Source of the DNA: Reyranella sp. CPCC 100927
Lineage (GTDB): Bacteria > Pseudomonadota > Alphaproteobacteria > Reyranellales > Reyranellaceae
Assembly (NCBI RefSeq): GCF_007859315.1
Contig: NZ_VOHA01000013.1
Span: 1-64,000, forward strand
Direction: 5' to 3'
DNA length: 64,000 bases
Positions 1 through 64,000 of this stretch are shown here, piece after piece. How positions within the stretch are numbered: position 1 is the stretch's first letter; each line of letters begins with the position of its first letter. The position numbers were made by a program, and so were the translations under genes. The notes under the pieces were generated by a model. The model searched no databases, had not been told where the DNA came from, and saw only the letters and a program-made list of their open reading frames with translations.

Positions 1-54
1 CAGTCTTGAATCAACTTTTCCCGCAAAAGGGAATCCCCTAAATGTCAACACGAC

Positions 55-1137
55 CTAGTTCGGCCCGCCCCATGTCCCGCGCGTCGCACTGGTATCGCAG
101 AGCGTGGGCGCAAAAATCGCTTTCTTGAGGTGATGAGCAGCCGTCGATGCACGTGCGGCAATATCGCCGGTGGGCGCTGCACCGGCGCGCGCAATGATGC
201 ATCGCACCGATGTCGGCGTCTCGCCGAAGCGGGCCCTGAATTGCCGATTGAAGTAGGAAATGTCGTCGAAGCCGGCAGTGCCGGCGATGTCGATGATGCG
301 CCATGACGCGACATGCGGATCGGACAGCAGCGCGTGTGCGTAACGCAGGCGGCGGTCCAGCACATGCTGGCTGAAGGTGCGGCCGGTGCGTTCCAGCAAC
401 CGGTGCACATAGCGTCGCGATACGCCGAGCTTGGCCGCCAGCGTGCCGACCGTGAACAGCGGCTGGTTGAAATGGCGGTCCATGGCTGCCAGCACGGTTT
501 GCACGCGCGCGGCCTGGACACCGCGGGCGGCGATCACTTCGCGGGCGTCGGATGTCGGGCCGAGGACGGCGGCGAACAGGTCCAGCAGGTGAACACCGAT
601 GCTATGCAGCAACGCCGGCTCGGGGGCCGCCTCAAGGGTTTCCAGTCCGGCGAGGTAGTGATCCAGCAGATGCAGTGTGGGCCTGCTGTGCAGCAGGCCG
701 GTTGCGTCGTGCGGCCGACGGACGAGCCCACGCAGCGCAGCGGGATCGACACCGATGTTGCGGATGCGGATCCGTTCACCCTGGGGCGAGGTGGTACGGC
801 ACGCGCGCGTGTGGTCAAGGACGTAGCAGGCGCCGGGATCGGCCGAATAATCCAGTCCGGCTTGGCGCGCATGCACCGTGCCGCGGTGGATGAGATGCAG
901 TGACAGCTGGTCCTGTTGGCGGAAGGTGAATTCGTACGGCGAGCGGTCGACGGTGCCGGCCCGGACGGGGCCGAAGCACCGTATGGTGAAGTCGAAGTGG
1001 GGTGCGCCACCGCTGCAATCGACGATCTCCGCCTTCATGGCGGTGCGACAGAACTCCTCGCGAAAGTAGGCAACGCGAACCGATGCCGGAATCGTTTCGC
1101 TCGAAACGCGCGACAAGAAAGGGAGGCCTTGGTCCAT
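55..1137 (-). CDS. AraC-family transcriptional regulator
   Basis: A 360-residue DNA-binding regulator. The C-terminal third carries the two AraC helix-turn-helix units: the first near residues 229-250 (LAAKLGVSRRYVHRLL) and the second near 281-312, ending in the family signature around FNRQFRARFGETPTSVR. The N-terminal 200 residues resemble the AraC-binding-like (cupin) sensing region of one-component activators, so it probably responds to a small ligand. I start it at the ATG at 1137, where similarity to the family begins; the frame stays open further upstream but that part is low-complexity Arg-rich sequence. It is not in an obvious operon: the next gene on this strand ends at 1280, 142 bases upstream. 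Target and ligand cannot be inferred. Confidence 0.85.
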   Translation of the reverse strand: MDQGLPFLSRVSSETIPASVRVAYFREEFCRTAMKAEIVDCSGGAPHFDFTIRCFGPVRAGTVDRSPYEFTFRQQDQLSLHLIHRGTVHARQAGLDYSADPGACYVLDHTRACRTTSPQGERIRIRNIGVDPAALRGLVRRPHDATGLLHSRPTLHLLDHYLAGLETLEAAPEPALLHSIGVHLLDLFAAVLGPTSDAREVIAARGVQAARVQTVLAAMDRHFNQPLFTVGTLAAKLGVSRRYVHRLLERTGRTFSQHVLDRRLRYAHALLSDPHVASWRIIDIAGTAGFDDISYFNRQFRARFGETPTSVRCIIARAGAAPTGDIAARASTAAHHLKKAIFAPTLCDTSATRGTWGGPN

Positions 1138-1279
1138 CGATCCAATCCGGCGGTCAACATGCGCTGCCACGCAAAAAACAGAGCCCCTCTGGTGCTCCGC
1201 ACAGGCAGCCGTGCACGCTATCAATCGGCGGTGGGGTCGTCTTGGACGATAGGGAAATGCGACCAAGCCCGGGGTGAAA

Positions 1280-2095
1280 TCACGCCGGGCGCCAGGCCCC
1301 GTCCTTGAACACCAGGCGCACCGTCTTGCGCTGGCGCGTCTTGCTGTTGGTCTCGGTGACGATGATGGCCTGCGCATCCGGCGCCCAGGCGACGTCGTAG
1401 GTCAGGCCATCGGGCTCTCCGCTGGCCTCCCATGCAACTTTCTCCGGCGTGGCGCGCGCGGGCGTGATGCGCACCACTTCCAGCGTGCGGCCCACCATCT
1501 GCGAATCGTGCCAGGAGAACGCGCGGCCGCGGTCGGGCGATACCACCGGCCGTTCCAACATCGCGGTCATGGTGCCGGTCGTGGCGGAGATCAGATAGTA
1601 ATAGACGTCCTCGTACTCCTGGACGCGGACGACGTAGTAGCCGATCGTCGCCAGGAACGAATCGAACAGGTGCGCGCGCCGCGCTTCCATGCCCAGGCTG
1701 CCGTAGTCGAACAGTTTCAGCACCTTGTCGTTGCCGATCGCCAGCATCAGGATCGGGCCGGTGCGGCCGACGCGTTGCACCGGCTGCGGCGGCCGTCCGC
1801 TCGAGATCGGCAGCGGCGGGACGGTGCCCAGCCGCCGGGCTTCTTCCGGCCAGTCACGATCGGGCGTGATCGGCGCGATGATCCCGTCGTGGCCCTTCAC
1901 CGCCTGGGCCAGCGTCTGCGGCGATGCCCAGCCGCCCGGGTTGCCGTCATCGATTACCGCGTTGTGGCCGGCGGCGAACGGCGGCACATGCGGTGCCGGC
2001 GGTTGCTGGGCCGATGCGATGGCGGGCAGGGCCAGCGCGGCGACAGCAGCGGCGATGAGCGCCGCGCGGCGCGTCGGGGGATGGATGCGCGACAT
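1280..2095 (-). CDS. Secreted protein of unknown function
   Basis: A 271-residue protein with an N-terminal export signal: Arg-rich start (RIHPPTRRAAL), a hydrophobic alanine-rich stretch and an AxA-like cleavage site near residue 29 (ASAQ). The mature part has no motif I recognise; it contains a Tyr-rich stretch (EYEDVYYYLISATTG) and ends in Lys/Arg-rich beta-strand-like segments (TRQRKTVRLVFKDGAW). It follows the LprI/RsiV-like secreted protein on the same strand with only about 25 bases between them, so both are probably co-transcribed and act in the periplasm. Confidence 0.7.
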   Translation of the reverse strand: MSRIHPPTRRAALIAAAVAALALPAIASAQQPPAPHVPPFAAGHNAVIDDGNPGGWASPQTLAQAVKGHDGIIAPITPDRDWPEEARRLGTVPPLPISSGRPPQPVQRVGRTGPILMLAIGNDKVLKLFDYGSLGMEARRAHLFDSFLATIGYYVVRVQEYEDVYYYLISATTGTMTAMLERPVVSPDRGRAFSWHDSQMVGRTLEVVRITPARATPEKVAWEASGEPDGLTYDVAWAPDAQAIIVTETNSKTRQRKTVRLVFKDGAWRPA

Positions 2096-2120
2096 GGAAG
2101 CTCCGGGGCGTTGTCGTTGC

Positions 2121-3182
2121 CTAGCGTACCTTGTCGGCCAGCGGTCCGTCGCGCCGGATCAGCGACGCGATACGCTCGTAGGGCAGCGACACTGAATAGG
2201 GGCCCGAGACGTACGGACCGACTTCGTACGTGTTGAACTCGATATCGATCCGATCGGCGCGGGCGATCCAACGACGATCTTCGAGCAGCAGCTTCAGCAG
2301 CTTGGCCGGCTGCAAGGCCTCGTCGAAGCCCGGCTGCTCGCGAAACTGCCGGCGCAGGTCGGCCTGCACCAGCGGCAGGATCTTGCTCTCGAAGCCGCGC
2401 ACGAAGATGTCCGTGGGGGCGATCAGCCGGCCGGTCGGGACATCGACCATGATCGTCGTGAGGTAGCCGACCGGATGGGCGCCGCCGAGATAGACGTTGC
2501 GGGCGCCGATGATCGTCGCCAGCCGGGGAGTCGCAAACAGCAGCGTGTAGTCGAATTCGCGACTCCAGCGCTGGGTGCGGCCGGGAGCCGCGTCGCTACG
2601 GTCAGGCTTTTCGAACATGGCGTCGGCTGCCTGGGTGAGCCGGGTGTTGGCTTCTTTGTAATCGATCCCGGGACGTTCAAAGCGCGGATAGACGGCGGAG
2701 AACGCGTAGCGGATGCCGGGCACCGAGCCGCTCTCGGTGCGCGCGTGCTCGGCGATGTAGGGATAGCTGTCGCCCGTCGGCAGGACGCGCAGCCATTCCG
2801 TGCGGCGACGCGTACGCGAGAGGACGCATTCCTGCCGGTCGAGTGCACCGGCACCGGTGACGGTATCCACCGTCTCGGTGGCGCACACCCGATTGTGCGC
2901 GGCGCGCCATGACTCCTGGTCGTTGCGCAGGTGATTGCGCGCCGGCGCTGACAGCGTCTGGGACAACTGGTCGTAGGCCGCCGCGATGTCCTTGTCGGCC
3001 GCGCTCTGGCGGGCCTGCACGCAGGCGGTTTTTGCCGCCACCGTCGTCGCTTTGGCGCAGTCGGCTGCCGAGGGAACCTGCGCCTGGGCTGGCGCGGCGG
3101 TTGCCGCCAAGGCCAGCGCCATGATCACGGCCTGGCGCATATTCACCCACATCGCGTGTACATCCTTCGAATACTCAAACAC
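2121..3182 (-). CDS. Secreted LprI-like and RsiV-like (DUF3298) protein
   Basis: A 353-residue exported protein (about 343 if the second ATG, MWVNMRQAV, is used; that start puts the signal peptide at the N-terminus). After the signal peptide ending near AQAQ, residues about 38-100 look like the LprI lysozyme-inhibitor-type helical region, with paired cysteines (DCAKA, KTACVQA). The C-terminal 200 residues resemble the DUF4163/DUF3298 fold of RsiV: a GAHP segment and the ending with FNTYEVGPYVSGPYSVSLPYE. RsiV itself binds lysozyme, so a cell-envelope or lysozyme-sensing role is possible, but there is no sigma factor beside this gene. It heads a two-gene unit with the secreted protein at 1280-2095. 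Confidence 0.72.
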   Translation of the reverse strand: MFEYSKDVHAMWVNMRQAVIMALALAATAAPAQAQVPSAADCAKATTVAAKTACVQARQSAADKDIAAAYDQLSQTLSAPARNHLRNDQESWRAAHNRVCATETVDTVTGAGALDRQECVLSRTRRRTEWLRVLPTGDSYPYIAEHARTESGSVPGIRYAFSAVYPRFERPGIDYKEANTRLTQAADAMFEKPDRSDAAPGRTQRWSREFDYTLLFATPRLATIIGARNVYLGGAHPVGYLTTIMVDVPTGRLIAPTDIFVRGFESKILPLVQADLRRQFREQPGFDEALQPAKLLKLLLEDRRWIARADRIDIEFNTYEVGPYVSGPYSVSLPYERIASLIRRDGPLADKVR

Positions 3183-3333
3183 ACTGAAGTGTGTGATCGC
3201 TCATTTTGCCTCAAATATGGCATACCACGATGGGGTCGACCGCGTCGTGCGACATGAAGGCCGATGGCGGCGGGCGTTGCTTAACAAAAAAACACAATAC
3301 TGCCGATGACGGTCGGACGGACGGCGGGGGACA

Positions 3334-4104
3334 ATGACGCCCATGATGGGATCTGGCAGCACAATGCAATCACCGGCATCGATGGTCGCGGAAGCGAAAC
3401 CGCACGTGCTGCTGGTCGAGGACGACGCCGAAATCTCCCGGATGTTGATGGGCGTGCTGTCGGAAAGCGGCTTCGGTGCGTCCGCCGTCGGGTCTGCAAT
3501 CGCCATGGATGCGGTCCTGGCGCGGCGGCCGGTCGATCTCGTCGTGCTCGACGTCATGCTGCCGGGCGAGGACGGCTTCAGCATCTGTCGCCGGCTGCGG
3601 GCATCCTCGGATGTGCCCATCATCATGGTGACGGCGCGCGGGGAGGATATCGACCGGATCATCGGCCTGGAAACCGGCGCCGACGACTATGTCTGCAAGC
3701 CGTTCAACTCGCGCGAGCTGGTGGCGCGGATCCGGGCGCTGCTGCGGCGGGCCGGCAGCAGTCGCCAGGGCGACCGCCATCGCGCGCGCCTGCTGCGCTT
3801 CGCCGGCTGGCAGATCGATCCGGCGACGCGCCAGCTGCACGACCCGGAAGGGGTCCGTGTCGCCATGACGAGCGTGGAGTTCGACCTGCTGGCCGCCTTC
3901 TGCCGCAATCCCGGCCGGGTGCTCTCGCGCGAACTGCTGATCGAATTGACGCATAGCGGACTGGCAAGCCCGGTCCAGCGCAGCATCGACGTTCATGTCA
4001 GCCGCATCCGGCAGAAGATCGAGCCCGATCCCGACGACCCCAGCTTCATCAAGACGGTCCGCCTCGGCGGCTACGTGTTTACGCCGCCGGTGGAGGAGGC
4101 CTGA
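3334..4104 (+). CDS. OmpR-family response regulator
   Basis: A 256-residue two-component response regulator. The receiver domain (about residues 24-138) shows the acidic pair D30/D31, phospho-acceptor D73 in VVLDVMLPG, T100 and K122 in YVCKPF. The C-terminal half is an OmpR/PhoB winged-helix DNA-binding domain (LTSVEFDLLAAFCRNPGRVLSR type, ending VRLGGYVFTPP). The ATG at 3334 is preceded by a GGGGGA ribosome-binding site; ATGs at 3346, 3364 and 3382 are alternatives because the first 20 residues are poorly conserved. Its stop overlaps the start of the histidine kinase gene by one base (TGATG), so the two are translationally coupled. The MipA-type gene just downstream is a likely target. Confidence 0.93.
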   Translation: MTPMMGSGSTMQSPASMVAEAKPHVLLVEDDAEISRMLMGVLSESGFGASAVGSAIAMDAVLARRPVDLVVLDVMLPGEDGFSICRRLRASSDVPIIMVTARGEDIDRIIGLETGADDYVCKPFNSRELVARIRALLRRAGSSRQGDRHRARLLRFAGWQIDPATRQLHDPEGVRVAMTSVEFDLLAAFCRNPGRVLSRELLIELTHSGLASPVQRSIDVHVSRIRQKIEPDPDDPSFIKTVRLGGYVFTPPVEEA

Positions 4105-5468
4105 TGCGGCTTGCTCACCGCCTGATGCCGCACGGCATCACCGGCCAGATCACGGCCATCGTCGCGCTCGCCGTGCTGCTCGGCGGCGGACTCGCCTGGT
4201 TTTTGCTCGTCCTTGTCCTGGGCAATCCTGCCTCCAGGAACAGTGACGGTGCGTCGGTGTCGCAGATCGCCACCATTACCTCCCTGGTTCAGGCGGCGCC
4301 GACGCCGGCGGAGGCCGAGACGATCGTCGCCACCGCGCGACTCGCCGGCATCGGGGTGACGCGCATCGCCCTGGCCGATCTCGATCGGCTGACGCGCCGC
4401 GCGGATCTGCCGATCGCGGCGCGGTTGGTCGCGCGCCAGTTGGCGGTGGGATGGGATATCGAGATCATCGGCGGCATCGACCATCAGCCCGACGCGACAT
4501 TTCAGGCAGCCGTCAGGGTCGACGACCAATGGGCGCTGTTGTTCGATGCGCCGACATTGGCGAGCGCTGCCTGGCGGACCGTCGTGTCGCTCATGGCGAT
4601 CATTCTGATCATCATGGTCTTGTTCGTGCTGTTCCTGTCAATCTACGCCGTGCGCTGGATCATCGCGCCGCTGTCCGCCGTCGGTGCCGCCGCGCAATCC
4701 TTCGGGCGCGCGCCCGAAGACGATCAGGCGGATGCCGGCCGCGGTGTGAACCGCCGGGGACCACGCGAGATCGGGCAGGTGGCGGATGCCCTCAACGACA
4801 TGCGCACCCGGATCCGGGCGCTTCTCGATGATCGCCGGCGCATGCTCGCCGCCATCAGCCACGACCTGCGCACACCGCTGACCCGATTGCGGCTGCGCGG
4901 TGAGCGCGTGGCCGAGCCCGAGGTGCGGGACGGCATTCTGCGCGAGGTCGCGTCGATCAGCCGGATGCTCGACGAGACGCTGGAGTACCTGCGCCCGGGC
5001 GTACAGGATGAAGGCATGGCGCGGGTGGACCTGCCGAGTCTCCTGCAGACGATCAGCGCCGAATTTGCCGATGTCGGTCACGCCGTTGCCTATGAGGGGC
5101 CGGTGCGACTCACCTGGACCTGTCGGCCGAGCGCCTTGTCGCGCGCCATCAGCAACGTGGTCGACAACGGCGTCAAGCACGGTTCAGGCGTTCTGATCGC
5201 CCTGCGCGCGATCGACGACCGGATGGTGGAGATCGACGTTTCCGACGATGGGCCCGGCATCTCCGCTGCCGTGCGGGAGCGGGTGTTCGAGCCGTTCTTC
5301 AAGGGCGACAGCGCCCGCGGTGCGGCGGCGCGCAGCGGCTTTGGCCTGGGTCTTTCGATTGCACGCGACGTCATCCGGGATCACGACGGCAGGATCGCGC
5401 TTCTCGATCGTCTGCCGAATGGCCTCATCGTCAGGATGTCGCTGCCGCGCTGTCCGTTGCCGGCCTGA
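4104..5468 (+). CDS. EnvZ-type sensor histidine kinase
   Basis: A 454-residue inner-membrane sensor kinase, partner of the response regulator it overlaps. Order: transmembrane helix about 17-40, periplasmic loop of about 120 residues, second helix about 160-183, HAMP-like linker, dimerisation domain with the phospho-acceptor His253 in AISHDLRTPLTRLRLR, then a HATPase domain with an N box (NVVDNGVKHG) and G boxes (DDGPGI, GFGLGLSIARDVIRDHDG). Length and architecture match the EnvZ/RstB group. The signal cannot be read from the sequence. Confidence 0.93.
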   Translation: MRLAHRLMPHGITGQITAIVALAVLLGGGLAWFLLVLVLGNPASRNSDGASVSQIATITSLVQAAPTPAEAETIVATARLAGIGVTRIALADLDRLTRRADLPIAARLVARQLAVGWDIEIIGGIDHQPDATFQAAVRVDDQWALLFDAPTLASAAWRTVVSLMAIILIIMVLFVLFLSIYAVRWIIAPLSAVGAAAQSFGRAPEDDQADAGRGVNRRGPREIGQVADALNDMRTRIRALLDDRRRMLAAISHDLRTPLTRLRLRGERVAEPEVRDGILREVASISRMLDETLEYLRPGVQDEGMARVDLPSLLQTISAEFADVGHAVAYEGPVRLTWTCRPSALSRAISNVVDNGVKHGSGVLIALRAIDDRMVEIDVSDDGPGISAAVRERVFEPFFKGDSARGAAARSGFGLGLSIARDVIRDHDGRIALLDRLPNGLIVRMSLPRCPLPA

Positions 5469-5489
5469 CGCCACCGCCGGAAACATCTC

Positions 5490-5503
5490 TTAACGTAACT
5501 TAA
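5490..5503 (+). promoter_or_regulatory. Candidate response-regulator binding site upstream of mipA-like gene
   Basis: TTAACGTAACTTAA is an AT-rich island in GC-rich surroundings, with repeated TAAC units about 5 bases apart, located 60 bases before the MipA-type gene and right behind the two-component genes. OmpR-family regulators bind tandem direct repeats of this kind; the assignment to the neighbouring regulator is inference. Confidence 0.35.
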
Positions 5504-5562
5504 AACAGCCCGCGCCGGCTGGTCTCTATGGTCACGGTCCTCGCTCGACCCATAGGGACCCC

Positions 5563-6417
5563 ATGCCGAAGATGTTCTCGATCATCGCGCCGCCGGTGCG
5601 CAAGCGACTGCCGTTCGCGATTGTGCTCGCGGGCACCTGGCTCGTCATGGTCACGATTGCACCGCAGGCGTCGGCGCAGGGCGTGAGCCTGCCGGAAGGC
5701 AGCGACGCCGTGCCGGACGCGCGTCCGGCAAAAGGGAATTGGCGCGTCGCGGTTGGTGCCGGCGTCCGGTTGCGACCGAGCTATGAAGGATCGGACAGGT
5801 TCAAGGTTTCGCCGGTGCCGTTCGTCTCGGTCGACTGGAAGGATCGTATTTTCCTCGAACCGGAGCGCGGTCTGGGCGTCTACGCCCTGCGCACGGAGAA
5901 CCTGCGGCTGGGGATGTCGATCGGCATGGCGCCGGGCCGTTCCAAGGACGACGACCGTCGGCTGCGCGGTCTCGATAAGATCGGCCCCGGTGCCCGCGGC
6001 CGTGTATTCGGGTTCTATACCATCGGCATGCTGCGGCTCGGCCTCGACGTCACCAAGGATTTCGGCGGCGGGGATGGCCTGATGATCCGGCCCAGTGCCG
6101 CCCTGCAGGTTCCGCTCACCGACTCGCTCAAGCTGTCGACCGGTGCCTCTCTCACCTGGGCCAACGATAAACACATGCAGGCCTTCTTCGGCATTTCGCC
6201 ATCGCAAGCCCAGCAGACCCGCTACCAGCGCTTCGATGCCAAGGCCGGCATCAAGAGTGCCGATCTGCAGGTCGGGCTCGCCTGGGCCATGTCCGAGCAC
6301 TGGTTCATGCAGGCCAATGTCGGTCTGAAGATCCTGCTGGGTGACGCCGCCGACAGTCCGCTGACGCGAAAGCGCGTGGCGCCATCGGCCGGCGTGGTCC
6401 TGGGCTACAGGTTCTGA
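5563..6417 (+). CDS. MipA/OmpV-family outer-membrane protein
   Basis: A 284-residue beta-barrel-type protein of the MltA-interacting (MipA/OmpV) family. It has a long N-terminal signal peptide (about residues 1-39, ending SAQG), then repeated amphipathic strands: GAGVRLRPSYEGSDRFKVSPVPFVSV is the typical start of the barrel and the chain ends in an aromatic residue (LGYRF), as expected for insertion into the outer membrane. In the family, members link to murein hydrolase complexes or act as porin-like envelope-stress proteins. It lies 94 bases after the kinase gene in the same direction, an arrangement common for two-component systems that control MipA. Confidence 0.85.
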   Translation: MPKMFSIIAPPVRKRLPFAIVLAGTWLVMVTIAPQASAQGVSLPEGSDAVPDARPAKGNWRVAVGAGVRLRPSYEGSDRFKVSPVPFVSVDWKDRIFLEPERGLGVYALRTENLRLGMSIGMAPGRSKDDDRRLRGLDKIGPGARGRVFGFYTIGMLRLGLDVTKDFGGGDGLMIRPSAALQVPLTDSLKLSTGASLTWANDKHMQAFFGISPSQAQQTRYQRFDAKAGIKSADLQVGLAWAMSEHWFMQANVGLKILLGDAADSPLTRKRVAPSAGVVLGYRF

Positions 6418-6447
6418 CCGTTGTCGCCCGATGGGGAGCCGCGGTCC

Positions 6448-6864
6448 GTGCGCACGCATGTCGTGTTTGTCTCCGGCCACTTCCCGCCCGAGCCCGGCGA
6501 GGCGGCCGCCGTCGGCCCCGGACGCCACGGCAGGCTTCTGGCCGCCTTTCTGGCCGACAATCTGCCGGTGTATGGCTTCACGGCAGCGGCGCCCGAGGCC
6601 GAGGACTGGGGATGGCGCATCGATCTTGAGCATGCGGCGTTCCCGTTGTGGGTCGGCTGCGGCAACGACAGGGAGATCGAGAACGGCTTCTTGTGTTTCA
6701 TCGAGCCGTCCAGGCCGCGCATTCGCCGCTGGCTGAGAACGATCGACACCACCGGGCCGGTCGGGCGCGTGGCCGACGCCCTGCGCGCGATCCTGAAAGG
6801 CAGCGGCAAAATCGCACGATTGCGCTGGCGGGCGCCGGGTGAAGCGCACACCCTGAGTCCATAG
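6448..6864 (+). CDS. Small conserved-looking hypothetical protein
   Basis: A 138-residue soluble protein starting at GTG 6448 (RTHVVFVSGHFPPEPGE); GGGGAG lies about 8 bases upstream. A longer start at TTG 6421 is possible. I do not recognise the family. The first strand HVVFVSG and the motif GHFPPEPGE, together with several Trp residues (EDWGWRID, FPLWVGCGND), suggest a compact alpha/beta domain. No membrane segments and no signal peptide. It follows the MipA-type gene by 30 bases and may share its transcript. Confidence 0.6.
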   Translation: MRTHVVFVSGHFPPEPGEAAAVGPGRHGRLLAAFLADNLPVYGFTAAAPEAEDWGWRIDLEHAAFPLWVGCGNDREIENGFLCFIEPSRPRIRRWLRTIDTTGPVGRVADALRAILKGSGKIARLRWRAPGEAHTLSP

Positions 6865-6872
6865 AATTTACG

Positions 6873-6892
6873 CAATTGCGAATCAATCGCAA
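6873..6892 (+). promoter_or_regulatory. Fur-like palindromic operator upstream of fecI-type gene
   Basis: The 20-base sequence CAATTGCGAATCAATCGCAA contains the inverted repeat TTGCGA-N5-TCGCAA. Nearly the same sequence recurs at 8626-8645 in front of the TonB receptor gene. Position ahead of a FecI-type sigma gene and the shared core suggest an iron-responsive repressor (Fur or a relative); the identity of the repressor is inferred. Confidence 0.55.
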
Positions 6893-6983
6893 CAACGCTA
6901 AAACCCGCGTCGGATGACGCGGGGCAGCCGACAGTGTGCCTTGGTCGTCCTGTCGACAAGGAGACGGGGCAGGCGACGAGGGC

Positions 6984-7523
6984 ATGGCGGCGGCTGACAA
7001 AACCTCTCTGCTCGCCCTGCTGGCCGCCCATTACGGCGACCTGCTGCGCTATCTCACGCGCCGGCTGGGCAGCGCCACGACGGCGGCCGACGTCGCCCAG
7101 GACACGTACCTGCGCCTGCGCGGCGCCGCGACAGTGTCCGACATCGCCAACCCACGCGCCTATCTCTTCCAGGTCGCCGGCAATCTCGCCACCGACCGGT
7201 TGCGCAGCGACCAGGCCCACCAGCGGCGCCTGTCGCACCTCGCCCAGCATGCCGAGCGGGTGGAGCGGCGCGATCCGGAGGTGACGCTCGACTACAAGCA
7301 ACGCATCACCCGGCTTGCCCAGGCGATCGACGAACTGCCGCCGCGCTGCCGCGAGGTGTTCCTGATGCACCGGTTCGATGGCCTGTCGCATCCGGACATC
7401 GCCGCCCGTCTGGGCATTTCCCGCAGCATGGTGGAGAAGCACGTCATGAAGGCGCTGGCGCATTGCCGCGACCGCCTGAGCGATCCGCCGGAAACGCCCC
7501 TTTCCCCGCCAGGAGGGACATGA
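6984..7523 (+). CDS. fecI: FecI-type ECF sigma factor
   Basis: A 179-residue extracytoplasmic-function sigma factor. Region 2 spans roughly residues 12-75 (HYGDLLRYLTRRLGS, DVAQDTYLRLRG) and region 4 roughly 115-165 (IDELPPRCREVFLMHRFDGLSHPDIAARLGISRSMVEKHVMKAL), the helix-turn-helix and KHVMKAL ending typical of the FecI subgroup that directs transcription of TonB receptor genes. I start it at ATG 6984 (MAAADKTSLLALL), after GACGAGGG; the frame continues upstream without family similarity. Its stop overlaps the FecR start by four bases (ATGA), and a FecA-type receptor follows, so this is a complete surface-signalling set. Confidence 0.9.
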   Translation: MAAADKTSLLALLAAHYGDLLRYLTRRLGSATTAADVAQDTYLRLRGAATVSDIANPRAYLFQVAGNLATDRLRSDQAHQRRLSHLAQHAERVERRDPEVTLDYKQRITRLAQAIDELPPRCREVFLMHRFDGLSHPDIAARLGISRSMVEKHVMKALAHCRDRLSDPPETPLSPPGGT

Positions 7524-8563
7524 GGGACAGGCCATCGAGTTTCGTCTTGAAGACGTCGCAAGACTGTAGCGGACCATTGAGCACACGCCGGATGCCTGAC
7601 AGCCCACACGCCGACATCGACCAGCAGGCGCTGGCCTGGTTCGTGCGCCTGCAGTCGGGTGCGACCTCGGCCGACGAGCGGGCAGGGTTCGACGCGTGGA
7701 TCGCGCGCGATCCGGCGCATCGTCGCGCCGTCGACCGGCTGGCCGCTCTGTGGTCCGACCTCGACGCCGTTGCCGATCCGCGCCGCATTGTCGTGCCGTT
7801 GCCGGCGGCGCGTGCGGCGCCGGGTCGTTTCATGCCCTCGCGCCGCCAGTTCCTGGCCGCCGGTACGGCCGCGGCCGCGTGTGCGGGCTTGGCATACTGG
7901 ACCGGGGCCACGGCGTTTTTGACCAGCGACTTCCGTACCGCGACGGCCGGGCGACGCCGGGTCGACCTGCCTGATGGCTCGCAGGTGGAGCTGGATGCCG
8001 ACACTGCGATCGCGGTCGATTTCACGACGGCGCGACGGCGGGTCGACCTGCAGCAGGGCCGGGCCTACGTCTTCGTCGCCGATGCCGACAGCCGCCCGTT
8101 CGACGTGGTCTGCGCCGATGGCGTGACCACGGCGCAGAGCGCTGCTTTCGTCGTTCATCGGCGGGCACGCGACGTTGCCGTCGCGGTGGTGGACGGCACA
8201 GCGTCCGTCGCCTGGCCGCGTCGTGCGGTGTCGACGACCGAAGCGCGCCTGTTCGCCGACCAGCGCCTGGCCTATGGCCCGACCGGCCTGGGTGCCGTCG
8301 AAAACACCACCGGTCGGTCCGACCTGGCATGGCGCAACGGTCGCCTGGTGTTCGAGGACCAGCCGCTGCGTCAGGTGATCGCCGACCTCAACCGCTATCG
8401 CGAGGGGGCTATCGTCGTGCTGGATAGCGGGCTGCTCGACCTGCGCATCAGCGGCACGTTCGACATCCGTCAGCCCGACCGCGTGCTGGATGCGATCCGC
8501 AGCACATTGCCGGTGCGGTCGGTCGCGCTCACCCGTTTCCTGGTCGTGCTGCGCGCGGCCTGA
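7520..8563 (+). CDS. fecR: FecR-type anti-sigma / signal transducer
   Basis: A 347-residue inner-membrane regulator that holds the ECF sigma factor and relays the receptor signal. The N-terminal cytoplasmic part (about residues 25-100) has the FecR start ALAWFVRLQSGATSADERAGFDAWIARDPAHRRA with its Trp pattern; a twin-Arg-preceded hydrophobic segment (SRRQFLAAGTAAAACAGLAYW) forms the membrane anchor near 110-132; the periplasmic FecR domain follows (VDLPDGSQVELDADTAI). ATG 7520 is directly preceded by AGGAGG and overlaps the sigma stop; ATG 7592 (MPDSPHADID) gives a length closer to the family and is a real alternative. Confidence 0.88.
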   Translation: MRDRPSSFVLKTSQDCSGPLSTRRMPDSPHADIDQQALAWFVRLQSGATSADERAGFDAWIARDPAHRRAVDRLAALWSDLDAVADPRRIVVPLPAARAAPGRFMPSRRQFLAAGTAAAACAGLAYWTGATAFLTSDFRTATAGRRRVDLPDGSQVELDADTAIAVDFTTARRRVDLQQGRAYVFVADADSRPFDVVCADGVTTAQSAAFVVHRRARDVAVAVVDGTASVAWPRRAVSTTEARLFADQRLAYGPTGLGAVENTTGRSDLAWRNGRLVFEDQPLRQVIADLNRYREGAIVVLDSGLLDLRISGTFDIRQPDRVLDAIRSTLPVRSVALTRFLVVLRAA

Positions 8564-8625
8564 AATTTTCGTGCCGGCAGGTGAGGAGGCACGGGGCGGC
8601 ATCCGTCTTGGCACTGATCATTATG

Positions 8626-8645
8626 CAATTGCGTATCAGTCGCAT
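8626..8645 (+). promoter_or_regulatory. Fur-like palindromic operator upstream of TonB receptor
   Basis: CAATTGCGTATCAGTCGCAT repeats the element at 6873-6892 with few changes (core TTGCG-N6-TCGCA). It lies 28 bases before the chosen receptor start, which argues that translation begins downstream of it, at ATG 8674, and that the receptor has its own iron-controlled promoter in addition to read-through from fecIR. Confidence 0.55.
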
Positions 8646-8673
8646 ATTGCGCAAGGTGCCGGGGGCGAGATTG

Positions 8674-11259
8674 ATGGGTTCGGGCGAAGCGTGGTCGGCG
8701 GTTGATGGGGCGGCACATGACAGCGGGGCGCGATGGTCGCGGCGCTGGCTGGCGGGCACGGCGATGATCGCCATGGTCGGGACCGGGACGGCGGCTGCCG
8801 AGGATCGCGGGGCGTCGCCCGGCTCGCCGCGGATCACGCCGGCGCCGCTCATGGCGCAGGCGGGCGTCGCATCGCCGGTGGCGTTTGCCATTCCGTCCCA
8901 GCCGCTGGCATCGGCACTGACGGCGTTTGGCGCGGCGGCACGGCTACAGGTGCTCTACCCCGCCGACCTCGCGCGCGGGCTCACCGCACCGGCGGTGTCG
9001 GGCACCATGACGCCCGAGGACGCCTTGCGCCGGCTGCTGGTTGGCAGCGGCCTGACCTACCGCTTCACGAACGCCGACACGGTGACCTTGGTGAAGCCGG
9101 TATCGGGCGGTGCGCTGGACGGCGCCATGCCGCTGGATCCGGTGACGGTGCAGGGCAACCAGGAACGCGCCTGGGGCCCTGCTCGCGGTTATGTCGCGCA
9201 GCGCAGCGCCACCGGCACCAAGACCGACACGCCGCTGATCGAGACGCCGCAGTCGATCTCCGTCGTGACGCGCCAGCAGATCGAGGCACAGGGTGCGCAG
9301 ACCCTGAACCAGGCGCTGCGCTACACATCGGCGGTCATCCCCGAGACGCGCGGTGCCACCGCGACGCGCCTGGACCAGATGACGGTGCGCGGCTTCAGTC
9401 CGGCACAGTATCTCGATGGCCTGCGCCTGCCCGGCAGCCGCGATGCGCTGCCGCAGGTCGACATGTTCCGCCTCGAGCGCATCGAGGTGCTGAAAGGCCC
9501 CAGCTCGGTTCTCTATGGCCAGGCGCCGCCGGGCGGCATCGTCGCCATGGTCAGCAAGCAGCCGACGGCGGCGCGCTTCAACGAAATCACCCTGCAGGGC
9601 GGCACGTACGAGGATTTCCGCGGCACGCTCGACCTCAGTGGCCCAATCGACGCCGAAGGCAAGTACCGCTACCGGCTTCTGGGATCGGTGCGCGATGCCG
9701 ACGGTCAGGTCAAGCACACCCGGGAGCGGCGGATCTTCGTGTCGCCGTCGTTCGCTTGGCGCCCCGACGAGAACACGACGCTCACGATCTTCGGTCACTA
9801 TCAGCGCGATCCGCATGCCGGATCGTACGGCTCGGTGCCGGCCTGGGGATCGGCGCTGCGCAATCCGCTGGGCCGGATCGCCACCAACTTCTATGACGGC
9901 GAGGCGCGCTTCGAGAAGTCGGACCGCGAGCAGGCCTCCATCGGCTATGCCTTCGAGCACCGCTTCGACACCACATGGACGGTGCGGCAGAATTTTCGCT
10001 ACATCCATTCGAACGGCCACTACCGCAGCCTCTACAATGCGTCGCGCCTGAACGCCGACATGCGCACGCTGTGGCTCAGCGCCATCACCACCAAGGTCGA
10101 TATCGACGCCGTCGCGCTGGACAATCAGGCCCAGGCGCGCTTCACGACCGGCCCGCTCAGCCACACGCTGCTGTTCGGTCTCGACTATCGCTGGCAGGGC
10201 ACCGATACGCTGTCGGGCTCGGCCGCCAACGTGGCCCGCATCGATCTGTTTACGCCCAGCTACGGCAAGCCGATCGCGACGCCCGCGTTCACCTCGGACC
10301 AGTGGCAGACGGACCGCCAGATCGGCCTCTACGTGCAGGACCAGATCAAGTTCGACCGCTGGGTGCTGCTGCTGGGCGGCCGCTACGACTGGATCAAGAC
10401 GCGGTCGCGGACCAAGACGATCGCGACCGGCGCCACGAGCCGCAGCGGCCTGGATGACTCGGCATTCTCGGGCCGCGCCGGCCTCGTCTACCTGTTCGAC
10501 AGCGGGTTCGCGCCCTATGTCAGCTACACGCAGTCGTTCGAACCGCAGAGCGGCTTCGGCTTTGGCGGCAAGCCGTTCGACCCGACACGCGGGCGCCAGT
10601 ACGAAGTCGGCTTGAAGTACCAGCCGCCGGGCATCAACAGCGTCATCACGCTGTCCATGTTCGATTTGGTGCGCACCAACGTGCTGACGACGGATCCCGA
10701 TCCGACCCACATCTGCGGCACGGGACGCTGCCAGATGACGGCCGGCGAGGTGCGCTCGCGCGGCGTCGAGATCGAGGGCAAGGCGAGCCTCACCGACGGG
10801 CTCAACGTGACGGCGTCCTATGCCTACCTCGACAACAAGACGATCAAGAGCAACAGCACGACCCTGATCGACACCATCATCGCCGGTGCACCGACCGTCA
10901 CCGTGCCGCTGAAGGGCAAGGTTCCGACCGGCATTCCCAGGCACACGGCCTCGCTGTGGGTTGATTACACGGTGCAGGACGGCCGCTTCGCCGGATGGAT
11001 GCTGGGCGGCGGCATGCGCTACGTCGGCACCAGTTGGGGCGATTCGGCCAACACCTTCAAGGTGTCCGACTACGTGCTGTTCGATGCGGCCGTCAGCTAC
11101 GACTTCGGCCAGCTCGGTCCCCGGTTGCAGGGCCTGAAGGCGACGCTGAACGTCACCAATCTGTTCGACAAGAAGTACGTGGGCTCATGCCTGTCCTATG
11201 CCTGGTGCTGGTACGGCTACCGCCGCACGGCCATCGCCAGCCTGCGCTACCAGTGGTGA
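8674..11259 (+). CDS. FecA-type TonB-dependent siderophore receptor
   Basis: An 861-residue outer-membrane receptor for a ferric siderophore. After a long signal region ending near GTAAAED, residues about 70-142 form the secretin/TonB short N-terminal (STN) signalling domain (FAIPSQPLASALTAFGAAARLQVLY), which contacts FecR. The plug follows (TPQSISVVTRQQIEAQGAQTLNQALRYT, VLKGPSSVLYGQAPPGGIV) and then the 22-strand barrel, ending in NVTNLFDKKYVGSC and a terminal Trp, typical of the hydroxamate (FhuA/FoxA/FpvA-like) group. The ligand cannot be told from sequence. ATG 8674 follows GGGGGCGAG. A degraded copy of such a receptor's 3' end lies at 15704-15835. Confidence 0.93.
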   Translation: MGSGEAWSAVDGAAHDSGARWSRRWLAGTAMIAMVGTGTAAAEDRGASPGSPRITPAPLMAQAGVASPVAFAIPSQPLASALTAFGAAARLQVLYPADLARGLTAPAVSGTMTPEDALRRLLVGSGLTYRFTNADTVTLVKPVSGGALDGAMPLDPVTVQGNQERAWGPARGYVAQRSATGTKTDTPLIETPQSISVVTRQQIEAQGAQTLNQALRYTSAVIPETRGATATRLDQMTVRGFSPAQYLDGLRLPGSRDALPQVDMFRLERIEVLKGPSSVLYGQAPPGGIVAMVSKQPTAARFNEITLQGGTYEDFRGTLDLSGPIDAEGKYRYRLLGSVRDADGQVKHTRERRIFVSPSFAWRPDENTTLTIFGHYQRDPHAGSYGSVPAWGSALRNPLGRIATNFYDGEARFEKSDREQASIGYAFEHRFDTTWTVRQNFRYIHSNGHYRSLYNASRLNADMRTLWLSAITTKVDIDAVALDNQAQARFTTGPLSHTLLFGLDYRWQGTDTLSGSAANVARIDLFTPSYGKPIATPAFTSDQWQTDRQIGLYVQDQIKFDRWVLLLGGRYDWIKTRSRTKTIATGATSRSGLDDSAFSGRAGLVYLFDSGFAPYVSYTQSFEPQSGFGFGGKPFDPTRGRQYEVGLKYQPPGINSVITLSMFDLVRTNVLTTDPDPTHICGTGRCQMTAGEVRSRGVEIEGKASLTDGLNVTASYAYLDNKTIKSNSTTLIDTIIAGAPTVTVPLKGKVPTGIPRHTASLWVDYTVQDGRFAGWMLGGGMRYVGTSWGDSANTFKVSDYVLFDAAVSYDFGQLGPRLQGLKATLNVTNLFDKKYVGSCLSYAWCWYGYRRTAIASLRYQW

Positions 11260-11272
11260 AGGGAGTAACGAC

Positions 11273-11899
11273 ATGCTGAAGACACTCATGATCGGCGGCG
11301 CAATCCTGCTCGCGGCCGGCACGGCGCAGGCCCACTACCTGTGGGCCGAACGCGACGGCAGCGGTCCGGCGCGGGCCTATTTCGGTGAATGGTCCGAGGA
11401 CGTGCGTGAGAAGAAGGAGATGTACGGCAAGTATGTCGGCGCGCCGCGCGCGATCGCGCCGGACGGCAAGGAGTTGACGGTCACGTCGGGCGACACGCAC
11501 CTCGACATCGCGGCGACGGCGCCCGGCGACGTTCGCGTGACGGGACGCTTCGTCACCGACAAGGGCACAGCGATTCTCTACCAGGCCAAGGCCGGTCGCA
11601 CGGACACCGAAGCCAAGCTCGACCTGGAGCTGGTCCCGACGGCCGCCGGCAGCAACACCTTCGTCCTGCTGTTGAAGGGCAAGCCGCTGGCCAAGGCCGA
11701 GGTCAAGGTGTTCGGCCCGCCGAAGTGGGAAAAGCCGTTCCGCACCGACGATGCCGGGCGCGTCACCGTGCAGACGCCGTGGTCCGGCCAGTACGTAGCG
11801 GAAGTGGCTCATATCGAAAAGACCAGCGGTACCTGGGACGGCAAGCCGTTCGAACAGATCCGCCACGTCGCGACGATCACCTTCACAGGCGCACCGTGA
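11273..11899 (+). CDS. DUF4198 periplasmic protein of the iron-uptake block
   Basis: A 208-residue exported protein with a signal peptide of about 20 residues (ending TAQAHYLW); the mature chain starts with HYLWAERDG, the characteristic N-terminal His of DUF4198/NikM-like proteins, which can bind a metal. The rest is beta-rich, like an Ig-type fold (LAKAEVKVFGPPKWEKPFRTDDAGRVTVQTPWSGQY). The start ATG 11273 follows GGGAG by 7 bases and lies 13 bases after the receptor stop, so it is in the receptor operon. Likely role: periplasmic handling of the imported metal or metallophore; this is inferred from position and family. Confidence 0.82.
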   Translation: MLKTLMIGGAILLAAGTAQAHYLWAERDGSGPARAYFGEWSEDVREKKEMYGKYVGAPRAIAPDGKELTVTSGDTHLDIAATAPGDVRVTGRFVTDKGTAILYQAKAGRTDTEAKLDLELVPTAAGSNTFVLLLKGKPLAKAEVKVFGPPKWEKPFRTDDAGRVTVQTPWSGQYVAEVAHIEKTSGTWDGKPFEQIRHVATITFTGAP

Positions 11900-11908
11900 C
11901 AATCAATC

Positions 11909-12020
11909 GACCTCATCCTGAGGAGGCCGCGCAGCGGCCGTCTCGAAGGATGGGCTCCGGGTACGGTGCGGTGGCCCACCCTTCGAGACGCTCGCTGCGC
12001 TCGCTCCTCAGGGTGAGGTC
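11909..12020. repeat. Large intergenic palindromic (REP-like) repeat
   Basis: Two arms of 46 bases (11909-11954 and 11975-12020) are inverted copies with only scattered mismatches, separated by 20 bases. The arm begins GACCTCATCCTGAGGAGG and holds a GCGCAGCG core. Elements with this sequence are a dispersed intergenic family in many Alphaproteobacteria. It sits between the DUF4198 and DUF3649 genes, so it could form a strong hairpin inside the operon transcript. Confidence 0.85.
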
Positions 12021-12042
12021 GAACACTGAAGCGATCCCGGCA

Positions 12043-12351
12043 GTGAAGCGTACGACCCAGCGCGCACGCTACCGTCTGGGAGTCGCGTCGCGCGCGGTGG
12101 CGGCGGTCGCCGGCGGTTACGCTTTGTCATCGATCGCAACCGTGCTGCTGACGCTGGCGCTGCCGGCGTCGCGCGCCGAGGCCGTGTTGACGGCCACGAT
12201 GCTGAGTTTCCTGGTCTATCTCGGCGCCGTCGTGTGGGTGTTCGCGGCCGCCACCGCGTGGCGCGCCTGGCTCGGGCTGATCGTGCCGGCAGCTGTTCTG
12301 GGCGGCACGGCGTGGATCCTGCGCATGGCGTCGGTCGGAGGTGCATCTTGA
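12043..12351 (+). CDS. DUF3649 small membrane protein
   Basis: A 102-residue inner-membrane protein with three predicted helices (AVAAVAGGYALSSIATVLLTLAL, ATMLSFLVYLGAVVWVFAAA, WLGLIVPAAVLGGTAWIL). It matches the DUF3649 family, usually encoded between TonB receptors and PepSY-TM proteins. GTG 12043 is chosen because the frame upstream runs through the palindromic repeat; GTG 12013 is inside that repeat. Its stop overlaps the TTG start of the PepSY-TM gene (TTGA). Confidence 0.72.
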   Translation: MKRTTQRARYRLGVASRAVAAVAGGYALSSIATVLLTLALPASRAEAVLTATMLSFLVYLGAVVWVFAAATAWRAWLGLIVPAAVLGGTAWILRMASVGGAS

Positions 12352-13922
12352 AGGCGGGTTTTCGTCCGTCGATGGCGTGGCTGCATACCTGGGCCGGCCT
12401 GGTCGTCGGCTGGCTGCTGTTCGCGATCTTCCTGACCGGTACGGCGAGCTACTTCCGGCCCGAAATCACCCGCTGGATGCAGCCCGAGCTGCACGCCGTG
12501 GTGCCGGCGCCGGACGCCGCCCAGCGCGCGGTGGCCCGGCTGCAGCAGGTTGCGCCGCGGGCCAACAACTGGTTCATCGAACTACCCGACGATCGCGATC
12601 CGTCGATGCAGATCTTCTGGCGTGAGGAGGGGGCCGGGCGGCGCTTCCAGCGCGAAACCCTGAACGCGGGCACCGGCGAGCCGCTGCAGGCGCGCGCCAC
12701 GCGCGGCGGCGACTTCTTCTATCGCTTCCACTTCGAATTGCACATGCCGCCGCTGTGGGGCCGCTGGGTCGTCGGCGCCGCTGCCATGATCATGCTGGTG
12801 GCGATCGTCAGCGGTGTCATCACGCACCGGCGCATCTTCAAGGATTTCTTCACCTTCCGTCCGGCCAAAGCCGGCCAACGCGCCTGGCTCGACGCACACA
12901 ATGCGCTGGCCGTGCTGGCATTGCCGTATCACCTGGTGATCACCTACACCGGCATGATCACCTTGATGACCATGTACATGCCGTGGGGCGTCGACGTGGC
13001 GTACGACGGCAACCGCCAGGCCTTCTTCGCCGAGATGGCGCAGAGCGCGCCGCCGAAGAAGGCGGCCGGCGTGGCCGCGCCCCTGGCGCCGATGGGCCCT
13101 ATGCTGGCGCAGGCCGAGCACGTGTGGTCCGGCGCGCGTGTCAGCCGTATCTCGGTCAGCCATCCCGGCGATGCCAACGCGACCGTCCAGGTCACCCGTC
13201 ATGACGGCGATGAGATGTCGCGCGCCGGCGGACGCCTGGTGTTCAATGGCGCGACCGGCGCATTGCTGACCAGGCCCGAAGCGACACCGGCGGCTGCGTC
13301 GACCCACGACATGCTTTACGGGCTGCACCTGGGCCGCTTCGGTGGCCCGCTGCTGCGCGCGCTGTTCTTTCTCTCCGGCCTGGTCGGCACGGCCATGGTC
13401 GCCACCGGCCTGGTCCTGTGGGCCGTGAAGCGTCAGACCAGGACGAGCGGCGCGGGGTGGTCGGCCTTTGGCAATCGCTGCGTCGAGGCCTTGAACGTCG
13501 CCGCCGTCACCGGCCTGCCGCTGGCCATGGCGGCATATTTCTGGGGCAATCGCCTGCTGCCTGTCGATGTAGCGGCGCGGGCCGACGCCGAGATCAGGTG
13601 CTTCTTCGCCGTCTGGATCGTGGCCGCGATCCATGCGGCGCTACGGCCGGGATTGCGCGCCTGGCGTGAGCAGCTCGTGGCCGCGGCGCTGCTGTTCGGC
13701 GGCCTGCCGATGCTCAACGCGATCACGACGTCGAGCCACCTCGCCAACACTCTGCCGCGCGGTGACTGGGGCCTTGCCGGCGTCGACCTCGTGACGATGG
13801 CGATCGGCATCGTCCTGGGACTCGTTGCCTGGCATGTCGGCTGGCGTCGTCCGCCGCGCGCCGAGGCCCGCCGTGTTGGGCGCGTGCCCATGGCGCGTGC
13901 AGCACGCGTCGGCGCGGATTGA
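12348..13922 (+). CDS. PepSY-associated TM (PiuB-like) protein
   Basis: A 524-residue inner-membrane protein of the PepSY-TM family (PiuB/FegB-like), thought to reduce or release iron from siderophores at the inner membrane. It has a first helix at residues about 14-32 (GLVVGWLLFAIFLTGTASY), PepSY-like periplasmic parts, further helices (VVGAAAMIMLVAIVSGVITHRRIFKDFF; FFLSGLVGTAMVATGLVLW) and a C-terminal bundle. Conserved His residues of the family are present in AWLHTWAGLV, HRRIF and DAHNALAVLALPYHLVI. I use TTG 12348, with GGAGG seven bases ahead and overlapping the previous stop; ATG 12372 is the alternative. Confidence 0.86.
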   Translation: MKAGFRPSMAWLHTWAGLVVGWLLFAIFLTGTASYFRPEITRWMQPELHAVVPAPDAAQRAVARLQQVAPRANNWFIELPDDRDPSMQIFWREEGAGRRFQRETLNAGTGEPLQARATRGGDFFYRFHFELHMPPLWGRWVVGAAAMIMLVAIVSGVITHRRIFKDFFTFRPAKAGQRAWLDAHNALAVLALPYHLVITYTGMITLMTMYMPWGVDVAYDGNRQAFFAEMAQSAPPKKAAGVAAPLAPMGPMLAQAEHVWSGARVSRISVSHPGDANATVQVTRHDGDEMSRAGGRLVFNGATGALLTRPEATPAAASTHDMLYGLHLGRFGGPLLRALFFLSGLVGTAMVATGLVLWAVKRQTRTSGAGWSAFGNRCVEALNVAAVTGLPLAMAAYFWGNRLLPVDVAARADAEIRCFFAVWIVAAIHAALRPGLRAWREQLVAAALLFGGLPMLNAITTSSHLANTLPRGDWGLAGVDLVTMAIGIVLGLVAWHVGWRRPPRAEARRVGRVPMARAARVGAD

Positions 13923-13928
13923 TCGACG

Positions 13929-14252
13929 ATGGTCTCGCTTGCCCTGGCGCTGGCCTATGCCGGCTTCGTTGCGCTGTGCCTGGCAATGGATCGCCACCAC
14001 GGTCAGGTCTTTCGCCATCGCGCCGTGCCCTGGCAGCGCCAGGCCCTGCGTCTGGCAGGCTGGCTCCTGCTCGCGGTCAGCCTGCCGGCTTGCCTCGCCG
14101 GCTGGGGCTGGCCCGTCGGGCTCGTCGCGTGGTTCGGCATCCTGTCGGCGGCCGGCCTGCTGCTGGTCTTTCTGTTGCCGTACGCGCCGCGTGTCACCGC
14201 GGTCCTGGCCCTCGTGCTGCCGATCTGCGCCGTGCCGTTGTTGTTGTTCTGA
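13929..14252 (+). CDS. DUF3325 small membrane protein
   Basis: A 107-residue protein with three hydrophobic helices (LALALAYAGFVALCLAM, ALRLAGWLLLAVSLPACLAG, VAWFGILSAAGLLLVFLLPY). It matches DUF3325, which regularly follows PepSY-TM and DUF3649 genes in iron-uptake loci. The motif AMDRHHGQVFRH after the first helix carries several His residues. It starts seven bases after the PepSY-TM stop and closes the operon. Confidence 0.8.
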   Translation: MVSLALALAYAGFVALCLAMDRHHGQVFRHRAVPWQRQALRLAGWLLLAVSLPACLAGWGWPVGLVAWFGILSAAGLLLVFLLPYAPRVTAVLALVLPICAVPLLLF

Positions 14253-14293
14253 TCCTTGCGTGGGTTCGGCCAGCTGCGAGCGGGGCTGGTGAC

Positions 14294-14399
14294 GACTGGG
14301 ACCGCGCCGCTCCAGCGGCGCTCATCAGCCGGCGCTACCTACCCCGGCGAAAGCGAAGTCTCGCCGGAAGAGCGTCGCTGGAGCGACGCGGTCCGACCC
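14294..14399. repeat. Imperfect inverted repeat
   Basis: Two 29-base arms (14294-14322 and 14371-14399) are inverted copies with a few mismatches around the core GGACCGCG-N-CGCTCCAGCG. The element is intergenic, between the convergent DUF3325 and Bug-family genes, and could act as a transcription terminator or be a dispersed REP-type repeat. It differs from the repeats at 11909 and 23654. Confidence 0.65.
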
Positions 14400-14455
14400 G
14401 TCATCAGCCGCAGCGCGTCTTGCTTCAGCAGCACAGGATCCTGCGCTGCGGGCAT

Positions 14456-15448
14456 TCAACTTTCGCCGACGATCCCGCGTTCCGTGGCGATGTCGGCGAA
14501 CGTCTTGATCGTGCGCTCGAACAGGTCGCTGAAACCGGCACCATCAAGGCCGACCGGATCGAAGCCCAGCCCCCGCAGGCGCTCGATCACGGCGGGATCG
14601 CGCAGCACGACAACCGTGGCGGCGTGCAGGCGCGCCTGCGCCGCATCAGGTGTTCCCTTGGGCGCCAGCAATCCGAGCCAGGTGGTCTGCACGAAGCCCG
14701 GCGCCACGGTCTGCGCGGCGGTCGGCAGGTTGGGGAATGTGGCCGGGCTGTCGGCGCTGGTCACGGCCAGCGCCAGCAGCTGGCCGGCGTTCACCTGCTG
14801 CACGCCGGCGGCGAACGTCACCACGCCGGCATCAATGGTGCCGGCCAGCAGGTCCTGCATCAGCGGGCCGCCGCCGCGGTAGGGAACATGGGTCACCCGC
14901 AGGTTGCCGGCGGCGCGCAGCAGCAGCTCGCTGGTGAGGTGTTGAGAGCTGCCGATGCCCGGCACGCCGACATTCAGTCCGCCCGGGCGTGCCTTGGCGG
15001 CGGCAACGAGATCCTGGATGCTCTTGAGCCCGGACTTCGGGTGGGTGAAGACGCCCTGCGGTGCCGAGGCCGCCAGCGTCACGGGTGCGAAGGCTGAGCG
15101 GATCGGCGTCGTGCCCGGCAGCGGCAGCGCTTCGGTCGCGGCGAAGGTGTCGTTGGCCAGCAGGAACGTGTAACCGTCCGGCGCAGCCCGCGCGGCGGTC
15201 TGCGTGCCGACGCGACCTGAACTGCCGCCGATGTTCTCGATCACGACGGTCTGGCCGAGTTGGGCGCTCAGCGGTGCCTGGATCGCGCGCGCGAGGGTGT
15301 CGACGCCGCCGCCCGCCGGCCATGGCACGATCAGGCGCAACGGCCGCGCCGAAAAAGATTCCTGTGCCTGCAGCGTGTGTGGCAGTGCGGCGGTAGCCGC
15401 TGCCGATGAAAGAAGCGTTGCAAGCCTGCGTCGGCTGATCGTCACCAT
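14456..15448 (-). CDS. Bug/TctC-family solute-binding protein
   Basis: A 330-residue periplasmic binding protein of the Bug (TctC-like) family, which captures carboxylates for tripartite tricarboxylate transporters or signalling. It begins with a Tat-like leader (ISRRRLATLLSSAAATAALPHTLQA), followed by the family hallmarks LRLIVPWPAGGGVDTLAR, LGQTVVIENIGGSSGRVG and APDGYTFLLAND, then HVPYRGGGPLMQDLLAGTID. No membrane components (TctA/TctB) are beside it, as is usual for orphan Bug proteins. The ligand is unknown. Confidence 0.87.
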   Translation of the reverse strand: MVTISRRRLATLLSSAAATAALPHTLQAQESFSARPLRLIVPWPAGGGVDTLARAIQAPLSAQLGQTVVIENIGGSSGRVGTQTAARAAPDGYTFLLANDTFAATEALPLPGTTPIRSAFAPVTLAASAPQGVFTHPKSGLKSIQDLVAAAKARPGGLNVGVPGIGSSQHLTSELLLRAAGNLRVTHVPYRGGGPLMQDLLAGTIDAGVVTFAAGVQQVNAGQLLALAVTSADSPATFPNLPTAAQTVAPGFVQTTWLGLLAPKGTPDAAQARLHAATVVVLRDPAVIERLRGLGFDPVGLDGAGFSDLFERTIKTFADIATERGIVGES

Positions 15449-15703
15449 GACTTCACCCCGGATCTCGGAAAAGGCGCACAGCGGGACGGCTGGGCGATGC
15501 GGTTCACGCGTCGCCCAGGCTGGGCACCCGTATGCATTGGCGTTGCCGTATTGAATGAGATGCGGGAGAGCGCCGCAAATTAGCGATTCTAAGCACCCCT
15601 GTAAGTTTCCCTGGAGGCGCCGCGGCCGTCGACACAGGCGGGGTGCGTATCTGCACGCTACTGCGATTGCTTCGCGCGCTTGCTAGCGTGCCGGCCGCCG
15701 CGG

Positions 15704-15835
15704 CTGGCGGGTGTGACGCTGAACATCAATGCCAGCAACGTGCTGGGCAAGCGGTACGTCGCCAATTGCTCGGCGGGAGTCTGCTACTACGGCTTGGGCC
15801 GTGCCGTGACGGCGACGCTCGCCTACCGCTGGTAA
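15704..15835 (+). pseudogene. 3' remnant of a TonB-dependent receptor gene
   Basis: The frame reads as the last 43 residues of a siderophore-receptor barrel: GVTLNINASNVLGKRYVANC, then CYYGLGRAVTATLAYRW and a stop. This pattern (N-x-L/F-x-K-x-Y-x-x-x-C ... C-x-Y-G-x-x-R ... Y-x-W) matches the end of the complete receptor at 8674-11259. Upstream of 15704 the frame loses similarity and no start or barrel remains. Its last 13 bases overlap the end of the acyl-CoA ligase gene on the other strand. Confidence 0.75.
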
Positions 15836-17403
15836 GGCCGCTCACGAACACGTTCGAGGCGTTGTGATGCTGGCGGTGCTTCGACAGCGCGCGCGGCCAG
15901 GGTCCGCCGGTCGATCTTGCCCGCCGGCGTGCGTGGCAGGCTGTCGACGAGCGTGATCGTGCGCGGCCGCTTGTAATCGACCAGGAGACGCGCGCAGTGG
16001 CTTGTCAGGGCGGCTATGTCGGTCGCTGTGCCGGGCTGCAGGGCGACGAAGCTGACCGGTATCTCACCCTTTCGGGTGTCCGGGATTCCGACGGTCGCAG
16101 CTTCGAGAACATCGGGATGACTGCACAGGACGCCATCGATCTCGGTGGGGAAGACGTTGAAACCGCCGACAATCAGCATGTCCTTCTTGCGGTCGACCAG
16201 GTAGAGCCGGCCTGCGGGGTCGAACTTTCCGATATCGCCCGTGTAGAACCAACCGGACCGCACGGCGAGCGCCGTCTCGTCGGGCCGATTGAGATATTCG
16301 TGCAGGACGGTGGCGCCCGACACCCTGACTTCTCCGGCGGTGCCGGGCGGCAGTGTCGAACCGGTCTCCAGATCGACGACCTCGACCTGCAGGTGCGGCA
16401 TCGGGAAGCCGACCGAACAGTCATCGGGATCCACGTCGGCCACGCAGACCGTGATCGGCGCCACCTCGGTCATGCCGTAGGCCTGAAGCAGCGGTACGCC
16501 AGTCCTGGATCGCCACGCGCGCAGCAGGTCGGGCGGGCAGGGCGAACCGCCACAGGGACACAGGTGCAGCGACGACAGATCGTGATCGGCGAAATTTGTC
16601 GCCGCCAGAAGGCCGGAGTAGATGGGCGCCGGCCCGCCACCGAAGACGGTGATTCTGTGCTGCGCCAGCAGTTCGACAAGAGTCTCCGGCTTGTAGCGCG
16701 GTGCGATGACCAGCTCCGCTTGCATGTAGGCCGGCACTATGCAGCCCATGAGGAAACCCCAGACGTGGAACACCGGCGCGATGTTGAGCCAGGTTTCCTG
16801 TGCCAGGCGGGCAGGCCAGCACACCTGCATGCCCTCGACCGTCAGCATCAGGTCGCGGTGGGTGCGTGCCACGCCCTTGGAGCGGCCCGTCGTGCCTCCC
16901 GTGTAGAGCAGAACGGCAGGCGTGTCCGGGCGTATCTCCACGTCCGGCAGCGTGGCGGGTGACGATGCGTAATCCAGGGCGGTGACGGCCAGATAGTCGG
17001 CGTCGACAGCGGCCGCCAGCGTTGGGTCGAGAGTGCTGTCTGGTCCGGAAATCACCAGCGACGGCCGGGCGTCTTCCAACTGCAGCCGCAGTTCGCGCTC
17101 GCTGTAAGCGGGATTGATGAGGCACACCTCCGATCCGGCCGACAGAACACCGAAGACGACGACGTTGAGGTGAAGGCTGTTGGGCAGGGCGACCACGATT
17201 CGCTTGCCGCCATGCCCCCGGTCCAGGAGCGTCCTGGCGCATGCACCCGCCGCGCCGAGATATTGCCGATACGTCAGGCTCTCGGCACCGCAGCGCAGGG
17301 CCACGCGGTCGCCGGACGAGCGCCCGGCCTCGACGAGCATCGAGACGGCATCGCAGAAGCGCGGCGCAAGACTGCGATCGGCATGCAGGCGCTGGCTGCT
17401 CAT
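15823..17403 (-). CDS. AMP-forming acyl/aryl-CoA ligase
   Basis: A 526-residue member of the acyl-CoA synthetase / 4-coumarate-CoA ligase superfamily. Visible motifs: ATP-binding LLYTGGTTGRSKGVARTHRD, the A5 motif YGMTEVAPI, YTGDIGKFDPAGRLYLVDRKKDMLIVGGFNV (A7-A8), and PRTPAGKIDRRTLA with the catalytic Lys. It is the last gene of the aromatic-degradation operon; its ATG (17403) overlaps the preceding stop by four bases and is preceded by GAGGAA. It may activate an aromatic acid substrate or an acid released by the ring-cleavage pathway; which one is not clear. Confidence 0.88.
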   Translation of the reverse strand: MSSQRLHADRSLAPRFCDAVSMLVEAGRSSGDRVALRCGAESLTYRQYLGAAGACARTLLDRGHGGKRIVVALPNSLHLNVVVFGVLSAGSEVCLINPAYSERELRLQLEDARPSLVISGPDSTLDPTLAAAVDADYLAVTALDYASSPATLPDVEIRPDTPAVLLYTGGTTGRSKGVARTHRDLMLTVEGMQVCWPARLAQETWLNIAPVFHVWGFLMGCIVPAYMQAELVIAPRYKPETLVELLAQHRITVFGGGPAPIYSGLLAATNFADHDLSSLHLCPCGGSPCPPDLLRAWRSRTGVPLLQAYGMTEVAPITVCVADVDPDDCSVGFPMPHLQVEVVDLETGSTLPPGTAGEVRVSGATVLHEYLNRPDETALAVRSGWFYTGDIGKFDPAGRLYLVDRKKDMLIVGGFNVFPTEIDGVLCSHPDVLEAATVGIPDTRKGEIPVSFVALQPGTATDIAALTSHCARLLVDYKRPRTITLVDSLPRTPAGKIDRRTLAARAVEAPPASQRLERVRERPYQR

Positions 17404-18335
17404 GGAACGTTCCTCGCATCGTTGGGGCGCCGCAGGCGCGTGTACTCGGCCTCGATGTCGCTGACGATGGTTGCGATCGGGGCTGCGCCTGTTACCGACC
17501 CGACGCCCTGGCCGGCCGACCAGACATGCTTCCACGCCTTGGTGCCGTCCGTGATCAGGCCTGCGAAGTCGATGCCCGGTGCTGCGCTGGCGGCATCCAG
17601 TCCGGCCGCTGACAGGCTCTCCCGGAGAAAGTTTCCCGGCACGCCGGTGACGGCGCGGGTCTGGACGATGTCCGCGGCATTGGCGCGAACCAGCATCGCC
17701 CGGTAGGTCTCGCTGGCCATGCTCTCGGCGGCCGCGATGAACCGCGTGCCCATGTAGACGAGATCGGCGCCGAGCGTTTGCGCTGCCAGGATGGCGCGAG
17801 CCTCGCCAACGGCGCCGGCGAGCACCAGCGGTCCGGACCAGAAACGGCGGACCTCGGCAACGAAGGCAAACGGGCTGATGCCGCCCGTGTGTCCGCCGGC
17901 GCCGGCGCAGACGAGAACCAGGCCATCGGCGCCGGCGTCGATCGCCTTGCGCCCTTGGACGGGCGTACTGACGTCGGCGAACACCAGTCCGCCGTATGGC
18001 CGTGCCACCCTGACGGCGGGCGCCGGGCTGCCCAGTGCCGTGATCACGATGGGCGGCCGGTGACGCGAGACAAGGTCGAGTTCGGGGCCGAGCCGATCGT
18101 AGCTGCGATGGGTGACGAAATTCAAAGCCCAGAGATGATCGGTTCCCTCGAGTGCGGCGTGGATGTCAGCAAGCCACCGGTCCAGCGTTTCGATCGTGCG
18201 CGCATTGGGGGCAGGGAAGCTGCCGATGATGCCGGTTTGCGCTGCGGCGATCACAAGGTCGGGCCCGGAGACCAGGAACATCGGCGCGGCGATCACGGGC
18301 AACCGCAGACGGCCTATTGCGTCTTCGAATCTCAA
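17400..18335 (-). CDS. Nitronate monooxygenase-like (2-nitropropane dioxygenase family) flavoprotein
   Basis: A 311-residue TIM-barrel FMN protein. It shows the family start LRLPVIAAPMFLVSGPDLVIAAAQTGIIGSFP, the phosphate-binding region GADGLVLVCAGAGGHTGG with the conserved His, and LAGAVGEARAILAAQTLGADLVYMGTRF. Family members oxidise alkyl nitronates, but some act as enoyl-CoA or related reductases. Here it is translationally coupled to the ligase gene downstream and to the SDR gene upstream (four-base overlaps on both sides), so it should act on a pathway intermediate. Confidence 0.85.
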   Translation of the reverse strand: MRFEDAIGRLRLPVIAAPMFLVSGPDLVIAAAQTGIIGSFPAPNARTIETLDRWLADIHAALEGTDHLWALNFVTHRSYDRLGPELDLVSRHRPPIVITALGSPAPAVRVARPYGGLVFADVSTPVQGRKAIDAGADGLVLVCAGAGGHTGGISPFAFVAEVRRFWSGPLVLAGAVGEARAILAAQTLGADLVYMGTRFIAAAESMASETYRAMLVRANAADIVQTRAVTGVPGNFLRESLSAAGLDAASAAPGIDFAGLITDGTKAWKHVWSAGQGVGSVTGAAPIATIVSDIEAEYTRLRRPNDARNVP

Positions 18336-19153
18336 GCCGTCCTCCGTCCCGGTCGGCGACCCGGCGCGCGCACTTCCCAGCCGCCGTCGCTTCGGAAGAT
18401 GTCGCCCGTCGTGCAGCGCGCGTTCTCGCGTGATGCCAGCACGACATAGAGGCCGGCGTGGTCCTGCGGCTGCGCCACGAATCCCAGGGGCAGTGTTCGC
18501 GAGACCGCGTCCTCGAGCCCTTCGACGTCCTCCAGCGACCGTTCGGCCTGTCCGGCGGCGGCCGCGCCGCGCAGCCCTGTGGCCGTGGCGCCCGGCGCGA
18601 CGCCATTGACACGTACATCGGGGGTGAGCTCGTAGGCGAGTTGACGGATCAGCCCGACCTGCGCGTGCTTCGAGGCGACGTAGACCGGACCACCACCACC
18701 GGCGTGAAATCCGGCATTGGAAACGGTCATGATGATAGAGCCGTGGCTCTCGCGCAGCGCCGGGACGGCGGCCTTGGCCGACAGCAGGCTGCCTTTCACG
18801 TTGACGGCCATGATTTCATCGAACGTTGCGGCAAGCACGTCGGCGTGGGTCGCTTCCAGGGACAGGAAGAAGTCCCAGATGCCGGCATTGGCCACCAATG
18901 TGTCGAGACGGCCGAAGCGGTCGAGCGTCGCCGCGACGGCGGCCGCGTTGTCGCCTGCGCTTCGCACGTCGCCTTCGATGACGCTGACGGCATCACCGTG
19001 ATCGCGGATCAGGTCCGTGCCGTCGGCCGCGCTGCGGACCATCGCGCACACCTTCGCCCCCTCGGCGACGAAGCGGTCCACCACCGCGCGGCCGATGCCT
19101 GTGCCGCCGCCGGTGACGAGGGCGACGTAGCCTTCAAGCCATCCCCTGTGCAT
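18332..19153 (-). CDS. cis-dihydrodiol dehydrogenase-like SDR
   Basis: A 273-residue short-chain dehydrogenase resembling BphB/HcaB, which oxidise the cis-dihydrodiols made by Rieske dioxygenases to catechols. It has the NAD-binding GGGTGIGRA (residues 15-23), LVANAGIWDFFLSL, the catalytic Ser in IIMTVSNAGFHAGGGG, Tyr and Lys in YVASKHA, and VNGVAPGATATGLRG, a stretch close to BphB. It follows the dioxygenase beta-subunit gene by eight bases. Confidence 0.87.
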   Translation of the reverse strand: MHRGWLEGYVALVTGGGTGIGRAVVDRFVAEGAKVCAMVRSAADGTDLIRDHGDAVSVIEGDVRSAGDNAAAVAATLDRFGRLDTLVANAGIWDFFLSLEATHADVLAATFDEIMAVNVKGSLLSAKAAVPALRESHGSIIMTVSNAGFHAGGGGPVYVASKHAQVGLIRQLAYELTPDVRVNGVAPGATATGLRGAAAAGQAERSLEDVEGLEDAVSRTLPLGFVAQPQDHAGLYVVLASRENARCTTGDIFRSDGGWEVRAPGRRPGRRTA

Positions 19154-19162
19154 GGGCTGCCT

Positions 19163-19699
19163 TCATAGGAACGTGTTGATGTTTTTCGTGAGCAGCATGC
19201 TCTGTGCGAGGGTGATCAGCCGTCGGGCAAGGCGTGGTGAATCGCCGACGAGACGGATGACATCCTGTCGCCTGCCGATCAGCACCGCCTCGTCGTCGTC
19301 GCCGCGATTGCGGTAGTTCACGAAAGCCGAATGGACGTGCCACTCGTCAGGCAGCTCTGTCGGCTCGACCTCGACGTTCGTGATGATATGGACATGTCGA
19401 GTCGCGGGCGTCTCCATCCACGCGGACGGTGACGTGAAGCGGGTGACGCGACGGCGCAGGTCCTCGATGCCGTCGTCGAAGTAGGCCATCCGTTCCGGCC
19501 CGAACGGGCCGGCCGGATCGCGCTCGAACCGGTTTTCGATGACGGGCATCCAGTAGTGGATGTCGTCGGCGAGCAGCTTGAGCCAGTCATGGTAGGCCCG
19601 CGCGTCGAGCAGGCGGGCTTCGTGATGGAGGAACCGCTGCAGCCGCAATGTCATCTCGATCGGCACGTCGCCGGCCACGACGGAAGCTGCATTACACAT
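19163..19699 (-). CDS. Ring-hydroxylating dioxygenase, beta subunit
   Basis: A 178-residue small subunit of an aromatic-ring-hydroxylating dioxygenase. It has the NTF2-like SnoaL fold signatures of the family: [34 protein letters not shown] near the start and [26 protein letters not shown] in the middle. It is structural rather than catalytic. It overlaps the alpha-subunit gene by eight bases. Confidence 0.9.
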
Positions 19700-20975
19700 C
19701 GGCGCCGTCCATCAGGTCGGCCCACCGCCGGTAAAAGGCGCGCTGATTGGCGTCGTTGACCTGGTAGCGATGCACGGCGCCGCGCAGGTCAGGTTCCTCG
19801 ACGCGCGTATCGAGGCCGAGGCCGTAGTGCAGGGGCCGCCGGCGGGTAACGGCTCCCGCATTCGCCGCCGTCGATCCCTCCCAGTTGTCACCATCGTCCA
19901 TCTCGAACACGCCGGCCGGCGAGAACGTCATCATCACGCCCTTGCGGTAGGCCGCCTTGATCTCTGCCGGCATGTTGCGATTGACGAGGACCCAGGCGTG
20001 CATCTCCGTCTGTGCCGGTCCCCGCGGCTGCCAGGTGCGGAACGTCATCTGGCCCGGCAGATAGGAGAAATTCGGGAAGACATTGGCCGAGGATATGGAG
20101 CCGACCATGCGGGCGCGGGCTTCTCCGAGCCGCGCGCGGACCACCTCGAAACGGTCGCGCAGGTAATGCCGGATCCTGGGGTCACCCAGGGTCGCGGCGT
20201 TGCCGACCATGTCCATGTTGAACTCGACGCCGTGGCCGAGGACGTTGACCGAGTAGGCGTTGCCATCCTCCGACAGGCGGGGCACAGGTCCGCCCAGCAT
20301 CGCCTCGGCACCCGACCTGTGGGTCCAGCCGGCGTGCAGTGCGTCGCCGACAAAATTGTCCGCCGCGAACTTCCAGTTGCTGCGCATGACGCAGCGAGTC
20401 ACCCCGGGGAGGGCTTCCGTGCCGCCCTCGTCGTTGTCGAGGACCGCGTCGAGATACCAGCGGAAATCACCGAGATAGGTTTCGAGATCGGGCGCCGCCG
20501 GGTCGAAGGTCCCGAAGACCAGGCCTTTGTAGCTTGCGACCTTGGCCACCGGTTGCAGCCCTAGCGCGGCTTTGTCGTAGCTGGAGCAGCGCTTGTAGGC
20601 GGCGGCCTCATGCATCCCGCGCAGCGATCCATCGAGCCCGAAGGCCCAGCCGTGGTAATTGCAGACGAATCCGCGGACGCGGCCCGTCTCAGCATGGCAC
20701 ACGCGGTTGCCGCGATGGGGGCAGGAGTTGATGAACCCGCGGATCGTCCGATCGCTTTGGCGGACCACGATCACGCTGTCCTCTCCCATGCTGGTGACAC
20801 GGAAGTCGCCCGGTTCGGGGATCTGGCTTTCATGCACCAGCAACAGCCAGCAGCGGGCAAAGATCTGCTGCAACTCGCGCTGGTAGAGCTCGGAGTCCCA
20901 GAAAATGCGACGATCGACCCAGCCGTTGCTATCGTCGACCAGGTCCGCGCACCTCTGAACGGCAGCGTCCGACAT
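19692..20975 (-). CDS. Rieske ring-hydroxylating dioxygenase, alpha subunit
   Basis: A 427-residue catalytic subunit that adds both atoms of O2 to an aromatic ring. The Rieske [2Fe-2S] ligands are C85, H87, C105 and H108 (CPHRGN ... CNYHGW). The mononuclear iron site is seen as D207, H214 and H219 ([14 protein letters not shown]) with a further acidic ligand in EMDDGDNW. Overall it resembles the biphenyl/phenylpropionate group (BphA1/HcaE). ATG 20975 has GGAGG eight bases upstream and overlaps the LigB stop by one base. No ferredoxin or reductase gene lies in the operon, so electron-transfer partners must come from elsewhere. Confidence 0.92.
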
Positions 20976-21802
20976 CAGCGGACCTCCAGTTCCGCAAAGC
21001 CGAGGCCGGTGATCCATTCCGGCGCCGGCTCATAGGCGATGACCTTGCCTGCGCAGGATCCGACGGCCGCCATGGCGCAGACGAAATTGCGGAGCTCGAA
21101 GGCGCCGTTGCCGCCGCGGGCGAGCAACGCGTCGTCCTGGTAGGCCGCGAGCGTATCCAGGTCACCCGCCGCCACGTGACGCAGCACCTCGAGATCGAAG
21201 TCTTCGCCGACGCGCCCCATCTCTGCCATGCCGACCCAGTGGCTCATCCCGCCGCTGCCGAAGACGACGACACGGCGGTCCACTGGCCATGAACGCACGG
21301 CGTCTCGGATCATCGCGCCCAGTTGCCGCGCGCGTGACATGCGGATCATCGGCTCGACGCCGGACGCGATGTAGATGGGAACTGTCAGGACATCCCGATT
21401 CGGCGCGATGCACAGAGCGTGGGGAATCGCGATGGCGTGGTCGACCGTGAGCGTCTTGGCCACGGCCCAGTCGAAGCCGGCATCGCGTCCACGCGTGTGG
21501 AGCCATGCGGCGAGTTCGGTATCGACGGCAATTTCTCCACGCTCGATTCCCGGCAACCGCTCCAGCGGACCCTGCGCTTCATCCAGAACAATCAGCATCT
21601 GCGGCAGACACGTCGGCCCGAACAGCATGTAGTGGTCCGAGCCGATGACGATGGCGCTGTCGGCGCGAAGCGCGCCGACACGCTCGGCGATCCTGCGATA
21701 GGCGGCGCGCACGCGGTTGCGCCGGGCCTCGTCAGCCCGCTCGGCCTGCTGGAAGATCAAGGGGTCATGCGGCAGAAGGAAACCGCCGACGATCTCAGCC
21801 AT
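20975..21802 (-). CDS. Class III extradiol dioxygenase, LigB-type catalytic subunit
   Basis: A 275-residue non-haem Fe(II) enzyme of the LigB superfamily that cleaves catechol-type rings next to the hydroxyls. Candidate metal and acid-base residues are His12 in LLPHDP, the His of GSDHYMLFG and the His of [19 protein letters not shown] is a further family motif. It overlaps the LigA-type gene by eight bases, so the two probably form an alpha-beta enzyme as in protocatechuate 4,5-dioxygenase. The substrate is presumably the catechol made by the Rieske enzyme and SDR of this operon. Confidence 0.88.
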
Positions 21803-22079
21803 GGGATGCCTCCCGGCACAAGGCGGGCTGGTTCATGCGGGCGACGTAGCCGCGCAGGTCGCGGCTGCCTTCGAGCTCCATCCAATAGCCCATCAGCAGC
21901 ATCACGTTGATGCCGCGATCGGCCAGCCCGCGGACATCGAACCGCAGCACCATGTCGCGCTCCATACCGGTGAGATGCAGGCGGGCCAGCAGCGCAGCGG
22001 GATCGGACCGGAAGCGCTCCTTCGTGCCGCGGTCGATGGCAAGGTCGTAGAGCAGCTTCTCGAGTCTGCCGGTGGACAT
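21795..22079 (-). CDS. LigA-type small subunit of extradiol dioxygenase
   Basis: A 94-residue helical protein resembling the LigA (alpha) subunit of LigAB dioxygenases: KLLYDLAIDRGTKERFRSDPAALLARLHLTGMERDMVLRFDVRGLADRGINVMLLMGY matches the fold that caps the LigB active site. Its start abuts the stop of the hydrolase gene with no gap and its end overlaps the LigB gene, which fits an obligate complex. Confidence 0.85.
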   Translation of the reverse strand: MSTGRLEKLLYDLAIDRGTKERFRSDPAALLARLHLTGMERDMVLRFDVRGLADRGINVMLLMGYWMELEGSRDLRGYVARMNQPALCREASHG

Positions 22080-22940
22080 TCAAGCCTCCGCGAGATGGCG
22101 GCGGACAAGGGCCAGGAACGCGGTCTCCCGCTCGAGTTGGACCCAATGACCACACTGGCCGAACATGTGCAGGTCGGACCGCGGGACACAGCGATGGATG
22201 AGCAACCCGCAATCGGCGGGGACGACACGATCGTCGCGCCCGTGGAGCACCAGCGTTGGCTGTGCGATCGTGCTGAGGGTCGCAGGCGGGAAGCCTTTGA
22301 CCGTCGCGCCCGCTTGGGTCGACGGTTGCGGGATGAGAGCCCGGAACGCGTCCTGGGCGCCGGGTCGAGCGCTTGCGACGTAGCGCTCATCCACCATGTC
22401 CGACGTGACCAGGGATTGATCGTAGGGGAAGAGTCGCAGCAGCGACGCCATCGCTTCGATTCCCGGCTCGTAGAACCATCCCGCACGCAAGCCTTCTGAC
22501 AGGGGAAACTCGCCGGCAGGCGTTCCCATCAGGACGAGGCTCTGCACGCGATGGGCCGCGGCAGTGGCCACGCCGATCGCCAGTGCGCCGCCGAAGGAGT
22601 TCCCGACAAGGTGGGCGCGTTGGATTCCCAGTGCATCGAGGAAGCCCAGAAGATGCGCCACCCACAGCTTGATTCCGTAACGCTCGCCGGGCCGCGCCAA
22701 GGTGTCGCCGAAGCCCGCGATGTCCGGCACCAGAACGCGAAACCCATCGGCAAGGACTGGAGCGATCCTGGACCAGTTCGCCCAACCGGAAACGCCCGGC
22801 CCCGAGCCATGGAGGAGGACGACAGGCTCACCAGCGCCGAGCTCGCGATAGAGCGTCCTGTGTCCCGCGGCATCAATGAACCGCGGCGAGACCAGAGGCT
22901 GCGGGGTATCTCGTTTTTCCATACGGTACCGTATAGTCAT
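22080..22940 (-). CDS. Meta-cleavage product hydrolase (MhpC/BphD-like alpha/beta hydrolase)
   Basis: A 286-residue serine hydrolase of the C-C bond type. It shows the oxyanion motif LLHGSGPGVSGWANW, nucleophile Ser in LVGNSFGGALA, Asp in VLHGRDDRVVP and His in GQCGHWVQLE, the catalytic triad of the MhpC/BphD group that splits 2-hydroxy-6-oxo-dienoates. First gene of the operon. ATG 22940 gives the longest product; ATG 22922 (MEKRDTPQP) is equally possible, and the 14-base palindrome at 22921-22934 lies over this interval. Neither start has a clear ribosome-binding site. Confidence 0.88.
   Translation of the reverse strand: MTIRYRMEKRDTPQPLVSPRFIDAAGHRTLYRELGAGEPVVLLHGSGPGVSGWANWSRIAPVLADGFRVLVPDIAGFGDTLARPGERYGIKLWVAHLLGFLDALGIQRAHLVGNSFGGALAIGVATAAAHRVQSLVLMGTPAGEFPLSEGLRAGWFYEPGIEAMASLLRLFPYDQSLVTSDMVDERYVASARPGAQDAFRALIPQPSTQAGATVKGFPPATLSTIAQPTLVLHGRDDRVVPADCGLLIHRCVPRSDLHMFGQCGHWVQLERETAFLALVRRHLAEA
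22921..22934. promoter_or_regulatory. Perfect palindrome, candidate TetR operator
   Basis: ATACGGTACCGTAT is a perfect 14-base palindrome at the 5' end of the degradation operon, facing the divergent TetR gene. Half-sites recur in the same interval: ACCGTA at 22975-22980 and ATACGGT at 23034-23040. This is the expected arrangement for autoregulation by a local TetR repressor; binding is inferred. Confidence 0.6.
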
Positions 22941-23043
22941 GGAATCGATAGTCGGTCAATTGTGAAAATCCTTGACCGTAGATTCGGATATGAGAAAGAT
23001 TCCAGAATGATCTACAGGATCACCCAGGAACATACGGTTTGGA

Positions 23044-23625
23044 ATGGTTGTTAAGACATCAACCGCGCGGCGAACGAAGGAGGCAAGGCGGCTCCTGGCA
23101 GAAGACTGGATCGCGGCAGCTCTCGACACGCTCGCCGTGAGCGGTGTCGATGCTGTGCGCGTCGAGTCGCTGGCGCGTGATCTGTCGGTGACGAAGGGCA
23201 GTTTCTACTGGCACTTCGCGGACCGCTCGGCGCTTCTGTCGGCCATGCTTGGTTCGTGGCGGCGCCGCGCGACGCTTGCGATCATCGAACGACTCGAGCG
23301 AACGGAAGAAAGCCCGCGCGACCGGCTGCGAGGTCTCATTCGTCTGCCGTTTGCCAGCTCCCGTTCGGCCAAGGGCGCCAACCTCGAACTCGCGATCCGG
23401 CTGTGGGCCAAGCGTGATGCGGCGGCGGCCGCGGCTGTCGAGGAAGTCGACCAGCAGCGACTGGCGTATCTGGTGTCGCTGTTGCGTCAGCTGGGGCTGG
23501 CGGACGAGGGGGCCCGGATGCGCGCCTATGTGACGTACGCCTACATCATCGCAGAGGGCCTTGTGAGCCGCCCCGACAGCGCGGGTCTCGCAGAAACGTG
23601 CGAACGATGGCTGATCGGTGCCTAG
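23044..23625 (+). CDS. TetR-family transcriptional regulator
   Basis: A 193-residue regulator. The N-terminal helix-turn-helix is clear (ALDTLAVSGVDAVRVESLARDLSVTKGSFYWHFADRSALLSAMLGSW, residues about 25-75), with the TetR hallmark GSFYWHF; the C-terminal part is an all-helical ligand-binding domain. It is transcribed away from the aromatic-degradation operon from a shared 100-base intergenic region that holds a perfect palindrome, so it probably represses that operon and itself, with an aromatic compound or CoA ester as inducer. Confidence 0.9.
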   Translation: MVVKTSTARRTKEARRLLAEDWIAAALDTLAVSGVDAVRVESLARDLSVTKGSFYWHFADRSALLSAMLGSWRRRATLAIIERLERTEESPRDRLRGLIRLPFASSRSAKGANLELAIRLWAKRDAAAAAAVEEVDQQRLAYLVSLLRQLGLADEGARMRAYVTYAYIIAEGLVSRPDSAGLAETCERWLIGA

Positions 23626-23631
23626 AGCTCA

Positions 23632-23756
23632 TTCGTTCGAATGGGATCACGCTGTCATCCCGAGCGCAGCGAGGGATCCAAGCGCCGTTCCTGGATCCCT
23701 CGCTGCGCTCGGGATGACGGCGGAGATTGAGTAATCGCGTGCGTCCGTTCGAACGA
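23632..23756. repeat. Intergenic palindromic repeat with perfect 27-base arms
   Basis: Arms 23654-23680 and 23692-23718 are perfect inverted copies (beginning GTCATCCCGAGCGCAGCGAG) around an 11-base loop. An outer, less regular inverted pair (ATTCGTTCGAA at 23631-23641 and TTCGAACGAA near 23748-23757) extends the structure. The inner sequence is a common dispersed repeat of Alphaproteobacteria. It lies after the TetR gene and may also work as its terminator. Confidence 0.85.
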
Positions 23757-23831
23757 AACATGCCGGGCGACCCTCTCGACATCGTCGCTGCTGTCATCGA
23801 CGATGCGGCCTGAGATGGAGGTGGGTCAAAC

Positions 23832-24440
23832 GTGAGCGCGCGAGCGGCGATCATCGCCTGTGGCCTTGTCATGGCTGGCGTGGCAACCGCCCGTGCGGAT
23901 TGCTTGTCCGACTTCAACGAGGTCAACCGGATCAACGCCGGTGCTGGTCCCTATGAAATCAGCGGCCGGATCTTCATCGCACCAACGGCAGCGGCCTTCC
24001 CGGACTCGCCACAGACCGTCACGACCGTGCACGTGGCGCCCCCAAAGTCGTTCCGCGTCAAGATGCGCGCCGTCGACATCATCGTCACCGACAACACGAA
24101 GGGCTGGGTCAAGAACGCGGGAGCATCCTGGGCGCCTGTGCCGCCGGACAAGCTGGCGGACCTTCAGAAGGACGCACCGTCGAAGAGCTATTTCCCCGCA
24201 AACGGTCTGGCCGATCTGCAGTGTCGCGGCACGCAGGCCGTCGACGGCAAGTCCTACCTGACGTTCACCTACAACGCGGTGATCAACGGCCGCAAGGCAG
24301 CGGTGACCGCCTATTTCGATCCCGGTTCACGCCGCCCCGTGGCCGGCGAGAGCATCGTTGACGTGGGCGGCACGAAGGCCCGCACCGCGACGCGCTACGC
24401 GTTCGATCGCGCCATCAGGATTGCGCCACCCGCACCCTGA
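23832..24440 (+). CDS. Secreted hypothetical protein
   Basis: A 202-residue protein with a signal peptide (MSARAAIIACGLVMAGVATARA, cut before DCLSDF). The mature region is predicted to be beta-rich, with two cysteines (DCLSDF, LQCRG) that could form a disulfide, and the motif YEISGRIFI early on. It begins at GTG 23832 behind a strong GGAGGTGGG. I do not recognise a named family; secreted proteins that bind lipids or precursors have similar outline, but that is only a guess. Confidence 0.72.
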   Translation: MSARAAIIACGLVMAGVATARADCLSDFNEVNRINAGAGPYEISGRIFIAPTAAAFPDSPQTVTTVHVAPPKSFRVKMRAVDIIVTDNTKGWVKNAGASWAPVPPDKLADLQKDAPSKSYFPANGLADLQCRGTQAVDGKSYLTFTYNAVINGRKAAVTAYFDPGSRRPVAGESIVDVGGTKARTATRYAFDRAIRIAPPAP

Positions 24441-24502
24441 AAACGTTGCAGCGTAAGTCTCGTCGACGTGGACGGGCTGTGCTGGCGGTCAGTGCGGCCA
24501 TT

Positions 24503-25426
24503 TCACGGCACGCGCCGCATTCCTGGCGGCGTCGGTCTCGATGGGCCACCGGTCAGTCGCGTCTGTCGCGCCGAGATGGGGGCGACACCGTTGTTGAACC
24601 GGATGCGATGGATATAGCGCCAGCCGGCGGCAACGCCGGTGTGTTCCTGGATGCGCGCCAGCCATGGCATGGCGTCGTATTCGGTGGCGATGGGGCCTCT
24701 GCCCATGATCGACATCGAGCGCGTGGCGGTCAGGCCGTACTCTTCGTCGGCATTCATCGGCAGGTTTCGCGCCCGCGCCGCTGCGTAGTCGACGTGCTGG
24801 AATGTGCCGTCGGCGGCATATGCGTCCGGTCCCAGCCAATGGCCGACTTCGTGCGCGGCGGTGATCTGGCTGTAGGCAATGCCCTTGAAGTAGCTGGTGC
24901 TGTGGGTAACGTCCTTGTTGGTGATCACGAAGTGGTGCGAGCGGGCGGTATCGGCGTCAAACACCAGCTGGACGGCCTCGATGATCGCGCGCGGGACGAT
25001 GCCTTCGCCGGAGCGCACGATCTGGACTTCGAGCGAGCAGGCGACATGGGCCGCAAGACCCGGCCGCGAGATGAACTGTTTATAGTCGGCGTCGTTCAGG
25101 CCGGTGCGACCCTCGTCACTCGGCGGCAGCAGGATGATCTGATTGTTCCAGCCGAGCTCGGCGGCACGCTTGAAGTTCAGTTCGAAGGCACGGAACTCGT
25201 CCTTCTTCCAGCTCTTGATCGCATGGACGTTGTCGGTGGTTCGCGTGTCGCTTTCGTCGAAATTCTTCGACCCGTAGCGGTAGCCGTCCTTGGCCGTTTG
25301 GCCGCCCGGGTCGACGGCCATCAGCATGACCTTGAGCCTCAGGCGCAGCTGCGCCGCAACGCCAGGGGCGGCCGGCGTGAACAGCGAGTCGAAGCTTCGT
25401 CTGAGGATCGTGGCCTTGATTGCCAT
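24503..25426 (-). CDS. Zincin-like putative metallopeptidase
   Basis: A 307-residue protein with no signal peptide. It has the zinc-binding and catalytic motif HEVGHWLG at residues 192-199 and, about 45 residues later, SMSIMG (238-242), which looks like the Met-turn of metzincins. The usual third zinc ligand of HExxHxxGxxH is replaced by Ala202; Asp201 or His211 (FQHVD) might substitute. An upstream NEAR-terminal part (RLRLKVMLMAVDPGGQTAKD) is unlike known proteases. No toxin or secretion gene lies next to it. Activity is plausible but unproven. Confidence 0.65.
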   Translation of the reverse strand: MAIKATILRRSFDSLFTPAAPGVAAQLRLRLKVMLMAVDPGGQTAKDGYRYGSKNFDESDTRTTDNVHAIKSWKKDEFRAFELNFKRAAELGWNNQIILLPPSDEGRTGLNDADYKQFISRPGLAAHVACSLEVQIVRSGEGIVPRAIIEAVQLVFDADTARSHHFVITNKDVTHSTSYFKGIAYSQITAAHEVGHWLGPDAYAADGTFQHVDYAAARARNLPMNADEEYGLTATRSMSIMGRGPIATEYDAMPWLARIQEHTGVAAGWRYIHRIRFNNGVAPISARQTRLTGGPSRPTPPGMRRVP

Positions 25427-25476
25427 GTGATACCGACGCGGCGCGGGGACGGAGGCGGTTCAATACGCTGGCGGTC

Positions 25477-25528
25477 GTCCGGAACAGTGTGCCGGACACC
25501 TTGTCTCACCAACGCACTGGATGGTGAG
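25477..25528. promoter_or_regulatory. Two consecutive inverted repeats in a divergent intergenic region
   Basis: GTCCGG-N9-CCGGAC (25477-25497) and CTCACCA-N10-TGGTGAG (25505-25528) are both perfect inverted repeats, followed by an AT-rich stretch (ATTCATTCATTTTAT). They lie between the divergently transcribed zincin-like and methyltransferase genes (gap of 235 bases) and could be operators or 5' hairpins. Confidence 0.35.
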
Positions 25529-25661
25529 TATTCATTCATTTTATCGGTCATGTTTGTTCACGTCAATGCGTTGTGCGTGACGACCATGAATGGCGACCGG
25601 GCCCGGGCGCGGATAGTCTTCGAGAATTGCCCGATCGAATCGTCCTGAACGAGGCCTGGAC

Positions 25662-26342
25662 ATGACGAACGACGCGTTCGCCCGCGACCATGTCGCTCGC
25701 AACCTGGAGACGTACGACGCGATCGCCGATCACTACGACGGCGTCACCGCAGCACCGGCGATCCGTGCGTGGAAGGAAGCGTCCATGCGCCGGTTTGCGG
25801 CATATCTGCCGGGGACTCGGGTTCTCGTTCCCGGGTGTGGCGAGGGACGCGATTCGCGTTACCTGCAATCGCTCGATCTGGAGCCTCTGTCATTCGACCT
25901 GTCGTCGCGCATGCTGGCACTCGCCAGGGGAAAAGATCCGCACGGTCGATATACGTGCCTCGACCTGCGCGACATGAACCGACTGCCCGCGGGAGCGTTC
26001 GACGGCATTTGGGCCAGTGGATGCCTGTACCACCTGACGAAAGCCGAGTTCATTGACTGCATCGCCGCCTGTCGCGCGCTGCTGGCGCACAGCGGCGTTC
26101 TGTACGTCAGCATGAAGGAAGGGCAGGGCGAACGATACGAAGAGCCGACGCTTGGTCCCCGATATCCGGGAGGCGATGCGGCCCGTGCACTGCTGCGCGG
26201 CGTCAGGTTCTATGCCTATTACCAGCGCGACGAACTCCTGGCGGCGCTGGCTGGGTTTGATGTGCTGCATGAGCAGCGCGTGGAGCCGGCCGAAGGCGGG
26301 TTCGAGTTCTGGCTCCGCAAGAGCGATGCGTGCGCCGGGTGA
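25662..26342 (+). CDS. SAM-dependent class I methyltransferase
   Basis: A 226-residue cytosolic methyltransferase. It shows motif I RVLVPGCGEGRDSRYL (about residues 53-68), an acidic motif II region (PLSFDLSSRMLALARG), DLRDMNRLP, and the motif IV-like FDGIWASGCLYHLTKAE. The C-terminal part ends in FDVLHEQRVEPAEGGFEFWL, usual for the UbiE/Methyltransf_25 group. The substrate cannot be derived. An AT-rich promoter-like stretch lies just upstream. Confidence 0.85.
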   Translation: MTNDAFARDHVARNLETYDAIADHYDGVTAAPAIRAWKEASMRRFAAYLPGTRVLVPGCGEGRDSRYLQSLDLEPLSFDLSSRMLALARGKDPHGRYTCLDLRDMNRLPAGAFDGIWASGCLYHLTKAEFIDCIAACRALLAHSGVLYVSMKEGQGERYEEPTLGPRYPGGDAARALLRGVRFYAYYQRDELLAALAGFDVLHEQRVEPAEGGFEFWLRKSDACAG

Positions 26343-26546
26343 CAGTGAGCGGCTGGAATTTCGCGGACAGGCACGTGCGGTCCGGCTCTGGTGGCGCCAT
26401 CTGAGCGTCGGCTTGCCGCTTGGCCTGCCTTGCGCATCCGTTACTCCGGGTTGTCCCACTACATCACTGGATAGCGGATAGATATGCCGACCCCGAACGT
26501 CGTCTGGTCAGGGAGATCTCAATCTCCATGACGGGAACAGACGCGA

Positions 26547-27755
26547 ATGGGCGATGTCGCGGAAACCATCGACCGGACGGTCGAGGCAGCACCGAGCGTC
26601 GGGCTCGGCGTGCCGCTCATGCTGGCACTGGGTACATTCGCCGTCGGCACCGATGCTTTTATTGTCGCCGCCTTCCTGCCGGCGATGGCTGACGGGTTGG
26701 CGGTGACGCCGGCAGAGGCCGGTCACTCGGTGACAGCATTCGCGCTGTCTTACGCCATCCTTGCGCCGATCATCGCAACGCTGGCGTCGGCGCTGCCGCG
26801 GCGAGCACTGCTGGTGGGTGCGTTGGCGTTTCTCGCATTGGCCAACATCGGTTCGGCGTTGGCGCCGTCGCTGGGCATTCTGATCGCCACGCGCGTGGCT
26901 GCCGCCGCAGCGGCTGCCGCCTATTCACCCAATGCGGTAGCGGCTGCGGGGCTTCTCGCCAGGCCTGAGGCAAAGGCACGGACACTGGCCCTCGTGATTG
27001 GCGGCCTGACGGTCGCGACTGCCATTGGCGTGCCGCTGGGGCGCATTGCCAGCGTGGTGATCGACTGGCGCGCGGCCCTGGGTCTCGTGGCGACATTGGC
27101 CCTCATCGCCGCGGTGGGCGTCGTTGTCACAATGCCGCGCGTAGCGGGAGCATCGCGCGTTGGCATGCGGCGGATGTCGGTGCTGAAGCGTCCGGGCGTG
27201 GCGGGCACCTTGTTCCTGACGGTGCTCGGCATGTCGGCGGCGTATGCGCCGTACGCCTTCACGGTTCCCATCCTCGATGCACTGTCGATGACCGACGGTG
27301 CAGTTGTCTGCATGCTGGTTCTTTACGGAGCGGGCGCCATCGCTGGAAACTACGTCGCGGGTCTCCTGACGGATCGATGGGGCGCCGGGCGGGTTCTGCG
27401 TTTCGCGTACGCGCACATGACCGTGACGTTCGCCGGCCTTGCCGCCGCGAGCCTATGGCTCATTCAGGGCAGGCCTGTCCTGATCGGCGCGCTGATGGTG
27501 TGCTGGGGTGCCGGTGTTTGGTCGCAGAATCCGGCACAGATCCATCGCCTCATCGCCATCGCGCCGCTGGAGGCACCCTTGGTCGTGGCGCTCAACGCGT
27601 CCGCGGTCTACGTCGGGATCGCGTTGGGCACGGCACTGGGTGGCGCGACGATCGGGTTTGGAGGTTCCGTCACATTGGGGTGCGGAATGAGCTTGGCGTT
27701 GATGGCGCTTCTGTGCGCTCGGACCGAGCGGCGTTCCAGGCCTGGCGGGGAATGA
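26547..27755 (+). CDS. MFS transporter (DHA1-type exporter)
   Basis: A 402-residue inner-membrane transporter with about twelve hydrophobic segments. The first half begins VGLGVPLMLALGTFAVGTDAFIVAAFLPAMADGL and has a motif A-like loop before ALLVGALAFLALANIGSALAPS; the antiporter motif C-like GGLTVATAIGVPLGRI is visible near residue 150. This is the AraJ/YdhP-type DHA1 group of small-molecule or drug exporters. It stands alone between the methyltransferase and recA. Substrate unknown. Confidence 0.88.
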   Translation: MGDVAETIDRTVEAAPSVGLGVPLMLALGTFAVGTDAFIVAAFLPAMADGLAVTPAEAGHSVTAFALSYAILAPIIATLASALPRRALLVGALAFLALANIGSALAPSLGILIATRVAAAAAAAAYSPNAVAAAGLLARPEAKARTLALVIGGLTVATAIGVPLGRIASVVIDWRAALGLVATLALIAAVGVVVTMPRVAGASRVGMRRMSVLKRPGVAGTLFLTVLGMSAAYAPYAFTVPILDALSMTDGAVVCMLVLYGAGAIAGNYVAGLLTDRWGAGRVLRFAYAHMTVTFAGLAAASLWLIQGRPVLIGALMVCWGAGVWSQNPAQIHRLIAIAPLEAPLVVALNASAVYVGIALGTALGGATIGFGGSVTLGCGMSLALMALLCARTERRSRPGGE

Positions 27756-27818
27756 GAGCTGCCGTAGGCGGAGCTAGGTCGATAGGGCCAGTTACGCCCT
27801 ATGGCACGTAAATGCCCT

Positions 27819-27833
27819 GAACAATACCAGAAC
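27819..27833 (+). promoter_or_regulatory. LexA (SOS) box upstream of recA
   Basis: GAACAATACCAGAAC fits the alphaproteobacterial LexA consensus GAAC-N7-GAAC (equal to GTTC-N7-GTTC on the other strand) exactly. It lies 140 bases before the recA start, so recA is expected to be DNA-damage inducible. Confidence 0.85.
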
Positions 27834-27973
27834 ACGTGTCAAGTTCCAAAGTTGAATCAGGGGCTTAATTTCCTCCTTGTTGCATGGAACAAAAAGTGTA
27901 CATTGACGCGCCTCACGGACTTATCAGCATTGCAAGGGCCCGCCGGGCCGAGAGATAAACCAAGGAGGTCGGC

Positions 27974-29047
<1,074 letters not shown>

Positions 29048-29501
29048 GGGCGAGGGGCCCTTGCCGGCGGGCGGCCTCAGGGAGGGGCTGGCCGCCGGCG
29101 CATCTTCCGAGGCGGATCGGTCCGGGACGATCCTGACCCCATCACTCCCGGACGCTGGTGTCGCATATGACGGCACCCCAGCGGGCGGCGCACCCCACGG
29201 CGCCGCCCGCTGTGCGTTGGGATGGGTGTGATTGTTTATTTTCGTTCCGCTTGTTGTTGGAACGAGAAAATATATATCTCACGCAGTCGATACCCCATCC
29301 GCCCGGGCATGACGCGTTGCTGCCGCCGTTCGAGCAACACCACACATGCCTTCGAGAGGTGCTGCCCATGAGCGCACGACTTTCTGGCCGTAACTGGCCG
29401 CTTTCTGCCGCCACCTGGCCGCGTTGAGCCATCGCGTCCAGGACCCTGGGATCAAACGCCAATTCGACTTTCTGGCCGTATCTGCCCTTTCTGCCAGACC
29501 C
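29048..29501. other. 454-base intergenic region after recA
   Basis: No gene is supported here. It holds a GC-rich hairpin at 29063-29099 without a T-tract (possible recA terminator), an inverted repeat CGTTCC-N10-GGAACG at 29243-29264 next to an unusually AT-rich stretch (AGAAAATATATATCTC), and a 16-base direct repeat (CGACTTTCTGGCCGTA at 29377-29392 and 29465-29480). Short open frames in it lack family-like features and ribosome-binding sites. Confidence 0.6.
29063..29099 (+). terminator. GC-rich hairpin after recA
   Basis: The inverted repeat GCCGGCGG(G)CGGCC ... GGCCGCCGGC forms a 10-base stem with one bulge about 15 bases after the recA stop. No run of T follows, so it is a weak candidate for intrinsic termination. 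Confidence 0.4.
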
Positions 29502-30119
29502 TCACGGCGTCGATCGGTGCCGGTGCTGACGCACATGCTGTTCGATCGCCGCGGCAACGGCCTGGGCGTGGATGCGCGCCACCCAGTGGTCGTCGCTGTC
29601 GATCACCATGAGGCTGGCGCGCGGCAGCAGGCCGGCAAGGTGACGGCCGACGGCCAGCGGGCTGATGGCATCGGCCGTTGCCCAGATCAGCAGGGTGGGG
29701 ATGTCGAGGGTCGCCAGCGCCGGCGACAGGTCGGGGCCGCGCTCGTAAACCCAGGACGGCGCCTGCGGGTAGGTGTTCCGATAGTCGGGTCGCCAGTCCG
29801 AGACGCCGAACGGCCCGAGATCGATGCCGCCCGACGTCGCGGTGAGCACCAGCGCCGGCACGCGATCGGGCCGCCGCAGCGCCGCATGCATGGCCACGAC
29901 GCCGCCCATCGATTGGGCGACCAGCACGGCCGGCTGGTCGAGCTGATCGAGCAGGCGCGCGACCAGATCGTCGAACGACTGCACGCCGGGCTCGGGCGGC
30001 ACGGTGCCCAGGCCGGGCCAATCGACTGGCGCCAGCGTCCAGGCCGGCGGTAACTGTGCCACGACGGGTTCCCAGAAGCTGCCCTGGCCGCTGACGCCGG
30101 GCAAGAACAGCAGACGCAT
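29502..30119 (-). CDS. Alpha/beta hydrolase
   Basis: A 205-residue alpha/beta hydrolase. It has the start LLFLPGVSGQGSFWEPV, the nucleophile elbow VAQSMGGVVAMHAA, an Asp in LLIWATADAISP and a final His in DSDDHWVARIH, giving a plausible Ser-Asp-His triad. The short length resembles small esterases/thioesterases. ATG 30119 has GAGG eight bases ahead; GTG 30128 is an alternative. It follows the single-module CxxxCxxCC gene by ten bases and is probably co-transcribed with it. Confidence 0.8.
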   Translation of the reverse strand: MRLLFLPGVSGQGSFWEPVVAQLPPAWTLAPVDWPGLGTVPPEPGVQSFDDLVARLLDQLDQPAVLVAQSMGGVVAMHAALRRPDRVPALVLTATSGGIDLGPFGVSDWRPDYRNTYPQAPSWVYERGPDLSPALATLDIPTLLIWATADAISPLAVGRHLAGLLPRASLMVIDSDDHWVARIHAQAVAAAIEQHVRQHRHRSTP

Positions 30120-30129
30120 GGCCTTCACC

Positions 30130-30912
30130 TCAATCCTGATCGAGCACCCGGCGCGCGTGGCCGAGCACGCTGTCGGCCGGTGCGCTCTCCATCTTCTCGA
30201 CGACGGCCCGGCTGGCGGCCTCGAAGCGCGCCGCCCACTCCGCCAGGGGCCGCGGTTCGAGGGCGTGGCTGCGATGGCGATGCCAGTAGAGCGTCAGCGG
30301 CAGCGGCACGTAGGTCGGGCGCGGCGGCGTCTCGTCCGACGTCAGGCGCGCCAGCGCCCGCGACGGCCTGCCCAGCGGCACGGATTGGGTCCGCAACGTA
30401 TCGGGACTGGCGCAGTGCGACGCTGGCGACGTCACGAGATACTCGCGGCACATCAGCGGCCGATCGGCATAGATGGAACACCGTTCGTCCTCGAGGAAGG
30501 GACAGTCGATGCCGAGGTGGAAATAGGCGTGCGCCTCGCGCGCCTGCTCGGCAATGGGGGTATCGGCATCGGCGTCGATCACGGCGTCGAGCGGCCGCCA
30601 CGATGCGATCCGCCGCTCGGCATCGGCGAAGCGCGCTTCGATGTCGGCCCGTCGTGCCGCGGGCAGGCGTTCGATGAGGTCGACGATGGCATGCGCCTCG
30701 ATGTCGGAAATCGCCACGAGCTGGCGACAGCAGGCGGCGCAACCGGCGCGGCAAGAGACCTGTTCGCCGCGTGCTTCGACCTTGGCGACGGCGGTGTCGA
30801 TGATGTGGGATGCCAAGGCACGGAGCGGCGGCAGCACCGCCTGCGGTGGCACCCGCTCTGCCGTCGCATCCGCAGGCCCTGTCTCGGCATCGGGGCTCGT
30901 CGGTCCCGGCAT
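30130..30912 (-). CDS. CxxxCxxCC (YkgJ-type) cysteine-cluster protein, one module
   Basis: A 260-residue protein with one copy of the module that recurs in this region. The cluster CRAGCAACC uses C54, C58, C61 and C62; a second set follows about 80 residues later in CPFLEDERCSIYADRPLMCREYLVTSPASHC. Such proteins (PF03692, YkgJ/YcgN-like) are predicted to bind zinc or an iron-sulfur centre; function is not known. ATG 30912 has GGAG eight bases upstream. Downstream on the same strand is the alpha/beta hydrolase; upstream is the aminotransferase gene with its terminator. Confidence 0.83.
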   Translation of the reverse strand: MPGPTSPDAETGPADATAERVPPQAVLPPLRALASHIIDTAVAKVEARGEQVSCRAGCAACCRQLVAISDIEAHAIVDLIERLPAARRADIEARFADAERRIASWRPLDAVIDADADTPIAEQAREAHAYFHLGIDCPFLEDERCSIYADRPLMCREYLVTSPASHCASPDTLRTQSVPLGRPSRALARLTSDETPPRPTYVPLPLTLYWHRHRSHALEPRPLAEWAARFEAASRAVVEKMESAPADSVLGHARRVLDQD

Positions 30913-30967
30913 GCTCAATCTCCGTGTCGGCAGCACACTGGCACGGCGCGGCGATGCGGCGCAACAA

Positions 30968-30994
30968 ACCGCGCGGCGGATGGCGCCGCGCGGT
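30968..30994 (-). terminator. Intrinsic terminator after argD-like gene
   Basis: ACCGCGCGGCG and CGCCGCGCGGT form a perfect 11-base stem with a 5-base loop, 11 bases beyond the aminotransferase stop. On the minus strand it is followed by TTTGTTG, a moderate T-rich tail. Confidence 0.65.
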
Positions 30995-31005
30995 GTTGCC
31001 TTGGG

Positions 31006-32211
31006 TCACGCCGCGCGCGCCGGTGCCAGGACGAGCCTCAGCGCCTCGCGCAAGAGCTCGATCATGCGGTCGATCTCCGCCTTGGTGACGGTAAGCGCCG
31101 GCATGAAGCGCAGCAGGTTGGGCCGCGGTGCGTTGACCAGCAGGCCGACCGGTTGCAGCAGCCGGGCGGCCTCGACGATGCGGGCACCGTCGGGCGTCGC
31201 CAGTTTCAGGGCGCGCAGCAGACCGAGGCCACGCTCGCCCGGCATGCCGAACTCGGCCGCCAGTCCGCTCAGCCGATGCGAGAGGTAGGCACCGCTGTCG
31301 CGCACCTGATCGAGGAAGCCGGGTGCCAGCAGGGTCTGCATGATCGCGACACCGACGGCGGTCATCAGCGGATTGCCGTTGAAGGTGCCGCCCTGGTCGC
31401 CGTGCGCGAAACACGAGACGGCTTCCTTGGCGAGCAGTGCCGCGAGCGGCACGCCGCCGCCGATGCCCTTGCCCAGCGTCATGATGTCGGGTTCGACGCC
31501 GTAGTGCTGATAGGCGAACAGATCGCCGCTGCGGCCCATGCCGGTCTGGATCTCGTCGAAGATCAGCAGCAAGCCATGTTTGCGCGTCAGCGCATGGAGG
31601 TCGCGCATGAAATCGAGCGTCGATGGCACGACGCCGGACTCGCCCTGCACGGGTTCCAGCATCACCGCGACGGTGTTGCTGTCGATCAGTGCCTCGACCG
31701 AGGCGATATCGTTGAGCTTGGCCTTGGCAAAGCCGGGGACCTTGGGCTCGAACAGCTTGTCCCACCCCGGCTTGCCCGAGGCCGACATGGTGGCGAGCGT
31801 CCGGCCGTGAAAGCCGTCGTCAAAGGTGATGATGCCGTAGGCGCCGCCTTTGTGCAGGCTACCCCATTTGCGCGCCAGCTTGATGGCGCCCTCGTTGGCT
31901 TCGCCGCCACTGTTGCAGAAGAACACGCGATCGAAGCAGCTGTGGCGCGTCAGCAGGCCGGCCAGCTGCAGCGATGGCTCGTTGTAGAACGCCGGGCTGG
32001 GCGTGATCAGCTTGGCCGCCTGGTCGGCGAGCGCGCGGGCGATCTGCGGCGGGCAGTGGCCCAGTGTGTTGACGGCCCAGCCCTGCACGAAGTCGAGGTG
32101 CCGCCGGCCGCGATGGTCGGTGAGCCAACTGCCGTCGCCGCGCACGAACACGGCGTCGGGACGCTGGGTGATGTCCATCAGACTCTGCACGGGATCCGGC
32201 GCGCTGCTCAT
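31006..32211 (-). CDS. argD: Acetylornithine aminotransferase-like class III aminotransferase
   Basis: A 401-residue PLP enzyme of fold type I, subgroup III, closest in outline to ArgD/acetylornithine (and succinyldiaminopimelate) aminotransferases. Visible features: [57 protein letters not shown], the Asp of [14 protein letters not shown], and the PLP Lys in [18 protein letters not shown], then [14 protein letters not shown]. No argF follows, unlike the common argD-argF order. Its 5' leader contains a strong hairpin (32282-32314). The gene lies among the CxxxCxxCC genes. Confidence 0.85.
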
Positions 32212-32281
32212 GGCGTGTCCTTTCTGGATGTGACGACGGTGATTGACGGGAGGAGCGGGGCCTTGGCTGCGGCCCTAAAAC

Positions 32282-32314
32282 GAAAAGGCCACGGGGGTTG
32301 CCCGTGGCCTTTTC
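32282..32314 (-). terminator. Strong intrinsic terminator between triple-module gene and argD
   Basis: GAAAAGGCCACGGG and CCCGTGGCCTTTTC form a perfect 14-base stem with a 5-base loop; on the minus strand GTTTT follows. It lies 183 bases after the stop of the triple-module gene and 70 bases before the argD start. It can be the terminator of the former or an attenuator in the leader of the latter. Confidence 0.75.
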
Positions 32315-32460
32315 GCGGTGGCGACGATGTTGATCGGCTAGGGATCTCGATGCAACAGCGCGCGCCCACGCAGCCCCGGGACAGGGTGCATGATGCGTCG
32401 GCGTCGGATCGTAGCGGTTCTGATCATCGCGAGCGCACTCATCGCGGAGAGATGCCGGCG

Positions 32461-32478
32461 TGTCAATACGTTTTGACA
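32461..32478 (-). promoter_or_regulatory. Inverted repeat with TTGACA, possible argD promoter element
   Basis: TGTCAA-N6-TTGACA is a perfect inverted repeat; read on the minus strand it supplies a consensus -35 hexamer. The matching -10 (GATGAG, 17 bases on) is poor, so the promoter call is weak. If active, the transcript would contain the hairpin at 32282-32314 before argD. Confidence 0.3.
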
Positions 32479-32496
32479 GCTCTCACGCATCGGCGC

Positions 32497-34851
32497 CTAG
32501 CGTGCGTCCGATGCCAAGCCGTCGCTGGGCGATCCGTCCAGACGCCGGAGCCGGTCGACGAAGCGATCCATCCAGGTCTGGGCTGGGTGCAGTGCCGGCG
32601 CCGGATCGGGATGCTCCGCCGCCCAGCGCAGCACGCGCGTCAAGGGCACAGCCGCCGCTGTTCCATCGTCGGCGGGCGCCTCCAGGTGACGCAACGCCAG
32701 GTGGGTGCAGGCACTGGGGACCATGCGAATCGGCATCTGCTCGTCGTCGAGATGGTCGCAGTTCTTTGCCGGCGTCGTGACGAGGTACTCGCGGCAGACC
32801 AGTGGCCGGTCCTCATAGATCGAACATTTGCTGGCCTCGAGGAAGGGGCACGGCATGTCCAGCTTGAAGTACGCCGCAATGATGTCGTGGTCCTCGGCGT
32901 TGCCGTGCGTGACCCATCGGTCGTAGTCGGCGGCGCGGTCCCAGGCTGCGATGCTCTGGTCTGCCTCTGTGAAACGGTGCCGGATCTCGCTGCGCCGCGG
33001 CTCCGGCATGGCATCGACCAGGGCGGCGAGGCGCCGCGCCTCGACTGTCGAGACCAGCACCAGCTGATGGCAGCAGGCATCGCACTCGGCGCGGCAGGAA
33101 ACCGACTGGCCATTGGCCGCGACCTGAGCGGTCGCATGGCCGATCAGCGCCTCGGTGTACGCACGGAACGACGGCAGCATCTGTTCAGCCGACACAGCGC
33201 CCACGGGCATCGGTATGTCGACACCGACGGTGCGCGCCGCCGGGGTGTCGCCGCCGTCAGTGCTCGGCGCGGCGGGCTTCATGTCGCTGTTGCCGGCTAT
33301 CCGATCGTCGCCGGCAGGCCGACCATCCGGCTGCTGCAGTGGGCGCACGGCGTATCCGAACGTGTCCAGGCGTTGGAGGCGGTCGAGGAAGCGATCCATC
33401 CAGACCTGGGCCGGACGCAGTGTCGGTGTCGGGCTGGGATGTTCGGCCGCCCAGCGCAGCGCGCGCGTCAGGGGCACGGACGAAGCCGTTCTCCTGTCTG
33501 GCGGCGTCTCCAGGTGCCGCAACGCCAGATGGGTGTAGACGCTGGGCACCACGTCGATCGGCAGATGCCCGTCGCCCAGCGCGGCGCAGTTCTCCGCCGG
33601 ACTCGTGACCAGATATTCGCGGCAGACCAATGGCCGCTCCTCGTAGATCGAGCAGCTGCCGGCCTCCAGGAAGGGACAGGGGATGTTCAGCGTGAAGTAG
33701 GCGCTGGTGACGTCGCTGTCCTTGACGTTCTCGTGCTTGACCCATCGCTCGTAGTCGGCGGCGCGATCCCAGGTGGCGATTCGCTGCTCGGCCTCGTCGA
33801 AGCGGCGACGGATGTCGCTGCGCCGCGGCTCGGGCATGGCCTCGACGACCGCGGCGAGGCGGTGTGCCTCGATCGTCGATATGGGGACGACCTGGCTGCA
33901 GCAGGCACCGCACCCGGCGCGGCAGGAGATCGACTTTCCCGTGGCCGTGACCTGCGCAATCGCGTCGCTGACCAGGGCATTGGTGTATGTCCGGAACGAC
34001 GGCAGCATGGCTTCGGCCGAAACCGTGCCCAGGGGCATCGGTATGTCGACATCATTGGTGCGTGTTGCCGCGGCGTCGCCGGCGGTGGTGGTGGGCGGTG
34101 CGCCGGTTGTCGCGTCGCCCTTGCCGAGGCGACCGAGGAAATCCTCGATCCACTCTGTGCCTCGGCGGCGGGGCAGCGTGTCGGGGTGCGCCGCGACCCA
34201 GTCCAGTGCGACCGACACTGTCAGGGCCTGCGTATCGACGTCGGCCACGCGGCGCAGCAGCGCCGACAGTTTGGGGATGGGGACGCCCTCGATTCCACCA
34301 TCGTGCGGGCGCGCGCAGCGCGATGCCGGCGAGGTCACCAGGTACTCGCGGCAGATCAGCGGACGATCGGCGTGGATGGAACAGTTTTCATCCTCAAGGA
34401 ACGGGCAGGGCAGGTCGAGATCGAAATAGGCCCGGTCGAACGCCCGGTCCGGCGATCGGATGTCCATCGACCGGTCGTAGAGCCCGGCGTCGCGCAGGCG
34501 CCGGCCGATCGCGGCGAAGCGGGCCTTGATGGTGTCGCGCCGCGGCTGCGGCATGGCCTCGACAAGGTCGTGCAGGAAATAGGCCTCGGGTGCCGAAATC
34601 GGCACGGCCTGGTGGCAGCAGGCACCGCAGCCCGCCTTGCAGGAGATCGTTTTGCGGCTCCCGGCGAGTTCCTGCTCCGTGGCCGTGACGACGGCATTGA
34701 CGAGGTTCTGCAGGGCCGGCAGGACCGCCTGCGGTTTCACCATGTCGAGGGGCACGGTGATGCGTCCCTGCACCGAGAGCGTGCCGACCTGCAGGCGCAG
34801 GTTGGCGCTGGCCTGTCGGGCCGGATCGATGGGCGCGGCGCCGGTCGTCAC
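32497..34851 (-). CDS. Three-module CxxxCxxCC (YkgJ-type) cysteine-cluster protein
   Basis: A 784-residue soluble protein made of three tandem copies of a roughly 240-residue module joined by Thr/Pro/Ala-rich linkers. Cysteine clusters: C71-C75-C78-C79, C310-C314-C317-C318, and C586-C590-C593-C594 (CRAECDACC). Each module also has CPFLE-x4-C-S-I and RPL-x-CREY, near 148-170, 391-412 and 667-688. Modules 2 and 3 are far more alike than either is to module 1, also in the DNA, indicating a more recent duplication. The GTG at 34851 overlaps the stop of the upstream single-module gene (GTGA) and has AGGGGA ahead. Metal binding is likely; function unknown. Confidence 0.82.
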   Translation of the reverse strand: MTTGAAPIDPARQASANLRLQVGTLSVQGRITVPLDMVKPQAVLPALQNLVNAVVTATEQELAGSRKTISCKAGCGACCHQAVPISAPEAYFLHDLVEAMPQPRRDTIKARFAAIGRRLRDAGLYDRSMDIRSPDRAFDRAYFDLDLPCPFLEDENCSIHADRPLICREYLVTSPASRCARPHDGGIEGVPIPKLSALLRRVADVDTQALTVSVALDWVAAHPDTLPRRRGTEWIEDFLGRLGKGDATTGAPPTTTAGDAAATRTNDVDIPMPLGTVSAEAMLPSFRTYTNALVSDAIAQVTATGKSISCRAGCGACCSQVVPISTIEAHRLAAVVEAMPEPRRSDIRRRFDEAEQRIATWDRAADYERWVKHENVKDSDVTSAYFTLNIPCPFLEAGSCSIYEERPLVCREYLVTSPAENCAALGDGHLPIDVVPSVYTHLALRHLETPPDRRTASSVPLTRALRWAAEHPSPTPTLRPAQVWMDRFLDRLQRLDTFGYAVRPLQQPDGRPAGDDRIAGNSDMKPAAPSTDGGDTPAARTVGVDIPMPVGAVSAEQMLPSFRAYTEALIGHATAQVAANGQSVSCRAECDACCHQLVLVSTVEARRLAALVDAMPEPRRSEIRHRFTEADQSIAAWDRAADYDRWVTHGNAEDHDIIAAYFKLDMPCPFLEASKCSIYEDRPLVCREYLVTTPAKNCDHLDDEQMPIRMVPSACTHLALRHLEAPADDGTAAAVPLTRVLRWAAEHPDPAPALHPAQTWMDRFVDRLRRLDGSPSDGLASDAR

Positions 34852-35597
34852 GGTTGTTTCCCCTGCGTGAGGCGGTGATGCTGCGCCAGATCCTGCAGAA
34901 TCCGCGAGAAGCGCTTCAACCAGTCGATGCCGCGGCGCTTGCCCTCCTTGCCGGTCTGCCGCGAAACCCACCGCAGGACGAGGGTGATCGGCATGACCGT
35001 CGATCGCGGCGGCGTGGTGTCCGATGTCAGGTACTGGAGCGCGGGGGCCACGAACTTGCGCTTCACACCCTTGATCTCGCGCCGGCGATCATGGCTGGCG
35101 CACAGTTCGGCCGGCGACGTGACGAAATACTCACGGCACACCAGCGGCCTGTCGGGGTGGATGGAGCAGCTTTCGTCCTCCAGGAACGGGCAGGCGATGC
35201 CCAGCCGGAAATAGTCGGCCAGCATCTGATCGTGATCGGCCGCGATCGCCGTGGAGGACCGCTGGATCAGCGTGTCGAGCGGGCGCCAGTCGGCCAAGCG
35301 GTTCTCGGCCTCGGCAAAGCGCTGTTTGATCGTTGTCCGCCGCGGTTCGGGCATCCGCTCGACCAGGGCGGCAAGCGCATGCGCCTCGACATCCGAGATC
35401 GGGACGAACATGCGGCAGCAGGCGCCGCAACCGGCCTTGCAGGAGATGGAGCGTCCTTCGGCGGCGACCGCCGCGAGCGACTCCCGCGTGTGGGCCTCCA
35501 CCAGCTGGTACAGCGCCGGCAGGATGGCCCGGGCGGGGACGCGTTCGCTGGGGACGCTGACGGCGATACCGGGTTCTTCCGGCGGCGAGGCGCTCAT
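34848..35597 (-). CDS. CxxxCxxCC (YkgJ-type) cysteine-cluster protein, one module
   Basis: A 249-residue single-module protein. The cluster is C53-C57-C60-C61 (CKAGCGACC), followed by RLGIACPFLEDESCSIHPDRPLVCREYFVTSPAELC. The C-terminal part is basic (RRREIKGVKRKF, KEGKRRGIDWLKRFSRIL). It is translationally coupled to the three-module gene downstream (four-base overlap). ATG 35597 is chosen; a TTG at 35615 would add six residues. It heads the CxxxCxxCC group and lies 308 bases from alaS, which is transcribed the other way. Confidence 0.83.
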   Translation of the reverse strand: MSASPPEEPGIAVSVPSERVPARAILPALYQLVEAHTRESLAAVAAEGRSISCKAGCGACCRMFVPISDVEAHALAALVERMPEPRRTTIKQRFAEAENRLADWRPLDTLIQRSSTAIAADHDQMLADYFRLGIACPFLEDESCSIHPDRPLVCREYFVTSPAELCASHDRRREIKGVKRKFVAPALQYLTSDTTPPRSTVMPITLVLRWVSRQTGKEGKRRGIDWLKRFSRILQDLAQHHRLTQGKQP

Positions 35598-35905
35598 ATC
35601 GAACGGTTCCCCCAAGGACGCGGGCGGCCGGCGTCATGGCTGGCGCGGGCATCGGGCAGCATATGGCGTGTGTCGGGTACGATCATGCTTGCGTGGCTGT
35701 CCGCACCGGCCAGACGCCGTCCCGACTGTATGGCGCCAAGCTTGACCCGACGAGCGGCCCCTGACAAGGACGGGTTGTGGCGCAGACCCACCATGCCCGC
35801 CGTGTGGACACCGCACCGGCTGGCGCGGTAAGAACCTTGACTTTCCAATAGGATCGGTCGCGCGGGGTTGATGTCCGCCGGCCCGCGGCGTGGACACTGA
35901 GGACA
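35598..35905. other. Divergent intergenic region between the CxxxCxxCC genes and alaS
   Basis: This 308-base stretch must hold the promoters of both directions. I see no T-box-like leader, no tRNA and no convincing ORF; a TTGACT at 35837 has no matching -10 at the usual distance. A GAGG ribosome-binding site precedes alaS. Confidence 0.5.
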
Positions 35906-38563
35906 ATGGCAACGGCAAGCGAAATCAGGCGGACGTTCCTGGAGTTCTTCGGCGACAACGGCCATCAGGTCGTGGCGTCGAGCCCTCTCGTGCCGCGCAA
36001 CGATCCGACCCTGATGTTCACCAACGCCGGCATGGTGCAGTTCAAGAACGTCTTCACCGGCCTGGAGAAGCGTCCTTACAACCGGGCCGCCAGCTCGCAG
36101 AAGTGCGTACGCGCCGGCGGCAAGCACAATGACCTCGAGAACGTGGGCTACACGGCCCGGCACCATACGTTTTTCGAGATGCTGGGGAATTTCTCGTTTG
36201 GCGACTATTTCAAGGAGCGATCGATCGAGCTGGCCTGGAACCTGATCACCAAGGAATACGGTCTGTCCAAGGATCGGCTGCTGGTGACGGTGTTCCATAC
36301 CGACGACGATGCGGCCGGCCATTGGAAGAAGATCGCGGGCCTGCCCGACTCCAAGATCATCCGCATCCCGACGTCCGACAATTTCTGGGCGATGGGCGAT
36401 ACCGGCCCCTGCGGTCCGTGTTCGGAAATCTTCTACGACCACGGTGAGAGCATCCCCGGCGGGCCGCCGGGTTCGGCTGACGCCGACGGCGATCGCTTCA
36501 TCGAGATCTGGAACCTGGTGTTCATGCAGTTCGAGCAGGTCACAAAGGATCAACGCCTGGACCTGCCACGACCTTCCATCGACACCGGCATGGGATTGGA
36601 GCGCCTGGCCGCCGTTCTGCAGGGCAAGCACAACAACTACGATATCGACCTGTTGCGGGCGCTGATCGAGGCGTCGGCGCATGTCACCGGTGTCGATCCC
36701 GATGGGCCGCAGGCGCCATCGCACCGGGTGATTGCCGATCACCTGCGGGCCAGTTCGTTCCTGATCGCCGACGGCGTACTGCCGTCCAACGAGGGCCGCG
36801 GCTATGTGCTGCGCCGGATCATGCGTCGCGCCATGCGCCATGCCCACATGCTGGGGGCCAAGGACCCGGTGATCTACAAGCTGGTGCCCGAACTGGTGCA
36901 CCAGATGGGTGATGCCTTCCCCGAACTGATGCGCGCCCAGGCGCTGATCACCGAGACGCTGAAGCTGGAGGAAACCCGCTTCCGGGCCACCCTGGGTACC
37001 GGCCTGCGGCTGCTCGAGGAGGAGACCGCCAGCCTGAGCGCCGGCGGCACCCTGCGGGGCGATGTCGCCTTCAAGCTTTACGACACCTACGGCTTTCCGC
37101 TCGACCTCACCCAGGACGTGCTGCGGGCGCGCCAGATCGGCGTCGACCTCGAGGGCTTCGATCACGCCATGGCCGAACAGAAGGCCAAGGCGCGCGCCGC
37201 CTGGGCCGGCTCGGGCGAGGCCGCCAACGAGGCGGTCTGGTTCGACCTGCACGAAAGGGTGGGGGCCACCGACTTCCTGGGCTACGACACCGATACCGCC
37301 GAAGGCAAGGTCGTGGCGATCCTCGTCGACGGCAAGGAAGTGCCGGCGCTGAGCGCGGGGCAGAAGGGCCAGGTCATCGTCAACCAGACGCCGTTCTACG
37401 GCGAGTCCGGTGGCCAGATGGGTGATACGGGCCGCATCACGGCACCGGGTGGCGTCTTCGTCGTCACCGACACGCAGAAGAAGCTGGGCGATGTGCATGC
37501 CCATGTCGGCACTCTGGAGTCGGGCACGCTCAAGGTCGGCGACGACGTGACGCTGACCATCGACGTTGGCCGCCGCTCGGCGCTGCGGGCGCACCACTCG
37601 GCGACGCATCTGCTGCACAAGGCGTTGCGCAACCACCTGGGCGATCACGTGACACAGAAGGGCTCGCTGGTGGCGCCCGACCGGCTGCGCTTCGACATCA
37701 GCCATCCCAAGGCCGTGACGGTCGAGGAACTGCGCAAGGTCGAGGACGAGGTCAATGCCCACGTCCGGCTGAATGGCCCGGTCGAGACGCGGCTGATGAC
37801 ACCCGACGAGGCGGTGAAGGCCGGCGCCATGGCGCTGTTCGGCGAGAAGTACGGCGATGAGGTGCGGGTCCTCAGCATGGGCGGCCACGACGGCGACGAA
37901 TACTCCGTCGAACTGTGCGGCGGCACCCACGCGCGACGCACCGGCGATATCGGCTTGTTCAAGATCGTGTCGGAAGGTGCCGTCGCCGCCGGCGTACGCC
38001 GTATCGAGGCGGTGGCCGGCGCGGCGGCCGAAGCCTATGTCCGCGACCAGGGAGATCGGCTGAACGAGGCGGCGTCGACGCTGCGGGTACGGCCCGACGA
38101 GGTGCCGACGCGCATCGCCGCGCTGGTCGACGCGCAACGCAAGCTGGAGCGCGAGATCACCGAAGCGCGCCGCGCGCTGGCGCTGGCCGGCGGCGGCGCG
38201 GCCAAGGCCGATAATGATCCGCGCGAGATCGCCGGCATCAAGCTGATCGCGCGCCGCCTCGACGGCGTGCCGGGCAAGGACCTCAAGGGCATGGCCGATG
38301 ACTTCAAGAAGCAGGTCGGCTCCGGCGTCGTGGCGCTGATCGGCGTCGAGGACGGCAAGGCCTCGGCGGTCGTCGGCGTGACGGAGGATCTGGCCGGCCG
38401 GCTCAGCGCCGTCGATCTGGTTCGTACCGCTGTCGCCGCGCTGGGCGGCAAGGGCGGCGGCGGCCGGCCCGACATGGCGCAGGGCGGTGGGCCTGATGTC
38501 GGGCAAGCCGACGCGGCGCTCAAGGCGATCGAGCAAGCCATCGCCGCGCGGGGGGTGAACTGA
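35906..38563 (+). CDS. alaS: Alanyl-tRNA synthetase
   Basis: An 885-residue class II synthetase that charges tRNA(Ala). The aminoacylation core starts with [47 protein letters not shown]; motif 3 is seen as [22 protein letters not shown]. The editing domain has the zinc-like set [12 protein letters not shown] ... [13 protein letters not shown], and the C-terminal oligomerisation/DHHA1 region ends in a Gly-rich [16 protein letters not shown]. Length is normal. Its stop overlaps the start of a lipoprotein gene (TGATG). Confidence 0.98.
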
Positions 38564-38898
38564 TGTCCGCCGCCGGCGCGCGCTATCTCGCCCTGGCGTT
38601 GGGCCTTGTGCTCGCCGCCTGTTCGGGGCCGGACTACAGCCGCGAGGGCGGCACCGACGATCAGCGACGTCGGGACGAGGCGTTATGCCGGGACCAGATC
38701 AAGGATCTGGTGGCAAAGGAGCGCGGGATCGTCGCCGACCGCGAGGCCACGTTGGGTGCCACCGACCAGCGCCTCGGCCGCACGCAGCTGCCGGGCCAGA
38801 TGGCGGCGACCGACGATCGCAACCGCAGCAACCGGTTGATGAACAGCTGCATGAGCCAGCGCGGCTACGCGACCAAGAAGAGCGGCATCACGTTCTGA
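38563..38898 (+). CDS. Small lipoprotein of unknown function
   Basis: A 111-residue protein with a lipoprotein signal peptide: ALALGLVLAACSG, where LAAC is the lipobox and Cys about residue 20 the lipidation site. The mature part is charged, Arg-rich and likely helical (RRRDEALCRDQIKDLVAKERGIVADREAT), with two further Cys residues. It is translationally coupled to alaS. I know no named family. Confidence 0.75.
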   Translation: MSAAGARYLALALGLVLAACSGPDYSREGGTDDQRRRDEALCRDQIKDLVAKERGIVADREATLGATDQRLGRTQLPGQMAATDDRNRSNRLMNSCMSQRGYATKKSGITF

Positions 38899-38986
38899 GC
38901 TATCTTCACATGGGATGCAGGCCGGCTGTGCCGGCAACCTTGCGATACCTGCCTTCGTTGATCTGGCGTCAGCCAAGGCAGGCCCC

Positions 38987-39193
38987 ATGCGCGAACAGAA
39001 CGATCCCTCCAGTCTCCCACAGCCGCCGCCGCCTTGCGGTCCCGCCGTGCCCGGCAAACCGACGGCGCCCAAGCGGCCGCAGGACATAGGCGACAACCGG
39101 CCCAACACCGGCGTGCCCGTGCCGGAGAACCGCACGCAGGACGACCCTGCGGAAAGCACGCCGGAGCGTCCAACGCGTCGTCGTCGGGGTTGA
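38987..39193 (+). CDS. Small proline-rich hypothetical protein
   Basis: A 68-residue, proline-rich and probably disordered protein (SSLPQPPPPCGPAVPGKPTAPKRPQDIGDN) ending in an Arg run (RPTRRRRG). ATG 38987 is a reasonable start; the frame is open further upstream to 38915. It is followed two bases later by the small membrane-protein gene. Coding status is supported only by position and composition. Confidence 0.42.
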   Translation: MREQNDPSSLPQPPPPCGPAVPGKPTAPKRPQDIGDNRPNTGVPVPENRTQDDPAESTPERPTRRRRG

Positions 39194-39194
39194 A

Positions 39195-39395
39195 ATGCCC
39201 CGGCGCCGGATTCGGCTGCGTCTGCCCATCGGGCTGCGTCATGCCGCGGGACTCTCGCATCCGCCCATCGAGAGCCGCGCGCAGCAGCGGCGCGAGGTGG
39301 TGTCCTACATGATCGCGATGGTCACCTCGGCGATCATCCTGGCGGCGTTCCTGTTCTTTATCGTGCCGCGCGGTTTTGCCATGTCCCTGACGTGA
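39195..39395 (+). CDS. Small single-pass membrane protein
   Basis: A 66-residue protein with a basic N-terminal half (MPRRRIRLRLPIGLRHAAG) and one C-terminal hydrophobic helix (MIAMVTSAIILAAFLFFIVP, about residues 39-58). It begins two bases after the previous small ORF stops. No family recognised; the sharp split between basic head and helix argues it is real. Confidence 0.5.
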   Translation: MPRRRIRLRLPIGLRHAAGLSHPPIESRAQQRREVVSYMIAMVTSAIILAAFLFFIVPRGFAMSLT

Positions 39396-39407
39396 GCCGG
39401 CAGCCGT

Positions 39408-39679
39408 TCACAGTTGTCCGGCCAACGCCGCGGCGGTGTCCTTGCCCGGTACGACAGGCACGATCTCGAAGGCGATGAGATCGGACCATTCCGTCACCCA
39501 GCGCTGCAGCAGCGCGACGTCGTCACACTCCATCACCTGGAAGCAGCGCCCGAGGTCGGCCGACACCCAGCTGCTGACGAACGTGACGCCGTCAGGCACC
39601 ATGCGGCCCTTGTCGCGGAAGCGGCGATAAACCGCCTGCCGTCCTGGTTGCGGAACGTCTCGATCACCATGAATTGCAT
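39408..39679 (-). pseudogene. Frameshifted DUF3303-family gene
   Basis: Two frames together give one DUF3303-like protein of about 90 residues. The first frame starts at ATG 39679 (MQFMVIETFRNQDG); the second continues as AVYRRFRDKGRMVPDGVTFVSSWVSADLGRCFQVMECDDVALLQ and ends EIVPVVPG near 39408. The junction lies within 39631-39640; one missing base there (GGCAGGCGG where GGCCAGGCGG would keep frame) explains the break. Either a decayed gene or a sequencing error. Confidence 0.7.
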
Positions 39680-39687
39680 GACGGCAG

Positions 39688-40668
39688 CTACTCCAGCTTG
39701 ATCCCGGTATCCTTCACCACCTTGGCCCAGCGCGCGGTCTCGGCCTGCAGCCAGGCGTGGCTGTCGGCCGGCTTGCTCAGCACCGGCTCGGCGCCCAGCT
39801 CCTTCAGGCGCTGAGCAACGTCGGGGAGGGCGGCGATGCGCGCGATCTCGGCGTGCAGCTTGCCGGTGATCTCCGCCGGCGTGCCTGGCGGGGCGAGAAC
39901 GCCCTGGTAGGAGCCGGTGACGAAGTCCTTCAGGCCGGTGGCCTCGGCGATGGTCGGCAGGTCGGGCACTTGCGCCTGGCGTTGAGCGCTCGACACGGCC
40001 AGACCGCGCAGCTTGCCGCTCTGGACATGCGGCAGGGTGGCGACCATGCCGTTGAACAGCAGATCGGCATGGCCACCGATGACCTGTTGGATGGCCTCGG
40101 CGCCGCCCTTGAGAGGGATGTACGTCCATGACAGGCCCAACTCGAGCGCAAAACGCGCGCCCGCAAGGTGCGGTGCGCTGCCCAGGCCGGAGGTCGCGTT
40201 GTTCAGCTTGCCGGGATTGGCCTTGGCGTAGGTGATCAGGTCGGCGACGGTCTTGTGCGGCGTGCCAGGGAAGACGGCCAGCATGTGCGGCGAGTAGGCC
40301 AGCACGATCACCGGTGCGAAATCCTTGGCCAGATCGAAGGGTACCTTCATCACGCTGGGTGAGATGGCGAGCGCGCCGAGGTCGGTGAGCACCAGGGTCG
40401 TGCCGTCGGGCGCCGCCTTGGCGACGATGTCCACGGCGATGGTGCCGTTGGCACCGGGCCGGTTCTCGACGACCACCGACTGGCCGAAGGACTCCTGCAG
40501 CTTGGGTTGTAGCAGGCGCGCCAGAATGTCGGACGTACCGCCCGGCGCGAAGGGGATGAGGATCCGGATCGGCTTGGTCGGCCACGATGTCTGGGCGCGG
40601 ACGATCGCCGGTGTTGCCAGCGCGGTTGCGGCCGAGGCTGCGATCAGCGAGCGGCGTGACAGAGTCAT
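39688..40668 (-). CDS. Bug/TctC-family solute-binding protein
   Basis: A 326-residue periplasmic binding protein with a Tat-like signal (SRRSLIAASAATALATPAIVRA), then KPIRILIPFAPGGTSDILARLLQP, FGQSVVVENRPGANG and IPLKGGAEAIQQVIGGHADLLF, all typical of the Bug family. ATG 40668 follows GGGGAG. No transporter membrane genes adjoin it; the neighbouring amidohydrolase and amidase suggest that it binds a carboxylate or amide-derived compound those enzymes act on. Confidence 0.86.
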   Translation of the reverse strand: MTLSRRSLIAASAATALATPAIVRAQTSWPTKPIRILIPFAPGGTSDILARLLQPKLQESFGQSVVVENRPGANGTIAVDIVAKAAPDGTTLVLTDLGALAISPSVMKVPFDLAKDFAPVIVLAYSPHMLAVFPGTPHKTVADLITYAKANPGKLNNATSGLGSAPHLAGARFALELGLSWTYIPLKGGAEAIQQVIGGHADLLFNGMVATLPHVQSGKLRGLAVSSAQRQAQVPDLPTIAEATGLKDFVTGSYQGVLAPPGTPAEITGKLHAEIARIAALPDVAQRLKELGAEPVLSKPADSHAWLQAETARWAKVVKDTGIKLE

Positions 40669-40697
40669 GGTGCTTCTCCCCAACAGGCTTTTTTGTA

Positions 40698-41456
40698 TCA
40701 GACCGGTATCTGCGCCGGACGGTAGCAGGCGATGGCGTTGTGAAACAGGGCACGCTCCGACCGCACCGGATCAAGGGTGGTGGCGATCAGGTCGATGTCA
40801 CTGGGATAGAACGGACGATTGGCGCGCGTGGACGGCAGATCAGTACCGAACATCAACGCGGTCTCGTCGGCGTCGGCGATGGCCTGCAGCATGGCACGCA
40901 CGCCCATGGACACCCGACCGAAGCCGCTGGCTTTGACCTTGGCACCGCGCCATACCAGTTCCAGCAGCGCCGGCAGGGCGTTCTCGGTCATGCCGAGATG
41001 GTCGATCACGACGCGCGGCAAGGTCAGGAGCGTCGGTTTGAGCTCATGGAGAGCGTAGCCGTCGAGATAGAGCTCGATGTGCCAGCCGGCAAGGTCGTAG
41101 ACCCGCTGCGCCATGCGCACGATGGCCGTCGGATCGGCGGTAACGCCGCGATACAGGTTGAAGCGCACGGCCCGCACGCCGACGCTGTCGAGATAGCGGA
41201 TCGTCTGATCATCGACATCGTCGGGTAGCTGCGTGACGCCGACATAGCACGGGCCGAAGCGCGCCAGAGCTTCGAGCAGGTAGGTCTGGTCGTAGGCCTG
41301 GAACGAGCCGGAGACGATGGCGCCGCCGACCACGCCCAGCGGCCCCGCCGTGCTCCAGTAATCGTCGACCGTATAGGCGGGCGGCACGTAGCCGTCGTTG
41401 ACCACTAGCGGGAACCGCGGGTCGATGACGTGGAAGTGGGCGTCGAAAAGGGCCAT
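40698..41456 (-). CDS. Amidohydrolase-2 family metal-dependent hydrolase
   Basis: A 252-residue TIM-barrel hydrolase of the amidohydrolase-related group that includes 2-pyrone-4,6-dicarboxylate and 4-oxalomesaconate-type enzymes. Metal ligands are seen in DAHFHVID near the start, RVVIDHLGMTENA in the middle and FGTDLPSTRA near the end (the conserved Asp). It lies between the Bug and amidase genes, all on the minus strand with short gaps, so the three form one unit. Confidence 0.85.
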   Translation of the reverse strand: MALFDAHFHVIDPRFPLVVNDGYVPPAYTVDDYWSTAGPLGVVGGAIVSGSFQAYDQTYLLEALARFGPCYVGVTQLPDDVDDQTIRYLDSVGVRAVRFNLYRGVTADPTAIVRMAQRVYDLAGWHIELYLDGYALHELKPTLLTLPRVVIDHLGMTENALPALLELVWRGAKVKASGFGRVSMGVRAMLQAIADADETALMFGTDLPSTRANRPFYPSDIDLIATTLDPVRSERALFHNAIACYRPAQIPV

Positions 41457-41470
41457 GGCTCAGGCCCGGT

Positions 41471-42901
41471 TCACCATACAGGATCGATCGGCGTCGAGAT
41501 GCCGTGCACAGCTTCGACGATCTCGGCAGCGTCAAGCGCCAGGTCCTCGCGGAAGCGCGGGGCGATGATCTGCACACCCAGGGGCAGGCCTTTCGGCGCG
41601 TCCGGCACCGGCGTCGTGCCGACAGGCACGGCGGCCGACGGCAGGCCCAGCATGTTGACCACCGTCATCAGGGCCTGGGCATCGAGCACATGCCGGAACG
41701 TCTCGGCATCCTTGTGGTCGAAGCCGACCTCGAATGGCAGATCGCCCGAGGTGGGGCCGACGATCAGAGGATAGGTCTCCATGAAGACCGCCCAGGCGCG
41801 GCGATGGGTCAGCACCTCGGCCAGCGTCTGCATGTACTCTTTCAAGGAGATGTCAGGTTGCAGCTGTAGCCACAGGCCGGCACTCTTGCGCGCCTGGGCA
41901 TCGCCGAGCTTCTCGATGCTCTCCAAGGTCAGGTGCCGGGTCTCGGTGAAGACCAGCTTGCGCCACACCTGGCAGGCGGCCTCGAATGACGGCGGCTCAA
42001 CCTCCTCGACGGCGTAGCCGTTGTCGGCCAGGGCCTTGCCGGCCTTGCGCACGGCGTCGGCCACGGCGGGGTGGGTATATTGGCCCTTAGGCTGCACCAC
42101 CAGCGCGACGCGAATGGGCGCTGCCGCCGGCGGACCGTCCAACGGTGCCGGAACCCAGATCGGGTCGCGCGCGTCGCATCCCGCCATGGCGGCAAGGCCT
42201 ATGCGGACATCACGGATCCTGCGGGCCAGCGGACCGTTGACGGCCATGAGCTGGTTGCTCGGCGAGCGCTCGACGCTGGACGTGCGGTTGAACGCGGGAA
42301 CGCGCCCCATCGTGGGGCGGATGCCGGCAAGGCCACAGGTGTAGGCCGGGTAACGGATCGAGCCGCCGTAATCGTTACCGTGCGCCAGCGGCCCGATGCC
42401 GACGGCCAGCGCGGCGCTGGCGCCGCCGGACGAACCGCCCGATGTTCGTGCCTTGCTCCAGGGATTGAGCGTCGGTCCGTGGACATCGTTGTCGGTGTGC
42501 CAGCGCAGCGAGAAGGCCGGGGTATTGGTACGACCGACGATCACGGCGCCTGCCTTCTTCCAGTTCACAACCGGCGGGCTGTCTTCCGTGGCGGTCAAAT
42601 CCTTGAAGGCGACGATGCCGTTGATTGTCGGCAGGCCGATCTGGTCGATGTTTTCCTTGATGGTGACCGGCACGCCATGCAGCGGACCGAGGCGATCGCC
42701 GCGGCGCACGGCCTCGTCGGCGGCGCGGGCCGCCGTCAGCGCTTCATCGGAAAGGTCGCGCACGACCGCATTGACCTTGGGATTGACCGCATGCATGCGG
42801 TCGATCACAGCCACGGTCGCGTCGAAGCTCGAAACCTTGCGGCTGCGGATCGCCGGAGCAAGGTCGGCGGCATCCCATTGCCAGAGTTCAGTCGCGGTCA
42901 T
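41471..42901 (-). CDS. Amidase-signature-family amidase
   Basis: A 476-residue amidase. The Ser-cisSer-Lys triad is visible: Lys82 in PVTIKENID, the cis-Ser in TSGGSSGGASAALA (Ser157/158) and the nucleophile Ser181 in GNDYGGSIRYPA. The rest follows the GatA/amidase fold to the end. ATG 42901 is used; the frame runs on upstream without similarity. It is cytosolic and would hydrolyse an aryl- or acyl-amide. It is 14 bases upstream of the amidohydrolase gene. Confidence 0.88.
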   Translation of the reverse strand: MTATELWQWDAADLAPAIRSRKVSSFDATVAVIDRMHAVNPKVNAVVRDLSDEALTAARAADEAVRRGDRLGPLHGVPVTIKENIDQIGLPTINGIVAFKDLTATEDSPPVVNWKKAGAVIVGRTNTPAFSLRWHTDNDVHGPTLNPWSKARTSGGSSGGASAALAVGIGPLAHGNDYGGSIRYPAYTCGLAGIRPTMGRVPAFNRTSSVERSPSNQLMAVNGPLARRIRDVRIGLAAMAGCDARDPIWVPAPLDGPPAAAPIRVALVVQPKGQYTHPAVADAVRKAGKALADNGYAVEEVEPPSFEAACQVWRKLVFTETRHLTLESIEKLGDAQARKSAGLWLQLQPDISLKEYMQTLAEVLTHRRAWAVFMETYPLIVGPTSGDLPFEVGFDHKDAETFRHVLDAQALMTVVNMLGLPSAAVPVGTTPVPDAPKGLPLGVQIIAPRFREDLALDAAEIVEAVHGISTPIDPVW

Positions 42902-43030
42902 GCCAAGCGTTTCCCAATCGTGATTTCGAGTGGGCAGCTTAGCCCGGTCTCCGGGCATTCGCGACGGTTTCGAATGGCCGTTCGGCAAGCCTGCCGCGCG
43001 AAAAGGCAAGGCTGACAACCGTCGGCGGTA

Positions 43031-43936
43031 TTACGCGTCAGCGGGAGCGTAGGGGCCCGTTCTCAAACCCAGCAGCGCGTTGCGAACGATTTCAAGCGCG
43101 GGATCATTGGGTTTGCTGCGGTGCTCGATGAGGGCCAGCGTACAGGGAACGCTCGGGTTCAGGGGACGAACGACGGCATTCGGTATCGGTTCGACAGCGG
43201 CGACGTCCGGTATGATCGACATACCCAGACCCAGCGAGACAATTCCCTTCATCGCCTCGACGGTGGCGATATGCATCGGCGTGCGCGCCAAGGGCAACTG
43301 TTTGGACAGCCACCGCTGGACCAGCGCGCTGACGGCGCCGCGCGGCTTCTCGAGCACCAGGGGTTGACTGGCGGCATACTCCGGCGTGACCGCGTCGGGG
43401 ATGTCCGGCGTGGAGTCCGGCAGGATGGCCACCAGCGTTTCGGGACGCAGTGGTGTGACGCGCAGGTGAGAGTCATCGACCGGCAACGTCACCAGCGCGA
43501 GATCGATCGCGTTCTGAATGACGTTTTCCACGCTGTCGCGGGTCGTCATGTTGGTGATCACAATCTCGATGCCGGGGTGATCCTGATGCAGGCGCCGCAG
43601 GATCGGCGGCAGCGCGTAGGTCAGGGCGGTCAAGGTGGTGCCGACATGCACGCGGCCGACCCATCCGCGATGGAAGCGTCGCATGGCCGCCGCCGCCGTC
43701 TCACACTCCCGAAAGATCCGTTGGGCGTGCTCGACCAGTTCGCGGCCCGGTGTCGTCGCATGCACGGTCTTGCCCATGCGCTCGACGAGCGGTACGCCGA
43801 AGCGCTGCTCCAGTTCCCGGATCTGCAGGCTGACGGCCGGCTGGGTCAGGTTGAGCTGCCGCGCCGCTGCCGAAAAGCTGCGAAGTTCGATCACCTCCAT
43901 GAGGGTTCGCAGCTGATCGAGGTTGAGGCTGCGCAT
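43031..43936 (-). CDS. LysR-family regulator (first copy)
   Basis: A 301-residue LysR regulator. The N-terminal helix-turn-helix (residues about 4-62) reads LDQLRTLMEVIELRSFSAAARQLNLTQPAVSLQIRELEQRFGVPLVER, followed by a periplasmic-binding-like effector domain. ATG 43936 starts the family-like part. It is nearly the same protein as the regulator at 44978-45898, with gap-free similarity end to end, and lies next to the amidase operon, which it may regulate. Confidence 0.9.
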   Translation of the reverse strand: MRSLNLDQLRTLMEVIELRSFSAAARQLNLTQPAVSLQIRELEQRFGVPLVERMGKTVHATTPGRELVEHAQRIFRECETAAAAMRRFHRGWVGRVHVGTTLTALTYALPPILRRLHQDHPGIEIVITNMTTRDSVENVIQNAIDLALVTLPVDDSHLRVTPLRPETLVAILPDSTPDIPDAVTPEYAASQPLVLEKPRGAVSALVQRWLSKQLPLARTPMHIATVEAMKGIVSLGLGMSIIPDVAAVEPIPNAVVRPLNPSVPCTLALIEHRSKPNDPALEIVRNALLGLRTGPYAPADA

Positions 43937-44037
43937 CTCCAAGGAATCCCTATTGGCATGATCAGAAAAAACAATGTGCCTCGCGGCTTCGGCCGGCGCA
44001 ATGATGCTGCTGCAGGTGCATCGGTTGGTTGGCTGAC

Positions 44038-45009
44038 ATGGTGTCTCAGCATCGATTCCGTGGGCTGTGGTTTGCTGCGGGCGGTCTGGTGCTGTGCATC
44101 GCCGCACTGGGTATCCATGCCTGGCACCAGGCCGAGCAGGGCGCGATTGCCGCGCGCGCCGCCGCCGAGGCCGCTGAACGACAACGCGCGACGGCGATGC
44201 GCGAACGACACGGGGAGCGCGATTGCGCCGACTGCCCGGAGATGCTCGTCCTGCCAAGGGGCAGCTTCCAGATGGGATCGCCGGCCGCCAAGGAGGGACC
44301 CCAACGTCGTGTGGCGATCGACTATGCGGTCTCGCTTGCAAAATACGAGGTGACGCGGGGGGAGTTCGAGGCCTTCGCCCGGGCCACCGGCTACCTGCCG
44401 GCCAGGGATGCTCAGCTTCCCGACCGGCCGACCGATCATTGGCGTCGGCCGGGATTTGAGCAGACGGACAGACACCCTGTCGTGAATGTCACATGGCAGG
44501 ATGCAGCGGCATACGTCGCGTGGCTGCGGAAGATCACCGGCGGCAACTATCGACTGCCATCGGAGGCCGAGTGGGAATACGCGGCGCGGGCCGGCACGAC
44601 GACGCAGCGCTTCTGGGGCGACGGCAGCGACGAGGCTTGTCGCTATGCCAATGTCGGTGATGTGCTGTTCGCCAAGACCCTGACAGGCGTCAAGGGCAAC
44701 CTCGGCCTGTTCCATTGTACCGACGGCCACGCGTTCACAGCCCCGGTAGGGGCATTCCAACCCAATCCGTGGGGCTTTCACGACATGCTGGGAAACGCGC
44801 AGGAGTGGCTGCTCGACTGCTGGTTCGACAGTCACGCCGGTGCGCCCGTGAACGGCGCTGCGCGACTGGACGGCGACTGCTATCGCCGTGTGTTGCGGGG
44901 CGGCAGCTGGGCCAGCGGCTCCGACGGGACCAGGGTGGCGGATCGCGTTCGGGAGCTTGTCGGCTATACCCAGCCGTTCATAGGGTTTCGTGTGGCCCGG
45001 GTAGACTAG
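44038..45009 (+). CDS. Formylglycine-generating-enzyme (FGE/SUMF1)-like protein
   Basis: A 323-residue membrane-anchored protein with one N-terminal helix (GLWFAAGGLVLCIAALGIHAW) and a C-terminal FGE-sulfatase domain: MVVLPRGSFQMGSP-like start (EMLVLPRGSFQMGSP), YEVTRGEFEAFARATGY, HPVVNVTWQDAAAYVAWL, RLPSEAEWEYAARAGT, NPWGFHDMLGNAQEWLLDCW, and RVLRGGSWASGSDGTR. The active-site Cys pair of true FGEs is not evident, so it may bind a ligand or do another oxidative reaction (as EgtB/PvdO relatives). It lies between two related LysR genes. ATG 44038 chosen over TTG 44029. Confidence 0.85.
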   Translation: MVSQHRFRGLWFAAGGLVLCIAALGIHAWHQAEQGAIAARAAAEAAERQRATAMRERHGERDCADCPEMLVLPRGSFQMGSPAAKEGPQRRVAIDYAVSLAKYEVTRGEFEAFARATGYLPARDAQLPDRPTDHWRRPGFEQTDRHPVVNVTWQDAAAYVAWLRKITGGNYRLPSEAEWEYAARAGTTTQRFWGDGSDEACRYANVGDVLFAKTLTGVKGNLGLFHCTDGHAFTAPVGAFQPNPWGFHDMLGNAQEWLLDCWFDSHAGAPVNGAARLDGDCYRRVLRGGSWASGSDGTRVADRVRELVGYTQPFIGFRVARVD

Positions 45010-45898
45010 GCGCGTCGTCCACTCTCAGTTCCATCAATGCGTTGCGGACAACCTCGAGCGCCGGCTCGTTCGGCTTGCTTCGGTGCTCGACCAGCGCGAG
45101 CGTGCATGCGACCGGCGGTTCCAGCGGCCGCACGGCGACGCCGGGAATAGGGTCGGCGACGGCGATATCGGGCACGATCGAGATGCCCAGCCCGAGTTCG
45201 ACGACCTTCTTCATCGCCTCGACAGTGCCCATGAGCATGGGCGTGCGCGGCAAGGGCATCTGCTTGGACAGCCATCGCATGACCAGCGCGTGAACGGCGC
45301 CGCGGGCATGTTCCAGCACGAGGGCGTGCTGGGCGGCATAGTCGGCCGTGACGGCGTCGGGGATGTCGGGCGTGGTGGCGGGCAGGATCGCCAGCAGCTT
45401 TTCCCAGCGCAACGGCGTGACTCGCAGGTGCGTGTCGTCGACCGGCAACGTCACCAGCCCGAGGTCCATTCTGTTCTGGATGATGTTCTCGACGGTATCG
45501 CGGGTCGGCAGGTTGGTGACCAGAAGCTCGATACCGGGATGCTCCTCGCGCAGCCGGCGCAGGAGCGGCGGCAGCAGATAGGTCAGTGCGGTATTCGTCG
45601 TGCCGATATGGACCCGGCCGACCCAGCCGTCGCGATAGCGGCGCATGGCGGCGGCGGCGAAGTCGCACTCGCGGAAGATCCGGTGCGCATGCTCGACCAG
45701 TTCGCGGCCCGGTGTCGTTGCGTGCACGGTCTTGCCCATGCGCTCGATGAGCGGCACGCCGAAACGCTGCTCGAGTTCCCGGATCTGAAGGCTGACCGCG
45801 GGTTGGGTCAGGTTAAGCTGACGCGCCGCGGCCGAGAAGCTGCCGTGTTCGATCACCTCCATGAGGGTCCGCAGTTGATCGAGATTGAGGCTGCGCAT
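44978..45898 (-). CDS. LysR-family regulator (second copy)
   Basis: A 306-residue LysR regulator almost identical in its helix-turn-helix to the copy at 43031-43936 (SFSAAARQLNLTQPAVSLQIRELEQRFGVPLIERMGKTVHATTPGRELVEHAHRIFREC). Its 5' flank also resembles that copy's, so promoter and gene were duplicated together. Its 3' end overlaps the FGE-like gene, which is convergent, by 32 bases. Target unknown; the nearest divergent or downstream unit is the ABC operon. Confidence 0.9.
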   Translation of the reverse strand: MRSLNLDQLRTLMEVIEHGSFSAAARQLNLTQPAVSLQIRELEQRFGVPLIERMGKTVHATTPGRELVEHAHRIFRECDFAAAAMRRYRDGWVGRVHIGTTNTALTYLLPPLLRRLREEHPGIELLVTNLPTRDTVENIIQNRMDLGLVTLPVDDTHLRVTPLRWEKLLAILPATTPDIPDAVTADYAAQHALVLEHARGAVHALVMRWLSKQMPLPRTPMLMGTVEAMKKVVELGLGISIVPDIAVADPIPGVAVRPLEPPVACTLALVEHRSKPNEPALEVVRNALMELRVDDAPSLPGPHETL

Positions 45899-46156
45899 TG
45901 CAAAGAAATCCTTATCGGAGCGATCAGGAGATAAAAAGTGCCTCGTGTACTGCGGAGCGCTAACGTGTCATTGCAAGAGTCTCACGGGCAGGGACGGATA
46001 ACCGACGCAGTCTATAGGCGGCCGGCGTCCCTCGGGGAGGCGTGCGCCGACCAGGACCTTCGTTGTACGGCCAGGCCGATGGCGGGTACATCGGCCGAAT
46101 GATCTATGATGCCTGAGAAATGTCGCCGGACGTAGCCCCGGATCGTCGAATCCGGT

Positions 46157-47149
46157 CTAGCGCAAGTGGCAGGCCGCCAGGTGACCGGGGGCGATTTCGC
46201 GTAGCGCTGGGGCCTCGGCCCTGCAGCGGTCCACCGCATACGGGCAGCGGGGGTGGAAGTGGCAACCGGGCGGCGGTTTTACCGGGCTGGGTACGTCGCC
46301 CTGAACGACCAGCTTCTTACGCTTGATGGCGGGGTCAGGTACGGGAACCGCCGAGAGCAGCGCCTCGGTGTACGGATGCTGAGGGTTGGTGAACAGCGTC
46401 TTCTTGTCGGTGTATTCCACGATGCGGCCCAGATACATGACCGCGATGCGGTGGCTGATGTGCTCGACCACCGCCAGATTGTGCGAGATGAAGAGATAGG
46501 AGAGGCGCCGCTCGCGCTGCAGGTCCATCAGCAGGTTGATCACCTGGGCCTGGATGGACACATCAAGCGCCGACACGGGCTCATCGCCGATGATCAGCCT
46601 GGGATTGAGCGCCAACGCTCGCGCGATACCGATGCGCTGCCGCTGGCCGCCCGAGAACTGGTGCGGGTAGCTGTCCATCTGGGCACGCCGCAGGCCGACG
46701 CGCTCGAACAGCGCCGCCACGGCATCACGACGCGCGCTCGTCGCGTGTGCGCCGTGGACCAGCAACGGCTCGCCGACGATCTCGCCGGCCGTCATGCGCG
46801 GATTGAGCGACGAGAACGGATCCTGGAAGATGATTTGCATCTGCCGCCGCCACGGACGCAGGGCCTTGCGCGGCAGCCGGGAGATGTCCTGGCCACCGAC
46901 ATGGATCGAGCCCGATGTGGGATCGATCAGCCGCAGCACGGTACGCCCCACCGTCGACTTGCCGCAGCCGCTTTCGCCCACCAGGCCCAGGGTTTCGCCC
47001 TCGGCTATGGTGAAGCTCACACCGTCGACCGCGAAGACGTGGCCCGCGGCGCGGCGCAGCAGGCCCTTGCGGATCGGGAAGTGCTTCTTCAGGTCCCGTA
47101 CTTCCAAGACCGGTGGCGCTGGTGTGCCCGGGGCCATCGCGTCAGGCAT
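46157..47149 (-). CDS. Peptide/nickel-type ABC transporter ATPase (DppF/OppF-like)
   Basis: A 330-residue ATPase. Walker [11 protein letters not shown]-loop, signature [14 protein letters not shown], Walker [16 protein letters not shown] and the C-terminal oligopeptide extension ending in Cys motifs ([19 protein letters not shown]) that can hold an iron-sulfur cluster. It is the last gene of the operon and partner of the DppD-like ATPase, which it overlaps by eight bases. ATG 47149 is used. Confidence 0.92.
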
Positions 47150-48185
47150 GGCCGTTCTCCGCCAATTCGTGCGATCGCCAGCAGGCAGCCCAGTGGCCCG
47201 GCTGCTTCTCCTCGTAGGCCGGGTACTGACCGTGGCAGCGGTCTTGCGCAAAGGCGCAGCGCGGCGCGAAAGCGCAGCCCTGCGGCAGGTCGGTCAGTGC
47301 CGGCACCATGCCGGGAATCTCCTGCAGCCGTGTCTCGCTCGCCGGGGTTTCGCCCCGCATCAGGCCAAGTCGCGGTATCGAGGCCATCAGACCCAGCGTG
47401 TACGGATGCAGAGGACGCGCGAAGAGATCGGTGACCGTCGCTTCCTCGACCTTGCGGCCGGCATACATGACGATCACGCGCTGTGCCGTTTCCGCCACCA
47501 CGCCAAGGTCGTGCGTGATCAGGATAACGGCCGTGCCGAGTTTGCGTTGCAGTTCGACAATCAGATCGAGGATTTGAGCCTGGATGGTGACGTCGAGCGC
47601 CGTCGTCGGCTCATCGGCGATCAGGACCTTGGGGTTGCAGGCCAGTGCCATGGCGATCATGGCGCGCTGGCGCATGCCGCCGGAGAGCTGATGCGGATAT
47701 TCGCGCGCCCGTTGCTCGGGTTCCGGGATGCGCACCAGCCGCAGCATGTCGACGGCCTTGTTCAGGGCTTCACGGCGCGACAGATCCTGGTGCAGGATCA
47801 GCGCCTCGCCGATCTGGCGGCCGATCGTCATCACCGGGTTGAGTGACGTCATCGGCTCCTGGAAGATCATCGAGATCTCGTTGCCGCGCACCTGGCGCAT
47901 CGCCGGCTCGTCGAGCTGCATCAGGTCGACGCCATCCAGCCGTACCGAGCCGTCGACGATGCGACCGGGTGGTTGGGGGATCAGGCGCATCAGCGACAGC
48001 GCCGTGATGCTCTTGCCGCAACCCGATTCGCCTACGATCGCCAGCGCTTCGCCGCGGCTTACTGTGAACGTCACATCGTTGACCGCCTTCACGATTCCCT
48101 GACGCGTATAGAAATATGTGCTGAGGCGCTCGACGATCAGCGCCGCCCCCTCGGTGGGCGTGGTTACCGGATCCGCGCCCGCCAT
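47142..48185 (-). CDS. Peptide/nickel-type ABC transporter ATPase (DppD/OppD-like)
   Basis: A 347-residue ATPase with Walker [13 protein letters not shown], signature [15 protein letters not shown], Walker [17 protein letters not shown]-loop [11 protein letters not shown] and the C-terminal Cys region [18 protein letters not shown] 48185 overlaps the permease stop by one base. It energises the DppB/DppC channel. Confidence 0.92.
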
Positions 48186-49078
48186 CAAGTGCGCTCCCGG
48201 GGATCGAGCATATCGCGCAGCGCATCGCCCAGCAGGTTGGTGCCGAACACAGCCAAGCTGATGGCGATACCCGGGAAGATAACCAGCCAGGGTGCCGTGC
48301 GAATATATTCTGCCGCCGATTCCGACAGCATGCGGCCCCAGGAGGGATGCGGCTCTGGCACGCCAAGACCGAGGAAGGACAGCGATGCTTCGGTCAAAAT
48401 CGCCGAGCCAAGCTGCGCGGTGGCCAGCACGATCAGCGGCGCCAGGGTATTGGGCAGCACGTGGCGCACGGCGATGCGCAGCTCGCTCATGCCGGTGGCG
48501 CGCGCGGCTTCGACGAACGGCTGCTCACGCAGCGAGAGCGTGCTGGAACGAATGACGCGGGCGATGTTGGGCACCAGCGCGATGGCGATGGCAATAATGG
48601 TGTTCTGCAATGAAGGACCAAGCGAGGCGGCCATGACCAGCGCCATGACCAGCAGCGGCAGCGCCTGCATGATGTCCATGATGCGTTGCACGACGAGGTC
48701 GACCCAGCCGCCCAGGTAACCCGACATCAAGCCGACAATGATACCGGCCGCGCAACCCAGCGCCGTGGCGCCGACGCTGACCGCCAGCGAGATGCGCGCG
48801 CCGTGTACGATGCGGCTGAAGACATCGCGGCCCATGAAGTCGGCACCCAGCCAATAGACCGACCCCGGCGGCGTCAGCGAGTTGCGCGAACTGGTGGCCG
48901 TGGGATCGAATGTGGCGACCACATTGGCTAACAGAGCGGCCAGGACGAACACGATGACGATCACCGCTCCGGCGGCACCCAAGGGATAGCGCCGGATGAG
49001 GAAGCCGGCCGTACCCCAGGCTCCCCGCACATGCGCGCCGGCACGCAGCAACTCGGCATCATGATCAATAGTGGACAA
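48185..49078 (-). CDS. ABC transporter permease (DppC-like)
   Basis: A 297-residue inner-membrane permease with five to six helices; it has the coupling-helix EAA motif region (EQPFVEAARATGMSELRIAVRHVLPNTLAPLIV) and the usual LGADFMGRDVFSRIVHGARISL. It begins with TTG 49078 behind GGGAGG, an uncommon start, with 28 bases to the DppB-like gene. Confidence 0.9.
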   Translation of the reverse strand: MSTIDHDAELLRAGAHVRGAWGTAGFLIRRYPLGAAGAVIVIVFVLAALLANVVATFDPTATSSRNSLTPPGSVYWLGADFMGRDVFSRIVHGARISLAVSVGATALGCAAGIIVGLMSGYLGGWVDLVVQRIMDIMQALPLLVMALVMAASLGPSLQNTIIAIAIALVPNIARVIRSSTLSLREQPFVEAARATGMSELRIAVRHVLPNTLAPLIVLATAQLGSAILTEASLSFLGLGVPEPHPSWGRMLSESAAEYIRTAPWLVIFPGIAISLAVFGTNLLGDALRDMLDPRERT

Positions 49079-49106
49079 ACGCTGGCCTCCCTGGCCGGTG
49101 CGCCGT

Positions 49107-50054
49107 TCAATCGGCGTACTTGATGCGTGGATCGAGGATCATGTAGGTCATGTCGACGATGAAGTTGACGACCACGACCACCACCGCGATGAACATCACA
49201 AGATTCTGCACGATCGGGTAGTCCCGCCAGATGACGGCTTCGACCAGGAAACGTGCGACGCCTGGGACGTTGAACACCGTCTCGGTGACGATCAGACCGC
49301 CAATCAGGAATGCTGCCTCGATCCCGATGATCGTGACCACCGGCAGCACGGCGTTACGCAAGGCGTGATCATAGTTCACCGAGCCCGGGGTCGCCCCCTT
49401 GGAGCGGGCCGTGCGGATGTAGTCCTGGCGCAATACCTCCAGCATGGACGAGCGTGTCAGGCGCATGATGAGCGCCGAACTTCGGAATCCGACGGCTGCC
49501 GCCGGTACGCTGAGTAGTGCCAGCTCCTTCCACAGGGTCGCGGGAGGATCGGTATAGATCGGTATGAAGCCGAAATACCGCACGAACAGCATGAGGATCA
49601 GCAAGCCGAGCCAGAAGGAGGGCAGCGACAAGCCACTGAGGCTGAGGATGCGCAGGGCATAGTCAATGGCTGTGTTCTGGCGGACAGCACTGATCACGCC
49701 CAGCGGCACGCCAAAAACCACCGAAAAGATCAGCGCCAGCACCGCGAGTTTGACCGTGACGGGGATGCGCGGTGCGATCTCCTCGATGGCCGGTTTCTCG
49801 GTCACGTAGGCGAAACCGAGGTCGCCCTGCACCAAGCCTGAGATCCAATGCCAGTACTGTGTCAGGATCGGCAGGTCGAGGCCAAGGTCCCGTTCGAGCC
49901 GCGCCTTCTCTTTGGGATCCACGAACCCCGCCGCATCGAACAGGATGTCGCTGATGTTGCCCGGCACCAGCCGCAACATCACGAAGATCAGTACTGACAT
50001 CCCGAACAGTGTCAGGACCATCAGGAACGTACGGCGGACAAGATAGGAAGCCAC
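49107..50054 (-). CDS. ABC transporter permease (DppB-like)
   Basis: A 315-residue permease, start GTG 50054 behind GGAGA. First helix RRTFLMVLTLFGMSVLIFVMLRLVPG, EAA region EVLRQDYIRTARSKGATPGSVNYDHALRNAVLPVVTI, and C-terminal helices ending near DPRIKYAD. Forms the channel with the DppC-like partner. Confidence 0.9.
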   Translation of the reverse strand: MASYLVRRTFLMVLTLFGMSVLIFVMLRLVPGNISDILFDAAGFVDPKEKARLERDLGLDLPILTQYWHWISGLVQGDLGFAYVTEKPAIEEIAPRIPVTVKLAVLALIFSVVFGVPLGVISAVRQNTAIDYALRILSLSGLSLPSFWLGLLILMLFVRYFGFIPIYTDPPATLWKELALLSVPAAAVGFRSSALIMRLTRSSMLEVLRQDYIRTARSKGATPGSVNYDHALRNAVLPVVTIIGIEAAFLIGGLIVTETVFNVPGVARFLVEAVIWRDYPIVQNLVMFIAVVVVVVNFIVDMTYMILDPRIKYAD

Positions 50055-50088
50055 GTCGCTGTCTCCGCGAACCGACAGGGCGTGAGTC

Positions 50089-51690
50089 TTACTTCTCCAG
50101 CCAGACGTCGTCGAAACGCCAGCCGTTGTAGATCGAGTTGTGCTGCAGGATCAGCCCCTTCAGGCGCGGCTGCCAGCAGGTGTTCTCGACATTGTGCGAG
50201 ATCACGGGGCGAGCCGCGTCCTCGGCCAGCTTGCGGTCGATCTCCCAGACCACCTTCTTGCGCTTCTCCTTGTCGATCTCGCGGGACTGCGCTTCGATCA
50301 GCTTCTCCACGTCGGGATTGCAGTAGCCGGTGTAGTTGCGCTCCGATTTGCACGTGAAGTTCTCATAGAAGTTCACGTCAGGATCGTCGACACCGACACC
50401 GGTCAGGTTCATGCCGACCGTGTAATCCTTGCGCGCGACCTTGGCGTGCCACACCGGTGTGTCGATGGGCTCGAGTTCGCCCTCGATATAGATCTTCTTG
50501 AGCTGATCAATCAGGATCACGCCCGGATCGCGGTAAATGGGAATGTTGCGCGTAGAGACTTTGACCTTGAGGGTTTTGTCCGGTCCGTAGCCCAGTCCCT
50601 CCATGATCTTGCGCGCTTCGGCGAGGTTCTTGGTGTGATCACCGAAGCCGGGCAGTTCATTGAGCATCTCCTTGGGCATTGACCAGACACCTTCCGGCGC
50701 CGGCAGCATCGAGGCGCCGAGCACGGCATGGCCGTGGCTCAGGATGTCGGAGAATGCCTTGCGATCCAGTGCCAGCAACATCGCCTGCCGGATCTTGGGA
50801 TTGTCGAACGGCGGCGCTTCCTGGTTGACGATTAGATTGTTGTTGACGTTCGTCGGTCGTGCTTCGCAGACGGCTTTGGGAGCTTGCGCTTTGATGTCGT
50901 TCAGCAAGGGGAACGTGACATCCGAGTCGAACGTCAGGTCGAAGTCGCCGGCGATGAACGCCAGGATGCGGGTCGACCGGTTGGGAATGATCCGCCAGTC
51001 GATGGCGTCGAGGTAGGGATGGCCCTTGCGCCAATAGTCGGGATTCTTCACCAGTCGGATCGACTCGTTGCGCTTCATTTCCACGAACTTGAAGGGGCCC
51101 GTGCCGATCGGCTTGGTGCGCAAGTCACGCGTTGACACATGGCACGGATAGACCGGTGAATAGCCGGCAGCGAGCATGGCCATGAACGACGGCTGCGGCC
51201 GGCCCAGATTGAATGTCACTTCGTGATCGCCGTTGGCCGTGACGCTCTGGAGATTCTGCCACCAGACCCGCCGCGGATTCTTGCGGAAGGCGTCGCCCTT
51301 TTCGGATTCCTCCTGCGTGAGCTTGGTCCAGGTGCAGACGACATCCTTGGCCGTGAATGGTTTGCCGTCGTGCCACGTCACACCCTCGCGCAGCTTCATC
51401 GTCAACTTGGTGTTATCGGCATTCCATGACCAACTGGTGGCCAGCTCTGGCGTGATCTTGTCGATGCTGTTGATCTTTTCCTTGGGATCGAACATCACAA
51501 GGTTGTTGAATACCGCCATGAACGGCATGTTCGTCGAGATCGTGGCTTCCTCGTGGATCGAGGCACTGGGCGGCATGTCGCGATGGTAGATCCGCAGTGT
51601 CCCGCCGGACTGTTGTGCCACGGCCGGCGTTGTCAGCGTCACGATCCCAACAAGCGATGCGGCCACCAAGGCCATGCGACGGTTGTGCAT
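50089..51690 (-). CDS. Extracellular solute-binding protein (family 5, DppA/OppA-like)
   Basis: A 533-residue periplasmic binding protein with a signal peptide ending TTPAVAQQ. It has the SBP_bac_5 fold: ITPELATSWSWNADNTKLTMKLREGVTWHDGKPFTAKDVVCTWTKL early and IRQAMLLALDRKAFSDILSHGHA in the middle. Length fits peptide-, opine- or nickel-binding members; the ligand is not evident. First gene of the operon; GGAGGAACGCTC precedes the ATG at 51690. Confidence 0.9.
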   Translation of the reverse strand: MHNRRMALVAASLVGIVTLTTPAVAQQSGGTLRIYHRDMPPSASIHEEATISTNMPFMAVFNNLVMFDPKEKINSIDKITPELATSWSWNADNTKLTMKLREGVTWHDGKPFTAKDVVCTWTKLTQEESEKGDAFRKNPRRVWWQNLQSVTANGDHEVTFNLGRPQPSFMAMLAAGYSPVYPCHVSTRDLRTKPIGTGPFKFVEMKRNESIRLVKNPDYWRKGHPYLDAIDWRIIPNRSTRILAFIAGDFDLTFDSDVTFPLLNDIKAQAPKAVCEARPTNVNNNLIVNQEAPPFDNPKIRQAMLLALDRKAFSDILSHGHAVLGASMLPAPEGVWSMPKEMLNELPGFGDHTKNLAEARKIMEGLGYGPDKTLKVKVSTRNIPIYRDPGVILIDQLKKIYIEGELEPIDTPVWHAKVARKDYTVGMNLTGVGVDDPDVNFYENFTCKSERNYTGYCNPDVEKLIEAQSREIDKEKRKKVVWEIDRKLAEDAARPVISHNVENTCWQPRLKGLILQHNSIYNGWRFDDVWLEK

Positions 51691-51919
51691 GAGCGTTCCT
51701 CCTGTCGTTCGCCACCCGTGGCCCCGCAGACCTGGACCATCGCGGCGCCAATCTCTTGCTTTGTTGCGGGCGACGCTAACATAGGTCCGGGGCGCGCGTA
51801 TACCGGCCTGCATGACTGATCTGCGGTGCCGATGACCGCTGGAGTGTCTCGCTGGCGAAGGCCTATGCTCCCGCCCGGCGCAGGCCCGGCCTGCGCTCAA
51901 CGCCATGGGAGGAAGGAAG

Positions 51920-53083
51920 ATGCTGAAGGCTCTCGGCGCAGTCGCGCTCGGCGCGTCTCTTACCTGTCTGTCCGTCCAGGCAATGGCGCAGATCGCGGTT
52001 TCTTCGAATGATCGCAAGATGGTTCTCGACAATGGCACGCCGAAGGTGATCGCCAATCCGAAGCCGGATACTGCGACGGTGATCGACCTCGGTGCGAAGC
52101 CACCCAAGGTCGTGGCCGAAATCGATGTGCCCGGCAGTGTGGTCGGACCGCCGCTGTCGGTGGCCGTGTCGCGCGACGGATCAGTGGCCTATGTCGCTTC
52201 AGCCATGAAGATCGATGCCAAGGATCCGACCAAGCAGGAGGCCGATGACAGGATCGCGATCATCGATCTGAAGGCCAGCCCTCCCAAGGTGGTTGGTCAG
52301 ATCCAGGCCGGCAAGGCGCCCTCCGGTCTGTCGATATCGCCTGATGGCAGGCTGCTGGCTGTTGCCAATCGCAACGAAGGCAGTGTTTCGCTGTATGCGC
52401 TTTCCGGCAAGGAGGCACGTGAACTGACGAAGCTCACCGTCGGCAAAGAGACCTCGATGCCAAGCCATGTGGCATTCACGCCTGACGGCAAGACGGCGCT
52501 GGTGTCGATGTATGGCGACAATACGGTGAAAGTGCTCAAGGTCGACGGCGAGAAGCTCGAGGACGCCAAGCGCGAAATCTCGGTCGGCACGCGGCCTTAT
52601 CCCGTCGTGGTGCATCCCAGCGGCAAGATGGCGGTGGTCGCCAACGTCGGGCGTGGCACGGGCGATGTCGACACGCTGACGATCATCGATCTGACGAAGA
52701 ATCCGGCGCGCACCGTGGCGTGGGTCGACCTCGGCTACGAGACGCCGGAAGGCATGATGCTGTCGCCCGACGGCAAGTGGTGTGGTGTCGTGCTGCACAA
52801 CGGCACCGGCCGGGCGAAGGATTCGCCATTCTATCATCCGTCGGGACGGCTGGTGATCTACAAGGTCGACGGCACACGTCTCACCAAAGCCGCCGAAGCG
52901 CCGATTGGGCACTGGTCGCAAGGCATCGCGTTCTCGCGCGACGGCAAGACCATCGTGGTGCAGAACATGATGGAAGAAAACGCCACGGTCTTTCGCTGGG
53001 ACGGTGTCAAGCTGATCGACACCAAGCAGCCGATCAAGCTCGGTGGCGGTGGTGCTGCGATTCGCACCGCCGGCGGCTTGTGA
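51920..53083 (+). CDS. Secreted beta-propeller protein (YncE-like)
   Basis: A 387-residue exported protein (signal ending QAMAQ) with repeated blade-like units: SVAVSRDGSVAYVAS, GLSISPDGRLLAVANR, HVAFTPDGKTALVSMYGD, PVVVHPSGKMAVVANV, GMMLSPDGKWCGVVLHN, GIAFSRDGKTIVVQN. This is the seven-bladed YncE/40-residue-repeat type. ATG 51920 is preceded by GGAGGAAGGAAG; the ATG at 51905 overlaps that site. It is followed closely by a Bug-family gene. Confidence 0.87.
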   Translation: MLKALGAVALGASLTCLSVQAMAQIAVSSNDRKMVLDNGTPKVIANPKPDTATVIDLGAKPPKVVAEIDVPGSVVGPPLSVAVSRDGSVAYVASAMKIDAKDPTKQEADDRIAIIDLKASPPKVVGQIQAGKAPSGLSISPDGRLLAVANRNEGSVSLYALSGKEARELTKLTVGKETSMPSHVAFTPDGKTALVSMYGDNTVKVLKVDGEKLEDAKREISVGTRPYPVVVHPSGKMAVVANVGRGTGDVDTLTIIDLTKNPARTVAWVDLGYETPEGMMLSPDGKWCGVVLHNGTGRAKDSPFYHPSGRLVIYKVDGTRLTKAAEAPIGHWSQGIAFSRDGKTIVVQNMMEENATVFRWDGVKLIDTKQPIKLGGGGAAIRTAGGL

Positions 53084-53142
53084 GTGTTCCGCACTGATCG
53101 TGGGTTCATACACGCCGCGCCAGTGATTGGGGGAGAAACGAT

Positions 53143-54117
53143 ATGGAGACTTTGCTGCGGCGCCGGCCCCTGATGGCCGGAGCCGCGATGATGCTGGCCG
53201 CGGGGGCGGCGCATGCGCAGACATTTCCCAGCCACACCATCCGCCTGGTGGTGGGCTTTTCGCCCGGTGGCGGCACGGATGCACTGGCGCGTGCGTTTGC
53301 CGACAAGCTGCGCGACAACCTGGGACAAACGGTCATCGTCGACAACAAGCCAGGCGCTGGCAGCAACCTGGCGCACGAGTTCGTCGCCAAGCAGCCGCCC
53401 GACGGGTACACGCTGCTGATCGGCAGCAACACGACCATGCTGTTTCCGTTCCTGGTATCCAGGCTGGGGTACGATCCGAACACGGCCTTCACGCCGATCG
53501 GCTTTATCGCCAAACAGGATTCCGTCCTGGTCGGCTCCGGCAAGGCGCCCTATGCCGATCTCAAGGCGATCATGCAGGCTGCGCGCTCGGCGCCGGGGGC
53601 TGTCCAGTATGGAACGGCAGGCGTTGCCACGCCCATGCACCTGGCGGCCGAGCAGTTCGGCCTGGTCAACAATCTCAAACTGACTCACGTGCCGTTTCGA
53701 GGCACCGGCCCCATGGTGTCGGACCTGCTCGGGGGCCATCTGGAACTCGGCGTGTCCAGCCTGACCAGTGTTCAGCAGTATTTCGCCGACGGCCGCCTCA
53801 AACCCTATGCCATGGCCACTGCCGCCCGCTCGCCGATGGCACCCGACGTACCGACGTTCCGCGAACTGGGTGCCGGCGATGTCGAAGGTACGATCGCCTA
53901 TTCCCTGATCGCGCCAGCCGGTGTGCCAGCCGCCATCGTGAAGCGCCTGAATGACGCCCTGAATGCCTCTGTCGCCACACCGCAGGCGCGTGAGGATCTC
54001 AGCAAGCGTGGCTTCGACGCCATGGGCGGTACCGCCGAGGAACTGGGACAGTGGCTTGCCCGGCAGTCGGCGATCTGGGGTCCGGTTCTACAGGCCGCCG
54101 GCGTCAAGCCGGAGTAG
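53143..54117 (+). CDS. Bug/TctC-family solute-binding protein
   Basis: A 324-residue periplasmic binding protein: Tat-like leader (LLRRRPLMAGAAMMLAAGAAHA), then HTIRLVVGFSPGGGTDALARAFADKLRDNLGQTVIVDNKPGAGSN and PDGYTLLIGSNTT, HVPFRGTGPMVSDLLGGHLEL. It starts 59 bases after the propeller gene, with GGGGGAG ahead, and is likely in the same transcript. No permease gene nearby. Confidence 0.88.
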   Translation: METLLRRRPLMAGAAMMLAAGAAHAQTFPSHTIRLVVGFSPGGGTDALARAFADKLRDNLGQTVIVDNKPGAGSNLAHEFVAKQPPDGYTLLIGSNTTMLFPFLVSRLGYDPNTAFTPIGFIAKQDSVLVGSGKAPYADLKAIMQAARSAPGAVQYGTAGVATPMHLAAEQFGLVNNLKLTHVPFRGTGPMVSDLLGGHLELGVSSLTSVQQYFADGRLKPYAMATAARSPMAPDVPTFRELGAGDVEGTIAYSLIAPAGVPAAIVKRLNDALNASVATPQAREDLSKRGFDAMGGTAEELGQWLARQSAIWGPVLQAAGVKPE

Positions 54118-54183
54118 CGCTGCCGTGACAGGGCGGGGAGGTTGTGGCAAACGGCAACGTCGCATTGTCGCTCGGAGCATGTC

Positions 54184-54879
54184 ATGGCGGACCGCGCCCT
54201 TGTGTTGTTCTCGGGCGGGCAGGACTCGACTGTCTGCCTGGCTTGGGCGCTGGACCGCTACGAGCATGTCGAAACCATCGGCTTCGACTATGGGCAGCGG
54301 CATGCCGTCGAAATGACCTGTCGCGGCGCAGTGCGGATGGCGCTGCGCCGGGATTTTCCGACATGGGCTTCACGGTTGGGCGATGATCACGTGCTGGATC
54401 TGCGCACGCTGGCCGCGATCGGCGATACGGCCTTGACCGGCGATGCCGCCATCGCGTTTGAGAAGAACGGTTTGCCCAACACGTTCGTACCCGGCCGCAA
54501 CATTCTGTTTTTCACATACGCTGCGGCCGTGGCCTATCGGCGCGATCTGAAACGCCTGGTGGGCGGCATGTGCGAGACCGACTATTCGGGCTATCCCGAC
54601 TGTCGCGATGACACACTGAAAGCACTGCAAGTGGCGTTGACTCTGGGGCTCGATCGCCGGGTTGTCGTCGACACACCTTTGATGTGGATCGACAAGGCGG
54701 ACACGTGGCGACTGGCCGAACGGCTGGGCGGGCGCGCCCTGGTCGATCTCATCGTTCACGAAACGCACACCTGTTACCTGGGCGATCGAACGATGCGCCA
54801 TGACTGGGGCTACGGCTGCGGCACGTGCCCGGCCTGCCAACTGCGCGCCCAGGGCTGGACGCGTTACCAGGGCACATGA
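54184..54879 (+). CDS. queC: 7-cyano-7-deazaguanine synthase QueC
   Basis: A 231-residue ATP-dependent enzyme that converts 7-carboxy-7-deazaguanine to preQ0 in queuosine biosynthesis. PP-loop motif SGGQDST is at residues 10-16; the [11 protein letters not shown] and [19 protein letters not shown] segments are typical. Zinc ligands are the C-terminal Cys residues in TCYLG and [16 protein letters not shown] 54184 has GGAG upstream. Other queuosine genes are not in the window. Confidence 0.93.
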
Positions 54880-54882
54880 AGA

Positions 54883-54908
54883 AAGGGCCGGGATCGCTCC
54901 CGGCCCTT
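54883..54908. terminator. Bidirectional intrinsic terminator between queC and icd
   Basis: AAGGGCCGGGA and TCCCGGCCCTT form a perfect 11-base stem around a TCGC loop, between the convergent queC and icd genes. Confidence 0.75.
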
Positions 54909-54937
54909 GATCATCCGTGGGAAGAGGCGTCAGCCGC

Positions 54938-56155
54938 TTACCACTTGGCCATGCGCTCCTTCAGCATGCCGTCGAGCGTGTCGAGGAACTGCTGCGTGGT
55001 CTGCCACGGCTCGTTCGGCCCGATCAGCAGCGCGAGATCCTTGGTCATCTTGCCGCCTTCGACGGCATCGACGCAGACCTTTTCCAGCGTGTCGGCAAAC
55101 TTCACGACATCGGGCGTGCCATCGAAGGTGCCGCGGTACTTCAGGCCCTGGGTCCAGGCGAAGATCGAGGCGATCGGGTTGGTCGAGGTCGCCTTACCCT
55201 TTTGGTGCTCGCGGTAGTGGCGTGTGACGGTGCCGTGCGCCGCTTCGGCCTCGACCGTCTTGCCGTCAGGCGTCATCAGAACCGATGTCATCATGCCCAG
55301 CGAGCCGAAGCCCTGGGCCACGGTGTCGCTCTGCACGTCGCCATCGTAGTTCTTGCACGCCCAGATGAAAGCGCCTTCCCACTTCAGCGCCGAGGCGACC
55401 ATGTCGTCGATCAGCCGGTGTTCGTAGGTGAGCTTCTTCTCCTTGAACTTGGCGGCGAACTCCTCGTCGAACACCTTCTGGAACAGATCCTTGAAGCGGC
55501 CGTCATAGCGCTTGAGGATCGTGTTCTTCGTCGACAGGTAGACCGGCCAGCCGCGGATCAGGCCGTAGTTGAACGAGCTGCGGGCGAAGCCGATGATCGA
55601 TTCGTCGATGTTGTACATCGCCATGGCGACGCCACCGCCGGGGAAATCGAACACGTTGTGCTCGATCACCTTGCCGTCCTCGCCCTCGAACTTGATCGTC
55701 AGCTTGCCCTTGCCGGGCACGACGAAGTCGGTGGCGCGATACTGGTCGCCGAAGGCATGGCGGCCGATCACGATCGGCTTGGTCCAGCCCGGCACCAGGC
55801 GGGGCACGTTCTTGCACACGATCGGTTCGCGGAAGATGGTGCCGCCGACGATGTTGCGGATCGTGCCGTTGGGCGACTTCCACATTTCCTTGAGGTTGAA
55901 CTCCTTCACGCGCGCTTCGTCGGGCGTGATGGTGGCGCACTTCACGGCGACGCCGTACTGCTGGGTCGCCTTTGCCGAGTCGACCGTGATCTGGTCGCTG
56001 GTGCGATCGCGTGCCTCGACGCCGAGGTCGTAATATTTCAGATCGACATCGAGGTAGGGCAGAATCAGCTTGTCCTTGATGAACTGCCAGATGATGCGAG
56101 TCATCTCGTCGCCGTCCATCTCGACAACCGGGTTCTTCACCTTGATCTTGGCCAT
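54938..56155 (-). CDS. icd: Isocitrate dehydrogenase (NADP+)
   Basis: A 405-residue homodimeric NADP-dependent enzyme of the TCA cycle, of the type shared with eukaryotic mitochondria (start [30 protein letters not shown]). Substrate and metal residues are in [41 protein letters not shown] and the [26 protein letters not shown] segment; [17 protein letters not shown] marks the nucleotide site. Length is normal. Confidence 0.97.
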
Positions 56156-56284
56156 GGAGTTAACCTTTTGCCGTGGAAGTAAGGAGGACTCGGCGTGGCC
56201 CCACGACGCCCCGCCGGCGCGCGGGTTCTAGCGGACGGGGTGCAGACCGGCAAGGCGTCGGCGTTCTCGTTGGCGCCGCCGGCA

Positions 56285-56884
56285 TCACGTCTTTTCAACT
56301 TTCGACGGCCGTGGGTCGAAAGGCATCGCGGTCAGCGTCGGCAGTACCGCGTCGATGGTATCGACGAACCGGATGTAGTCATGCAGTTCGGGGCGCGCGA
56401 AACGGGCTGCCACGCAACGCTCGATCAGGTCCTTGAGGGGGTCCCAGTAGCCATTGCCCTCGATGACGACCATCGGCTTGGCATGCAAGGCCAGCGTGCG
56501 CCAGGACAGGATCTCGAACAGCTCCTCCAGGGTACCGATGCCGCCGGGCAGGACGACAAAGGCATCGGCGCGTTCGAACATGGCCATCTTCCGCTCGTGC
56601 ATGGTCTCGACCACGATGCGTTCGCTCAGGTGCTCGTGGCCGACTTCGGCGCGCAGCAGGAAGCGGGGGATGATTCCCACCACATGGCCGCCGGCGGTGA
56701 GGGCACCGTTGGCCACGGCACCCATCAGGCCGACCGCACCACCGCCATAAACCAGGCTGACACTGTTTTCAGCCAGCAGACGGCCAAAGCGGGTGGCTTC
56801 ACTGGCGTACCGCGGGTCCAGCCCCGGGCTGGAGCCGCAGAAAACGCAGACGGCGTGCAGGGCAGGGGGTGTCACGGTGGTCAT
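56285..56884 (-). CDS. LOG-family protein (cytokinin riboside phosphate phosphoribohydrolase-like)
   Basis: A 199-residue Rossmann-like protein of the LOG/TIGR00730 family, which hydrolyses nucleoside 5'-monophosphates (AMP or cytokinin nucleotides) to free bases. Signatures: VCVFCGSSPG, VYGGGAVGLMGAVANGAL, and the active-site PGGIGTLEELFEILSWRTL with the catalytic Arg and Glu. ATG 56884 is chosen. The family is often misnamed lysine decarboxylase. Confidence 0.88.
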   Translation of the reverse strand: MTTVTPPALHAVCVFCGSSPGLDPRYASEATRFGRLLAENSVSLVYGGGAVGLMGAVANGALTAGGHVVGIIPRFLLRAEVGHEHLSERIVVETMHERKMAMFERADAFVVLPGGIGTLEELFEILSWRTLALHAKPMVVIEGNGYWDPLKDLIERCVAARFARPELHDYIRFVDTIDAVLPTLTAMPFDPRPSKVEKT

Positions 56885-57033
56885 CTCGGTACTTTCGGGC
56901 CGATGGATCAGGGTTCCGTCCACAGCGAGCGTCCGGACGGCAGGTACCAAAAGCGGTTCCTGCGCGCGGCACCCGGTGGCATGATGGTGTTCCCACGAAG
57001 TGCCGCGCCGGTAAAGACGCAACGGACAGACCA

Positions 57034-58593
57034 ATGAGTCGCGAGTCAGCCCCACCCCCGGGGTCGCCGCCGGACGTACCAGACGAGGAGACGATTCGCT
57101 CGGCCGTCGCGGCGTTGGCCAAGCAGCTTGGTCCTGCCGCGCCCCAGACCGCGCCGGCGACCGCAACGCCGCGCGAACCCGCGGAAGAACAGCTGCACAG
57201 TCCGCCGGCGACCGACAGCGCCATGGCGACCACACGGCGCCTCACCATCAATCGCCCTCAGTCGGACGCTTCCGTGCCTCCGCCGAATGACGAGGACATC
57301 TGGGTCGTTCCCGGGTCGGCAACGGCCGCGGCCGAAACGGTGGCCAGTGTGACCACGAAGTCGGGTGCGCCAACACGGGTTGCCGCGGCTTCTGCCGGCG
57401 AGCGACCTGGTTTCCGACCCTCGCGCTGGATTCCGGGTGCGGTCGTTGTCCTGCTGCTCATGGTGGCAGCTGGTTACTGGGCTGGCTTGCCGCCGTGGCA
57501 AACGGGCGATGTCAGCGTCCCGGCCGCTGCGCCGGCAAGGGGACCCGGCGGTACGCGGCCAGCGGACCGCGCGCCGCCGAGCCAGCCGGTGGATCCCGGC
57601 GCCCCACGGACCTCCGGCGTAACGCCGGCACAGCCAGACTCCGCGCCCAAGCCAGCCCCCGGGGCGTTGGATCCGGCGAAACCTGCCGACGCGACGCCCC
57701 CGGGCTCACCCGTGCCGCCAGCGGATGCCACGACGCCGGGTTCGACCGCGGCCCCCGCCGGCGCGGCGCCGAGCTTCGACATTGTGCGTATCGGGCCTGA
57801 CGGGCGGGGCGTCATCGCAGGGCGAGCGGCGCCGGGCAGCCGCGTCACGGTGCTGGATGGCGATCGCGAGTTTGCCGCCGTGGTGGCCGACAGCCGCGGC
57901 GAGTGGGTGGTCGTCATCGACCCGCCGCTGGCACCGGGCGCCCACGACCTGCGTCTGGTCCAGCAGCGCGACGGCGCGGTCGTGGCGCGCTCTGACCGGA
58001 CGATTACGGTGAATGTGCCGGCTGCGGTGGGCCCCGCATCGTCCAAGAGCGCGGCCGCACCGTCATCGATGCCCTTGATCGTGTCGACGCCTACAGGCGG
58101 TGGACCCAGTACGGTTATTCAGGCGCCAGGCGGGCCGGACACGCTGGCGCGATCTGGCCAGCTGGTGCTGGGCGCGGTCGACTATGACGAGCAGGGGCGC
58201 GTGGTGGCGACCGGCCAGGCGCCCCCGGGGACGACTGTTCGGGTCTACATCGACAATCGTCCGGTCGGCGATGCGACGGTGGGGCCCGATGGGCGGTGGG
58301 CGGTTCAGCCGGCGGATGCCATCGAGCTTGGTCGGCGTACGGTGCGGATCGATCAGCTTGGGCCAGGCGGGGCTGTGACGTCACGGTTGGAAGTGCCGTT
58401 CGAGCGGGTCACATTGGCACGGCCGGGGGTTGTCACGATCGCGCGCGGCGACAATCTGTGGAACATAGCCCGCGCCCGCTATGGTGACGGGCAGCGATAC
58501 ACCGTGATCTACGAGGCCAACAAGAATCAGATACGCGATCCTAATCTTATCTATCCCGGGCAAACGTTCGTTGTGCCAAAATCACTTGATTAA
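57034..58593 (+). CDS. Membrane-anchored LysM-domain protein
   Basis: A 519-residue protein: disordered cytoplasmic N-terminus, one transmembrane helix (residues about 133-152, IPGAVVVLLLMVAAGYWAGL), a Pro/Ala-rich stretch, an Ig-like bacterial region (VIAGRAAPGSRVTVLDGDREFAAVVADSRGEWVVVIDPPLAPGAHDLRL), a second one (VVATGQAPPGTTVRVYIDNRPVGDATVGPDGRW), and a C-terminal LysM (VTIARGDNLWNIARARYGDGQRYTVIYEANKNQI ... PGQTFVVP). LysM binds peptidoglycan. Such Ig-LysM proteins are common in Alphaproteobacteria; role unclear. Confidence 0.85.
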   Translation: MSRESAPPPGSPPDVPDEETIRSAVAALAKQLGPAAPQTAPATATPREPAEEQLHSPPATDSAMATTRRLTINRPQSDASVPPPNDEDIWVVPGSATAAAETVASVTTKSGAPTRVAAASAGERPGFRPSRWIPGAVVVLLLMVAAGYWAGLPPWQTGDVSVPAAAPARGPGGTRPADRAPPSQPVDPGAPRTSGVTPAQPDSAPKPAPGALDPAKPADATPPGSPVPPADATTPGSTAAPAGAAPSFDIVRIGPDGRGVIAGRAAPGSRVTVLDGDREFAAVVADSRGEWVVVIDPPLAPGAHDLRLVQQRDGAVVARSDRTITVNVPAAVGPASSKSAAAPSSMPLIVSTPTGGGPSTVIQAPGGPDTLARSGQLVLGAVDYDEQGRVVATGQAPPGTTVRVYIDNRPVGDATVGPDGRWAVQPADAIELGRRTVRIDQLGPGGAVTSRLEVPFERVTLARPGVVTIARGDNLWNIARARYGDGQRYTVIYEANKNQIRDPNLIYPGQTFVVPKSLD

Positions 58594-58675
58594 TAATAGG
58601 TTAAAGAATTTTCCTAATCTCACAGATGAGATTTATCCGCGATTGCGACTGACACAGTGGGTGTAGAGCACTGAA

Positions 58676-59365
58676 ATGTTGGCTGATTTTCTGATTCCCA
58701 TCCATCGCGAGGGCTGGCGGTTTGTCGGCATCTTCGCCGGCGTCACGTTGGTAGCGGCATTGTTCATTGCGCCGCTATTTTGGCCGTTTCTGCTGCTAAG
58801 CCTCTGGTGTGTCTATTTTTTCAGGGATCCGCCGCGGTTGACGCCGCAGCGCGAAGGCCTGTTCATTGCGCCCGCCGATGGCCTGGTGCGCGATGTCGGT
58901 TTGGCGGTGCCGCCCGCGGAGCTGGGGCTGGGATCCGCTCCGATGATGCGGGTCAGCACGTTTCTCAGCGTCTTTGACGTCCACATCAACCGGGTCCCGG
59001 TTGATGCCGTGGTCGAGACCGTTGCCTATCATCCGGGCAAATTCCTCAGCGCCGCCGACGACAAGGCGAGCGAGGAAAACGAGCGGACGGCCGTCAGCCT
59101 GCGCCTGGCCGATGGTCGGTCTGCGGCCGTCATCCAGATCGCCGGACTGGTGGCGCGCCGCATCGTCTGCCACCTGAAGCCGGGGCAACCCGTGCGTGCA
59201 GGCGAGCGTTACGGCTTGATACGCTTCGGCAGCCGCACCGATCTCTACCTTCCCGACGGCGTGATGCCGCTGGTCTGTCGCGGACAACGCATGATCGGTG
59301 GCGAGACGGTAATCGCCGACATCACCACGGCCGATCCGCAGCCGCGGTCGGCGGTCGAGCTTTGA
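58676..59365 (+). CDS. psd: Phosphatidylserine decarboxylase (short form)
   Basis: A 229-residue pyruvoyl enzyme that makes phosphatidylethanolamine. Early hydrophobic segments anchor it to the membrane (FAGVTLVAALFIAPLFWPFLLLSLW). Conserved parts are FVSVFDVHINR-like TFLSVFDVHINRVPVDAVVE and the C-terminal self-cleavage site RFGSRTDLYLP, where the Ser becomes the pyruvoyl group. It precedes pssA by 16 bases, giving the two successive steps of one pathway. Confidence 0.93.
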   Translation: MLADFLIPIHREGWRFVGIFAGVTLVAALFIAPLFWPFLLLSLWCVYFFRDPPRLTPQREGLFIAPADGLVRDVGLAVPPAELGLGSAPMMRVSTFLSVFDVHINRVPVDAVVETVAYHPGKFLSAADDKASEENERTAVSLRLADGRSAAVIQIAGLVARRIVCHLKPGQPVRAGERYGLIRFGSRTDLYLPDGVMPLVCRGQRMIGGETVIADITTADPQPRSAVEL

Positions 59366-59381
59366 GGTAGGGAGGCCAGCC

Positions 59382-60275
59382 ATGGCCGGCACACCACCCG
59401 GATCACCGCCACCGCGCCCCGGCGCGCTGCGCGGGTTGTCGATCAATCGGCTCCTGCCCAACGCGCTGACCACCATTGCCCTGTGCTCGGGGCTGACGGC
59501 GATTCGATACGGCTTGACCGGGGATTATCGCTCGGCCGTGCTGGCCGTGATCGTGGCGGCGATCTTCGATGCGCTGGATGGGCGGGTGGCACGCCGCCTC
59601 AATGTCACCAGCCGGTTCGGTGCCGAACTCGACTCGCTGTCGGATTTCTGCGCCTTCGGCGTCGCTCCGGCGCTGCTGGTCTACCTGTCGAGCATGGAGG
59701 CGGCGGGCAGCCTGGGTTGGGTCATCACCCTGATGTTTCCGATTTGCAGCGCCATGCGGCTGGCCCGCTTCAACGTCGGCCTGGCCGCCGACGAACCGCC
59801 GCCGGTATGGGCCGCGGCCTTCTTCACCGGCGTGCCCGCCCCGATCGGGGCGCTTCTGGTGCTGGTGCCGCTGATGCTGAGCCTCAGCCCGGACCTCAAC
59901 TGGAGCTGGCTGCGGCACCCGATCGTCGGTGGCGCCTTCCTGATCGGCGTGGCGGCCTTGATGGTAAGCCGCCTGCCGACATTTTCGTTCAAGAAGGGCC
60001 GAATTCCGCCTCACATGGTGTTGCCGGTGTTCCTCGGTATCGCCCTGGTCGTGGGCCTGCTGGCGACGTCACCCTGGGTGACGCTGCCGTGTCTCATGCT
60101 GTTGTACCTGGGAAGCCTGCCGGTGAGCTGGCGGGCCTACCAGCGACTGGAAGCTACGGACCGCGCGGCGCAGGCGTCCGCCGCCGCGACGACCGAACCC
60201 GACGCCCGGCCAGCAGGAGCCGGTATCGTCGAGTTGCGACCGGCGGGCGGTAACGACGACCGCTCGCGGTTGTGA
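59382..60275 (+). CDS. pssA: CDP-diacylglycerol-serine O-phosphatidyltransferase
   Basis: A 297-residue integral-membrane enzyme (six or more helices) that makes phosphatidylserine from CDP-diacylglycerol and serine. The CDP-alcohol phosphotransferase motif is DALDGRVARRLNVTSRFGAELDSLSD, matching DG-x2-AR-x8-G-x3-D-x3-D. GGGAGG precedes the ATG. With psd it forms the phosphatidylethanolamine route. Confidence 0.93.
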   Translation: MAGTPPGSPPPRPGALRGLSINRLLPNALTTIALCSGLTAIRYGLTGDYRSAVLAVIVAAIFDALDGRVARRLNVTSRFGAELDSLSDFCAFGVAPALLVYLSSMEAAGSLGWVITLMFPICSAMRLARFNVGLAADEPPPVWAAAFFTGVPAPIGALLVLVPLMLSLSPDLNWSWLRHPIVGGAFLIGVAALMVSRLPTFSFKKGRIPPHMVLPVFLGIALVVGLLATSPWVTLPCLMLLYLGSLPVSWRAYQRLEATDRAAQASAAATTEPDARPAGAGIVELRPAGGNDDRSRL

Positions 60276-60292
60276 GAGACGGGATATAGTCC

Positions 60293-60309
60293 TCCCCACG
60301 TGGTGGGGA
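60293..60309 (+). promoter_or_regulatory. Hairpin covering the ribosome-binding site of the next gene
   Basis: TCCCCAC-GTG-GTGGGGA is a perfect 7-base stem with a 3-base loop; its right arm is the GGGGA ribosome-binding site for the ATG at 60316. It could limit translation initiation of the phosphotransferase gene relative to pssA. Confidence 0.5.
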
Positions 60310-60315
60310 CGGCGC

Positions 60316-60924
60316 ATGCTTGATCCATTTGTCCGACGGCTGATTGATCCGCCGCTTGACCTGGCCGGTGCATGGCTCGCGCGCCGGGGTGTCGGCGCAA
60401 ATTTCCTGACGGGCGCGGGGCTGGCCATCGGCCTGCTGACGTTGCCGCTATTGGCGGCGCAAAATTATGACGCCGCACTGCTGGCGATCCTGGCCAATCG
60501 TCTGATCGATGGTCTCGACGGCGCCGTTGCGCGACGCACCGCGCTCACTGACTTCGGCGGGTATTTCGACATTGTCGCCGACATGGTGTTCTACGCCGTC
60601 ACGGTCCTGGGTTTTGCCCTGGCCGATCCCGAGAATGCGATCTGGGCGGCGGTACTGCTGACGGGGTTCATGGGCACCAGCAGCTCTTTCCTGGCCTGGG
60701 CCGCCGTTGCCGCCAAACGGGGCCACACCACGACGGATCGGGGCCGCAAGTCGATCTACTACAGCGCCGGCCTCGTGGAGGGCACCGAGACCGTGCTGTT
60801 CTTCGTGGCGATGTGCCTGTGGCCCGAGGTATTCGCCTGGCTGGCGGCGGCCTTCGCGGCCTTGTGTCTGTGGACGACGATCGTGCGCTTGACCGCTGCC
60901 GTCGACGCTTTCCGGGATGAGTGA
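60316..60924 (+). CDS. CDP-alcohol phosphatidyltransferase family protein
   Basis: A 202-residue membrane protein with the same catalytic motif, DGLDGAVARRTALTDFGGYFDIVADM. It resembles the small CDP-alcohol phosphotransferases (PgsA- or YnjF-like) and has about five helices. It may make phosphatidylglycerol phosphate or another phospholipid; the substrate cannot be set from sequence. It starts 41 bases after pssA. Confidence 0.85.
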   Translation: MLDPFVRRLIDPPLDLAGAWLARRGVGANFLTGAGLAIGLLTLPLLAAQNYDAALLAILANRLIDGLDGAVARRTALTDFGGYFDIVADMVFYAVTVLGFALADPENAIWAAVLLTGFMGTSSSFLAWAAVAAKRGHTTTDRGRKSIYYSAGLVEGTETVLFFVAMCLWPEVFAWLAAAFAALCLWTTIVRLTAAVDAFRDE

Positions 60925-60938
60925 CCCCGACGTTGTCG

Positions 60939-61685
60939 TCAACCGCCCAGCAGGCGGGACGTCAAACCACCCGGGAGAGCCATGCCGAGCCATACCGCGG
61001 CCTTGGTCGGCAGCGGAAAGGCGATCCGGGCACGGTTTTGTGCCAGGCCGCGGCGGATGATGTTCGACGCGCGCTCGGCCGTCATCAGAAACGGCATGGG
61101 GAAGCTGTTGCCGCGCGTAATGGCGCTCTCCACAAACCCGGGACAAATGGCGCTGACGCCGACCTTGTCGGCCTTGAGTTGAATCCGCAGGCTCTCCGCC
61201 AGCACGCGGCCGGCCGCCTTGCTGGCGTTGTAGCCGGCGGCTTGCGGCAGACCGAAGAAACCGGCCAGCGAACTCACAATGCCGATCTGGCCGACACGAC
61301 GCGCGCGCATTGCCGGCAGCAGCGGCAGGATGGTGTTGAGCGTGCCATCGACATTGATCGCCATGGTTCGCCGCAGCGACTCGCCGTCGCCGAGATCGCG
61401 ACCCTTCTCCAGCGCCACACCGGCATTGGCGATGACCAGGTCGACGGCGCGCTCGGCATCCTGCCGCTGCAACCAGGCTTCGAGCGTCGCGCGTTCGGTG
61501 ATGTCGATCGTGGCGGTCGCGACGTCGGCGCCCTTGTCCCGGCAGGCCGTGGCAACGTCGGCCAGACGCGTTGCATCGCGGCCGATCAGCGCCAGTCGTA
61601 CGCTCTTGGATGCATAGTCGCGCGCCAACGCCGCGCCGATGCCGCTGGAGGCACCGGTCAGCACAATCGAGCGAAACGGCGTCAC
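60939..61685 (-). CDS. SDR-family oxidoreductase
   Basis: A 248-residue short-chain dehydrogenase with cofactor motif LTGASSGIGAALA (residues 9-21), LVIANAGV, catalytic Ser in VSSLAGFFG and Tyr/Lys in YNASKAA, then ICPGFVES. Start is GTG 61685, overlapping the stop of the phosphatase gene (GTGA). It lacks the C-terminal features of any named subgroup; substrate unknown. Confidence 0.87.
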   Translation of the reverse strand: MTPFRSIVLTGASSGIGAALARDYASKSVRLALIGRDATRLADVATACRDKGADVATATIDITERATLEAWLQRQDAERAVDLVIANAGVALEKGRDLGDGESLRRTMAINVDGTLNTILPLLPAMRARRVGQIGIVSSLAGFFGLPQAAGYNASKAAGRVLAESLRIQLKADKVGVSAICPGFVESAITRGNSFPMPFLMTAERASNIIRRGLAQNRARIAFPLPTKAAVWLGMALPGGLTSRLLGG

Positions 61686-62206
61686 GCGGCAATTCCAAGG
61701 TCGCGCGGACGGATGAAGGCGGCGAGGTCACACCGACTGCGGCCCAGTTGACGCCAATCATCGGCGGCGAAGCGCAGCCAGGCCACGGCCCCGGTCGGGA
61801 ATTTCACGCGCATCGACGCCAGCTGCACCGGATCACCAGCCGTCGCCAAAGCGACGGCGGCCTCTCCCAGTCCCTCGTTGTGGCCGATCAGCAGGGCACA
61901 GCCGATCTCACTGTCCAATTGGCGGCAGCGCTCGATCAGGTACCCGGCGTCGGCCAGGTAGAGGTCGGGTTCAAGCTGCGTTGTCGGCGCCGGTTCGTAG
62001 ACGTCCAGCACATGATCCAGCGTCTCGCGGGTACGCCGCGACGTCGAGCACAGGATCAGGTCAGGGCGTATACCGCGGCGATGGAGTTCGCGGGCGACGG
62101 CGGTGGCCGCCCGCCGTCCGCGGCCGTTCAGTGGTCGGCCCTGGTCGCCGGAATCGACCGTATGCGCAACCGCCTTGGCGTGCCGCATCAGCAGCAGCTC
62201 TTTCAT
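61682..62206 (-). CDS. SixA-type histidine phosphatase
   Basis: A 174-residue phosphatase of the histidine-phosphatase superfamily: catalytic RHAKAV (Arg8-His9), GRRAATAVARELHRRGIRPDLILCSTSRRTRETL, and the second His in LLIGHNEGLGEAA. This is the SixA/phosphohistidine-phosphatase group that removes phosphate from His-containing phosphotransfer proteins. ATG 62206 has AGGTGG ahead. It is transcribed away from ppk. Confidence 0.88.
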   Translation of the reverse strand: MKELLLMRHAKAVAHTVDSGDQGRPLNGRGRRAATAVARELHRRGIRPDLILCSTSRRTRETLDHVLDVYEPAPTTQLEPDLYLADAGYLIERCRQLDSEIGCALLIGHNEGLGEAAVALATAGDPVQLASMRVKFPTGAVAWLRFAADDWRQLGRSRCDLAAFIRPRDLGIAA

Positions 62207-62445
62207 GGATCCACCTGTGTTCGGATTGATGGTCGGCTCGATTGCGTCACGTGTCAGGCGCCGCCGGCTTCTCCGGCCCTCCCTAGGAGGCCGCAGCATA
62301 GGTCCCACAAAGCAGCCATCAATGCATTTCTGCGCGCCGTGGCAGATTTCGGTAAGGTCGATGGGTGTCATGACTTTGCCACCGGGAGCGGGCTACTATA
62401 ATTGTGGAGAGCGCCGTGCACGAGCCGGCGAAAGCGAGGTCAACG

Positions 62446-64000
62446 GTGAACGCGCCAGTGTCACAGGCGGCAGTGTCGGAAGTCGCGTCAACGAACAATG
62501 CGGCCCAGGCCGCGCCTGCAACATTGCCCGCGCCCGATTCGCCACGGCGGTTCATCAATCGCGAATTGTCATGGTTGGCCTTCAACACCCGCGTGCTGGA
62601 GGAGGCGAGCAATCCACGCCATCCGCTGCTGGAGCGGGTGCGCTTCCTGTCGATCTCGGCCAACAACCTCGATGAATTCTACATGGTGCGCGTCGCCGGT
62701 CTGCGCGACATGCTGCCGACCCGCGCCAATCTGCTGTCGGACGACGGCCTGACGCCAGCCGAGCAACTCGCCGCGATCCGCGCTGCGGCCACCGACCTGA
62801 TGCATACGCAGCAGAACGTATGGGACGCGCTGCGCCAGGAGCTGCGCCAGTGCGACATCGCCGTGCTCGACGACAGCGAAATCACCGAAGCCGAACGCGC
62901 CTGGCTCAGCGACTATTTCACCGAGCATGTGTTCCCGGTCCTGACGCCGCTGGCCGTCGATCCGGCGCATCCCTTTCCGTTCATCCAGAACCTCGGCTTC
63001 TGCGAGATCCTGCAACTGCGCCGCGTGCAGGGCAAACGCACGCTGATGGCGCTGCTGCCGCTGCCGCCGCAGATCGATCGTTTCGTACGCCTGCCGGGTC
63101 CGTCGATCCGCTTCCTGCCGCTTGAGGAGCTCATCCAACTCTTCCTCGACCGGTTGTTCCCGGGGCACGCCGTGGTCCATCGCGGTCGCTTCCGGCTCAT
63201 CCGCGACAGCGACGTCGAGATCAACGAAGAGGCCGAGGACCTGGTGCAGATCTACCAGTCGGCGCTCAAGCGGCGGCGGCGCGGCGAAGTGGTGTCGATT
63301 TCGGTCAATGCCGATATGCCCGAGGCGCTGCGCGGCTTCCTGTTCGATCAGCTCGAGCTCACGCGTGGCACCGTCGATGTGTTTGAACTCGACCGGATCC
63401 TCAATATCGGCGACGTGTCGGCACTGATCGTCGACGACCGGCCTGACCTGAAGTTCAAGCCCTACGAGCCGCGCTTTCCCGAGCGCATCCGCGACTTCGG
63501 CGGCGATTCTTTCGCGGCCATTCGCGCCAAGGACCTCGTAGTGCATCATCCGTATGAAAGCTTCGATGTGGTGGTGCAGTTCCTGCGCCAGGCGACGCGC
63601 GATCCGGCCGTGATCGCCATCAAGCAGACGCTGTACCGCACCAGCAAGGACTCGCCGATCGTCAAGGCGCTGATCGAGGCGGCCGAAGCCGGCAAGACGG
63701 TAACCGCCCTGGTCGAGCTGAAAGCGCGCTTCGACGAGGAAGCCAACATCCGCTGGGCGCAGGACATGGAGCGGGCCGGCGTGCAGGTGGTCTACGGCTT
63801 CATCGATCTCAAGACCCACGCCAAGGTCTCGATGGTCGTGCGGCGCGAGAGTAGCGGTACGCGCACCTATGTGCATTTCGGCACGGGCAACTATCATCCC
63901 GTGACGGCGCGCATCTACACCGACGTGTCGTTCTTCACCTGCGATCCGGCCATGGGCCGCGATGCCGCGAAGCTCTTCAACTATATGACGGGCTATGCCC
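62446..64000 (+). CDS. ppk: Polyphosphate kinase (incomplete at window end)
   Basis: The first 518 codons of a polyphosphate kinase 1, which reversibly makes long-chain polyphosphate from ATP. The N-domain starts [49 protein letters not shown]; later blocks include [81 protein letters not shown], and [12 protein letters not shown] with the catalytic His. I use GTG 62446 (GAGGT five bases ahead); GTG 62416 and 62404 are alternatives. The C-terminal third lies past the window. Confidence 0.93.

Follow-up and report, generated by a model that had tools for sequence, protein, structure and literature searches.

FliB is an enzyme, the flagellin lysine methylase; the report on it (PMC8598068) describes one [4Fe-4S] cluster bound via CX4CX3CC as well as eight cysteines that are conserved, and refers to the Pfam family PF03692. 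This family (CxxCxxCC; YkgJ/YcgN type), named the "putative zinc- or iron-chelating domain," is widespread, with a match in 134 of 150 sampled Pseudomonadota genomes; in the literature searched it was given no biochemical function, FliB apart, and two of the papers described it as unknown or unlinked. For E. coli YkgJ, PMC8743551 gives the function as unknown and reports that the deletion strain filaments in 24- to 48-h biofilms.

Five modules in three neighboring genes

The original prediction for the window (the whole 64,000-nucleotide stretch of DNA analyzed) placed five YkgJ-type modules in three neighboring genes, one of which would encode a three-module protein. Scored singly, all five modules reached 33.3 to 39.2 bits (curated Pfam cut-off for PF03692, 23 bits), each with eight aligned conserved cysteines and module 3 of the triple with a ninth, and the 784-aa protein contained three PF03692 stretches, so that both claims are borne out (Table 1). 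Chance is no concern for the five modules, given the strength of the matches and the conservation of the modules in relatives. Translational coupling of genes 1 and 2, proposed at the same time, is supported by the 4-nt overlap of the GTG of gene 2 with the TGA of gene 1 (GTGA in the window, ATGA in the relative G001). A profile search of the contigs of the window genome gave six PF03692 matches, five in the array and one at C7:156569.

Table 1. Features of the module array and its surroundings (positions within the window)
Feature	Position	Strand	Remarks
recA	27974..29047	+	conserved locus flank
Alpha/beta-hydrolase gene	29502..30128	-	directly after gene 3
Gene 3, 260-aa single-module PF03692 protein	30130..30912	-	ATG start; Pfam 35.6 bits
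Gene 3 PF03692 core	30433-30753	-	Pfam
argD-type acetylornithine transaminase gene	31006..32211	-	
Terminator-like hairpin, then U-runs	32280..32316	-	between gene 2 and argD; -34.8 kcal/mol, z -5.3
Gene 2, 784-aa three-module PF03692 protein	32497..34851	-	GTG start; Pfam 95 bits, three stretches
Gene 2 module 3 core	32776..33096	-	36 bits; 69% identical to module 2
Gene 2 module 2 core	33607..33924	-	39.2 bits; from ancestral module 3 (tree)
Gene 2 module 1 core	34339..34641	-	37.5 bits; orthologous in all 4 genomes of the genus (tree)
Gene 1, 249-aa single-module PF03692 protein	34848..35597	-	ATG start; Pfam 36.8 bits
Gene 1 PF03692 core	35124-35441	-	Pfam
alaS	35906..38563	+	conserved locus flank

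All five modules are thus like PF03692 in scoring above its cut-off, but they are unlike a typical member in their length (~230 to 250 aa), in a ~75-residue spacer from CxxxCxxCC to CPFLE, and in standing two or three to a chain, which among the genomes compared occurred in the window's family only. Among the matches listed in the survey of 150 Pseudomonadota genomes, more than one PF03692 match per frame was found in the window's frame only. Subfamily loci were found with an alignment as the query (the 784-aa protein alone gave no loci); at least two modules in one frame were present in 4 of the best 79 of 384 confirmed loci, an uneven set with six Methylomonas and many Pyrinomonadaceae loci, and all 4 came from the window's family. 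The multi-module chain, held from the start to be unusual, is therefore rare among the Pseudomonadota matches listed and the best 79 of 384 loci but ordinary within its own genus, where 4/4 genomes carry the triple.

Local amplification between recA and alaS

The array arose by local amplification of a single gene that lies between recA and alaS. The order recA-module(s)-alaS was conserved across the family, and in a module tree of 116 rows (L057 to L060, L064, L065, L096, L104, L119, and L135 were left out as duplicates, and L100 was also left out) all 56 module rows of the recA/alaS locus type formed one clade (SH-aLRT 98). Relatives carried a single module (Reyranella), a fused pair (three genomes, all from one genus), or a fused triple (the window's genus); the single-module state of 28 family genomes was taken from match counts, and recA/alaS loci were fetched for five. 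Synteny and the tree show that the five modules are paralogues descended from one ~250-aa PF03692 protein, encoded between recA and alaS in the ancestor of the family; the gene was duplicated in place in the window's genus and two neighboring genera, with adjacent copies fusing end to end. According to the tree, the second modules differ between doubles and triples, which points to fusion more than once or to module exchange, and in the window the place of module 2 is taken by a module 3 copy. Such fused arrays offer a natural example in which domain number is kept while domain identity changes.

The triples of the four genomes were 50 to 53% identical between their best-aligned parts. Values of dN/dS were 0.30 to 0.54 in the 12 module pairs shown, and one decayed module fragment (in G004) was found across 21 loci, which together argue that the module copies are under constraint. 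A somewhat unlikely explanation is dosage or near-neutral amplification, in which a generic, T6SS-independent recA/alaS gene would have been fused by chance and the three modules would have no special meaning. Copy number and fusion state do vary between close relatives, the window has a replaced module 2, the gene is retained in relatives without a type VI secretion system (T6SS), and the fragment in G004 has decayed, all of which would suit such drift, as would the E. coli YkgJ report (PMC8743551); the retention of the triple throughout the genus, dN/dS values under 1, and a full set of cysteines in each module speak against it.

The original prediction also took the flanking of argD by the module genes as a pointer to a shared function; the position stands, and argD as a partner is not supported. 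At this locus argD was present in 3/3 other genomes of the window's genus and missing from all five fetched recA/alaS loci with a single module; in the double-module genus the argD search gave only 28 to 29% identical matches, in three of four genomes, and these are other aminotransferase genes. A separate terminator scan of the window did not list the hairpin that lies between gene 2 and argD. A second argD-like gene was found at G000:C11, with 358.8 bits, a score below the cut-off of the model concerned. argD was rejected as a partner because the locus copy is genus restricted among the loci fetched, the hairpin precedes it, and the second argD-like gene exists; genus restricted and behind a strong terminator, it is probably no part of the module system. 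An alpha/beta-hydrolase gene was found near the array in 7/9 multi-module genomes (window included) and in 0/5 single-module recA/alaS loci.

The cysteine core and the comparison with FliB

Eight cysteines were invariant across 80 aligned rows, which had been chosen by a motif demanding seven of them; this alignment left out the multi-module loci L057, L059, L060, and L064, plus L058, L100, and L125. All eight were kept in 46/46 modules, a result partly built into the motif finder (its pattern demands 7 of the 8 cysteines and found no module in L100), and the decayed-fragment check across 21 loci is less biased. The six FliB-family proteins (NF038110) fetched likewise had eight invariant cysteines, ordered as in the modules, and also share the C-x-F-L / C-S-[IL] region. 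FliB differs in its CX4CX3CC, where the window modules have CX3CX2CC, in its length (~400 aa), and in its long C-terminal portion. The comparison of FliB and module profiles was marginal (hhalign probability, 7%; E, 0.005), and the PF03692 cut-off was reached by one of three FliB-family proteins scanned (23.1 versus 23), with the other two below. The three window proteins had no NCBIfam match, and no NF038110 match was found anywhere in the window genome.

By analogy with FliB, a [4Fe-4S] site in the modules is plausible; each module would most likely bind the cluster via CxxxCxxCC, and some of the four cysteines that follow might contribute. We tentatively read the paralogous modules as FliB-like, T6SS-linked [4Fe-4S] protein-modifying units, three of them tethered by flexible linkers, with their activity a prediction. 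Like FliB, each module would most likely act as an enzyme that modifies proteins; its reaction would probably be a SAM-dependent methyl transfer, with the lysines of a self-assembling secreted protein as acceptors.

Also possible, if short of probable, is a non-catalytic metal module, in which zinc or Fe-S would have a structural, redox-sensing, or metal-handing role, the triple would add capacity or avidity, as in the multi-metal scaffold or avid binder of the original prediction, and the protein would serve as an assembly or sensing factor in T6SS operons. The strict eight-cysteine core and the Pfam family name suit this account, Pfam recognizes no known SAM-binding motif in the modules, and three units on flexible linkers, as modeled, would be compatible with it; among relatives by motif, however, the one studied best is FliB, an enzyme (PMC8598068).

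Sequence and a low-confidence model suggest that the triple consists of three complete domains on flexible linkers. The predicted model of the 784-aa protein, built from five alignment rows (pLDDT, 65.7; pTM, 0.36), had three units on low-confidence linkers and leaves the packing of the modules undefined. A sequence search of solved structures gave a cytochrome c trimer as its best match (E, 0.0035), with no stretch passing alone, and fold searches gave no convincing solved-structure match for the module; the best viral match (E, 0.45) was a "zinc- or iron-chelating" protein from a phage.

Type VI secretion genes beside related modules

The subfamily adjoined T6SS genes in 24 of the best 79 of 384 loci (22 with T6SS core genes within the stretch fetched and 2 with an Hcp homologue directly upstream), and 2 more loci lay beside a T6SS-type FHA gene only. 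In an acidobacterium the module gene precedes tssK. These T6SS-cluster homologues, from Acidobacteriota, Planctomycetota, Verrucomicrobiota, Myxococcota, and Armatimonadota, belong to the same full-length subfamily (alignment rows 30 to 43% identical to the 249-aa protein); they are single modules beside T6SS genes, whereas the window array lies between recA and alaS in a genome whose T6SS is at another site. Copies linked to neither T6SS nor recA/alaS made up 31 of the best 79 of 384 loci, and TssF was found in 25 of 30 of their genomes searched. All six Methylomonas genomes sampled had TssF. In Planctomycetota, the one phylum for which a T6SS baseline was obtained, T6SS was present in 10/11 carriers versus 24/116 sampled non-carriers (P = 5.6e-6); in an even sample of 119 genomes from this phylum, the family occurred in just 3, and TssF was present in 2 of the 3. 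The linkage in other phyla suggests a role for the module in T6SS. In the literature searched, a T6SS link of this PF03692 subfamily was not found, nor was anything on T6SS combined with "iron-chelating domain" or with Hcp, lysine methylation, and methyltransferase. The T6SS neighborhoods of the relatives give a first clue to the function of an uncharacterized family and suggest a candidate for the shared function that the original prediction left unnamed. With loci from five phyla showing this linkage, the "putative zinc- or iron-chelating domain" now comes with an idea that can be tested.

The window genome has a T6SS, with TssF and TssK on contig C78, which was without a PF03692 match. A T6SS-linked module copy in this genome was sought and not found, the C7 match being the sole one outside the window. 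The single recA/alaS gene persisted in 23/28 single-module family genomes without tssK, and the one other genome of the order, likewise a module carrier, lacked TssF, so T6SS is not needed for the role of the recA/alaS gene there.

T6SS was present in 9/9 multi-module versus 5/28 single-module genomes (P = 1.6e-5, with kinship ignored; the genera g1, g2, and g5 may represent one or a few events). Between G000 and G001, the modules were 64 to 70% identical, while identities of argD, alaS, and recA were 87, 91, and 97%. Both observations would accord with a T6SS self-protection or adaptor array, in which fast-evolving tandem paralogues would bind T6SS proteins on their way in or out, in the manner of orphan immunity gene arrays. 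We consider this very unlikely: the neighbors identified in other phyla are core parts (tssK, tssE, tssF, hcp, FHA, and ImpE), not effector genes, and proteins of this kind do not usually have a strict eight-cysteine core.

If the modules are, as we tentatively read them, protein-modifying units, tethering might provide three slightly different active sites per chain, an arrangement that would fit a substrate with repeated units, for instance the Hcp tube or the sheath. It is unlikely that the subfamily consists of [4Fe-4S] T6SS protein methylases, a counterpart of FliB for flagellin, of which one lineage built three-headed versions, through fusion of paralogous catalytic modules, for a repetitive substrate. 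PKMT and MTS methyltransferases occurred with the module and tssE/tssF in 3 loci (among the best 79 of 384). In one frame (L127, from a Deltaproteobacteria MAG), a module of the same subfamily forms part of a larger chain; there it is fused to an MTS methyltransferase domain, with no second module, and lies within a T6SS cluster, where PKMT, tssE, and tssF are its neighbors. Methyltransferase genes beside the modules, and once fused to one, count against a non-catalytic module but could equally mean that the partner does the methyl transfer. PKMT was also found near tssF where the module is absent (G005, G021, G023, and G052) and may therefore be a general T6SS companion.

Module number and history of the recA/alaS locus

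The original prediction of five YkgJ-type (PF03692) modules in three neighbouring genes, one of them encoding a triple-module protein (the triple), was borne out: the genes were real and correctly placed, their products (genes 1, 2 and 3) gave 1, 3 and 1 PF03692 matches, respectively, and all five modules exceeded the cut-off when scored singly. No NCBIfam match was found for the three proteins. The minus-strand order away from alaS was gene 1, gene 2, argD, gene 3 and hydrolase, followed by recA on the plus strand, and the GTG of gene 2 and the TGA of gene 1 shared a 4-nt overlap. Antisense to argD and to genes 2 and 3 lies an open frame of 1624 codons (window 30004-34878, plus strand), which differed from the adjacent genes in its GC pattern by codon position and was interpreted as a side effect of high GC in the opposite strand.

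Features of the array in the window
Feature	Position	Strand	Basis or remark
Gene 1, 249 aa, one PF03692 module	34848-35597	-	frame and PF03692 match
Gene 2, 784 aa, three PF03692 modules	32497-34851	-	GTG start; PF03692 matches
Gene 3, 260 aa, one PF03692 module	30130-30912	-	frame and PF03692 match
argD	31006-32211	-	between genes 2 and 3
alpha/beta-hydrolase gene	29502-30128	-	past gene 3, before recA

When the 784-aa protein was searched as an 824-aa frame (40 extra N-terminal residues) against 61 genomes, matches were obtained in 38, comprising 37/37 genomes of the Reyranellaceae (own genome included) and the sole other genome of the order (G037), and in 0/23 genomes outside the order. The modules lay between recA and alaS in the fetched family loci where contigs were long enough; in G037, no recA or alaS flank was present within 17 kb. 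The five fetched single-module loci were those of G005, G006, G012, G015 and G020. In G007, G011 and G013, a separate single was followed by two fused modules (a double); G009, whose contigs break off at the array, probably shares this arrangement. Three fused modules were present in the window and in G001, G002 and G003. The triple is uncommon, as had been proposed, but it is a lineage-specific fusion within a known domain family, conserved in 4/4 genomes of its genus. On a single contig of G002, six frames together encoded eight modules, and G004 had four single-module genes, three of them adjacent; a fragment of a further module (L041:5273-5479, ~69 residues) in G004 was 59% identical to another module on that contig.

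In a tree of 46 modules, module 1 of all four triples was orthologous, with one G002 single in the clade (99/95), and clustered with the first module of the doubles (92/87). Modules 2 and 3 of the window, G001 and G003 triples and module 2 of G002 formed a clade (98/91) with the second module of the doubles outside, so that either different paralogues were fused in doubles and triples or modules were exchanged later. Module 2 of G001 and G003 formed its own clade (100/99), and window modules 2 and 3 both grouped with module 3 of G001 and G003 (98/94), indicating that a module-3 copy replaced module 2 in the window while the number remained three. The third module of the G002 triple was placed elsewhere. 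In a wider tree (116 rows), all 56 recA/alaS-type rows formed one clade (SH-aLRT 98), showing that amplification was local. The modules evolve fast but under constraint, as judged from pairwise dN/dS of 0.30-0.54 (12 module pairs, all with pN < 0.35), identities between G000 (own genome) and G001 of 64-70% for corresponding modules, 87% for argD, 91% for alaS and 97% for recA, and one decayed module fragment, that of G004, among 21 sources searched.

argD was inside the array in the window, G001 (87% identity), G002 (83%) and G003 (85%) and absent from all five fetched single-module loci; arrays of the genus with doubles had no argD beyond matches of 28-29% identity in 3/4 genomes. The flanking of argD by module genes had been considered a sign of shared function, a view we abandon, since, among the loci fetched, argD is in the array only in the window's genus and it is separated from gene 2 by a hairpin followed by U-runs (32280-32316; z -5.3); we read argD as a genus-specific insertion. 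The alpha/beta-hydrolase gene, a possible partner of the array, was near it in 7/9 multi-module genomes (window included), was not found in G003 or on the short contig of G004, and occurred at 0/5 single-module loci.

Neighbourhoods and co-occurrence with type VI secretion

Comparison of neighbourhoods in relatives, recommended in the original prediction, revealed an association of this PF03692 subfamily with type VI secretion (T6SS), a stronger result than the triple; no report of such an association was found in the literature searched. From an alignment-based scan of named genomes, the best 79 of 384 confirmed loci were taken, and 22 of these 79 had T6SS genes within the fetched stretch. 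Seventeen of the 22 were acidobacterial, with an FHA gene, the module gene and then directly tssK. At L078, L089, L114, L126 and L127 (Verrucomicrobia, Planctomycetes, Deltaproteobacteria), the module was beside tssE/tssF or ImpE; L129 and L125 had an Hcp homologue directly upstream of the module gene, and L101 and L123 an FHA homologue alone. A DUF3574 gene overlapped the module-gene stop in two acidobacterial loci (L067:5699-6139 and L086:4656-5117).

recA and/or alaS was present at 20 of the best 79 loci, and two more (L065 and L104) were contigs of G004 and G002. This left 31 of the 79 without either link, for which 30 genomes were searched for TssF. It was present in 25/30 and not found in five (those of L100, L110, L107, L113 and L115); the 31st locus, L135, is a contig of G037, a genome without TssF. 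In the 116-row tree, L107, L113 and L115 fell into a clade apart, together with the second copies, not linked to the locus, from G012, G015 and G027. In Planctomycetota, T6SS was present in 10/11 carriers versus 24/116 sampled non-carriers (P = 5.6e-6); an even sample of 119 genomes from this phylum contained just 3 carriers, 2 with TssF.

Within the Reyranellaceae, T6SS genes were present in 9/9 genomes with at least two modules at the locus versus 5/28 others (P = 1.6e-5, uncorrected for kinship). This pattern is consistent with the amplified forms acting in T6SS, but the genera with multiple modules may have a single common ancestry. The single module gene was kept without T6SS in 23/28 single-module genomes. 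The T6SS of the own genome (G000:C78; L141:4740-14401) was adjoined by a CHAT-TPR gene (1031 aa) and a 2189-codon open frame.

Likely chemistry and nearby methyltransferases

The flagellin lysine methylase FliB binds one [4Fe-4S] cluster through CX4CX3CC, and its authors point out that it resembles PF03692 and has eight conserved cysteines (PMC8598068). Eight invariant cysteines of the FliB family, in six aligned proteins, had the same order as in the modules, and the FliB and module profiles barely reached each other. Given the likeness in cysteines but the marginal profile similarity, we consider an Fe-S cluster in the modules likely and protein methylation by them plausible; that a T6SS part is the substrate would be a guess. 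What was observed directly is the history of the locus, the number of modules, the gene neighbourhoods and the co-occurrence with T6SS, whereas cofactor, chemistry, substrate and any benefit of tethering three modules are inferred.

PKMT-type and MTS-type methyltransferases occurred together with the module and tssE/tssF at L078, L126 and L127. At L127, an MTS domain was fused to a PF03692 module (4917-7337); PKMT, tssE and tssF were neighbours of this gene, and another PF03692 gene lay immediately upstream of it. PKMT was also ~2 kb from tssF in G005, G021, G023 and G052 (L139, L138, L137 and L136), where no match to the window protein was found nearby, and may therefore accompany T6SS in general. 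Two tandem PKMT genes (G000:C19:45919-47841; L150 and L151) were present in the own genome, on a contig other than that of its T6SS.
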